From assembly GCF_016097555.1 (NCBI RefSeq), contig NC_054706.1:75672218-75736217 (forward strand): a DNA stretch of 64,000 nucleotides. Direction: 5' to 3'. The notes below the pieces were generated by a model. The model did not search any database, was not told the origin of the DNA, and saw only the letters and a list, made by a program, of their open reading frames with translations. The position numbers and the translations under genes were made by a program. The stretch is from Gigantopelta aegis (taxonomy: Eukaryota; Mollusca; Gastropoda; Neomphalida; Peltospiridae). Below are positions 1 to 64,000 of this stretch, one piece after another. Every line of letters starts with the position of its first letter. Position 1 is the first letter of the stretch.

Positions 1-1499
1 ACTACTTATTTAAATGTAATTATTTTATGAATAAACGCAAAGGTTTATAAAGCCATATTATTATAAAAAACCTAGCACTCTTAAATTCAAAGAACTGTTT
101 AATTGTAATAGAATAAGCACTCTCCGTAAATTGTCAAAATTAATCTCTGAAATTACAAGTAAATTTAGTAAACCATAGATAAACATCTTCAATATCATTT
201 TATACTTTTAAAAGTACTGACTTACAAAAATTGATCTGCTTTATTTAAATGTTCTGTCACCATGTGTCTTCTTTTAAAAAATGTGTATATAGCTATTTTG
301 AATTATGTCTTTATATATTCTATGAAGAACTCCTGTTGCCATCTTGTCACTGTAAATAACTATTGTAAAATATGTCCTCATATGCTGTCGTTTGACGGCC
401 TGGGTGAATCTAAATAAAGTTTGAAAGAAACGTTTTAAGACGCTGATGGGAACACCACTTCAAAATGCTGACCGATAAGCACAACCCCAAATGCGTCTAC
501 TGGATTCAAGTGGTATGCGATATAGGCACTATTGAGGACCATTTACAAAGTACGTATGTGTCGGCAGAGTGTCATCAGTTTGGTGAATTAGCAGAATTCG
601 TTGTATACGGTGCCAGAAGTGAAAGCAAACAAAGGTACACTTCGGTAGATATTCAGAGGTCCACATACTTCACTCGTTTTTCACCATCTCTGTATTTATT
701 ATAGTATGTCACACGTAACAAAGTCCACGTACTTCTGTAAAACTGCTGTATTTCCCCGCCTCACTTTCTCTTTATCTTAAATGCATAAGCATATTTTGCT
801 TGTCACAAGAAAGTTGATCTAAATGCTTTAAAAACATGAAAACACAGTATTCAAAGAAACAAAACAGTCAAGTTTGACTATTTGCTATTCTGGTTGTCGA
901 GATGTTAACTATTTTCATTTTTCTTCCGAGAATTCAGCATGTCCTTTATTGAAAAAATACGTGAATATGAAGTTGCTTGGCTATTATGGTTAAACAATGT
1001 AGACAAAAAATCTTCATATTAATATTCCACAGGAGGAGTTGGGCACAAGATCAAATATTGTGGTACAGTGGGGAGCTTGAGGGTGTATGTTAATTAAAGT
1101 TATGACGTTTAGCGAACGTACTCTGTATATGGTGTCTTGTGTCAGTAGACTGCTGATTAACATTGCCATAGATTGTATTGGCCCTCGCAGGCAAATTAAT
1201 TTCGATACCATGAATTTAAACGCTAGCAACCACCATACTTAAGCACAATCAGTTGATACACTGCTAGGCTACTCTTGATATCGGTATACCGTAACCTGAA
1301 CAGAAAAAAGGTAATGGCAGGACACATGTACAGTACACGTCAGTGTTTTAGATGTACTAATCAAAGACCCAGAACAACTCAACATTGATGTTTCCTAGAG
1401 TGCCCGATCTTTTTTCGATAAATTTTATTTGTGTTTGAGGCTTACAAAAACAATATAAAATGCCTTTCTTTTGAAAAGGAAGCATCATCTTCATTTTTA
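1..1499. other. AT-rich non-coding stretch, no gene recognised
   Basis: No protein family, tRNA or clear repeat was recognised here. A canonical AATAAA occurs near 411 on the plus strand after a TGTAAATA-rich stretch, so 1-430 could be the 3' end of a transcript entering from the left. An open frame at 465-637 is followed by a GT that could be a splice donor (AGCAAACAAAG/gtacac), but its translation resembles nothing I know. Confidence 0.3.
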
Positions 1500-1895
1500 C
1501 CGGCCTCGGTAGCGTCGTGGTTAGGCCATCGGTCTACAGGCTGGTAGGTACTGGGTTCAGATCCCAGTCGAGGCATGGGATTTTTAATCCAGATACCGAC
1601 TCCAAACCCTGAGTGAGTGCTCCGCAAGGCTCATTGGGTAGGTGTAAACCACTTGCACCGACCAGCGATCCATAACTGGTTCAACAAAGGCCATGGTTTG
1701 TGCTATCGTGCCTGTGGGAAGCGCAAATAAAACATCCCTTGCTGCCTGTCGTAAAAGAGTAGCCTATGTGGCGACAGCGGGTTTCCTCTTAAAAACATTG
1801 TCAGAATGACCATATGTTTGACGTCCAATAGCCGATGATACGATAAAAAATCAATGTGCTCTAGTGGCGTCGTTAAATAAAACAAACTTTACTTT
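1500..1895 (+). mobile_element. tRNA-derived SINE, family A (full length)
   Basis: The tRNA-like head begins CGGCCTCGGTAGCGTCGTGG (A box) and has a B box GGTTCAGATCCC at about 1554-1565. A body (GCCATGGTTTGTGCTATC, GTGGCGACAGCGGGTTTCCTC) and the tail GTGCTCTAGTGGCGTCGTTA follow. A near-identical copy lies at 25209-25610. The body and tail are shared with the other SINE families in the window although the heads differ. No clean target duplication was resolved for this copy. Confidence 0.85.
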
Positions 1896-2159
1896 TTATT
1901 ACCTTTATTTGACGGAATTAAGTCCAGTATTAAATGAATGACAACTATTCTATATATAGTTTATTGCATTAAGTATTACTAAACACTTATAGTAAAGCAT
2001 AAATATATTTCAATAATTCAGTGACGGCTGCAGGTTTGTGATGAGAGGTTGCAACATGAAAAATGCCTTTGCAGCACTGTAAGTTAAAAAAACATACATT
2101 ATGTGTTGAAGAAAGCAATCTTACTTAACAAAAGTAAATAAATAAATAAAGGAACCTCC

Positions 2160-2420
2160 CCCCACCCCACCCCCAAAAAAAAATAAAAAATAAAACCCAA
2201 ACAAAAAACAAACAAAAGACCCACAAAAATACACACATACGCAAAAACAAACGAATAAACAAACAATAAGCAAACAACAGCCGACCAAGTTATTACATTT
2301 GTAACTACTAAACGAACTACCACCATCATATTTATTCGTTTAACACTGAATTTTAGAGTCATCGTGAAGTTTGGAGAGGGTGGGGGTGGGGGTGTCAGAT
2401 AAGATTTGCAACATCCTCCT
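2160..2420. repeat. Low-complexity A/C-rich and T/G-rich segment
   Basis: Runs of CCCCACC and A-rich AAACAAACAA sequence produce a long but compositionally trivial minus-strand open frame. No domain is visible. Confidence 0.5.
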
Positions 2421-2873
2421 CTAGGACAGGGTCCACACCAGAAAATCTGGTATATGTAAGTAGCTATAAACGTACTACACAAAGTTTCCTGCCATTTCAA
2501 AAACATACTGTATTTAAGATTTTGAGAAGTTCGATTTAATATTTGAAACGGTACGAACACTGTATTTGGTAGCTTTGAGTAACGGTATTTCTTATTTCGG
2601 TATAATTTAGTATACTGTTATATAAAATTACAAATATTAATATCTATTTTGCACTTTACGGTACCCATTATGTCAGTCATTATGTAATAATATGTCAGTA
2701 CCGTAACACTGTGTCAGTACCGTAGCGAAAAACAACATGTTACGGTACTGACGTTATGATACTGACTACAGTTTACAGAAATGACACTATTTACTTAAAC
2801 TGCATAGCGCTGGTACAGAGGAGTTTCGTGGTGCCTGTGGTGCATCATCAAATTATCACCAATCCTCCACCAA

Positions 2874-3103
2874 TCCAGCCAGTGCACCACGACTGGTATA
2901 TCAAAGGCCGTGGTGTGTGCTATCCTGTCTGTGGGATGGCGCATATAAAAGAGCCCTTGCTCCTAATCGAAAAGAGTAGCCCATGAAGTGGCGACAGCGG
3001 GTTTCTCTCTCAATATCTGTGTGGTCCTTAACCATATGTCCGACGCCATATAACCGTAAATAAAATGTGTTGAGTGCGTCGTTAAATAAAACATTTCCTT
3101 CCT
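2874..3103 (+). mobile_element. 5'-truncated SINE, family C (GTTGAGTGCGTCG tail), with target duplication
   Basis: The body runs from CCAGCCAGTGCACCACGACT to the tail ATGTGTTGAGTGCGTCGTTA followed by AACATTTCCTTCC. The tRNA head is missing. An exact 11-bp direct repeat, TCCTCCACCAA, flanks it at 2863-2873 and 3104-3114, so it inserted already truncated, as incomplete target-primed reverse transcription would produce. Confidence 0.9.
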
Positions 3104-3114
3104 TCCTCCACCAA

Positions 3115-4650
3115 AAGGGTTGCACTCCTCAATAGCATCATCTGCAAAATGCTCTCTTGGTTGTCCCCAGATTCGGATGTGTTCATCGGCAGTCTCGAGA
3201 CAGACCTGAGACTCGACAGTGAACATGACAGTAGTCGAGCACGAATCCGCCTCACGTGTCTTTTAGACTAGGATTGTTGTGTTGACTACATTACGAGTTA
3301 TTGTTGTTAAACGCGTCATCAGCTTAATTTGAAGAGTATAATTTAGGTTCGTATTGAAAGGTATACTGAAATACACTTTCTAATTTAAACAATATTAGAG
3401 AAAAACAACCCCCACAACAATCTGGTCTATTTTCTTTATTGTTATGTTCTAACTTGTCATGCCATCAAGTGGTTGCTTGGTATCATATCATATCATACGG
3501 ATCAACATTTGATCTCTTGCTGTATCTGCTGCCTAATATAAAACATACACGTCTATACTTACTTATAAGTAGTTCACGTGTTTATATCCAATTGAGGTTT
3601 AAGCACGCTGTCCTGGGGACACAGTCCAGCAGCCTGGATTGCCTCTTCAGGACAGAACGTCTATCCTGCCGACAAGAGCACTTTATACCAACACTACCAG
3701 ATACATAATATGGTTGAAACGGGTGAAATATCAGTTTCAAAGAATAACCAATAATTGCATTAATATGTGTTTTTTTAATGTATATAAAACAATTCGAAAA
3801 TAGCATTACGTTAATTTGACATATACCTGCATGAGTTAAGTAACCTGAACAATGGAATGTGGTAAAATGAGGGAACTTGTCGTGTTTACACCGTCTCAAG
3901 TGGCCCGTTCTACCAGCAGTAAAATGTTAATCTTTAGCTTTGGGCAAAACCCGCTTCGATGGCGTGTGGTTAGTAAACGTTTGTAAAACATCGCTATCTG
4001 GTTCCAACCTGCAGCACTTTCTGTCAATCGAACTATCTCTGGAATACGCACTAAAGAGTGTGAATGGAAAGGTTGTTAGAAATTTTGCCAGTGTGGCGGT
4101 TCCACAAAATACTTTACGGTGTGGAGGGGGGAGATCAGTGGGAAAAGGGCACATCGACCTATTCGTCAAAAGAGCATCTGAATGGGGAAAAAGGGGGGTA
4201 CATGAATATTTGTAGGGACGGGTTCCCCTGATCCCCTTGGATCCGCCTCTGTGCCATATCGCATATCTGCAGCTGTGTAATGCGATTGTGCAATAGGTAA
4301 GTAGTGCCCATACTTGCAGCCACGTGTTTGAAGTTGAGTAGATGTAAGGAAGTTAAACCTCTATTCAACCCATTCAGAGAACAGATTTACACAATGATGT
4401 AGCGAGGGGTACGATATCACAATATAGAGATTTTCTTTGGAGCGAGAGGCATCATGTTTTATTACCACCATTCCCGACCCCGCACACAATCACTACGCCA
4501 TTCATAGTAGGTACTATTTTATAACCTTTGACGTGTAATGTGGTCTTAGTGCAAACAGTATCATTTTGTGTACTGGTTGTGCATGTACATTGGAAGTTAG
4601 AAGCAAAAGCGTACATCCATGTGCTCTTTCAATATAATTAAATGCAAGGT
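3115..4650. other. Non-coding stretch, no gene recognised
   Basis: Nothing was identified apart from a possible eroded hAT-like MITE end, GGATCCGCCTCTG, near 4240-4252, resembling the ends of the repeats at 16710 and 58921. Open frames here have no recognisable product. Confidence 0.3.
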
Positions 4651-4653
4651 GAC

Positions 4654-4655
<2 letters not shown>

Positions 4656-4714
<59 letters not shown>
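4656..4714. repeat. (CT)n microsatellite
   Basis: About 29 CT dinucleotides immediately left of the MITE at 4730. The Ser-Leu and Arg-Glu repeat open frames across it are artefacts of the dinucleotide. Confidence 0.95.
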
Positions 4715-4717
<3 letters not shown>

Positions 4718-4729
4718 TTTGTCTCCATA

Positions 4730-5042
4730 AGCCTACGACAAGGGGCGGGGATGGAGGGCACTGCCCCTCCCCCCTCCCAGTTCTGGAAAAAATCCTCAAA
4801 TTCGGGCAAAAACAATAGACAAAATTCGGGGGAAATAAGCTTTTCACCATGTATTTCCATTATTCTACCTTCAACATTAGATGTAATCCATGTAAAAATG
4901 CGTGGTGATTCATTTGTAACAATATATAGCTCTCTGGCAGTAATGCTAATATGAATAAACGTTGTAATCCATGTTCGGGCACTTTTGATTAATTCGGGCA
5001 AAAATCGGCCTGCTCCCATACAAAAATGGGAGCCCATACGCT
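4730..5042 (+). mobile_element. MITE-like repeat with GCGTACG-type ends, copy 1
   Basis: The left end AGCCTACGACAAGGGGCGGG and the right end GGGAGCCCATACGCT form imperfect terminal inverted repeats. Shared internal landmarks are AATCCTCAAATTCGGGCAAA, TATTTCCATTATTCTACC, GTAAAAATGCG and TTAATTCGG. Two further copies are at 9746-10023 (inverted) and 58505-58809. CT/GT microsatellite flanks both sides. It is probably a non-autonomous DNA transposon; its superfamily is unknown. Confidence 0.7.
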
Positions 5043-5087
5043 TGTGTCTGTGTCTGTTTCTCTCTGTGTCTGTCTGTCTGTCTGTCT

Positions 5088-5158
<71 letters not shown>
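5043..5158. repeat. Compound (GTCT)n(CT)n microsatellite
   Basis: GTCT repeats pass into about 34 CT units and end in CTCTCGACC followed by ATATATG. The same exit sequence follows the CT tract ending at 8222, so the tract may belong to a dispersed repeat rather than being independent. Confidence 0.9.
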
Positions 5159-5159
<1 letters not shown>

Positions 5160-6510
5160 ACCTCACGATATATGTATAACTTAAGTAGGCTGATGCCTTG
5201 TTTTATCAGTGTTGCAAGAACAGATTAGTATTATGACTGTTTGGTATTATTGTTGACTGGTGTACAATGTCGCGGTGTTTATGATTGTTAACATACAACA
5301 TTTGATATAAATGTACATTCTTTTCGAATTGTATAAACATGTCAACTTAATACATTAACTGGTGGAAATTTTATATTTAAAAAAAAAATCTAAAATACAA
5401 TAAAACAAACTGAAAGCATTCCGGATATTGGAATGAAATATGAACTGGTTTTAAGTCCTCAAAGCGCTACAGAATGCCAGGAATCGGTCCAGCGCCTTAG
5501 AACCAACCCTGGCACTAATGCCACACAAGAGCAGTACTAATATTGGAACTGGCGGAATTAATTAATAAGAGGGGTGTTAAGTGAATTAGGACCTATTACC
5601 ACCAGTTTTCAACAGTGACACATCTCGGGTTACGTGCTTCTATTACCATTTTCTTTAGTTTCGCCTAAAGCGCTGTGTGACATGGAGAACTGTGTTTTAG
5701 AAGCCCTATTGATGTTCCCTAATGCATTTGGTTCGAGTGCTGTACGAATGTTTGCACAGCGCGACAGATAGTTGGTAGGAGTATTCACAGCTAGTTTCTC
5801 TTTAATCGCGGCATTATTTCCATGTTTCGTCAGTGTTCAGCTCCGTGACCGCACGCCACTTCATAACCGGAGTCCCTTAATTTGTCCTAACTTTAAATAT
5901 TCTGATTTAATTTCTTTCTCAAATATAAAAATAAAATATAAATGGAAATTAAAGAGACAGGTCATTGACCTTTTTTGACACAATAATAACAAGGCGCTTA
6001 GCTAGCGAATCCTCCGTAAGCCTGCGCGTAACATAAAATAAAATCAAGTTTTTCTCTTTTTTTCTTTCTTTTTTTTGTTTTGTTTCAGGGTTTTTTCTCT
6101 GTTGTTTTTTTCTCTCTTTTTTCCCCTCGTTTTTTGGCGTTGTTATTTTTGGGTGGGATGGGTGGGGTGGGGGTGGGATGGGTGGGTGGGGTTGGGTAAT
6201 TTGTATTGTTTTCTTGGTTGTTGTTATTATTTTGTTTTATTTTGTTTTATTTTCTTCATTTGCTGTTTTCAGCTTGAAAACAAGTGACGTTGACTTGGTT
6301 TTAGTAATTCACGTGGGAAATCAAAACAGATCTTAGTCTCAGTTATGATATTAAATAGTTTGTGTTCGTTCGATATTACTTGTTTAACCTATACCCGAAA
6401 GAAACATTTCATCGCTGACTAGCTGTAGGCGTTTAACATTTGCTATGTTGACGCTTAGTCTAGACCAACGAGCCACATAGTCTGCACCTTGTTGTCAGCA
6501 TATCGTTATT
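5159..6510. other. Non-coding stretch, no gene recognised
   Basis: Contains T-rich and GGTGGG-rich low-complexity sequence at about 6050-6210. No gene or repeat family was recognised. Confidence 0.35.
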
Positions 6511-6530
6511 TTACATTAATAGAGATTTAT

Positions 6531-6832
6531 GAGGCGGGATATAGCCCTGTGGTAAAGCGCCCGCCTGATGCGCGGTCAGTCTAGAATCGATCCCCGTCGG
6601 TGGGCCCATTGAGCTATTTCTCGTTCCAGCCAGTGCACCACAACTGGTATATCAAAGGCTGTAGTATGTGCTATCCTGTATGTAGGATGGTGCATATAAA
6701 AGGTACCTTGCTAATAGAAACATATATCGGGTTTCCTAAAACTATTTGTCAAATTTACCAAATGTTTCACATCTGAAAGCTGCTAATAAAACAATCAATG
6801 TGCTCTAGTGGTGTCGTTAAGCAAAACAAACT
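6531..6832 (+). mobile_element. tRNA-derived SINE, family B, with target duplication
   Basis: The head GATATAGCCCTGTGGTAAAG with B box GAATCGATCCCC is followed by the common SINE body and the tail GTGCTCTAGTGGTGTCGTTA. A 10-bp direct repeat, TTAATAGAGA, lies at 6516-6525 and 6833-6842. Confidence 0.9.
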
Positions 6833-7108
6833 TTAATAGAGACCTCCACCGTTGTGAGATATAGATAAGCAGGGGGACAAAATGTTGTTGTTTTTGTTTT
6901 GTAAGGACCCAAGTCTACCTAGGCTGGAATTGTCTAATCTATACCTCACAAAGTTACAAAAACAAAACATTTGTAAATAAAATGTAATCATTAATTTTTA
7001 CGCGCAATATATATATTACTAACTAAAACAAAATGAATAACAAATAAAATGAAATAATCAATTAACTACTTCATCATACTCTTCATTAACATATATATCG
7101 TTATTAAT

Positions 7109-7109
<1 letters not shown>

Positions 7110-7179
<70 letters not shown>
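7110..7179. repeat. (TA)n microsatellite
   Basis: About 35 uninterrupted TA units. Confidence 0.95.
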
Positions 7180-7182
<3 letters not shown>

Positions 7183-7387
7183 TTAAAAAGAATACATGAA
7201 TAGGCAACTTGGCGAATAAATCGAGTTTAAAAGTAGTCTCATAACGGCGAAGACTATGTATTTATCGTCTAGCCCTAGGGTCAGACAGATTTATTTAGCC
7301 CAGTGCAAAATCTGGCTAATTTAGTCCTGTGGGCAAGAAGTACTGTTCTACAATCACGATATCAAATACCACCGACGTTGTAATAGC

Positions 7388-7620
7388 TGGGCGATGGGTT
7401 GTTGATCAGTGACAGAGCGTTTTACACTGATGCAATGCAGGATCGATCCCTCTTCATGGACCCGGGCTTTTTACTGTCTCAACCACTGCCCAGCAGCCCT
7501 TCGATTGGTAAACCAAAGGTCATGGAATGTACTGTGTTGCTCACGAGAACGTATATATTAAAGTTATCTTGCTGCTTTTCGGTAGCAGGTGATTGTGTTG
7601 CAGTGGGTATCCTCTGTTTT
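7388..7620 (+). mobile_element. Diverged SINE, family B-like
   Basis: The head (CAGTGACAGAGCG, then GGATCGATCCC) and body landmarks (AAACCAAAGGTCATGGAATGT, a TCTTGCTGC stretch and a GGGTATCCTCT stretch) follow the order seen in intact SINE copies but are heavily mutated. The tail passes into a TCTCTGTATC-rich simple repeat. Confidence 0.5.
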
Positions 7621-7806
7621 TCTTTCTCTTTGACTGTTTGTTTCTCTGACTTTGTATCTCTTTATCTCTGTATCTCTCTCCGTGTCCCTCTCTCTCTGTA
7701 TCTATCTCTGTATCCCTGTCTGTATCTCTGTATATCTGTATGTATATCTATATATTGTATGTATGTCGAGGTTGACTGTTACATACATAGATATTAACGC
7801 ACTGGC

Positions 7807-7945
7807 ACAGGGGATAATTAAATCCTTTCTGGCCTCACAAAATGTCCCATGCCGTTGCTGGGACTCGAACCTATGGCACCGAATCATTCGCAAATTGCAG
7901 ACTAACCACGATGCGTCCTGAGCTATCCAGACATCCATAAAAAGG
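7807..7945 (-). mobile_element. tRNA-headed SINE fragment with a different head
   Basis: On the minus strand, TAGCTCAGGACGCATCGTGG resembles an A box and GGTTCGAGTCCCAGCAACGG carries a B box (7858-7871). The cloverleaf does not close, so this is a tRNA-derived repeat head and not a tRNA gene. Confidence 0.6.
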
Positions 7946-8087
7946 ATGCTGTTTAACTCAACCACATGCATGGGGCCTATAGTCCACACGGTCGATTCCG
8001 CTTACGTGCATAACACAGTGGGCAGACCTGGCACTGGCTAGTATGTATTCATGTATGAATATCCATATATTGTATATATGTCGAGGT

Positions 8088-8141
8088 ATGTATGTATGTA
8101 TGTATGTATGTCTGTCTGTCTGTCTGTCTGTCTCTGGCTGG

Positions 8142-8222
<81 letters not shown>
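8088..8222. repeat. Compound (GTAT)n(GTCT)n(CT)n microsatellite
   Basis: GTAT units, then GTCT units with a GGCTGGCT interruption, then about 36 CT units ending CTCTCGACC. The 27 bp leading into it at 8061 (ATATTGTATATATGTCGAGG) recur at about 7742-7768 with two changes, indicating a local duplication. Confidence 0.9.
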
Positions 8223-8223
<1 letters not shown>

Positions 8224-8345
8224 ACCGAAATATATGAGACAGCAAACAGTGGTACATTATTTGAAGTATTATATACATACTGCGGTGTCGTTAACCAAAC
8301 ACTCATGTCTGTCATTTCCTTTGTAATAGTCGATTCACCGGTGGG

Positions 8346-8580
8346 TGCGGGACGTAGCCCAGTGGTAAAGCGCTCCCCTGATGCGCGGTTTGTCTAGAAT
8401 CGATCCCCGCCAGTCATTCCAGCCAGTGCCTTACAAATGCTGTGGTATGTAGGATGGTGCATATAATAGATACCTTGTAAAAATGTAGTGGGTTTCCTTT
8501 CTACGACTATAGGTAAGAATTACCAAATGTTTGGCATCCAAAAGCCGATGATTAATAAATCAATGTGCTCTAGTGCTGTT
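8346..8580 (+). mobile_element. tRNA-derived SINE, family B
   Basis: The head GTGCGGGACGTAGCCCAGTG and TAAAGCGCTC with B box GAATCGATCCCC, a shortened body and the tail CAATGTGCTCTAGTGCTG. It is degraded internally and its 3' end is incomplete. Confidence 0.85.
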
Positions 8581-8589
8581 AGAGATGAC

Positions 8590-9620
8590 ACTTTACATTC
8601 TTCAGTTCCGTCGGGGTCTTGCTTGAGTCAAAATGAAAACTGTTATTCAATTACCATGTTTGCAAGTAAAACGGGCACAGCAACCAAATCCAGTTTGTGA
8701 GTATCCTGTGACTGCTCCGCCGGCTGATCTTTCCACACAGGTATTTCTGGGGCTACCTGTCGGCTTTATCACCGACAAGGCCAAGCCATCTGATAAAACA
8801 ACTGATTGTTACGTTGTCTCGTTAAAACAAGGTGTTTTACTGCCGCGACACTCACCGGCCTGTCACCGATACGCTAAGTGGAGGAATTCCTACACAGACG
8901 CATGCCCAACCTCCCCATATATCACGATCCTAACTAGAACCTACACACGCAAGCTGAAACCCAATACAGTAGAAATGGGCTGCAGTAATCTTTTAAAGTT
9001 TTAATCTAGCGGAAATAATATTCATTCTCCTCACCTAGTTAGCATAGGTAGGGTTTTTTCTTCTTCTTCTTGTTCTGTTTCTTTTCTTTGCGGCTGACGA
9101 CGGTTATCGCAATGAATTCATTACATTGTAATGAGAGGACGGTCCTGCCCGGCAGATGGTTGGCCACCGTCATTGACGGTGATCGGTGTAACTGTCGTCT
9201 CGGTGGTGCGCTACGGATTCCGTACAGAAGGGAGTACTCATTTCGCAGATGGCATATCGAGATAAGGGCGATTAGTTTATCCCGGATGACCGCTAAATAA
9301 GATGTTTATTAAATAAATCACCAACACCAAGAAAACATTTAAAGAAGCGGCTAGGGTAAGGGCAGACCCAAGGGAGGAAAACTGGGGTGGGGGTCCCGAT
9401 CAGACTGTAAAGGGTGCGTCACATGTTGATGGCGTGCAATCATCTGAAGGAAACTAGATATATATATAGAAGAAGAAATGTGATTCTGAACTTTTGTTGC
9501 AATTTCTTCGTGATATTGAATTTTATTCTAAATTTTAATTTTACTAATCTGTGATATTTGTATTTTTCGCACAGTGTTTGCTTGAAGTTTTATATTAATG
9601 GTAATCATCACTTCATTTAC
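8590..9620. other. Unassigned sequence, GC-richer than its surroundings
   Basis: A 123-codon open frame starts at 8633, but its product is not recognised and nothing supports coding. 9090-9300 is GC-richer and holds the palindrome TCATTACATTGTAATGA at about 9115-9131. It may be single-copy regulatory DNA; no repeat was identified. Confidence 0.3.
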
Positions 9621-9621
9621 T

Positions 9622-9690
9622 ATAGTTTGATACCCAATAGCCGATGTATATTTTGTGCTGGGGTGTCGTTGAACATTCATTCATTCATTC
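9622..9690 (+). mobile_element. SINE 3'-tail fragment
   Basis: Only the 3' end remains: CCCAATAGCCGATG, then TGTGCTGGGGTGTCGTTGAA followed by (CATT)n. Confidence 0.6.
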
Positions 9691-9745
9691 TGTTTCCCAT
9701 CCACCAAATGCTTGTTGTTTTAGCAATTATATTATTATTTCCATA

Positions 9746-10023
9746 GGAGTACGGATCTCATTTTTGTACGGGTGGGGGCCGATTCCCCCCCCCCCCCCCC
9801 CCGAATTAAACGAAAATACCCGAATGTTGATAACGTTATTTGCATTACTACCTATATCAATAAATGGTTACAAACGAATCACTACACATTTTACATGGAA
9901 TACAACTAACAGTGTGAGTAGAATGATGGAAATACGTGGTGAGAAGGTTTCAGACCAGCTCATGTTGCCTGAACGTCATCGTTTTTGTCCGAATTCGAAT
10001 ATTTCACCCCTCGTCTTGTACGC
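9746..10023 (-). mobile_element. MITE-like repeat with GCGTACG-type ends, copy 2
   Basis: This is the reverse complement of the repeat at 4730 and 58505: GAATTAAACGAAAATACCCG and TAGAATGATGGAAATACG match those copies in inverted form. The ends are GGAGTACGGATCTC and CTTGTACGC. It contains a C18 tract at 9786-9803. Confidence 0.65.
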
Positions 10024-10853
10024 TTATAATAATTTCCATTCACACAAACGCACCTTTGCCTTGAAACAGCCGTTAAATATATTTTAACGTTATTTTAAAA
10101 TAAAGTAAACAATCGTTGCCACTACTGCACCATTTGTGCACAGTCCACAGGGTATTCAAATCTGTAAAACAAACTTCCGGTAAACGGGTAAAGCTACAAA
10201 ATTTACTGATAGGCTTATACTAGTATATTATTTTCAGCAATCATAGTTTTTGTTCCTTTTTCGTTTTCTTCGTGTGTGTGCGTATGTGTAAAATGACAAG
10301 GGTAATGTTTTGCATTTAATGCATGAATACGAATGTTCCGTCATAAAATATAAAGACAGTGAAGGATTATCTGCTTGTACTATCCTACACCCACTCACGC
10401 ACCATTGAACGAACACACACACACACACACACATGGCTACATACATTCATACACAAACACGTATTAAATATAATGTTTCATATATGACATTTATCTCACC
10501 TAAAAAAATAATGAGAAAGTTACCCGGGCCCGGGGGGACACGTGACAAAGAGGGTTAGACAAATAATAATACACAATCCTTTGTGAGAGAGAACTCAATG
10601 AAATCTAGTAACATTCCTAAGCTCTTTATTGTTTTTCGTGACTCGTCTGACAGGTGATCATCAACAGCCTCCATTTGATGGGCGCCATTTTCTACAGCTG
10701 GTCCGCCGTAATGGCTCCAGTGTACCAAATCAGTTTCTATTGCCGATAATGTTAAAGTTTATTAACAAAACTGATATAAGCAGCGTATCAACACAACCAG
10801 GCAGTACACCAATAAATGTATGACACCGCACATTCAATCTGACTGCAAAAAAA
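10024..10853. other. Non-coding stretch with short (AC)n
   Basis: Holds a (CA)n tract at about 10412-10432 and the GC-rich run ACCCGGGCCCGGGGGG near 10522. No gene was recognised. Confidence 0.35.

Positions 10854-10911
<58 letters not shown>
10854..10911. repeat. (TG)n microsatellite
   Basis: About 28 TG units, followed at 10955-10968 by a G-run. Confidence 0.95.
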
Positions 10912-10913
<2 letters not shown>

Positions 10914-11016
10914 GCAAGCCTCGTTTTTGCTGAAATCGCAAGTCCATTTTACGGGGGGGGGGGGGGGGCTAGACTAGTTTGAGCCGCTTGTGTATACTGC
11001 ATAAATAACAACTGCA

Positions 11017-11027
11017 TAACAAATAAA

Positions 11028-11087
<60 letters not shown>

Positions 11088-11098
11088 TTTATTTGTTA
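11017..11098. repeat. Perfect palindrome centred on (TA)n
   Basis: TAACAAATAAATGC (11017-11030), (TA)n and GCATTTATTTGTTA (11085-11098) form a fully self-complementary 82-bp hairpin. It could be a tiny MITE or a cruciform-prone microsatellite that captured its flank in both orientations. Confidence 0.85.
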
Positions 11099-11455
11099 TA
11101 CTAATAACCACTCATACATATCACTACCAGTCAACTCTGCAGTTGGTTTTACACGACTCTTATACAAAGTTTTATATAATCGCAAAGGTCTGAACAGTTT
11201 CCTGGACACTACCAGGTTTATCCACGTTAGACGTGCATTTCATCATGAGAATACTACGTGAGTCGCGTTACCCATAAACCATATGATAATCATTACTAGG
11301 TCTCGTCTTTTGTAATACCTTTATCTGATTGGCGCAATAGAGATCACATGACAAGATAGGTCAATTTTTTTTTTTTTTTTTAAATCACGCGAGGGAGACG
11401 GCCTTTTTTAAAAACTCTTTTAACGGAATGTAACTCATGAATGCTAATTTTCCAG

Positions 11456-11720
11456 AGTCCCGTTCCGAGAAGCGATCTTAGCGCTAAGACTATCTTAAGT
11501 GCATGTAACACCCTTAATGACATAAGGAGATCTAACTGCCTGGAACGGGGCCTGGGCCCATATTTTCGAAGCTATCTTAGCGTACGAAATCGTGAAATTA
11601 TCGTAAGCTATGACGTCACTATGGCGTGCGCTGTAGTGACGTCACAACCTACGACGGTTTTACGATTTCGTAGCGCTAAGATGGCTTCGAAAATAGGGCC
11701 CCAGGTCTGTTGATAAAGTG
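11456..11720. mobile_element. Palindromic MITE (GAAGCGATCTTAGCG family) interrupted by another MITE
   Basis: The left arm CGTTCCGAGAAGCGATCTTA with GCGCTAAG and a decayed right arm ending CTGGAACGGGG match the cleaner copy at 40953-41060. The sequence past the right arm, CAGGTCTGT, resumes at about 11703 after the insert at 11554-11702, as it does (CAGGTCCTGT) beside the 40953 copy. Confidence 0.7.
11554..11702. mobile_element. Palindromic MITE (GGGCCCATATTTTCGAAG family), copy 1
   Basis: The arms GGGCCCATATTTTCGAAGCT and GGCTTCGAAAATAGGGCCC are inverted repeats. The whole element folds back through CGAAATCGT / ACGATTTCG and TGACGTCAC motifs. A second copy is at 39538-39714. It sits inside the MITE at 11456-11720 and so is the younger of the two. 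Confidence 0.85.
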
Positions 11721-12040
11721 AAATATGTTGTATTCTGACTGGAGTTTTCTGCCACGGTAACACATTTGCTGTCAACAGAGCCATTTAACCGCCTATTATA
11801 AACCATTTTTTTCTGTTTACGATACAAGTATCTGAATATGTCGTGTTTCTGGTCTACCCAAAGTTTTCAGTATCCCAAACTTGATTCTACCTAAATATAA
11901 TGATGTGTATACGAAAAATATACCTTAGGAAATATTACGTTTGAACTACTAAAAACATTGAGATAGCGAGAGAAAAATTAAATATACAGACACTGATGTT
12001 CTGTAAGAAATTGTATTTACTGCATAAATTTTGTCGTTAA

Positions 12041-12600
12041 TGCCCCCATCACACCAAACTAGTTCTCACTACGTTCTTGAAAATGTTGCCGAACGGGATC
12101 AAACTGTGTGCGAACGGAGTGGACGTAGTGGCAACTTTTTACGGTCTTTTTACGAACTTCGTGGACGGGCTAGGACGGAAGGGTGCTCCAGAACTTCGAG
12201 CCTGCTCAAACTTTTCTGGCGGCCATCCCGTTCTGCAATTAGACGGAGTGACAACGTACTTAAAATGAGATGGACGTACTACAAACGGAATTGCCGTACT
12301 TCGATCCTACTAGGGACGTGTTACGACGTGGTGCAGTCGGGCATCAATTGCAGTACGTGTGCACACCGACCGGGTCCGTTTGTAGCTCGTTCATCCCCGT
12401 TCGCAGACAGACCCAACTCCACCGCATTACGTCTTTAGCCAGTCGTTATTCCGTGCAAATACGTTCAAAACAAAATAAAAATGTTCTGAAGGAGTTGGCA
12501 ACACGTTTCTGCACGGTTCTAAAAGTCGCAGTAGGTTCTCATTAAGTTCTACTCGTTTTGAGTACGTTTGTGTAGTTCTCACGCAGTTCTTACTACGTCC
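12041..12600. repeat. Left subterminal repeat region of the Harbinger element
   Basis: Dense short motifs of the type GAACG, GGACGT, CGTTC and GTACGT recur every 10-20 bp. The same vocabulary fills 14190-14580 at the other end. Many DNA transposases bind iterated subterminal motifs of this kind. Confidence 0.6.
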
Positions 12601-12633
12601 ACCCCGTCTGCAGTACGATAGGACAAGGTAGGG

Positions 12634-12641
12634 TATAAATA
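12634..12641 (+). promoter_or_regulatory. TATA box for the Harbinger transposase
   Basis: TATAAATA, about 98 bp upstream of the first ATG (12739). It is the mirror counterpart of the minus-strand TATA at 14140-14147. Confidence 0.6.
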
Positions 12642-12738
12642 CGGCCGTTTCCTCACTGGTTCATCATTTGGGCTCGATATTTCTGGCAGTGCACATCTGT
12701 TCCTGACTTGAAGATTTTCATGTTTTTTGCCTAGAACC

Positions 12739-14072
12739 ATGAATAACTTTGCAGCCCTTAACATGTTGAATGTTGGTTTCATGCACTGTTTGTTGGACGC
12801 AGAGCAAGAGTACAATGAGATGGTAGAGCAAGAAAGAAGAAGGAGAAGACCAAGAACCTGTTGGGTGAGGAAGTGGCTGAAACCTGAGAGGAGAATAGCC
12901 GTGGGTCATTATCATCAGCTGATGAAGGAGCTCCGCCTGGATGATCAAGAGTCCTTCTACAACTTCTTGAGAATCACCCCACCCATGTTTGACGAACTTC
13001 TTGAACGCATCACCCCCTTCATAGAAAAAGAAGACAGCAACTACAGAAAGGCTCCGGAACCAGGGATGAAGCTTGCCATCACACTGCGTCATCTGGCAAC
13101 AAGAGATTCCTATGCCACCCTGCAATATGAATTCCGGGTAGCCAGAAACACAATTTGCTTGTTGGTGAAAGAAGTCTGTGATGCCTTGGTGATGGAGCTC
13201 AAGAATGAAGTCATTGTATGCCCTGTTGACAGAGACACTTGGGAAGAAGTTGCTGAGGAGTTCCTGATGCGCTGGAATGTCCCATATGCCTGTGGAGCCC
13301 TGGATGGGAAATGTGTTGCCATCAGAAAGCCTCCCAAGACTGGAACCATGTACCACAACTACAAAGGCTTCTTGTCAGTCGTCCTAATGGCCGTGGTAGA
13401 TGCTGATTACAAATTCATGTGGATAGATGTTGGTGGTTTTGGAAGCCAGTCTGATGCCCAGATCTACAACCAGTCAGAACTGAAAGAATGCTTAGAAGAT
13501 GGCTCCATTGGACTCCCTCCACCTTCCCCCTTGCCAAATGATGTCCAGGACTTTCCCTATTTCCTGCTGGGAGATGAAGCTTTTGGCCTCCGCACATACC
13601 TCATGAAACCATATTCAGGCCGTCAACTGACAAGAGAAGAATGATTGCGAACTACAGGATCTCTAGAGCCAGACGTGTGGTCGAAAATGCCTTTGGCATT
13701 ATGGCCCAGAGATGGAGAGTCCTCTTGTCAACAATGCCAGTGACTGTACAGACCATCGTTGAAGCTTGTGTGCGCCTTCACAACTTCATCCGTCTCCGAA
13801 ACCCAGCCATTCAGAACATTCAAGTGGATGCTGAAGATGCTGCACACAACCTCATCCCTGGTGCCTGGAGACAAGATGCCAACCTGCTAGACTTGGACGT
13901 CCCACAGGGAGGGGCAGGCTCAGGAGGCACAGCAACTTCGGGGGGATCTGCATGGGCTTCAGCGGGGCGTGGGGATCTTGGGGTAGTACTGGCTTCTTTC
14001 ACACGGCCCGTCTTTCTGGATCCACTCCTCTTTGGAGGCATGATGATCGAAGATGGTCGGAACTGTCGTTGA
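12739..14072 (+). pseudogene. PIF/Harbinger transposase (DDE_Tnp_4), frameshifted
   Basis: It would cut and paste the surrounding 12041-14587 transposon. The first ATG is 12739 (MNNFAALNMLN); the codon at 12727 is TTG. The frame carries an arginine-rich N-terminal stretch (QERRRRRPRTCWVRKWL), a helical DNA-binding region and then the nuclease core: first Asp in GALDGKCVAI, second Asp in LLGDEAFGL, and the catalytic Glu in RRVVENAFGIMAQRW. Core and order are those of PIF/Harbinger proteins such as HARBI1. The reading frame breaks once near 13640: TREE ends in TGA, and MIANYRISRARRVVENAFG continues in the next frame, consistent with a one-base indel. The conserved C-terminus (HNFIRLRN, PGAWRQD) is present, but the tail after about 13900 is Gly/Ser-rich and atypical, perhaps an internal-deletion junction. 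Confidence 0.9.
13820..14041 (-). pseudogene. Possible first-exon remnant of the Harbinger accessory (Myb-like) gene
   Basis: An ATG at 14041 (minus) opens MPPKRSGSRKTGRVKEASTT followed by a Pro-rich stretch. A TATAAATA lies on the same strand at 14147-14140. Harbinger transposons carry a second gene facing the transposase, whose product starts with a short basic segment. Here only the start would remain, running antisense into the transposase tail. No Myb/SANT domain is visible, so this is inference from position and promoter. Confidence 0.35.
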
Positions 14073-14139
14073 CTTGATGTGTTGATGTGTACAGCTTGAA
14101 GCGGCGAACGTGAATAAGGACTGGCAACAACGCGCTGGG

Positions 14140-14147
14140 TATTTATA
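14140..14147 (-). promoter_or_regulatory. Inward-facing TATA box at the right end of the Harbinger element
   Basis: TATAAATA on the minus strand, about 100 bp upstream of an ATG at 14041, mirroring the plus-strand promoter at 12634. Confidence 0.5.
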
Positions 14148-14599
14148 GCAGTCGGGCCAGGACGCGATTGCAATTACATTCCGCACGCACTAGGGACGAG
14201 ATGAGGACGTGGTGAGAACGAGGTGAACTGTCTGGGAACGAGGTGGTCGAGTTAAGAACTAGTTAGAACGGGTTTGGACGTATTGGGAACGAGGTAGAAC
14301 TAGTTCAGAACGGGTTTAAACTGACTACGGACGGGCTTGGACTGCCTGGAAACGTTGTCCGCATGAGGTGAACGGGCAATTTTACCCGATCTGAACTTGA
14401 TACCAACGGACTGCGGCCGGGATAAAGACGAGATGGACGTATTGAGGACTATTTATGAACGAACTAGCATCGTATTTTAGACATTATTTGGCCAAAGTTA
14501 CACGTTCTACCCCGACCACAGCCCGTTTTACTATTTTTTTAGGACGGGGTAGGACGTTTTGAGAACTACTTTGGTGTGACATAAGCATAAGAAGGCTCT

Positions 14600-14866
14600 G
14601 TTCAGTGCTCGCTTGAGGTGCATGCGTCGCAGGATCGAACCACCTCGGTGGATCCATTCAGCTAATTGGTTTTTTTTCTCGTTCCAACCAGTGCATCACA
14701 ACTAGACAAATGCCGTGGTATGTGTTTTCTTGTCTGTCCCTTGCTGCATTAGAAAAAATGTAACGAGTTTCCTCTGATGACTACGAGTCAGAATTGCCAC
14801 GTTTGACATCCAATAGCCGATGATTAATTAATGTGCTCCAGTAGTGTCGTTAAACAAAACAAATGT
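14600..14866 (+). mobile_element. Diverged SINE, family B
   Basis: GTGCTCGCTTGAGGTGCATG with B box GGATCGAACC, then CCAACCAGTGCATCACAACT and the tail GTGCTCCAGTAGTGTCGTTA. The first part of the head is missing next to the right end of the Harbinger element. Confidence 0.75.
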
Positions 14867-15017
14867 TCTTTCTTCTGTTATTTGAAAACATCCTAACACA
14901 GGACAGTCTTTTAAAGACACTTTTTAATTATTAAATGTAATCATACATGTAATAATATTAAGAATGTTGTTTCGATACGATAAAAAATGTGTGTGTGTGC
15001 ACAGATTTCATCTTCAC

Positions 15018-15323
15018 CAGTCTACAGTTGTCGTCCTATAGGTAGCAGTATGTCAAACAGCATCTAGCCAGTCTACAGTTGTCGTCCTATAGGTAGCAGT
15101 ATGTCAAACAGCATCTCGCCAGTCTACAGTTGTCGTCCTATAGGTAGCAGTATGTCAAACAGCATCTCGCCAGTCTACAGTTGTCGTCCTATAGGTAGCA
15201 GTATGTCAAACAGCATCTCGCCAGTCTACAGTTGTCGTCATATAGGTAGCAGTATGTCAAACAGCATCTCGCCAGTATACAGTTGTCGTCCTATAGGTAG
15301 CAGTATGTCAAACAGCATCTTCA
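15018..15323 (+). repeat. 51-bp minisatellite, six copies
   Basis: The unit begins CCAGTCTACAGTTGTCGTCC and ends AACAGCATCTCG. Starts of TCTACAGTTG at 15021, 15072 and 15123 give a 51-bp period. Copies differ at only one or two positions, so the array is young or homogenised. Because 51 is a multiple of three, one frame is open across it (SNSISPVYSCRPIGSSM repeated), which is not evidence of coding. Confidence 0.95.
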
Positions 15324-15331
15324 CCGGGTCA

Positions 15332-15613
15332 TGGGGCGGGACGTAGCCCTGTCGTAAAGCGCTCGCTTGATGCGCAGTCCGTCTAGGATCGATCCCCGTC
15401 CGTGGGCCCATTGAGCTATTTCTTGTTCCAGGCAGTGCGGTATATGAAAGGTCGTGGTTTGTGCTATCCTGTCTGTGGGATGGTGCTACTAATAAAAAAA
15501 ATGTAGCAGGTTTCCTCTCTATGACTGTCAAAATTACCATATGTTTGACATCCAATAATTCATTAATAAATCAATGTGCTCTAATGATGTCGTTAAACAA
15601 AACAAACTTTAAC
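15332..15613 (+). mobile_element. tRNA-derived SINE, family B, with target duplication
   Basis: The head GGGGCGGGACGTAGCCCTGT with B box GGATCGATCCCC, a somewhat deleted body and the tail GTGCTCTAATGATGTCGTTA. Flanks TCACCGGGTCA (15321-15331) and TCACCAGGTCA (15614-15624) match at 10 of 11 positions. The left duplication is the last bases of the 51-bp minisatellite. Confidence 0.9.
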
Positions 15614-15701
15614 TCACCAGGTCAAAGTTCGATGCTCATGTCACAATATACGTGCTTATCATTTACAAAAACAACAAAACAAAAAACCACCACCACCACC
15701 A

Positions 15702-15748
15702 CTAGTGTGCTTTAGTGGTGTCGTTAAACAAAATAAACTTTAACTTTT
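15702..15748 (+). mobile_element. SINE tail fragment
   Basis: TAGTGTGCTTTAGTGGTGTC followed by GTTAAACAAAATAAACTTTA, preceded by a short CCA repeat. Confidence 0.7.
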
Positions 15749-15898
15749 ATTTGACATCTACAAACATGAACTTTGCCTTTTTTAAATTTTGTGACTACCC
15801 CACACCCTTACAAAATCCTGGAACCGCCCACTGCAAAGGTTTGAATTTTACGACTTTAGTTTTCCTTTTAGATACATTGCTGTCCTTAATTGGTTTGG

Positions 15899-16035
15899 GA
15901 GTATCCCATGCAATGGCGACACGAGTTTCATCTCTAATAATCTTTGAGATCCTTAACCGTATACATGAATATCCGATACCATTTAACTGTATTTAATTAA
16001 AAATGTGTTGAGTGTTTCGTTAAATAACACTTTTT
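15899..16035 (+). mobile_element. SINE family C 3' fragment, diverged
   Basis: AATGGCGACACGAGTTTCAT, GATCCTTAACCGTATACATG and the tail AATGTGTTGAGTGTTTCGTT keep the order of family C. The head is absent. Confidence 0.65.
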
Positions 16036-16525
16036 TCTTCTTTTAAATTTAATTTGGGATTATACAACGACAGTAGGGGCCTACATTGTTTTCAGTGTCC
16101 TACTGTAGGCCGACTGTTAAATGTGTTGTAATGTATGCTGTGTATATGCAGCGTATTATTAAAGTATCAGCTTACTTGGCAAATACCTCCCGTAGTACAT
16201 GTATAAAGGAGAGAGCGATATATAGGTTTTAAAATATCGGTGGTATGCATTTTGGTACACCTAAACATCAACAACGTTATCGTTTTGGCCCAGTATGATC
16301 CGGTTACACATTCAATTGTTCTGCTTTACAAAACTTAAAATTTACTTTTGAAATCTATCTGACAGTACTTAATTAAGCATGAATTAATAGTTTTGAGCAT
16401 GTGAATTCCTGATACCAGACCACAGAACGAAACTAGAGTGGTTGCAGAAATAAGTAAGGCACACATACTATGAACTTTTCGTAAAATATTTAAAACATTT
16501 CAATTTTCTTTTATAAACGAAGTTT

Positions 16526-16660
16526 AAAAGTTTGTTTTGTTTAATGATACTACTAGAGTACAATGATTTATTAGTAATCTGCTACTTGATGTCAAACGTA
16601 GTACTTGTGACACATAGACTTATGAAGAAACCCGCTACATTTCCATTAGTAGCAAGGATA
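16526..16660 (-). mobile_element. SINE family B 3' fragment
   Basis: Starts TTTGTTTTGTTTAATGATAC (inverted tail), continues through GATGTCAAACGTAG and ends at CCATTAGTAGCAAGG. Confidence 0.7.
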
Positions 16661-16970
16661 ACCACTAACAACCAACCCAGTGTCCCGGACAGACAGCCCA
16701 GATAGCTGACAGAGGCAGATCTGGGGGGTTGGCAGGGACCCGGCCTCCCCATAATTTTTCGATAGTTGTAATTTCATTATATATTAATTTTCATTTTTTT
16801 ACGATCCCCCTCCAAACCTCCCCCAAAGTTCCCTTGGCATTCCACCTCATGTCACGTCCCCCCCCCCCCCCCAAATGGATTTTCTGGATCCGTCACTGGC
16901 TGAGGTGTGTGCCCAGGAGAGCGTACTTACACCTTAATTGGTTATAAACACAAAAATGAGTTCAAATGAA
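16661..16970 (+). mobile_element. SINE family D 3' part, split by a MITE
   Basis: 16661-16709 and 16899-16970 together match the 3' half of the SINE at 21644-21887: AACCACTAACAACC, GACAGACAGCCC, GTGTGCCCAGGAGAGCGT and AAATGAAATGAAA. The two halves are separated by the element at 16710-16898. Confidence 0.65.
16710..16898. mobile_element. hAT-like MITE with GGATCC ends, copy 1
   Basis: The ends CAGAGGCAGATCTGGGG and, inverted, CAGTGACGGATCCAGAAAAT resemble each other. A 5-bp direct repeat GCTGA flanks it (16705-16709 and 16899-16903), and removing one copy restores the interrupted SINE. The interior has poly-C and CTCCAAACCTCCCCCAAAG, shared with the copy at 58921-59094. The CAGNGGCGGATC ends suggest hAT. 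Confidence 0.7.
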
Positions 16971-16984
16971 ATGAAAGTAACAAG

Positions 16985-17155
16985 GGATCCTTTATAAGCA
17001 TCCGAAGACAGACATCACATACCACGGCATTTGATATACCAGTCGTGGGACACTGGTTGGGACGGGAAAACACAATGGGTCCTCCGAGGAGATTCTAACT
17101 TACGGTCTAAGCACCTCAAACGAGCGTTCTACCGACTGATCTAAACCGGTCCAAT
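16985..17155 (-). mobile_element. SINE head-and-body fragment (subfamily with GACCGGTTTAGATC head)
   Basis: On the minus strand it reads GACCGGTTTAGATCAGTCGG, then CGCTCGTTTGAGGTGC, then CCAACCAGTGTCCCACGACT and TATAAAGGATCCCTTG. The 3' tail is missing. Confidence 0.7.
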
Positions 17156-17392
17156 TAAATGAATGAACGAACAAACGAAAGAACGAACGAATAACCAACA
17201 ATTAGTCAATTTGTTCAGGTGTTATAGAAACTATAATTTAAAAAAAAAAAAAAAAACACAAAACAAAAAACTAGAGAGGAAAGAAAATGCTTTTTTGTTA
17301 TTAAGTGAACGGAAATTGTATGCATTTCACTGATAGATCGATTCTACGACCTGCCAACACACTTTCTCTGTGTCTGTCTGTCTGTCTGTCAT

Positions 17393-17401
17393 TCTGCCCC
17401 C

Positions 17402-17497
<96 letters not shown>
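17393..17497. repeat. (C)n(CT)n microsatellite
   Basis: GTCT units, a C-run and about 43 CT units. A third long CT tract of the same general form as those at 5043 and 8088. Confidence 0.95.
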
Positions 17498-17500
<3 letters not shown>

Positions 17501-18530
17501 CCTCGGTATTTTAGTTCAAATGTAGTATTTAGTATTCCTCAATATATAGATTTTTGGCCAATAAAAGCATGTCTCTGTCTCTCTCTATCTCTCTACCAAA
17601 TGTCAAAATTGCTATATTTTAAAAACCGAATAGCCGTAGTTTTAAATGTGCCGAGATGTGTTTTCCTTTTAGTCAGCACGACCCATCGCTCCTGGGCTAA
17701 GGCTATTTAATGTTGGACCTACGGCCCCGGCGATGTAGTAGATTTATGTTGGTTGAGGGTTTAATGGTGAGGTGAAGTAGTAACTATACGCAACGGCCGA
17801 TATGTTGACTGACAAATTAGTTCGGTAATAGTGTAATTAGCCTACTCTGTGACTATTACTTGTTTCATTGATAATTCCAGAAGTCTGAGGTATAAAAAGT
17901 AGTTTATTTTTACCATCCGATAATCGCGCACCTGTAGTCTGTTGTAATATATACACGTATTACACCTGAATCTTTACTTTCAGAACGATCAATACACGTG
18001 GAACTATACCGTCATTAAACGCCTACCAGGTGTGTCTGTTGACCTACTTCACCTCACCTGTGTCGGGTCCCGACGTAATACCACACAGAAGGTCTTTGTT
18101 TTATCACTAAAGTGCTTTGATTTTTCAAAATCAAATCTGACAATAAACAGACAGTCTGTCGAATATTCCAGATTGGTGGGTTTTGTTCGGCTGTACATGC
18201 GTATTAACTTCCGGTCGGCGACGTTCGTTCCGCACATCTTTCAACAGAATACTCCTTTTGTTTTCTTTTAATGACCCGTATACTTAGGCCTAACAAAACA
18301 AATTGTGTTTCAAGGAATGTACCTAAACAAAAATAGGTAGGTAGGTCGGCTTTAAAAACCCTCATGTATTTTTGTTTTACTATTCACCCCTACTGGTCCG
18401 AATAAAATATTAAATATTTTGTATGTACTCATATTAATACAAAAATCTTCTTTCTTTTTTTAAAATTAGGATTGGCCTTTTTTTCTAGGTAGGTTATGGT
18501 TCCCGGAACATCTGTGCCTTTAATCGTTCC
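17498..18530. other. Non-coding stretch, no gene recognised
   Basis: The sequence is largely unique-looking. Two short opposite-strand open frames at 18032-18271 have no recognisable product. Confidence 0.3.
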
Positions 18531-18534
18531 TGGC

Positions 18535-18900
18535 GTAAAGGGACATTCCTGAGTTTGCTGCAATTTTTAAGATGTTATCGACTAACAGAGACTTTTTAAC
18601 GATTATAATTACATATCAAATATATTTTTCTGCATAAAATATTAGTGGCTGTATATTGAATGTGTTTCTGGTCGTTCTAATATTTGTACTAGGTTAAATT
18701 TCATTTTATTTCCTAAGATATAATTTTTTCATACGTTATTTGAAGACAAAATCCAGTTTGAGCTTCTTACAAATATAAAGACGACCAGAAACACACTGAC
18801 TATACCGCCACTGATATTCTAAACAAGAACATATTTTTAATATGTAAGTTTAATCGTAGAAATATTTTATTAGTAGGAAACATCTTACATTATCTCGCCT
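18535..18900 (+). mobile_element. Kolobok-like MITE (AGGGACATTCCTGAG family), 5' part
   Basis: Begins AAAGGGACATTCCTGAGTTT and continues through ATGTTATCGACTAACAGAGA, co-linear with the complete copy at 28561-28955. The 3' terminal inverted repeat is absent here, but a matching end occurs at 20486-20512. Confidence 0.75.
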
Positions 18901-20383
18901 TTATGTAAAAATTCTTTAATCTCATTGGTTGTTTGCCGTTGGACAAATCCCTTATACCCCCTGTGGGCGGAGCCAAATTCTTTTATTCCCCGTCTGTAAT
19001 TTCCAACAGTTTCCAGCCACCCCAGTTAATGCTAAAGCAATAATTAGATTATAAATAACATTGATAATCAATCAAGTATATTAATATCTGTTTCAGACAA
19101 TTTCGTATTACAAACATTTGAAGTTAAAAACTCGTTTATCGATGGAACTATTTTTCGTCACTGGCAAGTGGTTTCGTTCGCGTCCGCGTGGTGCCGCTCC
19201 GTTAATAAATTGTTCATGCCCAGTCTGGAGCTCCACGTGGTAAGACGTGTTTGTTTCGCGTGTGCACACTGCACGTGCTTTCGTGTGCTCAACTTGGAGG
19301 TCCTTCATTTCGTTGTTTTTGTCAGCGAAATGAAGTTTTGTACTGGGATGTATGCGGCCATTGGAACTGATTGAACGCTGGAACGCTTCTCGTTTCGACA
19401 GCCTGCACCACCAGGTTGGATTCATTTTTAGCGAGATTCCTTGCCTCCACGTCATTTCTCCGTCTGACTGTTTATTTGGGTTGTTTTTTTCGTGACTCGT
19501 ATGACGGCCATTCTGCAGAACGCCACGGTTGTTCGCGTTTAGTCTCTACATGTCCGAGCCTGTCCTAGTAGCACTGGAAGATTGACTGCCACTCTAAGAA
19601 GAAATAGGAAGCGGGGTCGGCCCCTACTACTCTTTTTCTAGACTTTACCTTGCTTTATGGTGATAGGCCTACCATCTCGTATCCTTCGGAGTCGGGCCCG
19701 TTCGCACCACTATACCAAACCATGACGACTGGACTATAATACCCTAGTCTGATACTCTCTCTTGTTCAGACGGATCCGGCTTCTCAAGATCTGTATTTCA
19801 GCACAGCACTACACCTTCAACGTCTATCGACTGTCAATCTAGGGGTTTTCTTGACGGGATGCAACCCATCTCGTCTCTTTAAGCTGTGCGCCCAAACGGC
19901 CTTAGCGTGGACATATCGATCGGACTTTAAACTTTTAGATCAGCGTTCAAAATGTTATGTCGAAATTACTTCTTTTTTTAAATATTATTAAATAGTCCGA
20001 TCCTCTCTTCTTTCTCTTTTTTAATTTGGACTGTCCAAATTATATAAATATTCGGCCGAGCAGTCAATTCTTTTTATTTTTGGCTTGTAACCTTTTTTAT
20101 TTTATTTTATTTATTCTTTTAACTTTTTTACTAATTGCTATTTTCAAAATTCTGCCCATTTTCACCCCCCCCTCCCCCCCCCCCCCCCCCCCCTCTCCAT
20201 CGCGAGTCAGGTCACCGATCTTATCGGAGGTCGGACTCTGGATGGGCGTGTTCGAAACCCTAGTGGTATATGGGCACGTTAAACTAGTTATCATCATCAT
20301 CATCAATAAATTGTTAACAATTATTGTCTGGCGTTATTTTGATTATTTGGCTATATGGTTTAACATGTCGGCAAGATAAATTC
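18901..20383. other. Unique-looking sequence between two halves of a MITE
   Basis: 19110-19910 is GC-richer than its surroundings, with open frames on both strands (for example a 115-codon frame on the minus strand at 19108-19455), but no domain is recognised. A poly-C run lies at 20165-20193 and (CAT)n at 20291-20304. Confidence 0.3.
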
Positions 20384-20478
20384 GTTGTAGAAGCATCTCT
20401 CGGGGTATATGGCTCGGGGTAAAAGAACACACAGAGGGTACATAAAAAGCCATATACCCCTCGTGATGCTTCTACAAC
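20384..20478. mobile_element. Palindromic MITE-like hairpin
   Basis: GTTGTAGAAGCATCTCTCGG (20384) pairs with CCTCGTGATGCTTCTACAAC (ending 20478). The arms are about 31 bp with few mismatches around a 33-bp loop. Confidence 0.75.
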
Positions 20479-20485
20479 TTATAAT

Positions 20486-20512
20486 GTAGCAAACTCGGGA
20501 ATGTCCCTTTAA
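20486..20512 (+). mobile_element. Isolated 3' end of the AGGGACATTCC MITE family
   Basis: GTAGCAAACTCGGGAATGTC followed by CCTTTAA equals the right terminal inverted repeat of the copy at 28561-28955. It may be the displaced right end of the copy starting at 18535. Confidence 0.6.
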
Positions 20513-20649
20513 CCGTTTTTCCATTCAGAAATAACTTGTCAGTTATCTTAGTGTTTCTTTTGTATGCCGTCTGCTGATGATGTTTATTGATGGACCGATT
20601 GATCGATCGATTGATTGAATGAGTGATATATCGATAGATAGGGTGGTTT

Positions 20650-20755
20650 ATTAATAATGGGCTACCGGGTGGAAAAAAACATTTTGTCATTCTAGCACTT
20701 AGTAAAGAAACCCCAATATTTTCCATTAGTAGCAAGAGATATTTTATAAGCATTT
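20650..20755 (-). mobile_element. Diverged SINE fragment
   Basis: TTTATTAATAATGGGCTACC, AAAGAAACCCCAATATTTTC and CCATTAGTAGCAAGAGATAT keep the inverted SINE order. Confidence 0.5.
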
Positions 20756-20759
20756 GTAA

Positions 20760-21640
20760 CGAAGAAATGAGAAAATCTATAGTTCCACCGATGGAAATTT
20801 ATATTCATTCATATTTTTATTTTTTAAAGTATAAAGTGCACATCTTTCACTACTTCAGCTATAAGAAAGAAACACGGAAGACGAAAACATGAAGATAAAT
20901 TTAATTATCTAAAATATACCTGTAGTATAAAAATTTAATAACCATCATCAGCGATGTTCTATATTGGAAAATAGACACAAAATGTCTTCCATAAGAGATA
21001 TTTAAAATATGATTATGCCAATAACCAATGATTAGCTTACCATGGTATGTCGAGTTTTAAAACAACTGTGATTATAATCCATATAGGCCCTAACTACACA
21101 TTATTTTCTCCTTCCTCGGTCTTTTTTTTGTTTTTGTTTTTTTTGTTATCATTTGTTGGTTTATGCCTGAAATGTTTAAGAATGACTATCCTTGAAAATA
21201 ATCAACAATGTTTAGACATAATTATACTCAAAGAAAAAACATCAGGATACGACAATGGCAGCATTATGTTTTAGCATGTAGTATATATAAAATTATAATG
21301 AAATCGCCAAATGAATTCCTATCTAATAAAATGATAATAGACTTAATTATTTAATTTTTCCATTCATTTACTCACTGTCATGTCACATGGACCCTTCACA
21401 AACTGGCGTGTTTTCTCGCGAGAGTTCGTGGGTGAGATTTCCGACGTGATTTGTCAGTGTTGAGTTTCACCGCGGTGCTGCTAAGCCGCCTGGGTGATTG
21501 TTACAATGCTGTTTAGTGTCAGTCCCGGGTTTTACGAGGCACCGTTCGTCTCCCGCGAGTCGGCCTGTAATAATGGATGTATTCACCGTCCATCTGTCCA
21601 CCTCGTCCACAATCTTTAATTACACTTACTGAACACTACA
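20760..21640. other. Non-coding; 21390-21600 is GC-rich and repeat-free
   Basis: AT-rich sequence, then 21390-21600 with CTCGCGAGAG, TTTCACCGCGGTGCTGC and ATCTTTAATTACAC. The latter looks like single-copy, possibly regulatory DNA; no gene was recognised. Confidence 0.3.
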
Positions 21641-21643
21641 CCA

Positions 21644-21887
21644 AGAAGTGGTCCCGGTTTTATAGTAGTTAAGCTGGTTGGTGCTGGGTTCGCCTCCCAG
21701 TACTGGCTCCCACCCAGAGCGAGTTTAATGAATCAATGGGTAGATGGTACACCAACCGCTCGCTCATTAACCACTAACTGATTGTCCCGTGCAGACAGAC
21801 AGTCCAAATATTGGAGATGTGCGCCCAGGACAGCGTGCTTGGACACCTTTTTGGATATAAGCACAAAAATAACTAGAAATGAAATGA
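21644..21887 (+). mobile_element. SINE family D, full length, with target duplication
   Basis: The head AGTAGTTAAGCTGGTTGGTG with B box GGGTTCGCCTCCC, a body CTCGCTCATTAACCACTAAC and TGCGCCCAGGACAGCGTGCT, and the tail AAATGAAATGAAC. A 9-bp direct repeat ACTACACCA lies at 21635-21643 and 21888-21896. Its body and tail differ from families A-C. Confidence 0.85.
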
Positions 21888-21896
21888 ACTACACCA

Positions 21897-22454
21897 TCAG
21901 TCAAGGTATGTGTGCCCCTGTGCACGTTCATACTGTGCATGCATGTTTGACCTCTACATAGTTTACACAAAAGTGACTTTTTAGTCTTGCTCTGTTTGTA
22001 CAGTAACTTGGTATATTTTAATTTCTCTCAGTAGATAAAAACGTACAATTAAAAGTGTAATGAAACTCATCACCAACGTCAGTACTGCATAAGTGACATA
22101 TTTTATTTTCCCTCTCAATATTAAACCATCTACCGGTTTCTATAGGAAGTTTGACATTTCCAGTTCTAAATTTACATTATAGTCTAGCATCTTTTGTTGA
22201 CAATTTCACCAAATAATGTTCTAATTTAAATTCATGCTTGAACATTCTGTAGTTAATTCCTTTAGATGAGTCAAATTTATCACGTCTATTTTTGTACGTA
22301 TTGATAACATAATATTTGCTTAACAGTATGTTTTAACCACATAACATTCACCCGTGTACATGAATATATGTCGCATAAACCTGTTATACCTTTTATACAA
22401 GATAACCAAGGTATAGCATATTTGTTACGGCTATAGAATGCCAATAAGTATAAT
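21897..22454. other. AT-rich stretch, nothing recognised
   Basis: No gene, RNA or repeat was identified. Confidence 0.3.
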
Positions 22455-22463
22455 ATGCAAGAC

Positions 22464-23142
22464 CAATCTAATTAAAATTAGCTCCACTATTACATGTGGA
22501 TCGAGCTCATGTCCACCAATCAAAACATTACTTGCAGAATCATGCCAGTGATTTGAAAATAATTTGAAAACATTCCGAATTATTCTGAGGGTATACGGTA
22601 TGTTTCATGTGAATTACGAATGCCTTATTTAGACCAGTAGAACTAATTTTAATCAGATTGCTAACAACACTGCGTAGTCTCCAATGACCAGGTAACATTT
22701 CGTCTGTAAATAATAATTTAAATATTGACCAATCACACTTCGCCTTTTATAACGTTATTTGGGAGCATACAAATTCTAAAAATATCGGGCGAGTCTATTT
22801 TAGTGGCCGCAGTACAGCGAACCATACCAATACGTACGGGATGGGTTATCAGTCTTCAATTTTACTTTAAAAATTATTTATTTATTTATATATATATAAA
22901 AAACTAAATCAGTCTTCAGTTTTACATTACAAATTATTTATTTTATAAAATAAAACATGTTTTAAGGCATTCGTAATTCACACGAAACATGTCGTATACC
23001 CTCAGGATAATTCGGAATGTTTTCAAATTATTTTTAAATCACTGGCATAATTCTGCAAGTAAGGTTTTGATTGGTGGACATGAGCTCCAATTGACTGCTG
23101 TTAGATCCACATGTAATAGTGGAGCTAATTTTAATTAGATTG
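22464..23142. mobile_element. Mutator-like foldback element with long TIRs and a 9-bp target duplication
   Basis: The arms (22464-22632 and about 22966-23142) are inverted repeats of about 170-180 bp starting CAATCTAATTAAAATTAGCT and sharing CATGTCCACCAATCAAAAC and GAATTATTCTGAGGGTATAC with their complements. The 9-bp direct repeat ATGCAAGAC flanks it exactly (22455-22463, 23143-23151). Long TIRs with a 9-bp duplication fit a non-autonomous MULE. The core has a local duplication of CAGTCTTCAATTTTACTTTA (about 22851 and 22911), and a third terminus-like motif, ACTAATTTTAATCAGATTG, near 22646. Confidence 0.85.
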
Positions 23143-23151
23143 ATGCAAGAC

Positions 23152-24140
23152 AATTTAGATTTTCTACAATTAACAGCAGCTGCCCAAAATGTAATCATTC
23201 TTACCTTAACACTAATGGACAATGGATATCTCCCTAACTTACCATAGACCATAAAGCTTGATGTCGACTTGTTAACATACAACGACAATGTACAAGGCAG
23301 CCTGTGTAGATGAGTTGCTACCTAGGTCAATTTTAAAAATAAATAACTAAATAACTAAATAAAATAAAAAAATCGATGACTAAACAAATTGGAAATATAA
23401 ACAAAAACGTAATACATTGTAATGCCCACTAGAATATAATAACAACACAACAGATTTTGAATTAACACTAAATGTAAGGTGTTTTTCTTAATATAAACTA
23501 GACAACGTCTAATCTACTTCATACCGTAAGTCATACTGTCAAGAAAGCGATAAATCAGTGGAACCAACTGCCATTTTTACTTAAATCGCCATCGCAATAT
23601 ATTTTAAAATGTCTAAGTAATGTGGCTGATTCTTAATAAGAACAGGCGACAAAAAAGTGCGTGTCTACTTTTCCGACAAACAGGAAATCTCATAACTTCT
23701 GATAACAAAGGATAAACCACATCATATTGGCTTGAGGGAAAATGACATAAACATCTAAGTACATCATTCGTTTTATATCTTGAAATAGTTTAAGGTAATA
23801 ACGACCGAGGACAAAGATAAACTGTTAGATGGTTTAAAGATAGACCAAAGGGGTGGGAGAGGCATAATTTCACAAGATGACAATCTTCGATCAACACAAT
23901 TTAGTTTTAAGTTGTACAAACAATATTATGGCTGCTACTGATAGTACAGAAATTAATTTACTAAAAATGTTCAAGCACCTGTTGCCATTTCCGAATATGC
24001 ATGCAACGTGATGATACGATGGACAAATGAACGCGGTCATAAAAATTTTGGAAGTTATAAAACAATTGCTTCTTAAGGTTAGACAAAACCTTTTTAGATC
24101 CATTTTTTACATACAGGTAAGCAATTAAATGGAGTTGATT
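23152..24140. other. Non-coding stretch, nothing recognised
   Basis: AT-rich, mostly unique-looking sequence with no gene or repeat family identified. Confidence 0.3.
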
Positions 24141-24149
24141 GTGTTAGTG

Positions 24150-24975
24150 ATTAAATGACGAACAGCAATCAATCAATCACTCAGCCACATCAAGACAAAA
24201 ATGGACCTGCGTCATTTAAATTTCTCGCTGATTTTGTTAGCAGCTTTACGAATTGGGAAAACGAATTTTCTTAATCTGGGTAGCTTTTAACATAAACCTT
24301 CCAATTCCCAAGAGGTGCCACTTTTTATCAGATTCCAAGCTTTCTGCTTCCAAAGCGGACTAAAATCCTTGGTTGTTATTTGCTTCCCGTCATTCAAGCG
24401 TCACCTAATGAAGATTTCCCTCAGCCGAAATCTTCCCAGAATACTCCTCGACGGCGAGATTAAATCTGGCGACTCTCGCGGGATTTGCATCCCGTGCGAG
24501 GCTAAGTTTTCCTCATTGGGCGGGCCAATTTACAATGTAATTTCGGCACATTCAATAAAGCCTTGATTACCGCTATGTTACATATGTCATCTTTTACAGC
24601 TCACTTCGATCAAAACACCGAAAAACTCAATTATCTCCCGTGTTCATTGCGTTAACAATATCGCTGATTAATTCAAATTTAATTACTTGAGACATCAATA
24701 ACAAGCCACTTTCCTGCCGGCCAGCCTTTTACCGAGAAGACTTGATGGGATTCTGCTGAAGCAAAGAGCGCGATCTCTGATACCGTCTTTCTATTTCCAT
24801 GTAAATTACACGAATTTTCCGGTATTACCCCTGAAACACTGAAGTCATTTCCTATCACGACAAATTCGCCGTTTTCCTGTTACCATCAAAAGCGCACAGC
24901 CCTGACTAATATTTACGGGATAGTGTTAGCGGCGTATCAAGATAGCCGCGTCTGATTACAGATGGCGAGAATGGC
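24150..24975. promoter_or_regulatory. Candidate conserved non-coding element, left
   Basis: About 800 bp with balanced base composition, no recognisable transposon, no microsatellite and no coding signal, in contrast to its repeat-packed surroundings. It holds homeodomain-type cores (CTGATTAATTC, TTTAATTACTTG) and a CCGGCCAGCC block. It ends abruptly where the 76-bp minisatellite begins. Regulatory function is inference from texture only. Confidence 0.35.
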
Positions 24976-26527
24976 GGGGAATCAATATACACGTTATGCA
25001 CTGATACACCAATTTGCAACTATCGTCATAGATTTCTGTTGTAGTATACCGGGGGAATCGATATATACTTTATGCATTGATACACCAATTTGCAAATATC
25101 ATCATATACTTTATGTACCAATACACCAATTTGCAACTATCGTCATAGATTTCTGTTGTAGTATACCGGGGGAATCGATATATACTTTATGCATTGATAC
25201 ACCAATTTACCGGCCTCGGTGGTGTCGTGGCAGGCCATCGGTCTACGGGCTGGTAGGTACTGGGTTCGGATCCCAGTCGAGGCATGGGATTTTTAATCCA
25301 GATACCGACTCCAAACCCTGAGTGAGTGCTCCGCAAGGCTCAATGGGTAGGTGTAAACCACTTGCACCGACCAGTGATCCATAACTGGTTCAACAAAGGC
25401 CATGGTTTGTGCTATCCTGCCTGTGGGAAGCGCAAATAAAAGATCCCTTGCTGCCTGTTGTAAAAGAGTAGCCTATGTGGCGACAGCGGGTTTCCTCTAA
25501 AAAAACCAGTGTCAGAATGACCATATGTTTGACGTCCAATAGCCGATGATAAGATAAAAAATCAATGTGCTCTAGTGGCGTCGTTAAATAAAACAAACTT
25601 TACTTTTTTTTGATACACCAATTTGCAAATATCATCATATACTTTATGTACCAATACACCAATTTGCAACTATCGTCATAGATTTCTGTTGTAGTATACC
25701 GGGGGAATCGATATATACTTTATACATTGATACACCAATTTGCAAATAAAATACTTTATCTTACATTTGCAACTATCGTCATTTCTGTTGTAGTATACCG
25801 GTGGAATACCGATTGATACATCAGGGAAAATATCGATTTCTGTTCTACTATATAAATCGATATAATAATACTTTATGCACTGATACACCAATTTGCAAAT
25901 ATCGTCATAGATGTCTGTTGTAGTATACCGGTGGAATCGATATATACTTTATGCATTTATACACCAATTTGCAAATATCATCATATACTTTATGTACCAA
26001 TACACCAATTTGCAAATATCATCATATACTTTATGTACCAATACACCAATTTGCAATTATCGTCATAGATTTCTGTTGTAGTATACCGGGGGAATCGATA
26101 TATACTTTATGCATTGATACACCAATTTGCAAATATCGTCATATACTTTATGTATCAATACACCAATTTGCAATTATCGCCATGGATTTCTGTTGTAGTA
26201 TACCGGTGGAATCGATATATACTTTATCCATTGATACATCAGTTTGAAAATATCTTCATAGATTTCTGTTGTACTATACCGAGGGAATCGATATAATAAT
26301 ACTTTATGCACCGATACACCAATTTGCAAATATCGTCATAGATGTCTGTTGTAGTATACCGGGGGAATCGATATATACTTTATCCACTTTATCCATCGAT
26401 ACACCAATTTAAAACTAATGCCATAGATTTCTCTTGTAATATACCGACTAGATCGATATATACTTTCACTGATACACCCATTTGCATCTATCGTCACAGG
26501 GTTATGTTGTATTATGCAAAGGGAATC

Positions 26528-26529
<2 letters not shown>
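24976..26529 (+). repeat. 76/41-bp minisatellite array
   Basis: The full unit is 76 bp (TGATACACCAATTTGCAACT, CGTCATAGATTTCTGTTGTA, GTATACCGGGGGAATCGATA, TATACTTTATGCAT). A 41-bp unit lacks the middle 35 bp. TACACCA starts at 25081, 25122 and, across a full unit, 25198. A SINE splits it at 25209-25610. Diverged units resume at 28128-28333, after a Tc1 transposon. Confidence 0.9.
25209..25610 (+). mobile_element. tRNA-derived SINE, family A, with 14-bp target duplication
   Basis: The head CCGGCCTCGGTGGTGTCGTG with B box GGTTCGGATCCC, the common body and the tail GTGCTCTAGTGGCGTCGTTA. TGATACACCAATTT is duplicated exactly at 25195-25208 and 25611-25624. The target is a minisatellite unit, and removing the SINE restores the array phase. 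Confidence 0.95.

Positions 26530-26569
<40 letters not shown>
26530..26569. repeat. (TA)n microsatellite, left of the Tc1 element
   Basis: About 20 TA units; the matching tract at 28064-28127 flanks the other side of the transposon. Confidence 0.9.
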
Positions 26570-26570
<1 letters not shown>

Positions 26571-28062
26571 TCTTCAAAAGAAGAAACGCAAAACCACATT
26601 GTCGTAACATTTGGAGAATTGATTTAATTATTGAATGGTGAGTCCGATAATTACCAAATGTTGCAGGATTGTTCACAATTCACTCTAGTCCATTGTGAGT
26701 AAGTGATAGGACACACCACCAAGGTCAAGGTCATCTGGAGTCAATACCGGGTGTGGCCTCCGCGTGTGTTGACAACTGCCTGGCACCGCCTGCCCATTGA
26801 AGCAACCAGAGTACGGATGACGTCCCGGGGGATGGTGGCCCACTCGGCCTGCAAGGCTGCTGCCAGCTCGGGCAGGGCCTGGGGCTGTGGTTGTCGCTGT
26901 CGGAGGCGTCGGTCCAACTCGTCCCATAGATGCTCAGTTGGGTTCAAATCCGGTGATGTCGATGGCCAAGGAAGGACATTAATGTTGTTGTTCTGTAGGA
27001 AAGCCGTTGTGAGACGTGCTGTGTGAGGCCTGACGTTGTCATGTTGGAACACTGCGTTGGCGTTGGCCATAACTGGAACGATGTGTGGCCGGAGGATCTG
27101 GTAAATGTAGCCCTGTGCATTCAGGTTGCCCTGCACGTGGACCAGGTCAGTTCTGCCAGTGTGTGAGATGGCTGCCCACACCATGACACTACCCCCGCTG
27201 AATCTGTCCACTTCCTGCACGCAGTTTGCCGCATAACGTTCACCACGACGCCTATACACGCGACATCTTCCATCATGACGTCGGAGCAGAAATCGGGACT
27301 CGTCACTGAACCACACCTGTCTCCATCGCAGTTGAGGCCATTGTCGATGAATCTGGCACCACTGCAGTCGGAGTCGACGGTGTTGTGGTGTTAAGATGAC
27401 ACCTCGAACTGGACGTCTGGCACGAATTCCTACCTCACGTAGGCGGTTCCGTACGGTCTGGTCGGATATCCTGCGCAAACCTGGTATTGCTGCGGCTGTG
27501 GAGGTGGCAGTAGTCAATCGTTCCCGAAGGTGGCGTACCCGGATGTAGCGGTCCTGCCCGGGGGTAGTGACCCGTGGTCGACCGGATCTAGGGAGGTCAC
27601 GTGTTGATCCATGTTGCTGGTAACGGTCCCACAGTCTGGAGATGGTGCTTGGGGACACATGGAATGCCCTGGCAACGGCCGTTCTGGATTCGCCTGCGTC
27701 TAGTCGGCCGATGGCATTGTTTCTCTGCGGTTCACTGAGACGTGGCATGTCCTGGATTGTCAACTGTCGGCCAGATACAGAGGCCAGGCAAGCGAACACC
27801 CTGCACTTTTATACTGTCGGTGTTCATGTTGCACGTGCAGACAACGCACGTGCAGTGGTGACATGGTTTGCACGTGGCTGCGTTTTTGCGAATATTCACA
27901 TTTTGGAACTTTATTGTACAGTAGCTGCGTTTTATCGAATGTAACCGTGGGAATGTGTTTGGGACATGCAATGACCTTATATTCACAAAGCATGAACCGG
28001 TAGGAAACATAAAATCGGAGTTATAACCCATTTGTACCCTTTTGCGTTTCTTTTTTTGAAGA

Positions 28063-28063
<1 letters not shown>
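26570..28063 (-). mobile_element. Tc1/mariner-like transposon, apparently complete
   Basis: The terminal inverted repeats CTCTTCAAAAGAAGAAACGC (26570) and, inverted from 28063, CTCTTCAAAAAAAGAAACGC differ by one base in the first 24. The TA flanks lie inside (TA)n on both sides, consistent with TA target choice. The 1,494-bp element holds one uninterrupted 335-codon DD34E transposase on the minus strand. Length, ends and frame all look intact, so it is young or recently active. Confidence 0.93.
26741..27748 (-). CDS. Tc1-like DD34E transposase, intact
   Basis: Cut-and-paste transposase of the surrounding element. The first ATG is at 27748 (MPRLSEPQRNNAIGRLDAGE); the open frame extends further 5' only from a GTG. 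The N-terminal paired-like DNA-binding region has two helix-turn-helix parts (about residues 5-55 and 75-115) joined by a GRPRVTT hook. The catalytic triad is visible: first Asp in VWFSDESRF, second in VFQHDNVRPHTA, and Glu in DLNPTEHLWDELDRR, with exactly 34 residues between the second Asp and the Glu. At 335 aa it has the usual length for Tc1 transposases. There is no stop or frameshift. Confidence 0.95.
   Translation of the reverse strand: MPRLSEPQRNNAIGRLDAGESRTAVARAFHVSPSTISRLWDRYQQHGSTRDLPRSGRPRVTTPGQDRYIRVRHLRERLTTATSTAAAIPGLRRISDQTVRNRLREVGIRARRPVRGVILTPQHRRLRLQWCQIHRQWPQLRWRQVWFSDESRFLLRRHDGRCRVYRRRGERYAANCVQEVDRFSGGSVMVWAAISHTGRTDLVHVQGNLNAQGYIYQILRPHIVPVMANANAVFQHDNVRPHTARLTTAFLQNNNINVLPWPSTSPDLNPTEHLWDELDRRLRQRQPQPQALPELAAALQAEWATIPRDVIRTLVASMGRRCQAVVNTRGGHTRY

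Positions 28064-28127
<64 letters not shown>
28064..28127. repeat. (TA)n microsatellite, right of the Tc1 element
   Basis: About 32 TA units; continuation of the microsatellite that received the insertion. Confidence 0.9.
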
Positions 28128-28128
<1 letters not shown>

Positions 28129-28333
28129 GTATATAAATATCATACACCTTAAGTTATGCACGGATACACCAATTTACAACTATTGTCATATATTTCTACT
28201 TTAGAATACAGACTAACATAGCATACACCTTAAGTTATGCACGGATACACCCATTTACAACTATTGTCATATATTTCTGTTTTAGTATACCGAGGGAGTT
28301 AATACAAACGTTATGCACCGATAAACCGATTTG
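28128..28333 (+). repeat. Diverged continuation of the 76-bp minisatellite
   Basis: Units with GTTATGCACGGATACACC and ACAACTATTGTCATATATTT recur with a spacing of about 80 bp. They are clearly related to but more mutated than the main array. Confidence 0.75.
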
Positions 28334-29195
28334 TACGGAAGCGTATTAGTGCCATCACAAACAATAAAATAATTATATTTTCCAACATTTAAACTTGACA
28401 AATCACGTTTAATCTTGGAAAAATCAACTTTAAACTTGGAAAAATCAAGTTTAATGTTGGAAAAATCAACTTTAAATTTGGAAAAATCAAGTTTAATCTT
28501 GGAAAGATCAACATATAATATTGGAAAGATCAACTTTAATTTTGGAAAAATCAACAACCTTTAAAGGGACATTCCTGAGTTTACTCAAATTTTTAAGATG
28601 TTATCGACTAACAGAGACTTTTTAACGATTGTCATTACATATCAAATATATTTTTCTGCATAAAATATTAGTGACTGTATATTAAACGTGTTTCTGATCT
28701 TTCTAATATTTGTATTAGGTTAAATTTCATTTTATTTTCCTAAAATATGTTTTTTTCGTACGTAAGAAATTATTTGAAGACAAAATCCAGTTTCTGTTTT
28801 TTACAAATATTAAGACGACCAGAAACACATTGAATATAGGACAGACACTGATATTCTAAACAAGAAAATATATTTAATATGTAAGTTTAATCGTAGAGAT
28901 ATTATATTAGTGGGAAACATCTTACAATGCAGCAAACTCAGGAATGTCCCTTTAATCTATTGAATAACAATAGCAAGAAATATCACACTATTGTAACAGG
29001 GACACATACCTTCAATATATTAATCAACAAACTAAGTTTAGATAGAAATATCACACAATTATAATAGGACCACATGCGTTTAATATATATTAATCAACAA
29101 ACCAAGTTCCAAAATTAAAGTTGATTTTTCCAAAGTTAAAATGTTGGAAAATATAATTATTTTATTGTGTGTAGTGGCACTAATACGCTTCCGTA
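28334..29195. mobile_element. DNA transposon with about 57-bp terminal inverted repeats and internal 21-bp repeats
   Basis: The ends TACGGAAGCGTATTAGTGCC and its complement are near-perfect inverted repeats for about 57 bp, including AATAAAATAATTATATTTTC. Inside the left arm lie about eight 21-bp units (TTGGAAAAATCAACTTTAAA alternating with CAAGTTTAAT versions) at 28385-28556. A MITE (28561-28955) interrupts it. ATTTG appears at both outer borders, and the flanks join into one minisatellite unit. No coding sequence; superfamily unknown. Confidence 0.8.
28561..28955 (+). mobile_element. Kolobok-like MITE, complete copy with TTAA at both ends
   Basis: TTAA (28561-28564), AGGGACATTCCTGAGTTTAC..., ...GCAAACTCAGGAATGTCCCT, TTAA (28952-28955). 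A TTAA target duplication with AGGG ends fits Kolobok or piggyBac. The interior folds partly on itself (ACAGAGACTTTTTAACGATT, GTTTCTGATC / GACCAGAAAC). Related copies are at 18535-18900 and 47794-48452. Confidence 0.85.
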
Positions 29196-29400
29196 AATTT
29201 GCAACTGAGGTCATACATTGTTTTTTAGGTCTTGATTACGACGCATAATGTCGATAATACAACAGTAATTGTGGATTGAACGTTGGAAACCCGAATTGAA
29301 CATTGGAAACCCGAATAGGCTACATTAGGCATTACACATAGGCCTATATATGGGGACATATGATACGGTATATAATAACTGTCCATTTATTTTATAATAA
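29196..29400. other. Short unassigned stretch
   Basis: Resumes minisatellite-like sequence (AATTTGCAACTGAGGTCATA) and then unique AT-rich DNA. Confidence 0.3.
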
Positions 29401-29419
29401 TTATATTTTGTTTGCACAG

Positions 29420-29900
29420 TGCCGATGTAATTGATTCGAAACAACTGATCCGACTACCGGTTAAACCGCCAGGCGGGTGCCGAGCTGGTCCTAATTGATG
29501 CCAAACACATCGTGTTGTCGCAATCGGTCGGCGTTAATTAACCCTTGCAACGTGGCTGTTCATCCGAGGTCGTCCTCGGTGTGTGTGCCACAACAAAACA
29601 CGATCTCGGTCCAACAACATTTGCTGAACAAATTTCACATTTTATGTTATAGTTTTAATTAAAGTGCAGTTATCTGTTCAAACATTTATCATTGATTGTG
29701 AAATTTACGTAACGCGATCGTTTGATTTGCGACCACGCGGCCATGTTGTTTTCCAACCCGTCATCGGTAATTGCTCGTCCCTTTGTCACCCTGTTAACAC
29801 GCTGTAATTGTATTGACTTTACTGTTTTCTCGCACATTTTCAATTAGACAGCCACTGCAGTCAAAGAAAATCATCACAAAACTTGTTTTAATTGCTCCAC
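29420..29900. promoter_or_regulatory. Candidate enhancer/conserved non-coding element with clustered homeodomain sites
   Basis: Repeat-free and GC-richer, with eight TAATTG/TAATTA-type cores in under 500 bp: near 29428, 29492, 29535, 29655, 29768, 29805, 29841 and 29888. Several are flanked by GAT or AAG contexts typical of homeodomain targets. CCACAACAAAACACG and GCGACCACGCGGCC lie between them. No open frame of note. A developmental enhancer is inferred, not shown. Confidence 0.4.
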
Positions 29901-29957
29901 CAGCCGTGGAAAATGTCACGAACAGCAACAAAAAAACAGACCAGAATAAATATGTTT

Positions 29958-29990
<33 letters not shown>

Positions 29991-30730
29991 CCCAGAGTGA
30001 TCGGGTCGTTACCAAAGAACACTTTACAGCTTAATCTTTAAACAGGCATTTATAATATTTTCTTTTATGAATCGAAACACGGACCATGACCAGGCACGAT
30101 TGCGGGGGTGGGTTCGAGGTGTGTTCGGGGTGGGTGGGAGGTTCCGGAGTTGAACCCCTCACTCCATCGCCTTCTGAAAGCGAATTTATTTTTTAATGTA
30201 TTTTCCAATCAGGGTGATTCAACACCCCCCTCCCCCTTTCGCTAGAACCCTCTCCTGCATACATTCCTGCAGACGCGTCTGCTTGGTAACGTAATTATTA
30301 CACCATTCACTTGTAAAGTCTGTTTTCATAAACATCTGTAACAGACGCAAATCGAGAGAGACCGACGCCAAAACGGTTGTGTTGTGTAACGACACCACTA
30401 GAGACTAAGAGCACAGGCAGTCTAAACAAATTATGGCCGAACCCGAACAAAATAGCAACAGAAATGACTCGAGGAAATGTATACATGGATATCACAAACA
30501 TATCTACCAAAATCGAACCAGGTGTGACAACCCAAAATATACCCCCGCCAAACTATATCCGGGGTTAAAGTGGGCTAGCCTGTTTTATACCTCTAACCCT
30601 AACCCACATTGTTTTATTACTAACCTGTATACAAAATAAATAAATAAATAATAATAATAATAATAAACGCCATGAAGTATCATAACTGGTTTTTGTTTGG
30701 CTTCTATAGTCCATTTGCGCCAAAAAGGAA
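29901..30730. other. Non-coding stretch with poly-A, G-rich and AAT repeats
   Basis: A(29) at about 29961-29990, a GGTGGG-rich piece at 30100-30140, an inverted SINE-tail remnant (GTAACGACACCACTAGAGAC) at 30385-30404 and (AAT)n at 30640-30666. Confidence 0.4.
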
Positions 30731-31008
30731 GTTTGTTTTGTTTAACAACACCACTAGCGCACATCGATTAATTAATCATCGGATATTGGATGTCAAACAT
30801 TTGGTAATTCCAACAACTAGACACGTTAATGCAGCAAGGATCTTTTATATGCACCTTCCCACAGACAGGGTAGTACATACCACGGCCTTTAATATACCAG
30901 TTGTGATGCACTGGCAGGAACGAGAAATAGCCCAATGGGCCGACCGATGGGGATCGACCCCAAACCGACCGCGCATCAAGCAAACGCTTTACCACTGGAC
31001 TACGCGCG
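30731..31008 (-). mobile_element. SINE family B, full length, with target duplication
   Basis: Minus orientation: inverted tail TTTGTTTTGTTTAACAACAC, body, and inverted head CGCTTTACCACTGGACTACG. CCAAAAAGGAA occurs on both sides (30720-30730 and 31009-31019), and the match can extend to 14 bp. Confidence 0.9.
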
Positions 31009-31019
31009 CCAAAAAGGAA

Positions 31020-31790
31020 CCACTGGACTGCCATCTAACTCTTATAATGAATAAAGTTAAAACATATTAAAAGATATTGTTGTGTATAACAACTCAAATA
31101 ACATATATATATTTTTTAAAGTATATGTAAAAAAAAAAAAAAAAAAAGCTTCTTAAATTACAATCAAATTATATAGATTAAATATATTTTTTAATGAAAG
31201 GGATGAAGCCAAAATAAAAGAACAGCCATGCAATCGATAATACATTACATGAAGACAAGTCAGTACTGCACGTGCATTACCGTGACTGTTCTATCAGTTG
31301 TCTTCATACCTGCATCAAAAATAAGATTTAACCTATGCAAAGAAACCTTTTTCTTTTTTTTTCAAATTACTTATTTTTTCAGTTTTTAAAACATATTTTT
31401 GTTTGAGTTGGTATGGGTTTAAAACTTAATCGTACGTTTTTATATGAATTTTAACATTATTCATTAGAGTTATAAGCCAATAAATCGCTTCCCTTTTAAC
31501 GTAAATGGACTAGACATAATACTAAAACATATTCCAGAAATCACCTACTATTTATACATTGGTTACAATTAAAGTACATTCACTGGGATAACTTTTGTCC
31601 TTTCAAAACCTGGTATTTTTAATTGTTATACCCCTCGCATAATCTTTCCGTAATTAACTCTAGAATAATAATTTTAAAAAGTTGATTTCGACTAGTATAC
31701 GTGTAAAAAATTAAAATAAATATTTTTGGCGGAATCCGCCACCATTACAATTTTGATATGTAGGAATTAAATTTTGTTAAATGGTGTTCC
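31020..31790. other. AT-rich stretch, nothing recognised
   Basis: Contains a poly-A run near 31129-31147 and otherwise unique AT-rich DNA. Confidence 0.3.
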
Positions 31791-31797
31791 TGATCAT

Positions 31798-31940
31798 ATA
31801 GACTGGATGTCAAACATTTGATAATTCTGACAGATAGGCCTTTGTTGTACCAATTGTGGGACCGAGAAATGGACTCACCGACGGGGATCGATCCTAAACC
31901 GATTGCGTATTCTGACGAGCTATTTACCACTGGGCTAAAA
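31798..31940 (-). mobile_element. SINE family B fragment, internally deleted
   Basis: GGATGTCAAACATTTGATAA, then directly GACCGAGAAATGGACTCACC and inverted head GGGGATCGATCC and TTACCACTGGGCTA. Most of the body is missing. Confidence 0.75.
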
Positions 31941-31945
31941 ATGGA

Positions 31946-32190
31946 AGAAATGTTTTATTTAACGACGCACTCAACACATTTTAATTACGGTTATATAGCG
32001 TCGGACATATGGTTAAAGACCACAGAGATAATTACAGCGGAAACCGGTCTTGGGCTACTCTTCTTCTTCTTTTTTTGACACTAACGTTTTAGTTGTCGAG
32101 CATTGGCTGGAACAAGAAATAGGCCAATGGGCTTACCGACAGGGATCGATCCTAGACGGATCGCGCCTCAAGCAAGCACTTTACCCGTCT
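31946..32190 (-). mobile_element. SINE family C, nearly full length
   Basis: Inverted tail AAATGTTTTATTTAACGACG and CACTCAACACATTTTAATTA, body GGGCTACTCTTC, inverted head GGGATCGATCCTAGACGGAT. It sits back to back with the family B fragment on its left. Confidence 0.8.
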
Positions 32191-32399
32191 CGCCCCTAAA
32201 ATAAGAGGGGTAAAAGTACATAAAGAAATCTAACAGCGTTAAAACGGCGTGTCAAAATTGTTTGTGGCATATATTTTTTGCAGAGCCACCAATTATTTCA
32301 TTGAACTTTTAAATATCTATATTTAACACAGTATACTGTTATTTTCGGAAGTTCCAAGATTTGTAACATTCCCTAAAAAATATTCCAATAAAAACATTA

Positions 32400-32481
32400 C
32401 GTCGCCGACAGGATTCGAACCTGTGCGGGGAAACCCCAATGGATTTCGAGTCCATCGCCTTAACCACTCGGCCACGACGAC
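32400..32481 (-). tRNA. tRNA-Ser(CGA)
   Basis: 82-nt serine tRNA, type II. The acceptor GTCGTCG pairs with CGGCGAC (with one T:G pair), followed by discriminator G. The D arm is TGGCCGAGTGGTTAAGGCGA; the anticodon arm ATGGA-CTCGAAA-TCCAT gives anticodon CGA. A long variable arm GGGG/CCCC and the T arm CAGGTTCGAATCCTG follow. It has no intron and no CCA in the DNA. Downstream on the minus strand a TTTTT run (about 32391-32395) can serve as the pol III terminator. All stems pair, unlike the SINE heads nearby, so it should be functional. Confidence 0.96.
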
Positions 32482-32489
32482 CAATGATA

Positions 32490-33225
32490 AAATGTCTCAT
32501 TAATATAGTATAGTACAGTAAAGCACATCCTGTTGGCAATCAACTTCTTTTTTTTTTTTTTGTAGGTTATTATTAAATTGTTTTTTAATACAAACGGTGG
32601 ATGCAATCATTGTCAGCGACAATACACACGTTTGTGATGTTCAACACTTTTTGGGAGAAAATAAACAAATGTCAGTTCGTATTTATACAAATATTCGCAA
32701 AAATTAGGTGTATTTTAAAACTGACTGTTTGTGCACGCAAACACGATACATATGATACAATTTATAGGCCTATCATCCTTATTAATATTATGTCATTGTG
32801 GACTATTATTCTGTTGCAAATGTACTATAGTATTAAACGAGCTGCAATATTATTTAGATCACCTACGACGTCAACAAACAATAATTAACTCACTGACTCA
32901 GCCATTATAGGTATTTTCGTTCTTTACTCTACCGGCTCCCACTCATTTAAATAACCGCAATTAATGACAACTCAGTCGTAACTACGAATGTAAAGGTAAA
33001 GTCTGATACAGCATCGGGTGGACCAGGCCCATTGGAACGGTATTCAAAAGGGAGGGGCACGCAAGCCCATTTTGTTTTTGTTACTGGCTCCCCCCCCCCC
33101 CCTTTAATTCAAATTTTTTTTTTTTTGGGGGGGAGGTATTTTAAAAGGTGGAGTGACCCCGCTCCCCATCAAGGTTCGTACGAACCATCTTAGAACTCTA
33201 CATAAATAGGCCTACATGTACTGTA
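32490..33225. other. Non-coding stretch, nothing recognised
   Basis: A C-run and T-run near 33090-33130 lie in a diverged repeat-like piece (33030-33180). No gene was recognised. Confidence 0.3.
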
Positions 33226-33228
33226 AAA

Positions 33229-33535
33229 GGTCAAGTTGTTTTAACGACACCAGTAGAGCATATTGATTTATCAATTATTTTACTAAATAAAATATCCAAC
33301 ATTTGTGACGGTCTTCAGAGGAAATGTGCTACATTTCCCTATTATTAATAAGGAATCTTTAATTTATATGCCCTTCCCAGACAGGACAGCACATACCACA
33401 ACCTTTGATATACCTGTCTCGGGACACTGGTTGGGATGGGAAAACCCAATCAGAGAATGGATCCACGGATGAGATTCGATCCTTCAACCAGATCAAGGAC
33501 CTTAGGTAAGCACTACAAACTAAACTAAGTCCCAC
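33229..33535 (-). mobile_element. SINE, family B-type body with different head
   Basis: Inverted tail TTGTTTTAACGACACCAGTA, body GACAGCACATACCACAACCT, inverted head with GAGATTCGATCC and AACTAAACTAAGTCCCACCC. Confidence 0.8.
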
Positions 33536-33729
33536 CCTGCCTAGCTATGACACGGTCGCAGGACTCGAAATTGAAATAATTGTACACACTGTACACTTGT
33601 CTCTTAAAAATTAACCAGTAATTTGTTTTATGATAGTTTTAGTATGCAGATTTCTATTTCACCTGTTAGGTATAAAACAACTGCTTTTTGATTTTCAAAG
33701 CTTGCTATTTCGAGCCGGTTCTCCCACTT

Positions 33730-33955
33730 TGCCAAGCTATAACACTGAAAGGATTTTTCTTACCCTGTATATACTAATATAGATGTTATCCCATCCTGTC
33801 AATAACTTTGACACAGTAGATGATTTTTTTTTAACACTGCCAAACTATCACACTACTTATTTCTCCAACCCTGTATATAACAATATAGATGTTCTCCCAT
33901 CCTGTCAATAACTTTGACACTGTAGATGGTTCTTCCACACTGCCTAGCTACCAGG
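33730..33955 (+). repeat. 106-bp tandem duplication
   Basis: Two copies containing CCTGTATATACTAATATAGA-type sequence and CCCATCCTGTCAATAACTTT. The AGATGTT landmark is at 33781 and 33887. Partial third copies start at both edges (GCCTAGCTATGACAC, TGCCTAGCTACC). Confidence 0.8.
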
Positions 33956-33984
33956 CAATTGTCCAATAAATGGATGTATTCCAG

Positions 33985-34268
33985 TGGTGAAGTGCTCATC
34001 CGAGGTGTGGTTGGGGGCATGAGGGTAAATCTAATTCCAGACAGTGCTCCACAACTGGTATAGCAAACGCGGTGCTACTTTACTATCCTGTCTTTGGGAT
34101 GGTGCATGTAAAAGATCCCTTGTTGGTAATAAAAAAACAGCAGCCCATGACTTGGTGGCTGCGGGTTTCCTCTCATTTACCTGTGTGGTTTTTAACCTGA
34201 TGTCCAATTCCATACAGCCATAATTAAAAATGTATAGTACATCGTTAAATAAACCATATTCCTTCATT
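33985..34268 (+). mobile_element. SINE family C, full length, diverged
   Basis: Head GGTGAAGTGCTCATCCGAGG, body CCACAACTGGTATAGCAAAC and GGGATGGTGCATGTAAAAGA, family C-type tail (CATCGTTAAATAAACCATAT). Confidence 0.75.
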
Positions 34269-34994
34269 TGTAAAAATGGTGAACATCATAAAGAGAAAAC
34301 TTCAATTTATTTACAGTAATATTACAATTAATACACACTTAATTAACTGATAAATGAAATATGATATACAATGAGTAAGCTTGCTTAAGAAAAAACACAT
34401 CAAACAGATTATATAACCTGATTTACACTAACGAGACAAGATCTTCGTAGAATCCTGTCAACTAATATACACAATTCTCAAAACTGAAATGAATATTAAT
34501 GTGTACATGCACACACTTGTATATATGTAATCCAACTAACAGAAAGAAATGAATGCAAAAATCATAGAATGAAAAAGAAAAGATGAAGAAGAAAAAGGTT
34601 AATCTATATAACAAAATGATGACACTGCTATCTATTAAATTCATCAAAATTACCTAAGAAGTAAAGGGACATCTAAGACAGAGCAACAAAATATATTTAT
34701 CACTGAATACACACACATTCATCACACAAATATCAAATTAATCCAAAGAAAGCTTTTAAGCTTGTTTAGTTTTGACTAGTTTTTACACTTGAATTTAGTC
34801 ACAAAATGTCAAAACATTTTGAATTGTAACATTACACTTGATGTTGTTTGAGTTGAAAAATTATTATTTTTATTAAACACTACTGTAAAAGGATATGGTT
34901 TACAGATTTTCCTATTGCCTAGCTAAGAGAAATTAAAACTCTAGAAAAATCTTTTTCTCCATTATTATTACATGAATGCAGGACATATCAAACA

Positions 34995-35262
34995 CTTTTA
35001 TTTTGTTTAACACCACCACTAAAGCATACTGATTTATTAATAACCACTATTGCATGTCAAACATTAGGTAATTCTGACATTTTTCCATTAGCAGCAAGGG
35101 ATATTTTATATGTACTTTTCCACAGACAGGATAGCACATACCACATCCTTTGATATACATGTTGTTATGCACTAGTTGGGATTAGAAAACCCCCACTGAG
35201 GGGGTTTGATCCTATGGACAAAGCATCTCAGGCAAGTACTCTAGTGACTTAGCTAGATCTTT
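34995..35262 (-). mobile_element. SINE family B, full length, diverged
   Basis: Inverted tail TTTTGTTTAACACCACCACT, body CCATTAGCAGCAAGGGATAT, inverted head GGGGGTTTGATCC and GTGACTTAGCTAG. Confidence 0.8.
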
Positions 35263-35529
35263 CCAACCAGTATATATCAAGTAGATGGAATATGGACATC
35301 GATATCAGCTTCAATGTATCATAGAGTTCATGGCACCAATTCAGCCCTCGAAAAACTGTTGCAAAATTGATCAGCAAACACATTTTTATAATTTTCAGGT
35401 ATTTACTTTGTTATTATTCGTACTAAATTGCCATCGCAATATGATCTGAATTTCAACGGCTGCCAAGCTAGCCATCAGACAAGAGAGCAGATGCTTCTGA
35501 GCAATAAAGAGTTATTCTCTACAAACATA

Positions 35530-35562
35530 CACATATATAATATATATATATATATATATATA
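35530..35562. repeat. (TA)n microsatellite
   Basis: Short TA tract. Confidence 0.85.
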
Positions 35563-36360
35563 CTGCCAGTAACAAATCCATTACATGGTTCGACTGTAAA
35601 ATAAAGACATCAAGCTATCTTATGTCCACAATAAAATTACAATAAATGTCACATGCACATGCTGTCAAATAAAATAACTTGATCACAACACACAACCAAT
35701 GTAGCACACACAAACATCCAAAGCATTGTTGTATTCACAAATCTACAAGAGAACATTTTGATAAACTCATGAACCACTGTCAAAAGACACCAGATGTCTG
35801 TTTCAGGAGTACAAGTGATTGTTTGCTAGACTGGGTTTGGCACCTAATGTTAGAAACATGTGATGTGATAGCAGATGATAGTTCCAGTCAACTTGTTCCC
35901 GATCACTCAGCCTCCTGAACATACCAGAGGTGACGATTAAAATGACTGCAACCTTGTCTTGTCTTGATTTACCATTTCTCAACACACATTACTTTTCAAA
36001 GAGGTATGGCATGGCATTACCACTTTTTTTGTGTGTGTGGGTTATATTTGTTGTATCTGTAAAAAGCTTGTGACAACTGAAAATTATTTCACTCGGGCCA
36101 TAAACATGATACGAAATGGAAGCTTGTTTAATATCCTATAATTACAAAATGGTATTATGAATTCACTTGCTTCAAAACAGGTTACAATATGTTTTGTAAG
36201 AAAGAAAACACAAGTTTATTGAAATTGCAAATGCAGTGTCTAGTAATTCTATTACAAATCGTCAGCCTCTCAGTATAATTCCCCAACTCATTTTTAAAGC
36301 TTGTGAGAAAATTAAAAACCTATTCGTAAATTAAAAGATTTCTTTAAAGATTAGAACAAA

Positions 36361-36476
36361 TAGGCCCAAATTTACAAAGCTTGTTTCAGACTTACACATG
36401 TGTAACTAAGTACATTTACTATGCTTAAACAACAGCATTAATTTTAAGAAAAACAGGCTTAGTAAATTTGGCCTAT
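36361..36476. mobile_element. Short MITE with TAGGCCCAAATTTAC ends
   Basis: TAGGCCCAAATTTACAAAGC at the left and GCTTAGTAAATTTGGCCTA at the right are inverted repeats of about 19 bp bounding a 116-bp element. Confidence 0.7.
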
Positions 36477-38199
36477 ATTGTTTTCTTCAAAAAATCTTTG
36501 AAGAATTCATTTGTTGTTTTCTTCTTCACCCCACTCTCCCAATAACTCTAAATATGAGTTAGGTAACTACGCTGAGACTGACACAATTTTGTTTCTTTTT
36601 TATAACTAGGGATGTACTATACAGATATCATCCTCGAAAAAATATTGAAACACACTGAGTGAGTGAGTGAGTGAGAACTCTCTGTACGTACCCATATACC
36701 ACACACAGTTCGGCACGTCTTTCCAGTCCGGTCTCTGGGATGGCCAGAGACCCGACCCGGGACATTACACAGCAAACAACACAATGAGAACACCGTGATT
36801 GTTCCAGTCTCTTGTATTCTACTGTCAACTACATTTATATACAATTGTTAGATGCATATATCAGATTACATATACTTCTCGGTACGTAATGAAGGTATGA
36901 TACAATGTAAATAAACACTCTGGATTACAATCAACGCTCAACACCATTCAGCAGAAATAAATAACGAACATAAGATTTGTTCAACATCATAAGCAATAAA
37001 TAATGTAATATACACATGTTAATCATTAGAAACATACACACAAATAAATGTTTTAAAGTATGAACTTGATTATCAAATGTTTTTTTACAACTTTTTTCAC
37101 TTTCAGACCATTTGATGTCCGCTACAGTCTTACTAGTAAATCTTACTAGTCCAATCTTAGCCTAAGCATTCTAGTTTTACTCCTTTGCTATGTACTTCAT
37201 TGTAAAATAACAATGTTGTTGAATAGTAGAATCACAAGTAAGTGTATGCACAGTAAATGACTACACCTACAATGGTCCAACATGAAAACATTTAGTCTAT
37301 CCGTTTTAATACTGAACTGCCATATAGAATATCTCTGTAAAATATTTACATTTTAGTTTTATACATTAAGTCAATATTTAAATTGTCAATTTATGTGAAC
37401 CAAGGTCCAATTTGGTAAACATATTCAAATAAATAAATGTGCCAAACAACTAATTGGAAAACTGTTTAAAAGGTATTTGGAAAGAAAACCACGTGTCCAG
37501 TTGCCGATGGGATTATTTGTCCGACTGAAACCCTTACTTGTGATGTCCATGTTTGATGGCAGCCCTTTTGATTAATTTGACAAAAACATTAGTTGACTTA
37601 TCAAAGAGTTAGTTGAGACCACAGTGCTCTCATTAAACTGCAGATGGTTGACTGCTTTACATGTTTTCGAAATTAATCTCAAAGTCTGTTTCAAATGAGG
37701 TATGTTTTTGTGATTCACTGCTCTGCTCATATGACTACTGTCAAAATGTACAAGTATTAGTTTAATACAATATTATGGTATTATGAATGGGTGTGGATCC
37801 AGTGGTGTGGCAGGTGTGTGTGTGTGCAAGCCACACACTTTTTTTTAAAGCCGTCTAAAAAAAAGAAAAGAAAAAAAAAGAAGCCTGGGCTGAATTCATC
37901 CCGACCGAGCAGAAAAACGTCCACTAGACTGGTTTATGCACTTCACGCTAAACCAAATGGCCACATTGGCAACCAGTGAAATGTTCGCAGGCTAAACTTT
38001 GGGCTGTTCAAACACATTTTCCCATGTCCGGCACCCATCATCCTAACCCCTCCAAAACCCTTGGATCGGCACCTGATAAAGTAGACATCTAACAACTCCC
38101 ACACTATTTTGTTGTATATATTTACACGTCACTGCAAGACACGTTTCACTCAAAACTATTCTGTGTTTTCCATGGCTAACATACACTCTTTTTACAAAT

Positions 38200-38660
38200 A
38201 TTCACTGTATCTAGGTACACACACTTTACAAGTACTCATGTTACACATGTACTCAGTATTATATAGATCTACACCTCATACAGGTACTCACATTATTATA
38301 TAAGTATTCAAAGTTCACAGGTACTCATCTGAAACAAGTATTTATTTAATACAGGTACTCACATTATTATATAAGTATTCAAAGTTCACAGGTACTCATC
38401 TGAAACAAGTATTTATTTAATACAGGTACTCACATTAATATATAAGTATTCAAAGTTCACAGGTACTCATCTTAAACAAGTATTTATTTAATACAAGGAC
38501 TCATATCAGTATTATATAAAGACACAGATACTCATCTGAAACAAGTATTTGTTTAATACAAGGACTCATATCAGTATTATATAAAGACACAGATACTCGT
38601 CTTAAACAAGTGTTTATTTAATACAAGGACTCATATCAGTATTATATAAAGACACTCATA
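38200..38660. repeat. 71-bp minisatellite in the 3' flank of GET4
   Basis: Unit AAGTATTCAAAGTTCACAGG, TACTCATCTGAAACAAGTAT, TTATTTAATACAGGTACTCA. AAGTATTC starts at 38302, 38373 and 38444 give a 71-bp period. A variant unit with AAGGACTCATATCAGTATTA follows. About six copies. Confidence 0.88.
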
Positions 38661-39537
38661 CTGAAAATCACATTATACAGATTTAATTAACTCATATTTA
38701 TATATTGTCCATTAAAAGGTGTTTTTATGTGCCTATTTTTGACAGATCGTATTATGGTATGGTGTGATCCATCTGTCTGTACATCCATCCATTTTTTTTT
38801 CTTTTTTTTTCTGGAGCATATCTTTGTAATGAAGCCAATTTTTTTTTCATATCTCCTAAGTTCAAAGGCCATAACTGTAAAAAATGAGCAAATCCCCATT
38901 TAAGCCAAACTTCATCTAGCTCATTACATGATAAAGATATAAAAAAAATTCAGCTCAATATTTTGATGCGTTGTGGGGGAAAAAAAAAAATGTCTAGAAA
39001 ACAATATGTAGGAAAGAAGACAGACAGATGGAGACAAACCTATAGTCCCCATCAGTTGGGCCGGAAAGATACTTCAAATATTTTGTGTCGTCGAATCCTT
39101 GAAAATGTCACATTAATCCGTTTATACTAGTGTGTTACTTCCCTTAAGTGCCAATGTTGTTTTTATACTAAACCAGCTTATAGTTTTACTTGATATACAG
39201 CAAGCAGTCACAATTCATATCTATATAATAAATTACAACAGAAAAAAGAGAGAGAGCTACATTACACAATTTGTTTACATGTAAAAAGCAGAAGCCATTT
39301 TTAAACAAGATTAATATATTTGTTAATAAGAGCACATTTTAAGTTCACTAACGTCCTTACATACACTTTTGTAGAACATACCATACATTTAAAATTATAC
39401 CATACAACTTCAAAACCAGACAGGTAAGTAGTTTTCTCAATCTCAAATCGTTGCTTTGTATTATGAAATTGCATTTCATAGGCTTAGGCTTAAACTGTAT
39501 TTACATGCATAAGTCCTTTCAAGTTCGTAACATCCTG

Positions 39538-39714
39538 GCTAGGGATTTTTGAAGCTAACTTGGAGCTATGAAATAAAAAACCATTGTAAGTTGTGACGTC
39601 ACCACAGCACACGCCATAGTGACATCACTACAGCACACGCCATAGTGATGTCATAGCTTACAATAGCTTTATGATTTTGTAGGCTAAGACAGCTTCGTAA
39701 ATATCGGCCCTGCA
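39538..39714. mobile_element. Palindromic MITE (GGGCC...CGAAG family), copy 2
   Basis: Ends AGGGATTTTTGAAGCTAACT and AGCTTCGTAAATATCGGCCC, with the central TGACGTCAC / TGATGTCATAGCTTAC of the 11554 copy. It carries an extra 27-bp internal duplication (ACAGCACACGCCATAGTGAC twice). Confidence 0.8.
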
Positions 39715-39922
39715 TAATAATGCTGAAACTACAACATAGAACAGCTGTAGGTAGAGTGAGTAATGGAACAAACAAAACATGTCTGATCCCACTTTACCTG
39801 CTGAGTAACTGAAAACAACAAAACATAAACAAGTGTTTAGAATAAATAAGTGAAATATGGTGCAGGTGTTAAACATAAACTTTGTTTGTCTTCTTTGTGA
39901 TGTCATGATGCGCTGACGTTGT

Positions 39923-40050
39923 CTAGTCCATGTCAAACTGTGTTTCTGTCTTCGTCGGGGTCATGGCAGCCGCTGCCGTGCTGACTGAAGAGTCGTCATC
40001 GCTAGGACTCTCATCACCACTGCCTTGAAACAAGCTGTTTAATAAGTTAC
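39923..40050 (-). CDS. GET4: GET4 coding exon 9 with stop
   Basis: Acceptor TTGTTTCAG; encodes [20 protein letters not shown] followed by an Ala/Thr/Ser-rich tail ending QFDMD and TAG. The Ser/Asp-rich C-terminus parallels the acidic tail of vertebrate GET4. Confidence 0.95.
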
Positions 40051-43000
40051 CTGAAACAACAACAAAATCAATTACATAAATCAAAAAGTCAATTACATGA
40101 AGGAAAACCAAAACCAACCGAAGAACATGTACAGGGTTAAAATTTTGTGTGTAAAAAGTACGGGTATATCAGAAATCATTTCATATGTGAAATTTAAAGC
40201 AATTTAAATACTCAATACATTATTCTTTACAATAAAAATGATAAACGTGTTATAACAGAAATAAAAATTCCATGGCATTGAATGTCTTACCTACTATAAA
40301 CTTCAAATGCATGTTAAAAAAATTCCATAGGTGTAACTATACACCAAGTTTGAGTGATCTTGGAAAAATCGGAGCTAAATGAGGAAACACTCCAGCTGGA
40401 AATACCTTTATCTCGCCTCAAATTAAACCTCTTCACTAAACACACTAATCCCAACATGGATTAGTGTACAAGATATGACACACATAATTAAGCATGGTAG
40501 GCAGTTTATTTTAATTCCATGTACCACATATTATATAGAGAATAACTATATAATGACATAGGATATGGGCTTTATCCTGTGAAGGTAAGAATGGGAAATT
40601 ACATGAGACTTGCCAAGCGGAATTTCTCATTCAGCGTGAACAGGAAAAAGCCCATATCCTACATCATTAACTAGTTATTATTTTTATCCTGCACTCCATA
40701 AACATTAAGGGTAAAAGCTATTATTTCTGCTATTTCAGCTACATTGTATGATGACCTAGAGGTCAAATGATGTCAAAACTCATAATCTGCTACTATATGT
40801 TTATGACTTTGCTTTCATCGGTCATCATAATCGGCCAACAGAAACAGTGGTTGCAGGATAAAATTAAAATACCTGTACAGTCTTTATTGTATACTGACAA
40901 CAACATCTGCTGTGACATCATTTCTATAAAAGCTACAACAAAATGTCCAAGGCGTCATTCCATGAAGCGATCTTAGCGCTACGATCACCTTTAGTGCATT
41001 ACTACCTTATGCACTTAAGGTGATCTTAGCACTAAGATCGCTTTGTGGAATGGGACCCAGGTCCTGTAAACAGCTTCACTATGCATGGCTGATCTGAGAT
41101 CCACTTACCCAAATGTACCGCAAACAGTCTAGTCTGTCTTATTTTCAGTAAATTCAAATATCAATAATATAATAGAATAAACCTCTTACCGAAAAAACCT
41201 TGTTGAGTGTTCTGAGGTGGTGGCAAACCAAACCATAACTGACCAATTTTATCCAAATACTGAAAAAAACCCAACAACAATAAAAACACATTGGTTATCT
41301 ATTTGATTAAACAATATATATATTTCTAATGAATGTAACTTCCAACAACCTACAACTGGTTCTGAGTGTATCACCAAGTTTTATAATGGAGAAATTAAAT
41401 TAATCATTTAGTAACAACAGCTATTAAATTAATCATCAAGTATATCAAGGGTCATAACTTTAAATAAAGCTTTATTTAGTGATCTCAAACAGTTAGCAGT
41501 GTGCATGAATGCTTGTTTTAGCTAGAATTTGTAAAAAGAAAAGAAATGTCTATTTAACAACACCTCAGCACATTTCAACCTACATATAATTCAGGGTTCA
41601 TACACTTAAAGGAAACATGTCACGTAACCCATATTTGCACCAACCATGTACAATTAATTATAAATTGAATCACCTAAAAAAAAAAAAAAAAAATTAAAAT
41701 TAATTACTTAAAATATCTCCATAAAAAACCCCCAGATACGAGCTGTTAGCGGAAATTGCCGATCTTTAATGAGCAGGGCAATCTCGAGGTCCGTGACGTC
41801 AGAGACGCGTCGCTTGATCTGAAGCCTTACACTTAAAAGCATTAGTCCGTACCACTCATAAAGAATCTAAGACTTGCACAGCTTACCAAAACAATGAGTG
41901 TTCGTTCGCAAAACGTTTTGCTGTATTAATATGAGCTGTTAGTAAATAAATGTGTGTCAGTGATACTGAAGAAAAAACGGATAGCGAGTCGGAGGGTGGA
42001 GAAACCGATGGTGTCAGACCAGACCGGTCGACCAATTTACAGCCCGGAGCCCGAAAGTAACCAGGAGACAAAACCAAAACTCGGATGCTAATGCCGAGGT
42101 GTATACTGTTCATATTTAGCATAAAGATACACCTCGATATGATGTATTTAAATATGTAAAAAATATAAATGTAGGACAAAAAAAGTTGTTGTTTTTTTTT
42201 TTTTTTTTAGAAAATATCGCATTTTTTATGTTCGGGCTGTACATAATGAAATCTGTATGCACAGTGTAAACAAACACCCTAATTTACGACAAGGCCCTTC
42301 ACTTTCATTAACCTGACTTGTAAAATAACATAAATGACTTGAGAGTATAATCAACTTTTAAACTAAATATATTTCTATTTGCATCAATAGAACGAAATGG
42401 GGTTATAGTATTTTTCTCTCATAAAAAACAGTAGCATATTATTAGGCCTATTGGTAGGGTGCGTTAGAGTAAAAACGACCACTCACGATACCCAAGTGAT
42501 AATTTTCTTTTCTTTGGTACTACGTAATTGGTCAGTTTTGTAATTTTAGATGGGAAAGTCTACTTAATCAAGGGTTTTACAGCATTATTTACAGTAATGA
42601 AGCAGGGCGGCTGATAATGTCCATTAACATTGTACTATAGTCGCGACAGGTTACGCCACAATACCCTGTGATCTTAAAAAAACTGGCACGTATTTTGTAC
42701 GTATGTCTAGACCGTGGTAATCACTTACCTGGTCGATACCCTGCAATATACACCTGCCAATCAGGAATCACATGTGCAGGCCACGGAAAGAAAGGACCAA
42801 TTAACCAAAACAACACTCCGATTCTCAAGTCAGCCCGTGGATGAAACATAATAGTTATTTCGACACCCACAGTAGTGGTTTATTTTGTATTGAACTTCGT
42901 GTTGCTTTGGGGCTTCGGGCGACGAGGAACGTTTTTGTGACGTATTCCGACCGAAGATTAAAAACATTATTTAAAATTATTATTGTTTTCTACACGTTTT

Positions 43001-46000
43001 TTTAAAAACATATTTAAATACATCGTACTTAGATGTATCCTCATGCCAAATCCCATGTTTGTATATGCCATATTTAATTACTTATTGACGTTTCCTTCTT
43101 CGGACGGTGAATACAGATTTTGTTATGTAGGCCTACAGCCCTAACATGAACAGCCCTAACATGAAAAATCTTCTTTTTTCCAAAAAAATAAATAAATAAA
43201 ACTTTCTACATTTTTGTTTTAACATATATAAATACATCATGCTGAGGTGTATCTTTGTGCCAAATATGTACAATGTACACCTCGGCATTCCCAACAGAGT
43301 ACTGTTTTTGTCTCCGGGTAACGTTCGGGCTCCGGGCTGTAAATAGGTTGACACCAAAGTACTATGCGGTGTTGGTGTCCAATCTTTTCTTTTGCGATAA
43401 AATACACGCGTCTTTCTTCGGATACAATCCTTTGGAAAACCATAAAAAGACAATCCCGATCGTTTAAACTGTTTATTTTTACACCCAACGGCTGCGCAGT
43501 ACGGCACGGTTGGACTGAAAAGATCGTAAGCCCCTTACTCCATATTTAAACAGTTAACAACAATGGAAGAGTACAGCGGCTCTGACGTCACTTCCTTTTT
43601 TTTCCGAACGCTCACGAAGAAATATGCATAAATCGTACTTTGATACTGATTAGCGTTATTTCTTCATTTTAAGTTAACTACACGTATTTTATTGTTATAA
43701 AGTTATTTGTATATTATTTTTATATCATTTTGCTTTTAAAATGAGCTATAATATGGTCTCGTGTCATGTTTCCTTTAAAACATTTTCATTTTCCAGGACT
43801 TTTAAGCACCATTTTGGTTCATTTTCCAGGACTTTTTTTAATTTCCCCAGGAGTCTGAATATATTACCTGGAAAATATTTGTTTAACGGCACCCCAGTAA
43901 ACTGTTTATTCAGTGGTTGTTATGTCTCAAACATAAGCAAAACCTAATCTAAATAAGTTGTAAAAATACATAAATAAAAAAATATTGTAGTGTGCAGATT
44001 TTTTTTGACTGTGTGTGCGGGTGTGCATGCATCTGTGTCTCAATGCTGGATCTTACAGCAAAACACTACATAACCATAATACATATCTAACCACATTGTG
44101 GAAATGTTTCTGAGGGTTTCAATTATTTTTGGTCTGGATTATTTATTTTTGGTCATGATTCAGAATTATATAACTTTATATAGATGGGACGTTTTGATTG
44201 CACCAATGTCAAAGCGTAAGGCCTAAAATTGTGCCAAAATATATATGCCCAAACCAAGCAGGCCTAAATTGAGTATAAACAATGTTATATGCTAACCTCA
44301 AAAATATTTGTACCTCAATACCACTAAAATATTAAGCTTAATTTGACTGATATAAATTAAAATGGATTTCAGCAACATCTTTACCAGCTATTAACATTAA
44401 TATACTAACAAGATCTAAGACTAAGGGTGCTCAGAACACACAAAAACACAGTTTTGCTCAAATTAATGAGATCTAAAACCCTGATAGAATAATAATCCAT
44501 CAAAGTATTTAAAAAAAAAAAAGACTTTAATTCACTTACAAATAAACAATCAATAAATAATGTACTGAGGTATCGTTATATAAAAATAATTAAATTTTCT
44601 TTGCGTCTATACACTTTACAGCAATCTGAATGGTCCAGAAGTGCTTACTTTTTTTCGTTCATATCTTGATGAACTGAAAAATTTTAAGACACACCTACTG
44701 CCCCCCCCCCCCCCCCCACTTTTGTGTAACAAGCCGGATTATTCTGGCAATAATATTTAGATATTTTGAAGAAAATACACGTGAAAGCTACAAAAAATGT
44801 ATACAATAAATTAATGGAAAATGCTATAGCAGAATAGACATGTAGATATATACGTATTGATTTACAAAAAACCCAAACCAACCCTCTTCGCTAATCATGA
44901 CATGAGACTCGGTCGGTGGCCAAAGAAATCATGTAGGAAACTTCACTTCTGTAACTTACTTGTAAGCAATGTTCTACAGTTGTTGACGAAAATTAAACAG
45001 TTCCACCAACAGCATAAATGTTAGATATGTTCCCTTCGTTCACTTTCATAAAATATAAACTAAACATGAATAGGAGTATTAGGACAATTCCTTCCAATAT
45101 AACTAAATGATCCGTGAAAATGCACAGCAGCTAAAGGAAATGACATCATTTACAAAAAAAATCACCGGATTCAAATAATAGTGAATGAACGTTCGTATTC
45201 TTACGCGACATAAGTATCAATGACATTTACACAAACAATACTACAGGCGTATTTAAAGCTAAACAAAATAAATTCAGTTATGTATTGTTAAAGTATGCAT
45301 ATAAATTTAATTATAAGATTTGACCGCAATTATATTTTGGTCCATGCAAGTATGAACCGAAAAAACTATATGCACACTTTTGTATGACCCACTACACGGG
45401 ATCATACAGTGTGCACATGGTTTTTTCGGTTCATACTTGCATGAACCAAAAAATAATTGCGGTCAATTCTTAAATAAATAAATAAAATTTTATGTTTAAT
45501 ATATATTATCCAGATTTTTAAAATTAAAAAAAAAATCACTCTTCTACCCAAAACTATTAAGAAAAAGAGACAGTAATGTTTAAATACCGGTATTATCCAC
45601 ATCTATTATTTCCAAAAATAAATAAATTAATTAATTAAAAAAAATAAAATAAAAAATAAAAATAATAAAAAAAAAAAATTGCAAGTCACTAAACGTCCAA
45701 CATTTACGGTATTATGTTTATAGGTCAGTGCTTATAGAGTACATGCATGTACTTTAAATCATTATTTATTTGTGTTTTTAAAAAAGTACCTAATGACAAA
45801 ATTACATAAATCATATAAATATGTTTTATTTTCATTACTAATTATTTTAAACTCATTAGTGACATCGTGTTTCAAATACGAAATGTCCCGGAATTATACC
45901 CGTTTCCGTGAGTAACTAAATGTCAACCACATTTATCATGAATAGCACAAACATAACCTCTTTAAGTGGCCTCTTTGGTACCACCAAATTAGATCACAAA

Positions 46001-49000
46001 CATTCAAAACTAACCCATAAAATTATTGTTTATTTAGTTAACTGGTCGCTTCGTTGACATGCCTTGACACCTGGATACTGTTTTGTTGGGTACTGGGTCG
46101 TCTAAGACTTCAATGGAGATCAAAAGAATATGTGTCAACTACAAGTTCTCAACTTTTGCATGAGTCTCGCTGCACAGAAGCATAGCAGACATAAGCCTTA
46201 GGAGTATTTGTTTTGTTGGAAGGCGCTGGTTACAGCTATCTACTAAATTATTTATCTTTGACAATAGTTTCAAACTCACAAACCCAGACTGCTTACAGTT
46301 ACATAATTTATTCAATCAATCACAAGATGTGTTCATTTATGTCCACACCTTCTTACTGTGTATACATTTTAACTGACCAATGGCAGACGACCTCTTATAA
46401 TTACTGTTGCATGAAGGATATAGTTTGGAACCAGACGTCAAATGCGATCATTTATAAATATAAAAAATAGTAAAATTCCAGGACTTTCCAGGGGGTTAAT
46501 TATTTTTCCAGGAGTTTTAAGCACTTTCCAGGGTTTTCCAGGATGCATGCAAACCCTGTAATTGGTCTCTAGCATTTACTATAACACACATCATGCTTAA
46601 AAAGCATTTAGTCTAGGCTCAACACTAATAGCGTCCGATACTTTTTACGCTATGGTAACATCATACAAGCTGCATGCATATGATATCTTTAGAAAGATAA
46701 AAGTAAAAAAAAAATTTATGACACCACTAGAGCATATTGATTTATTAATCATCGGCTATTGGATGTCAAAGTTTGACCAAATCTAAGAGAGGAAACCTGC
46801 TATATTTTTCCATTAGTAGCAAGGAATCTTTTATATGCACCATCCCACAGACAGGATAGCACATCCCACAGCATTTGATATACCAGTCGTGGTGCACTGG
46901 CTGGAACAAGAAATAGCCCAATAGGCCCACCGAGAGGGATCAATCCTAGACTGACAGCCCATCAGTTTTAGTGATTTCCCTAGAAATTAGGCAAGGCATG
47001 GTAGACCAAACACTTCTAGGGCATTCTCACCATTTTCGGGGCACTTGTTTTTCATTAAAAATACACAAAAATTAATTGAAATAAACATTAATGTAATTTA
47101 TGTGCTTGCTTTAATAAATGAATGGCAAAAGATATAAAAGGCATATTTTATTAATTAATAATACCATTTTGGGTGTTTTATAAATGCAATTTTAGAATTA
47201 ATTATTGAAAAAGGCTTGTTTAATCTCAGGGCAGCATGGCACTGATTAAGGCAAGATGGTGCTAGACTATTGAGGCATGGTGCTGCACCATGCTAAAACC
47301 AGCTAGGGAAAACACTAAGTTTACCATTGGGCTACATCCCACCCACATAATGTTATTAGGAAGGAAGGAAGGAAATGTTTTATTTAACAACACACTCAAC
47401 ACATTTTATTTACGGTTTATGGAATCAGACATATGACTGAATGACAACAAGCTGAGCTGTAGAAAGTCCACTCTTGTTTTAATTTTGTATTTACCTTGTA
47501 TGAGGTTAAATAAGTAAGCCAGAGTATTTTTCAGAGCCTAAAATGTAACAGGAGATAGTTGAGATCAAAGTCTACTTGAAAATGAAAGTAAAAATAATCA
47601 CGTTTCTGAACACTCACCTCTCTGTAGCTGGGGTCTCTGTTCAGAGTGGTCTGGTATTTCTCACACAGTATCGTAAACACAGCTAGCTTTCCACTGTAAG
47701 ATATACAAACGAAAACTTAGTTGAAATTAAAACACCTCAGCATATTAGCTGTTTAATTGTGACATTAAAGTATAATATAAAGAAAAAACCCTCAAGGGGA
47801 CTGTCCTGAGTTTGCAGCCATTGTAAGATGTTTCCGACTAAGAGTCTTTTAGGTGACTAAATTAATTTTCTTCTTTAGAATATCAGTGTCTGTATATCCA
47901 ATGTCTTTGCATTTGTATACTAATGTTTGTAGGAGTCATTTTTCATTTTAATTTGTAATATATATTGAGGATACTCCCCGAGTGTCTTGTGATATCATAA
48001 TTTATCAGCACGAGTTGACAAAAGTATGAAATCCAAGGTTTGCCTAGGATTTTTATACTTTAATCAGAGTGCTGATAAATTATGATATCATAAGACACAA
48101 GGGGTATTATTTTTATCATCCATTATCATCATTTTCATTTGCAACAATTGTAAACAATATCAGTATTGTGGGTTGAATGTCACTATATTTGGCAGCAGAA
48201 CGACAGTGGCGTGACGTCACTTATGATAGGTTAAGTGCCGAAACATACACAGTGATGTAACACAAGAAGCGATATCTCTTAGAAGAAATAGCAAATTGTA
48301 ATGCCAGCAATATCTCCTACAAAAGCCTTTAATGGATGATAAATATTTTTTATATGTACCAGAAAGTGTATTTAATATGTAATTTTTTGTCATTAAAAAG
48401 TCTGTTAGTTGGAAACTTCTTACAATGGAAGCCAACTGAGGACTTTCCCTTTAGGTAGAAACACAACATAAAACAGAGGATCTTTAATTATCTCTTATAT
48501 CTATTACTTAATGCAATACTTAACTTCATAAACAAATCGCTTCTTCAAACAAAACATGGTAGTCATATCAAAATAGATGCAAACAAAACATAACATTAAT
48601 TTTCTGTGAAGCAATATTGTAACCAGTAAACAAATAATGACATTAAACACAACCTACCTTGCTAAAGCTATCAGAACAAACTTGATTCAAAGCTTCGCTA
48701 TAAAATTAAGACTTTAATAGGAAACAATATTTGTCTGTAAAAGTTAAAACTGACCTTTCTAAAGCTATCAATAAGAACCACACGAAGTTCAGCAATGGTT
48801 TGACAAAGGGAGGTCCGTTCTGGATAGCCGGGTGGTTCTGGGTGTACGCAGTAAATGCAGCGGATGCTGTGGCTTTGTTCTGAAGGCACAAATATCTACA
48901 GACACAAAAATTAGAAATATTACATTTTTTGTGGTTTATATTTTCTTTTCAAAGTAGTAGTATTCAGGGGTAGGAATTGGTGAACTATAAAAAAGAGGAA

Positions 49001-52000
49001 ATCTAGAGGGGCCCGGGGTGGTGAACTGAGAAAAAGAGGAAATCTAGAGGGGTCCGGGTAGTGAACTGTAAAAAAAGAGAAAAAATCTAGAGGGGTCCGG
49101 GGTGATGAACTGTAAAAAAAAAAGGAGGAAATCTAGAGGGGTCCGGGGACAAGGACAATTAAAATGCGAGGAAACGCAATGTTCCATGAGAGGAAAACCG
49201 CGGATCCGATGAGAATTCCCACCCCTGAGTATTTGATCATAAAATATTACACTTTATAAACCCTAAGACATGTATTGATAATCCAATACCTTTCACTTCG
49301 TAAAATTTGTATCAAACTTTATACATGCGATTTCACTGACGAGTAGTTTGGTGCCAAAGTGAAACAATGGACCAAGCATGTATACAATAATTGAACAAGA
49401 CACAGTCATCACCAACATGTGAGTGGGTTCCAAGTGGCAATAAACAAGTCCATGTTTAAACATCTATTGTGTTTTACTGTTTTTAAAATTGGATAAGGTC
49501 CAAACTACTATAACGACTACCAACTTCTGACTACTGTTAACAACTTGGCAATTCAAGCAAAAAGCAGAAGCACCATATCACCAACTATTTCAGCACCAGT
49601 CTGAAACATGCAAAGTACGTACTGTAGAACAGCCTGAGCTATAAATAGATCCACCTCTGATGGGTAGCCCTTTGTTATATGATACTCTATCAACATCGAG
49701 GCACACAGTTTGCCATCCGTTGAATGGATTAGATGATATCTTGCTTGCACATAGTTCTTTTCTGTAAGAAACAAAGATAAATATGAGACACGTGTAAAAG
49801 ATTATCACAATTTGTGACTGAATGGTATTCAGATGAACTGGGATTTAACTACAGTGTTTTTGTTTGTTTTTTACAATTTAAATTTTTTTTAATTTAAAAT
49901 TTGTTTAATACACTGTTTTGTTTCTTTTAATTATAGGCCTTTCGTTATAACGGGTAAAACCGTTAATACATGTATGCACATTTTGTTTTTACAAAAAACA
50001 TACTTGTATGTATTTAAATGAACACCTTAGACCTATACATAAACCCAGGGTTCATACACCCTTTTCAAGTTGATTTTCCACTATCCAAATAACACAATTC
50101 CATGACTATATGATTATCGTTTAAATTTTAGTGATGAACTGTATTAAAACAGTAATATCACTGCTAACTTCATTTTAGGCCCAAAACACACCAAAGCTGG
50201 GTCTGGTGTATTTTGACATCTGAAAGAAATCTTTTATTTAACGATGCACTCAACACATTTTATTTACGGTTATATGGCATCAGACATATGGTTAAGGACC
50301 ACACAGATAGAGAGGAAACCCACTGTCACCACTTCATGGGCTACTCTTTTCGATTAGCAGCAAGGGTTCTTTTATATGCACCATCCCACAGACAGGGTAG
50401 TACATACCACAGCCTTTGATATATCTGCAGCTGCCAGTATGAAAATATAGTGCATGTTCTATGTCGTCTGTTGCCAGATCTGTAGTTCACATCAGCATAC
50501 ACGTTGTGAGTTTCATTTTCGTCTGGTACCATACTTGCCAGACTGGCTTCAGTGTGTTTTGGGCCTTAGGTGACAAAGAACAGTTAACTGTTTCTCAGTT
50601 GTATGCATAATGATGCATTACATTTCCAACATAATGCTGTAATAGCAAAACAAATACAAGTCAACTGACTAATTCTAACTAGAACCAGTTCAGACAATTG
50701 GATTTACAGATTTAAGAATTATACATTTCATTAAACATTTTATCTTTGGGAGTCTTTTTTTTTTCAGATTGAAGGAAGGGGTGGAAGCAATAGTATGACT
50801 TTCCACGTTTTCCACGATGTGTGCAAACCCTGCAAACCAAAGATTGAAATAAGCACATATACCATTAAACAAATATTAATTTCCATTTCTTTGCACAATA
50901 CCTTGCCAGAACAGAGCTCCAAACTGCTGGTGTAGGTCAGGATGGCCACGTTTGTGATTGGAGTCCATCTTTGCCGTCCATTTAATGGCCGACGCCAAAT
51001 ACTGGTGTCTTTCTGGACAATCAAGATCCATCTTACGAAACAGTGACACAACTTTGTCTGCAGGTTAATAATACAGATGTTATAAAATATGAGTCAGGCA
51101 TAATATGGCTAAATATAAGGAAGATACTATAAATGTACATAACTACACGTCACTAGTACACATGGATCACAACCATCTTAATGGTACAAAAACAGTCACT
51201 TTACTTAAACAAGGAATGGTTTAACAAAGTATTTTCTTGTTGAATCATTACATAGCAATTTATACAAAAGTTTAACAACAAAATATTCATTTACTACATA
51301 AAAAATAATTAAATGAAGAATTATGCAGTATATCCTTGTAAAAGTAATGAAATTAGGAAATACTTTTTTGTTTCTCTGCATAAAATGTTGATTATGTGGC
51401 TGCTGACATGAGATGACGTACCGATATTGTCTGATGTTATCGGTTGTCTGGAATTATTGAGACATTCTACAAGCAGCATGGCCAAATCAGCTCCACTTAC
51501 TAACTGCAAGATGAAAATCACAACACATGTTATTTAATGATTAATACCTCATTTTATCATCCATTAAAAGCTTTTGTAGGAGATATCACTGGCACTATAA
51601 TTGCGATATCTCCTGCGATATTCTCCTAGGAGATATCACTTCTTTTTGTTATGTCACTGTGTGTTTCAGCTACATGTATAACGCTACCATTAGTGAAGTC
51701 ACGCCACTGTCATTCTGCTAGTTAACGAGTCTACAGCTAGTGACATTCAACCAACATTACTGACATTGTTTACAATTGTCACAAATGAAAAGAATGATAA
51801 TGGATGATAAAAAGAATACCCCCCTCGTGTCTTGTGATATCATAATTTATCAGCATTCATTAATAAAGGTATAAAAATCCTTGGCAAGCCTCGGATTTCA
51901 TACTTTTGTCAACTCCAGCTCATAAATTATGATATCACAAGACACTCAGGGGGTATTCTCTATGTATACAGATTAAGGATATTGCTTTAGTTCGGAAATG

Positions 52001-55000
52001 CTCCACAAAATAAGAATACAGTAGAAATGATCCACAAAATAAGGATTCAGCAAGTTGAATCAATCACGGTTGCAATGTATTTTAAGACAGATTCGCATAT
52101 ATTATGTTCTGGATGAACTACATTCTAAGTATTTAAATACATGTAATACAAAATGCCTATGACAACTGTCAGTTCTTATCGACTGAACAGAAATCCAGTA
52201 GAGTGAAGACACACCTACAGTACTTGTATCTAAATCCTGGATGACTCTACTAACCAAGAACTATGCATAAAGGAAGCTAGTTGTTATGAAGAGAGACTGT
52301 GTGTCAGGCCTTTCAAAAATGAAAATTGGCCCAAACCATTTATGGGTTAAGCAGGTAATCAATTTCTTTTGTGCATAACTCAACATGACTATTTCAAGGA
52401 TGTCGTAAACTTAATGCTTTACAAAAATAGGTTATTCAAAACTAAACCTGCAGGAGGGATGCTTCAACAAAACAACCTGTCTCTAGTGTTTTCCCTAGAA
52501 ATTTGGCAAGGCATGGTAGACTAAGACACTTTTGAGGCATTTTCACTATTTTCAGGGCATGTTTTTTTCATTAAAGAAAATAACATTAATTGAAATGAAA
52601 AGAAATGTAATTAATGTGCTTGCTTTAATAAATAAATTGCGAAATACATAACAGGAACATTACATCAATTAATCATATATATTTTTTAGTGTTTTATAAA
52701 GGCAATTTTAGAATTAATTATTGAAAAAGGCTCGTTTAATCTCAGGGCAGCATGGTGCCGATTAAGGCAAGATGATGCTAGACTACTGAGGCATGGTGCT
52801 GCACCATGCTAAAACAAGCTAGGGAAAACACTATAGTTCGCAATGGTCACAGGCCTAGGTGTAGTGGCACACCTTCCCATTAAGTCGTTAAACTCACTGT
52901 TGGTGGGAGCCGGTACTGGGATATGAACCAAGTACCTAACAGCCGTAAGACCGATGGTTTAACCATTATGCCACAAAAAGGCACTGAATGTAAATAAGTC
53001 ATACTACTTTCCATGCACATTTGAATGCAGCATTAGTCTTGTTCAACAAGACTTCAGCATTAGTCTTGTTCAACAAGACTTCTTAAAGTTATTGCATCAG
53101 GTCAGATGCTCCAAGATTTTGTTCAGCCACAATATTGTTGCAGCCAAAAATGTATAAACGGAATAGTAACAGGCAGATTTTGCTATTCCATGGTATAGAG
53201 CAGCTATATATGACAGAATACTGTAAGATTTCAGGGATACCTCAAAACAATGGCAAATTTATTTTGATTTGTCGAATACATTCCATGTGATAATTGTTAT
53301 TTTATTAAAAAATAACAGTTTTTGCAATTATTGAAGTTTAAATAGATGATTTGGTGAAATTTCCTGCTCTCCCAGAGCTAGTCCTGGATTTGTTTTACTA
53401 TTACATTTGTAAAATCACTAATCTCGGAATAGTAAATACTTCCAAATGGCACTACTTTGACCCCTGTTTGATAAATGAATTTCACCTGGTTATGTTCAAG
53501 CAAAACAAGAGCCCCTCTGTAGAGCAGATCCAAGGCCTCTGCATATTTCTGTTGTACATTATACCTGAAAATTACATAAAGAGTTTACAAATTACACCAA
53601 ACCTGCAGGAGTACTTTAATTAATATTTCCTGCTACAGAGACATGTAATGGGGATGACTTATAGCAAATGCTATTTTTAAAAATTCAGACAAGTCTTTAG
53701 CAATAATTGTACTACAAATAATATAAAATGTTATATTTCCAAGTAATTCAATGATTCAGACCAAGCTTAGGTGGTTCTTCCATTGACGAATGGGTGCAAT
53801 AAATCTGTATAACTACACAATCTTTTTAAATCGTAATTCCTGTCAATGAGCAAAATTTCCGTATCGCATCATGTAATGTCACTTATAATTGGCATTTAAT
53901 AAAACTTCGAAAGTTACTGCATAAACTTACAAGTGGTGTGCATGGTTATTGCACTTTCAGTTTTAATTGATAACACATAGACCCAGGACTTTCCTTTAGC
54001 CCTGTCACCTGTGGTAAATCGCCACACTTCAACATATCTGTTCCAAATGCATTAACCACTAAACAACAGACTAACTCAATTGAATTAGTTGATTAACTGT
54101 TTTATGGAGAGGCATTTTTGCATTCTCACAGAATAAACCAAATGTTCACAAAATATAACATCTGGAATTTAAAAAATCTGTATTGAATGTATTTGGGTCC
54201 AGATTTTGAACTATTTACATATATTTTTTGTAAATGTCCGTAACAAATAGTTATACACCCTTAGCTTCTTAAATCAACATGGCACCCACTTGACACATGA
54301 TACAGTAGCTCGAGTAGTTCACCAAGGTAAACATCTACTAATTATAGCTAAAAAAAAAAAAAAAAAAAATTAAAACAAAAAGAGTAAAAATTAATAATAA
54401 ATAAATAAATAAATAAAACCCTTAAAATAACTAATGACCTGCAATGATAATTAAACTAAGATTTTTTTTAAAGAAAAAAAAAGAAGAGAAAAACCTTTGA
54501 AACACATGTAAGCAATGGCCTGTAATAATAATATTAAAAAAATAATAATAATAATTTTTAAAAAAGTAAATAAATGAAGGCCTTAAAATAAGTAATGACC
54601 TGTACTGACAATCATTATTTTTTTAATAATAATAAAAAAGAATAATACACCCCAAAACTTGAATGTGATATTATTATTAATAATGCATATAATGCAACCC
54701 ATACAGAGCACATATATAGAAACAAAAATAAAATAAATAATCAATTCCATTCAGTTCAACAATATTTCTTTTTATTGCTTGATATGAATAATTCTCGTTC
54801 CGCAATATTTTCATTCCGCATTTTCGATGTGCAAGGATAAAAATAGCTTTCAAATGTTTAAATGTGTCATCTTCAAACATCTAATCCTGGAAAGGTTACC
54901 AAAGGTATTGTACTTAATATTTTTGTCTGAAATTTATTAAAATATGTTGTTGTACGTGTTGAGGCTCTTAAATAAAGCACATATGCCTGATTTTATTAAA

Positions 55001-55729
55001 TCGTGATTGCAAATAGAAAATTCAATCCAATGGATAAACGTTACGGCACAGCAATAAATATCACAATAATAAATATAGTGCCGGAGACGTTTATCTTGAT
55101 GAACTATAGCTCGAGTAACCTCTAGCCCTCCCCTTATTGATATGTTGTAGGGGAGGGCTAGAGGTGACTTGAGCTAAAGAGACATTAACTAATGAAGGTT
55201 TTAAAAAACATTAATCCAAATATTAATCAATAAATTACACATTGCTACGTTCGATTCGGACTAAAAATAAATATGTTTGGCCTTAACCGTTACCCTTATT
55301 TTGAGTGAAATGCCAAAGCAAAGTCCAGCTTTCAGTTTCATCAAAATCACTCGTTAAATACAATATTATAAAAGCAGAAATATCTGCGTCTAGTGATAGT
55401 GCAGGGCGCACATTAAGTCAAAGAACCTCACTTTCTACGTCCCTTCGGACTACGTCTAGCGAATGTCACTGTGCTTAGTGCACAACTTGCCACAAGCATG
55501 ACAAGTCTTAGCCTTAGCCTAACCCAAAGGAAGGTTCTCGATTTGTACACGTCGTCATCATAAAATGACTTTATAAATATCCACGATTACGTGACTACTG
55601 AATGGGAAATACACGAACATCACACCTAAAATAAAGTGTTCTGTACATTTGATGAGCTTCATAAAAATTGCCTGCATCTATGCAAGCTTGGCATTTGGCT
55701 ACCACCCTGTCAACACCACGAGTCGCCAT
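39923..55729 (-). CDS. GET4: GET4 (Golgi-to-ER traffic protein 4), complete nine-exon gene
   Basis: GET4, with UBL4A and BAG6, delivers tail-anchored membrane proteins to the GET3/TRC40 ATPase for insertion into the ER; it is cytosolic and built of alpha-solenoid helix pairs. Coding exons (minus): 55729-55626, 53564-53486, 51503-51422, 51057-50902, 49761-49623, 48895-48755, 47693-47618, 41259-41190, 40050-39923. All borders are AG/GT and all phases join, totalling 975 nt (324 aa; human GET4 is 327 by memory). Family landmarks in order: [11 protein letters not shown]-type start ([15 protein letters not shown]), [120 protein letters not shown], acidic/Ser-rich tail. No break is seen. Introns 2-8 are loaded with MITEs and SINEs; intron 7 is 6.4 kb. 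The 3' UTR end is not defined. Confidence 0.97.
40541..40865. mobile_element. Composite MITE: hairpin plus TIR module, in GET4 intron 8
   Basis: 40541-40679 is a palindrome: AATAACTATATAATGACATA with GGATATGGGCTTT against its inverted copy ending ACTAGTTATT. Directly abutting is a second module (40681-40865) bounded by TTTTTATCCTGCAC and GTTGCAGGATAAAATT. The architecture is the same as in the elements at 47968 and 51552, with different sequence. Confidence 0.65.
40953..41060. mobile_element. Palindromic MITE (GAAGCGATCTTAGCG family), copy 2, GET4 intron 8
   Basis: ATTCCATGAAGCGATCTTAG at the left and CTAAGATCGCTTTGTGGAAT at the right form near-perfect arms; the centre is TGCATTACTACCTTATGCA. 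It ends about 130 bp upstream (in gene sense) of exon 8. Confidence 0.85.
41190..41259 (-). CDS. GET4: GET4 coding exon 8
   Basis: Acceptor GTTTTTTTCAG; encodes [23 protein letters not shown]; donor TTCG/gtaaga. Confidence 0.96.
42037..42160 (+). repeat. Inverted copy of the THAP-relic 3' region
   Basis: AATTTACAGCCCGGAGCCCG, CATATTTAGCATAAAGATAC and ATGATGTATTTAAATATG match, inverted, the segment at 43213-43343. A shorter piece of the same sequence recurs near 43007-43070. Confidence 0.75.
42729..42849 (-). other. Candidate small exon of unknown identity
   Basis: From an ATG at 42849 the minus strand reads [40 protein letters not shown] and meets CCAG/gtaagt, a consensus donor; without splicing it ends two codons later. 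The residue mix (W, P, hydrophobics) looks protein-like. It lies inside the Kolobok-like element in GET4 intron 7. It could be an exon of the element's transposase or a nested gene; no partner exon was found. Confidence 0.3.
43200..43507 (-). pseudogene. THAP-domain protein relic
   Basis: Reads [26 protein letters not shown], then [10 protein letters not shown]. The first C-x4-C pair, the SF-x-FP and the W-x-P of THAP zinc fingers are present. The expected CS-x-HF ligand pair reads VSTYL, and other frames must be invoked downstream, so the finger is dead. There is no ATG; the frame opens with GTG. THAP fingers are DNA-binding modules of P, Kolobok and related transposons. Confidence 0.6.
43874..43935 (-). 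mobile_element. SINE tail remnant
   Basis: TTTGTTTAACGGCACCCCAG, then TTTATTCAGTGGTTGTTATG, in the order of an inverted SINE tail; very diverged. Confidence 0.4.
43960..45300. other. Interior of the intron-7 element, nothing recognised
   Basis: AT-rich with a C18 run near 44700-44717. No coding domain. Confidence 0.3.
45320..45466. mobile_element. 147-bp near-perfect palindrome (MITE-like)
   Basis: TTGACCGCAATTATATTTTG with GTCCATGCAAGTATGAACCG is mirrored by CGGTTCATACTTGCATGAAC with AATAATTGCGGTCAA. It lies within GET4 intron 7. Confidence 0.85.
45590..46470. other. AT-rich stretch, nothing recognised
   Basis: A/T homopolymer-like sequence at 45600-45680, then unique DNA up to the right end of the hAT-like element. 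Confidence 0.3.
46712..47345 (-). mobile_element. SINE family B split by a MITE
   Basis: 46712-46968 carries the inverted tail and body (GACACCACTAGAGCATATTG, GTCGTGGTGCACTGGCTGGA). The end of the head resumes at 47318 with TTTACCATTGGGCTACATCC. The 349-bp MITE inserted in the tRNA-like head. Confidence 0.88.
46969..47317. mobile_element. MITE (TAGTG.TTTCCCTAG family), copy 1, with 5-bp duplication
   Basis: Ends TAGTGATTTCCCTAG and CTAGGGAAAACACTA. AGTTT is duplicated at 46964-46968 and 47318-47322, and its removal rebuilds the SINE head. Internal GGCATGGTGCTGCACCATGC is itself palindromic. A second copy is at 52484-52833. Confidence 0.88.
47357..47455 (-). mobile_element. SINE family C tail fragment
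   Basis: AAATGTTTTATTTAACAACA, then CACTCAACACATTTTATTTA with GGAAGGAAGG at the outer edge. Confidence 0.75.
47618..47693 (-). CDS. GET4: GET4 coding exon 7
   Basis: Acceptor TATCTTACAG; encodes [25 protein letters not shown]; donor AGAG/gtgagt. Followed by the 6.4-kb intron 7. Confidence 0.95.
47794..48452. mobile_element. Kolobok-like MITE, diverged, holding a composite MITE (GET4 intron 6)
   Basis: Left AAGGGGACTGTCCTGAGTTT and right CCAACTGAGGACTTTCCCTT with TTGTAAGATGTTTCCGACTA / TTAGTTGGAAACTTCTTACA arms, related to the copy at 28561. It is interrupted by the element at 47968-48343. It fills most of the roughly 1.06-kb intron 6. Confidence 0.75.
47968..48343 (-). mobile_element. Two-module composite MITE, copy 1
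   Basis: Module E is a hairpin (GTGTCTTGTGATATCATAAT mirrored by ATTATGATATCATAAGACAC). Module F is bounded by TTTATCATCCATTATCATC and TTAATGGATGATAAAT. The order is the reverse of the copy at 51552-51959, i.e. the same unit inverted. Confidence 0.8.
48755..48895 (-). CDS. GET4: GET4 coding exon 6
   Basis: Acceptor GTCTGTAG; encodes [20 protein letters not shown] and [20 protein letters not shown]; donor AAAG/gtcagt. Confidence 0.95.
48965..49227. mobile_element. hAT-like MITE with internal tandem repeats, 6-bp duplication (GET4 intron 5)
   Basis: Ends CAGGGGTAGGAATT and AATTCCCACCCCTG. AGTATT is duplicated at 48959-48964 and 49228-49233. The interior contains four tandem units of about 44 bp with GAGGAAATCTAGAGGGGTCC and GGTGAACTGTAAAAA. 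Confidence 0.85.
49623..49761 (-). CDS. GET4: GET4 coding exon 5
   Basis: Acceptor TTTCTTACAG; encodes [20 protein letters not shown] and [13 protein letters not shown]; donor CTACA/gtacgt. Confidence 0.95.
50177..50568. mobile_element. TIR element (AGGCCCAAAACACAC ends)
   Basis: AGGCCCAAAACACACCAAAG at the left and CTTCAGTGTGTTTTGGGCCT at the right are inverted repeats, continuing in GGGTCTGG / CCAGAC. The family C SINE interrupts it just inside the left arm. Confidence 0.7.
50217..50433 (-). mobile_element. SINE family C, 5'-truncated
   Basis: Inverted tail TTTTATTTAACGATGCACTC, body to CCACAGCCTTTGATATATC. Head absent. Innermost of three nested insertions in GET4 intron 4. Confidence 0.85.
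50902..51057 (-). CDS. GET4: GET4 coding exon 4
   Basis: Acceptor CCTGCAG; encodes [20 protein letters not shown] and [15 protein letters not shown]; donor CAAG/gtattg. The polypyrimidine tract is weak but the phase and protein match are exact. Confidence 0.93.
51422..51503 (-). CDS. GET4: GET4 coding exon 3
   Basis: Acceptor CTTGCAG; encodes [27 protein letters not shown]; donor ATCG/gtacgt. Phase 0 in, 1 out. Confidence 0.95.
51552..51959 (+). mobile_element. Two-module composite MITE, copy 2 (GET4 intron 2)
   Basis: Module F (TTTTATCATCCATTAAAAGC to TAATGGATGATAAAA) abuts module E, a hairpin with CGTGTCTTGTGATATCATAA and its mirror ending GGGGGTATTC. Same unit as 47968-48343, opposite orientation. 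Confidence 0.8.
52484..52833. mobile_element. MITE (TAGTG.TTTCCCTAG family), copy 2 (GET4 intron 2)
   Basis: TAGTGTTTTCCCTAG and CTAGGGAAAACACTA are perfect 15-bp inverted repeats. The interior is co-linear with 46969-47317. No clear target duplication. Confidence 0.88.
52845..52985 (-). mobile_element. SINE family D head fragment
   Basis: On the minus strand ATAATGGTTAAACCATCGGT, B box GGTTCATATCCC, GTACCGGCTCCCACCAACAG TGAGTTTAA match the head of the SINE at 21644. 3' part missing. Confidence 0.65.
53030..53083 (+). repeat. 27-bp direct duplication
   Basis: CAGCATTAGTCTTGTTCAAC AAGACTT occurs twice in tandem. Each unit contains the small palindrome GTCTTGTTCAACAAGAC. Confidence 0.85.
53486..53564 (-). 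CDS. GET4: GET4 coding exon 2
   Basis: Acceptor TTTTCAG, then G TAT AAT GTA; encodes [20 protein letters not shown] and LLEHNQ; donor CAG/gtgaaa. Phase 2 in, phase 0 out. Confidence 0.95.
53640..55100. other. GET4 intron 1 interior, AT-rich
   Basis: Poly-A and AAT-rich sequence at 54350-54670. No repeat family or exon was recognised. Confidence 0.35.
55107..55178. repeat. 72-bp hairpin in GET4 intron 1
   Basis: AGCTCGAGTAACCTCTAGCC and CTCCCC are mirrored by GGGGAGGGCTAGAGGTGACTTGAGCT; loop TTATTGATATGTTGTA. Confidence 0.8.
55626..55729 (-). CDS. GET4: GET4 coding exon 1
   Basis: ATG at 55729 starts [20 protein letters not shown] and the exon ends ...RTLYF plus two bases (TTTAG/gtgtga). 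The bases before the ATG (TTTAGT) are ordinary; the promoter lies somewhere in 55730-56640, shared in opposite direction with CDK2AP1. Confidence 0.95.
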
Positions 55730-55739
55730 ACTAAATTGA

Positions 55740-56640
55740 GTACATACAAAAGTGAGGACTAATGAAATCCGAAATAAGTATAATGTTCAAAATAATGCCA
55801 AACCGAAACATTTAAATTATTATTATTATTAATAATTAATAATACATAAATATATAATACATAACTCCAATATTAAAATCAATAAATAACAAAACAATAT
55901 ATAATTCTACATATCATAAAAAATTGAAACGTCTATAAAGAATGTGTTTCGAATGAATCTTACATTTATAACATTTTAGGTCTCATGTCATACTTTATTT
56001 GAGCGCTCTGCTATATAAACTATTTATTGAACAGTGTTACATTCTTCATGTAAATAATTATGACCTAACAACAAATGTCAAGAATTACATAATAATTAAT
56101 ACGTCCATGTTGTTTTCCACACATCCAATGCGATTATTATCGGAAAATATGTTAGAGGGAGACGATTTGAAAAACAATTAATGGTCCCATCCTAGAGTAG
56201 ACTGGTTTGAAACTGGTATGAGAAACCAGACAAGGAAACCAGGTATTTCGTAATTTGGTAATTTAAATCTTTAATTTTGGGTATTGTTTTGATTTTATTG
56301 TGTTAGTATCAAGCAGGGACCACCGTCTGCTAGTGTGAAATAGGTAAGTAGAACTTGAACTTCACAGTAATCCAAATAGTTGTAGATTTCAGGTGTTTTA
56401 AAAACAATATAGGTCTCTGTCCACAGATAATGATACCAATTGAAACCAACAAACACCAAATAAAATGTACAAGAGTGCACCCCCCCCCCCCCCCAACAAA
56501 TGTGTTTGGGATATTTGTGTATGGTGGAACAGGCGATTTTCTTTTGAATAGACCTAGAAGCATAATAGATGGCTTCATTTGACATGGGAGATACATACAT
56601 GTAACTTGATAACTACTAAACTAGCATTTCATATTTTGAC
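55740..56640. promoter_or_regulatory. Intergenic region between divergent GET4 and CDK2AP1
   Basis: About 1.4 kb separates the GET4 ATG (55729) from the CDK2AP1 coding exon (57128). The CDK2AP1 first non-coding exon should lie here or within its 5' intron. No TATA box or CpG-rich promoter is obvious; a C16 run lies at 56480-56495. Confidence 0.3.
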
Positions 56641-56652
56641 AATTTAAAGTCC

Positions 56653-56859
56653 GAACCAAATTGTTGACAACTACAATAAATTACTATCCTACCTTTAATT
56701 ACAATTACATTTCCCCAAAATTTTGTCCAGACACAAGTTGTGAAAAAAAACATTACAGTGACACTGATTCCACAGATTTGTCTGGACAAAATATGGGCAA
56801 AATCTAACGAAAAATAAAGGTAGGAGAGCATTTTATCGTAGTTGTTAACATTTTGGTTC
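56653..56859. mobile_element. MITE with 48-bp TIRs upstream of CDK2AP1
   Basis: GAACCAAATTGTTGACAACT, then ACTATCCTACCTTTAATT, are mirrored by AAAATAAAGGTAGGAGAGCA ... AGTTGTTAACATTTTGGTTC. An inner hairpin ATTTTGTCCAGACA / TGTCTGGACAAAAT is nested. Confidence 0.75.
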
Positions 56860-57129
56860 CAATTTTAACTTATAAAGAATTAACCAAGCATGGATTTCTT
56901 TAGTTCATTAAGATAAACTTCGAGCAAAGTTTATCTTGATTCTTGATGAAAAAAAGAGTCTTTATTGAATAAGTTTTCAGAGTTCAAACTTCTGGACACT
57001 TGCTGAAGCAAAATATATTATGAACTGAGCCTTTTTATGAATTTTTTTCACTTGCAAAACCCTTTAAAACTAGTAATAAACTGTTTGAAAGAATCACTTT
57101 GTTGAGTTGTTTATTTTCCTTTTCCAGAA

Positions 57130-57450
57130 ATGGCTGATGAAGAACTAAGTGCTGTTGAAACAAACTCACCATCCACACCAGTTGTCAGCAATCCGGGCAC
57201 ACCAAGATCTGACCAGGTGGAGCCAGTGCAGGCAACACCTCCCCCTCCTACCCCCCACCAGGCACGACCCGTCCAGCACCTCAGCAAATACAACCAGCTA
57301 CTGGCAGTCATTGAGGACATGGGTAGAGACATCCGACCAACTTACGCTGGAAACAGAACATCGGCCGAGAGACTAAAACGGAGCATTGTCCATGGACGCA
57401 TTCTTGTGCGCGAATGTCTAATGGAGTGTGAACGGAGTGCAAGAAGTTGA
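57130..57450 (+). CDS. CDK2AP1: CDK2AP1/DOC-1 family protein, 106 aa, single coding exon
   Basis: CDK2-associated protein 1 (DOC-1) binds CDK2 and is a subunit of the NuRD chromatin-remodelling complex. The C-terminal half is unmistakable: [55 protein letters not shown], aligning with the conserved CDK2AP domain to its last residues. The N-terminal half ([20 protein letters not shown]...) is Pro/Thr/Ser-rich and poorly conserved, as in relatives. The ATG lies two bases after a strong acceptor (TTTATTTTCCTTTTCCAG at 57127), so the 5' UTR is spliced while the whole coding region is in one exon. Vertebrate genes split it across several exons. Paralogue CDK2AP2 cannot be separated from CDK2AP1 here. 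The frame is intact. It is divergent from GET4. Confidence 0.93.
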
Positions 57451-58410
57451 TGTTTTACATGATGTCATGTATTGTTGTAGTAGCAGGGCTTCTAGAATTT
57501 TTATAAAATCCACTAGCCATGGGATCAGTGATTGAAAATTTTACTAGCCATGATTAAAAATTCACTAGCCCTACTTTACTTAAGTTAATACAAGTTTAAA
57601 AACACTAACATTGGGGGTTTGGGGTGGGGGCAGGATATTCATATTTACAAAATAGACTTAACTGCAACATTTGACCAAACATTTTTCACTAGCTGTCGGG
57701 CATGGCAATAGTAGCTATTTACTAGCCCAACACTGAATATCACTAGACATGGGAGTGGGACTACCATGATACAGAAGCCCTGGTAGTAGTGTTCTGTGGC
57801 AGGATCACCATGACAGAATGTGAAATATGTGCAGCATGCTGCTGGGAATCTTTGATGTAAAGTTTGTTTGAAATTCAAGTCCGGCCAATACTGCCATCAA
57901 GTGTTGATGTTCAAGAATCTCATGTTTCTATGATGTACATGTATTGTAGTGTTAATCTGCAGAAGTAGTACTTTACCTTCATACCAGAATTTGAAAGATT
58001 TGCATGAGGCTGGCATATTGCTCCGATGCATAGTTTTATGTTGCATCAGTACATGATGTGTGAATGGTGTTGAGGAATCAAATGTTTTTATGATGTAGTG
58101 TTAATATGTTTTCTGCAGTACTACCATGACAGAATTTGAAAGATTTGCACAAAGCTCAGCCTGCTGACCATTCTCTGATGTGTCGTTCTAAGTAACATCA
58201 ACACTGCCATGAGACGTGAGTGGTGTGCAAGAAGCTGATTTTGCTCTGATGTTAATTTGAACCAAGTATACCACCATGAAGTAATCAGACGAATGTGCAA
58301 GAAACCTGTGTGTGTCTGTTATAAATTCTTGTCATTTTGTCCATGTCCATCATGTTTTGACATTAATCATGTTACTCTTGTCATCTGTGTATTTATAAAA
58401 TAAAACGTAA
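57451..58410 (+). other. CDK2AP1: 3' UTR of CDK2AP1 with poly(A) signal and internal repeats
   Basis: AATAAA at 58399-58404 is the likely poly(A) signal. The UTR holds a MITE (57484-57782) and degenerate 144-150 bp repeats: CAGAATTTGAAAGATTTGCA-type sequence near 57986 and 58130 and a weaker version (CAGAATGTGAAATATGTGCA) near 57814. Confidence 0.6.
57484..57782. mobile_element. hAT-like MITE in the CDK2AP1 3' UTR, 7-bp duplication
   Basis: CAGGGCTTCTAGAATT at the left and ACAGAAGCCCTG at the right. GTAGTAG is duplicated at 57477-57483 and 57783-57789 (an 8-bp hAT duplication with one end ambiguous). ACTAGCC motifs recur inside. Confidence 0.8.
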
Positions 58411-58504
58411 TCATCAGCATTTTTGTTTTTATTTTTATTCGGAATTCCCAAACAGGAAATGATGTTTCCCATTAGGTTGGTAGTAAACTTGGTGGGCGAA
58501 TACA

Positions 58505-58809
58505 AGCGTACGAGATAGGGTGGGGAAAACTGTCTCCCTAGTGCAGGATCAAATCCTCAAATTCGAGCAAAAACGACAGTGATATTTGGGCAAAATGTGC
58601 TAAACTCGGGCCTTTTTATCGTATATTTCCATCATTCTACCAGCAAAATTAATTCATGTAAAAATGCGCAGTGATTCATTTGCAACCCGACATGGGCGTT
58701 TGGCAGTAACGCTATTGGAAAAAAAAAAACGTTATCGAAATTTGGGCATTTTCGTTTAATTCGGAAAACTCCTAGCTTGCTCCACCCACAAAACAAGAGC
58801 CCGTACGCC
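58505..58809 (+). mobile_element. MITE-like repeat with GCGTACG-type ends, copy 3
   Basis: Ends AGCGTACGAGATAGGGTGGG and AAGAGCCCGTACGCCC; interior CAAATCCTCAAATTCGAGC and ATTTTCGTTTAATTCGG. Best preserved of the three copies. Confidence 0.75.
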
Positions 58810-58920
58810 CTTGATACAAAGTACCAGTGCAGGGCTCAAATTTAACAACTTGTCGCCCATTTTGAAAGTTTTTTTTACTGAGGCATATACTGGTGTTCGG
58901 GCTCCTTGTTGGAGTTTGTA

Positions 58921-59094
58921 TTAGATCGGTGGAGGGGGGGGGGGGGGGGGGGGTGCAGGGTGCCCCCTAAATTTTGCGACAGTTATAATTTTATTATATA
59001 TTAATTTATTTGTTTTTACCATCCCCTCCAAACCTCCCCCAAAGTGTCATTGGGCCCCCCCCCCCCCCAAATGGATTTTCTAGATCCGCCACTG
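58921..59094. mobile_element. hAT-like MITE with GGATCC ends, copy 2
   Basis: Shares TTATAATTTTATTATATATT, CCTCCAAACCTCCCCCAAAG and the end ATGGATTTTCTAGATCCGCC ACTG with 16710-16898. The left end is degraded beside a G-run. Confidence 0.65.
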
Positions 59095-59161
59095 TAGATG
59101 GCATGAGGAAAGTACATGCTGGATGCATTATGGAGAGGGAGTGAATTGCATGAAGTTAAAA

Positions 59162-59457
59162 AGTGTTTTGTTTAACGACACCACTAGAGCACATTTATTA
59201 ATCATCGGCTATTGGATGTCAAACATTTGGTTATTTTGACAGTCTTAAAGAGGAAACCCGCTACATTTTTCCATCAGTAGCAAGGGATCTTTTATACATA
59301 CCATGCCACAGACATGATAGCACATACCACATCCTTTGATACCAGTCGTGGTACACTTATTGGAACGAGATTTAGCCCAATGGGCCCACCGACGGGGTTC
59401 GATCCAAGACCGAGTGCGCATTAGGTGACCCCTTTACCACTGGGCTACATCCGACCC
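59162..59457 (-). mobile_element. SINE family B, full length
   Basis: Inverted tail TGTTTTGTTTAACGACACCA, body CCATCAGTAGCAAGGGATCT, inverted head GACGGGGTTCGATCC and CCTTTACCACTGGGCTACAT. Well preserved. Confidence 0.9.
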
Positions 59458-59579
59458 CATGAGTTTCATAACGTTTGCTGAACATTAAACGGTTTTAATA
59501 GCTCGTCATGGCATATTTTAAAATAAATGGCCGTTTGTCAAACGTCAAAGTGTAGACAATGAATTCACACTGAAGTGCT

Positions 59580-60045
59580 TTTATAGTCCAGGAGCCAAGT
59601 ATCAAAAGAGGCCTAAAAAATTAGTTGGTGCAACACCCACTACACAGTTGGTTTGTCATTTCTGGCTGCTTGGGGGATGTCTCTGGGACATTTTCAGCCC
59701 TGATGTACAGTTGATTTGTGGCAGCAACAATATGTGGAGGTCTATTTTCTCATGGGGTGCCATGACTTAAGTGGAATTCTGGAAAATTTGGTTTCATTTT
59801 CTCGGCTAATACAAACAAAAGTTTTAAGATTTGTTGCTAATAACATGTTCATATGAGATACACCTGTGTATTGCTGTTAAGTAAGTTCAATGTTGATACA
59901 ATTTTTTTTCAAGATGGCCGCCATTTTTTAGTATGTGGGGCAATAGTTTAGGAGCCATGACCAACTCGAAGTTGTTTAGTCCTACACAGTTGGTTTGTCA
60001 CTTCAAACTGCTAGGAGGATGACTGTGGAACATTTCCAGCCCAGA
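59580..60045. repeat. Direct repeats and inverted terminal sequence at the left of the large mobile gene
   Basis: CTACACAGTTGGTTTGTCA and ATTTTCAGCCC / ATTTCCAGCCC occur at 59640-59700 and again at 59982-60043, preceded by CAGGAGCCAAG / TAGGAGCCATG, giving a direct repeat of about 100 bp spaced by 342 bp. Between them GATACAATTTTTTTTCAAGA with TGGCCGCCATTTTTTAGTAT (59895-59935) is the inverted counterpart of the sequence at the right edge (63944-63990). Confidence 0.7.
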
Positions 60046-60273
60046 GGGAGTGTGATGTACTCTTTTTAGCTTAGTCAGTTGTTGTACGTGTCATGTTATA
60101 TTAACAGTAACTACATATTTGTATCATTGGCATTCACTAGTTAAATGTTATCTTGATATAATGCTAGATAATGTATTGGATTTTGTCTATCAAAATTAAA
60201 CTGAAGTTTCCAAAATGTTTTAAGAAGTGTTCTTATCAATTGCCAAAAATTATTAAGAATTATCGAAATGTCA

Positions 60274-63200
60274 CTAATCATAATCAGGATATTCATCATC
60301 AAGGTCATCATCGTCATCGTCGTCATCATCATCATCAGAGTCAATTGATGGAACTTTGTTTGGGTTTTTGCATTGTTCACCTCCCATACAAATGCAGGCT
60401 TCTGTGCAAGGCATGTCGTTGCGCTTGCATGCACAAGCGTGGCTGTGTTGACATGCAGAAGTCCTACACTTGCATGTGGTCATCTCAACTAGTGCAGCAG
60501 GGGCAGGGTCTTTGATCATTAGAGTGGGTTGGAGAATTCCAATCTGGTTGGTCCATCCATTTTCGTCTGGTCCAGGCAGACGTTGGTTGGCAAGCAGTGA
60601 TGTCTTCCAGATAAAGGACTGGTAGTTAGCTCGATGGATGTGTAACTGGGTGCTGTCAGAAGTTGGTGGGAGGCACTCACTTTTCTGCTTTTTCTGGCAG
60701 AACGTCCAATATCTGACTTCATCTGCTGTGTCACCAACTCCATGAGCTGCTGTGTACAAAGAACATATGAACTGTTCACATGTATGGATCGTGGCCTCTG
60801 TTGGTGGAATGACATCTTCTAGATGGGCCACTTGTTGTTGCTGGTCTACATCTTTCTGAAGTTTCCTGAAAGCTGCCTTCTTCCCGATGCCACTGAAGGC
60901 ACTTGTCGAATCACATCCTGTGAGTGCATGCAATGAAGGAAGTGCTTTACATAATTCAGGTCAAATGTCATGTATTGGGATGTAGCGAAGCCTTTGCTTT
61001 ACTCCAGTACGAAACCAAGGTTTGTGGCACATCATTGTGGTATACATATATATACAAATGACTGCAACAGCTGTGTCAGGAGACTGAATAATCACTTGCT
61101 GGTGGTCATATAAAGCATTGTTGGCATGTAGGAAAAGTCTCGTGTCTGCTTCTTCGTGGTCAGACTCCAGTACTTGCAGATCTATAACATGTTCCCTCAT
61201 GATTAGTTTGCATGTCTTTCCATCCTTGAAGCCTCCGCCGAGGACCATTTGATGACCAGGTTCCAGTTTTTCTGTTCCAATTTCGCACCATCGTTCAGAG
61301 AGAAAGGCACAGAGGTTGGATTTGTTGTTCGAATTCTTGATGTATTTGTCCCATTGTCTGGGTAGGGGTGTACTAGTTCCTAATATCTTGATCTCCAGTC
61401 CTGAAGATGACCCTCGTCGTTTACGTTCTGCTGCCTTGATTGAATCAGGCTGGTCATAGCGATCAAAGACCATGTCTACCCTGTTACATCCATTTTACCC
61501 AAGTGGTGCTGAAATGAGATCAAAGTACTTTTCTGCTAGTTGTCCAAATGTCTTGGTACCACCAGATTTCACCATTTGGATCAAGGCCATTGCATCTAAG
61601 ACATTGGCAGTAGATGGTGGGTTTTCGGAAAATGGAAGTTTGGGCAATACATCAGCCTTGGTTTCCAACTCAGTTAGCAAGTCGCTTTTCACATTCTTAT
61701 GCAAACTTCCATCAGAATGCGCCAGTGCATAAGGCACAGATGACAGCTCATGTGAAAGAACTTCCTTCAAGTTAACATCTCGGGCTTTAGCGACAATGAG
61801 TAGTCTGCCAAAAATATTTCGATCAGCACTGATAGTAGCTGCTTTGTCTTTGGCTGATTTCACAGTAATCTTCTTTGACATTGATGCAAATGTTCTGATC
61901 TTCAAATGTGGGAACTTTTCCAAGAAACCTAGCTCATTTTTGTCGAGGCGTTTAGTTACAAAGTCATTCAGTTGTTCTTGCCCGATGTCTTTAGCTGCCA
62001 CTAGGCGTGCTGCATCATATTGTGGAAGAATCACCCCAGTTATGATATTAAGGAGAGGTTGACAATCGTCTTCTTCGAGAGAAATGATGTCAAATGGATT
62101 TGTTGCAAGACCAAATTTGAATGTAGACATCAGCCTTTGGACATCGGCTTCATCTCTCTTTAGCCTGGTTGCACCAGACTCCTTGTGTGTTCCAATTCGT
62201 TCACTGACTTCTATACCACACATCTCTTTTGTGGCAGATGTAACTGCTGCTCGCTCATGACTTGTCAGGAACCATCTGTCTAGGGCCTCTTGTTTCTGGA
62301 TGATACCCACAATGCCTCCTCTCTTCTTGGAGTCTAGGTTGATGGACTGCTCCAGTGTCATGTCTGTCCAGACACGACTGTATGGCTGGTTTGATCGACA
62401 AACAGCATGGTTGCTATTCATGAATTCTTTGTGTATCTCGGGAAACTTCTCTTGAAGTTGATTCATGTCACAGAGGTATACGGGGAGCCATCGTGAGTAA
62501 TTTGTTCGGTCCATAGAGTAGAAATATGGAGCCATTCTAGCTATAGTATCCAAATGCAACTTCCAACATCCATCTCTTTCAGCACGAATGAATTCAAGCA
62601 GTAACTGGACCATCTCGATGTACATATCCCAGAAGGAGAATAAAAGAGATGCTTTCTTCCCGGCTGTTCTAAAAAGTGACATCAAATTCTGAACGTTCGT
62701 CATTTCCTTACAAACCATCTGATAACACTCATGCAGATCATCAGACTTCTGTGTTATTGCATTTTTGCATTTTTGAATTTGTGCAGTTAAAGTTTCTTTG
62801 TCCAATAGATTATCTTCCTGTCTTTGAGACAACCATTTGCACTGTTCTTTCCACTGCAACCTCACCAGGGCTTCCATGACTAGCTTATGACCTCTGACTC
62901 CACGGTTATAGGATTTTCCTTTTAATAGGTTTGTTGCAGTGTTGATTCCATGGGTACCAGATTCAATAAGGAGATCTGCTAGTCCAGACTCTTCAAACAG
63001 TTTGCCAATAACAGCCAGGTAGTTGAGTGCGACATGGAACCCACCCATTCTAATCACTGTATCATCAAATTCTTTGGGGTTGCGCCATTGTATTTCCTTA
63101 GCCTTCATGTAGATAGCCAAGTCAAACGTAATGACACTGTTTTGTTGTCCAAGGCTTGACATCATCATCTGGACTTGCTTCATCACTGTGTACACAGTAC

Positions 63201-63525
63201 TATACTCAGTTGATGAACCTTTGATCATTGGGCAGTAACCCACTTCAGTGATGGAGGGTAACACACAGGACACCATGGTGTTGAACCCACTCCAGGATGG
63301 AACTGTCTGTTGATCAGCTTCCATGGGGCAGAGTTCTACTTCGAACAGCTTTGTGGGCAGCATTCGCAAGAGTGCCCATGCTAGATCCATTTTGCTGGCA
63401 CTGTCATCGAGGGAACTGCAACTTGCATACCATTTTTGTTTGACTGTGTTACGGAATTGTGTTATTGGTGGTTTCTTTCCATATATATATATATATATAT
63501 ATATAGATACTGAAGCAATGCACAC
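60274..63525 (-). pseudogene. Large mobile-element protein with FEN1/PIN-like motifs and C-terminal Cys-rich domain, lightly broken
   Basis: One minus-strand frame of 1,084 codons, interrupted by about two in-frame stops and lacking a start codon. I recognise the family from similar uncharacterised, repeated invertebrate proteins (from memory). Order: ITFDLAIYMKAKEIQW and RMGGFHVALNYLAVIGKLFE in the first third; a helical middle; VLESDHEEADTRLFLHANNA with VIIQSPDTAVAVIC near codons 785-830; LHALTGCDSTSAFSGIGKKA near 865. Then a nine-cysteine stretch (CKCRTSACQHSHACACKRND, CTEACICMGGEQCKN; about codons 1015-1055) resembling tesmin/TSO1 CXC zinc modules, and an Asp run. Acidic HEEADTRL and SPDT followed by GCD...GIGKKA recalls the XPG-I and helix-3-turn-helix parts of FEN1/XPG nucleases; that assignment is inference. 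Function is probably DNA cleavage in transposition. The N-terminal part is missing from this strand and appears inverted at 63507-63895. Confidence 0.6.
63484..63505. repeat. (TA)n at the junction of opposed gene parts
   Basis: Eleven TA units lie exactly where the minus-strand frame (GKKPPITQFRNTVKQKWYAS) and the plus-strand frame (EAMHTLYYAAQIIMSDLKNC) meet. Confidence 0.8.
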
Positions 63526-63898
63526 ACTGTACTATGCTGCTCAGATTATTATGTCAGATTTGAAAAATTGTTCAGGTATAGATCTTCAACCACTGAGTCT
63601 CCACAACCTGAATCTGAGAAGATCCAAGGACATACTACCAGAAAGCCTTTACAACTTCCTGCATTGGATTGTCTGTATCGAGTTGGATCCATCTCCATAC
63701 ACTCACAATAATGAAAATGCCGCAGATCAAAGGCATGTCATCATGCTTGGCCAAGACATATTGCACTGTGCTTCACCCAAGCATATTGGTCTCGCCATAT
63801 CAGTGCGTCACTTGACTGGATCAAAACAACTTATCAACATACTCAACCGTATGGGTTACTGTTCATTCTATGAAGAAGTTGAAACAATAAATTAAATG
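63507..63898 (+). pseudogene. N-terminal part of the same mobile protein family, on the opposite strand
   Basis: Encodes LPESLYNFLHWIVCIELDPS, ADQRHVIMLGQDILHCASPK and HIGLAISVRHLTGSKQLINI LNRMGYCSFYEEVETIN. In related proteins as I remember them, this HLTGS...LLNR-GH motif precedes the TFDLAIY region in one polypeptide. Here it points the other way, away from the rest, ends at a TAA after ETIN and is followed by AATAAAA at about 63931. Either a local inversion or two elements inserted head to head explains this. Confidence 0.55.
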
Positions 63899-63939
63899 TG
63901 AATTATTACCATTATGTAAGAAAACATGTAAAATAAAAC

Positions 63940-64000
63940 GTCACGTGCAGCCATATTAAAAAATGGCGGCCATCTTGAAAAAAAATTGTATTATCTTTGA
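63940..64000. repeat. Right inverted terminal sequence with opposed YY1-like motifs, cut by the window edge
   Basis: AAAAAATGGCGGCCATCTTG followed by AAAAAAAATTGTATTA is the inverted form of 59893-59935. AAAATGGCGGC and, on the other strand, CAAGATGGCCGC both resemble YY1 sites. The outer end lies beyond the window. Confidence 0.65.

Follow-up and report, generated by a model that had tools for sequence, protein, structure and literature searches.

A rearranged transposon in the Gigantopelta aegis genome

The 64-kb stretch of Gigantopelta aegis DNA analysed here (the window) contains a minus-strand frame of 1,086 codons, including the terminal stop (60274-63531), that is broken by two internal stops and embedded in a DNA transposon extending beyond the end of the window (Table 1). 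A previous reading of the letters alone (hereafter, the sequence-only reading) had singled out this frame for its HEEADT, SPDT and GCDSTSAFSGIGKKA motifs and its Cys-rich tail, all of which are indeed present on the minus strand. The frame is not a chance occurrence because it has many copies in the genome and belongs to a large protein family. The window copy, labelled L009, is a dead, rearranged, non-autonomous transposon copy.

The ends of the element, TAGTCCAGGAGCC...GGCTCCTGGACTA, were read from aligned fetched copies and carry a terminal 5'-TAGTC. The inverted arms of the window family are long and built of subrepeats of ~350 bp; within the window, a 49-nt inverted repeat (92%) pairs 59887-59935 with 63952-64000, at the window edge. 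Both ends are readable in 9 of the 12 fetched copies, and 8 of these 9 are flanked by identical 3-bp duplications (TAA, TAA, TTG, ATA, CAA, GAA, TAA, and ATA, the last one within an AT repeat); in L013, the duplication is mismatched (TAA/TGA). One end is unreadable within the stretch fetched for L012, L015 and L020. In the 10 copies whose 5' end is present, the sequence flanking that end (up to 800 bp) was compared by BLAST, and no flanks matched one another at 1e-10. L013, at 6,873 bp, carries ~1.5 kb of extra sequence compared with the window copy (~1441-2952 in the coding orientation).

Several other features surround the transposon in the window. A repeat located just outside the element (59155-59463) has at least a dozen relatives in the window at 70-88% and looks like a tRNA-derived SINE, and a match to CDK2AP (57106-57447, plus strand; E=4e-22) is apparently a host-gene exon near the transposon. 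A 310-aa frame (12712-13641, plus strand) matches Pfam DDE_Tnp_4 (E=2e-14) and is a Harbinger-type transposase-derived gene, and a 355-aa open frame (26744-27808, minus strand) with DDE_3 and a Tc3-type HTH is apparently an uninterrupted Tc1/mariner transposase.

Table 1 Features of the transposon in the window and locations of related arms elsewhere in the genome
Feature	Position	Strand	Basis
3-bp target site duplication TAA (coding strand)	59581..59583; partner 64660-64662 outside the window	.	copy alignment
DNA transposon, 5,076 bp in total	59584..64000 in the window; ends at 64659 (659 bp past the window end)	-	ends TAGTCCAGGAGCC / GGCTCCTGGACTA in L009
3' terminal inverted repeat arm; the other fetched two-armed copies have longer ones	59584..60045	.	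copy alignment
Acidic C-terminal tail, poly-Asp	60277..60345 (limits approximate)	-	translation
CXC (Tesmin/TSO1-like) Cys-rich domain	60370..60474	-	tail alignment, PDB profile, Pfam TCR
FEN1/XPG-like domain (VLDAMA, VFDRY, HEEADT, SPDT, TGCDSTSAFSGIGKKA)	60850..61605 (limits approximate)	-	profile searches, hhalign, acidic columns
GCDSTSAFSGIGKKA	from about 60918	-	motif located in frame
Internal stop TGA	60961-60963	-	frame translation
SPDT	61066-61083	-	motif located in frame
HEEADT	61141-61158	-	motif located in frame
Internal stop TAA	61495-61497	-	frame translation
Transposase-like core, DUF6589-like	61495..63531	-	Pfam DUF6589 and invariant motifs
TLEQ	62347-62367	-	core motif
GGFH	63022-63045	-	core motif
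TFDL	63106-63129	-	core motif
(AT)n microsatellite close to where the inverted segment and the frame meet	63481..63509	.	sequence
Internal coding segment, inverted; plus-strand frame ends ...SKQLINILNRMGYCSFYEEVETIN	63501..63886	+	minus-strand match to L020 2801-2398, 93%; translations
5' terminal inverted repeat arm, inner part	63882..64000	.	inverted-repeat search and copy alignment
Related arm / divergent gene relative	C10:24715789 / 24710340		arm and protein searches
Related arm / divergent gene relative	C3:79511030 / 79514117		arm and protein searches
Related arm / divergent gene relative	C9:74297136 / 74302754		arm and protein searches
Related arm / divergent gene relative	C2:49292714 / 49297668		arm and protein searches

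Copies and decay of the window family

A DNA search of the genome (1.15 Gb, 5,216 contigs) with the frame found 192 candidates, 40 of which were scored and gave 59 rows, so that this and the other copy counts given here are lower bounds. Sixteen rows at 95-100% represent at least 13 elements including that of the window, the 12 others being 95-97% identical to it; the remaining 43 are short, at 64-93%. Twelve of the 13 close elements were fetched with their flanks. The sequence-only reading had proposed a mobile gene family and suggested counting its copies and looking for common ends; the close elements, with their shared TAGTC ends and 3-bp duplications, together with a large divergent family in the same genome (see below), bear this proposal out.

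The same reading took the gene for recently decayed, with only a couple of stops in it. The two stops are there, but the near-intact state is not: because its N terminus is truncated and rearranged as well, the window copy is further from an intact element than the stops imply. No near-full-length frame (~1,500 aa) was found in the 12 fetched close elements, the longest one being 862 aa. Differences between the window copy and the 11 others are spread over the three codon positions without bias (219, 206 and 214, with changes on the window branch counted repeatedly).

The rearrangement involves an internal coding segment that is inverted in the window copy and has lost both of its flanks, including the first acidic motif of the transposase-like core. 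In L020, the corresponding region is collinear with residues 348-716 of the uninterrupted protein of L054 (see below) and contains AADNNDINEETLDGK, which is this first acidic motif. The inverted arrangement is common to L009, L010, L011 and L013, that is, 4 of the 12 fetched copies; in the seven fetched copies other than these and L020, the segment is wholly or almost wholly absent. The same inversion occurs at unrelated sites and, therefore, the rearranged form appears to have kept moving after partial gene loss, presumably mobilised in trans.

Uninterrupted relatives in divergent families

A protein search of the genome with the last 228 residues found 2,725 candidates; the 150 that were scored gave 150 rows at E<=1.4e-19, with a few elements contributing more than one row. 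A search with the core found 1,925 candidates, and the 65 scored among them gave 72 rows. Four relatives picked for their long open frames (L051-L054) encode single frames of 1,473, 1,485, 1,487 and 1,550 aa (that of L053 counted from TTG), and each of the 7.5-kb loci holds one frame of at least 400 aa. Intact relatives had been predicted to exist in the same genome, and these four, which belong to divergent families, agree with this: over the nuclease domain, they are 25-35% identical to L023, a member of the window family. Read by eye, each of the four elements has TAGTC at its ends and is flanked by a 3-bp duplication (TTA, TAA, ATA and TGA). The uninterrupted protein, of ~1,500 residues, consists of N-terminal zinc-finger-like segments, the transposase-like core, the FEN1/XPG-like domain and the CXC domain, in this order.

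The 5' arm of the window family also matches arms, 73-80% identical, that lie within about 3-6 kb of divergent gene relatives (~33% protein identity; Table 1). The ends and the gene have therefore diverged together, and divergent relatives with related arms may provide the trans mobilisation. Further such arms, for example, at C12:39653686 and C10:83556587, have no gene nearby among the matches listed. Searches of viral contigs and prokaryote genomes confirmed no relatives.

The transposase-like core

The core weakly resembles Pfam DUF6589, which matches the window piece with E=7.6e-6 and 25.3 bits, below the curated cut-off of 27; among five core rows, three match (E up to 10; best 4.1e-6), and a Pfam listing at E<=5 for the four uninterrupted proteins in full length does not include DUF6589. 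Across the DUF6589-like region, the relatives retain the DN-D, FDQ, GxxH and D-E motifs. In the alignment of the four proteins, which are 22-24% identical to L054, the N-terminal Cys/His pairs are invariant, and so are, in L054 numbering, D467-N-x-D470, F-D631-Q, H660, D882 and E886 in the core, as well as, further on, D1123, D1164, D1264, D1287-T-D1289, G-C-D1345 and the C-terminal cysteines. The first and second acids of the core are separated by 155-171 residues, and the second acid and the glutamate by 215-263.

From these motifs, the core is predicted to be of the DDE type, with DN-[ILV]-D, FDQ and D-xxx-E as the proposed triad. Because the core profile matched no solved structure in the PDB up to E=10, the DDE fold is one that we infer. 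The sequence-only reading had seen no DDE signature here; such an absence is not supported for the family, given that conserved acidic motifs lie upstream of the nuclease domain in the relatives, the first of them being missing in the window copy. A single-sequence PDB search with the core piece hit PP2A at 0.027, which was set aside as a chance match.

The FEN1/XPG-like domain and the CXC tail

The domain downstream of the core had been likened to the FEN1/XPG nucleases. In a search of the whole PDB with a profile of 12 domain sequences (A2), the four best rows are EXO1 (E 0.0029, 0.0030, 0.0043 and 0.0095), followed by the ribosomal protein uS3 (0.01), EXO1 again (0.18), GEN1 (0.71) and a further two uS3 rows. 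The EXO1 match comprises two collinear stretches (lvfDG...K..er.rR and GcD...GiG), each weak alone; in the best row, their independent E-values are 26 and 1.9. With a second profile (A4, nine rows), EXO1 appears at 0.0036-0.012 (with one row at 0.2), GEN1 at 0.084 and E. coli ExoIX/XNI at 0.99; the single best row is uS3 (E=0.0025), which matches another stretch of the profile and recurs in many weaker rows.

Against human FEN1, hhalign gave a score of 26.1 over only 87 columns, with a probability of 6.7% and an E-value, for a single comparison, of 0.0054, pairing TEDMDCL with SPDTDVA and GSDYCESIRGIGPKRA with GCDSTSAFSGIGKNAA; none of 200 shuffles reached this score (maximum 23.3), and the reversed sequence scored 18.8. 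The A4 columns 24, 70, 181, 183, 208, 210 and 274 are acidic in every row that has a letter there, in the order of the seven FEN1 carboxylates; the columns equivalent to D86, D179, D181 and D233 were placed by tool alignments, and those equivalent to D34, E158 and E160 by eye, from motif order. Together with the seven acids in FEN1/XPG order, the domain contains a GxGxK helix-turn-helix motif. In the window copy, one of the seven acids is replaced (SPDTAV), whereas L011 and L023 retain it.

Because these several lines agree, each of them modest, with EXO1 at or near the top of the profile searches, the assignment of the domain as FEN1/XPG-like holds at the level of sequence comparison. The domain resembles FEN1, EXO1, GEN1 and XPG in the order of the seven acids, a VFDG-like motif and a GCD...GxGKK motif; it differs from them in its very low identity, below Pfam detection (at E<=1, the Pfam XPG models miss all 12 sequences of the domain), and in being part of a protein that also has a transposase-like core and a CXC tail. 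Three short stretches from a search for host XPG-type exons, L055 among them, were left out of this assessment. A single-sequence AlphaFold model of the FEN region of the window, read through the two stops, had pLDDT 33.9 and pTM 0.18. A single-sequence PDB search with the last piece of the window frame produced best rows at 0.47, which we regard as chance, with no FEN or CXC structure among them.

The TSO1/CXC character of the tail, also proposed earlier, is corroborated. Eight cysteines are invariant in all 12 tails, LIN54 is the top match of the tail profile in the PDB (E=5.2e-4), and Pfam TCR, with E allowed up to 10, is found in 8 of the 12 tails, 1e-4 being the best value; the tail in the window reaches E=0.019 and 15.7 bits, where the cut-off is 23.5. 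The domain shares the CxC...C...CxC...C...C pattern with Tesmin, TSO1 and LIN54, and it differs in that a single CXC unit is present, which lies C-terminally in a protein encoded by a transposon.

Placement among known transposons

The 3-bp duplications, the core and the nuclease fit a published combination of traits and, for this reason, we consider the element, by these features, to be probably a DNA transposon of the cut-and-paste kind that belongs to the AcademX type of the Academ superfamily. The nuclease of AcademX is of the XPG type, and Academ proteins carry a Cys8 motif, to be compared with the eight invariant cysteines found here. AcademX elements are reported to have 3- or 4-bp target duplications and to encode a nuclease, AcademH elements to have 9- or 10-bp duplications and to encode a helicase, and the difference in duplication length is related to the encoded nuclease versus helicase (PMC10045372; the primary sources, Kojima 2020 and Kapitonov & Jurka 2010, are cited via PMC10045372 and PMC4455052). 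Another source lists Academ among the superfamilies with a DDD/E transposase (PMC9587614).

The window family shares with AcademX the inverted repeats, the 3-bp target duplications and the combination of a transposase-like core with a nuclease, and differs from its published description in no tested trait; the arms of ~350-bp subrepeats are possibly peculiar to the window family. From AcademH, of the same superfamily, it is set apart by its 3-bp duplications and by the lack of a helicase match in the Pfam scan of the four proteins. Kolobok elements have a 4-bp TTAA duplication, whereas the 3-bp duplications here are variable. The lineages KolobokE, D and P are likewise DDD/E transposons with an accessory nuclease (PMC9587614), but the nuclease folds are different and so, judging by the duplication type, is the transposase. 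DUF6589 was not mentioned in the literature searched, and the term XPG was not found in the part of it checked for this term.

Mechanism and alternative explanations

In the mechanism that we envisage, the zinc-finger-like N-terminal Cys/His segments and the CXC domain would bind the terminal repeats, and the DDE-type core would join the transposon ends to the target strands at points separated by 3 bp, giving rise to the 3-bp duplication. The FEN-type nuclease would trim a single-stranded or branched intermediate, most plausibly at the 5' ends of the non-transferred strands. The strand cut by each domain and the target of the CXC domain are presumptive. More tentatively, and with less than even probability, the FEN-type domain might be an essential catalytic partner, cutting one strand per end or resolving flaps or hairpins, and DUF6589 might be the core of an Academ-type lineage with a FEN/XPG branch too divergent for the existing models.

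The sequence-only reading went further, envisaging a new class of transposons in which the FEN-like domain is the sole catalyst of transposition, with no DDE chemistry. The complete FEN-type acidic set in the family is compatible with this idea, and so is a DDE fold that is deduced from motifs, with a core profile lacking a solved-structure match. However, the D, D, H and E motifs are invariant across four proteins only 22-24% identical, and inverted repeats with uniform short duplications, as seen here, are typical of DDE transposases. FEN-family enzymes are hydrolases and are not known to join strands, and we consider a sole FEN catalyst very unlikely. The long frame with FEN-like motifs could also suggest an ordinary single-copy host nuclease gene or pseudogene. 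This explanation is refuted by the copy number and target duplications: at least 13 near-identical elements with terminal repeats are present, their 5' flanks have no match in common, and a large divergent family accompanies them, leaving the host-gene explanation with virtually no credibility.

A different kind of novelty would be an undescribed superfamily that has 3-bp duplications and a FEN-type nuclease as AcademX does but is unrelated to it. Pfam and NCBIfam (all four uninterrupted proteins) and PHROGs (three of the four scanned) gave no meaningful match, the sole profile matches of note being a weak DUF6589-like one in the core and a TCR-like one in the tail, and this lack of recognition could be taken in favour of such a superfamily. 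Against it, the combination of traits is the published AcademX one (PMC10045372), and a mollusc survey describes Academ elements as abundant (PMC10294476). That this survey places Academ almost exclusively in bivalves, and hardly in other molluscs, counts against the AcademX assignment. We regard an unrelated superfamily as improbable, albeit less so than a sole FEN catalyst. The AcademX kind is already named, and the window family is probably an added member of it rather than a new kind, contrary to the class proposed from the letters alone.

With the AcademX-type assignment, a protein family that is uncurated and highly multiplied becomes linked to a named superfamily of transposons. The nuclease domain of this family is indicated to keep the FEN-type active-site acids even though Pfam misses it, and the uninterrupted relatives provide material for asking why a transposase carries its own flap endonuclease.
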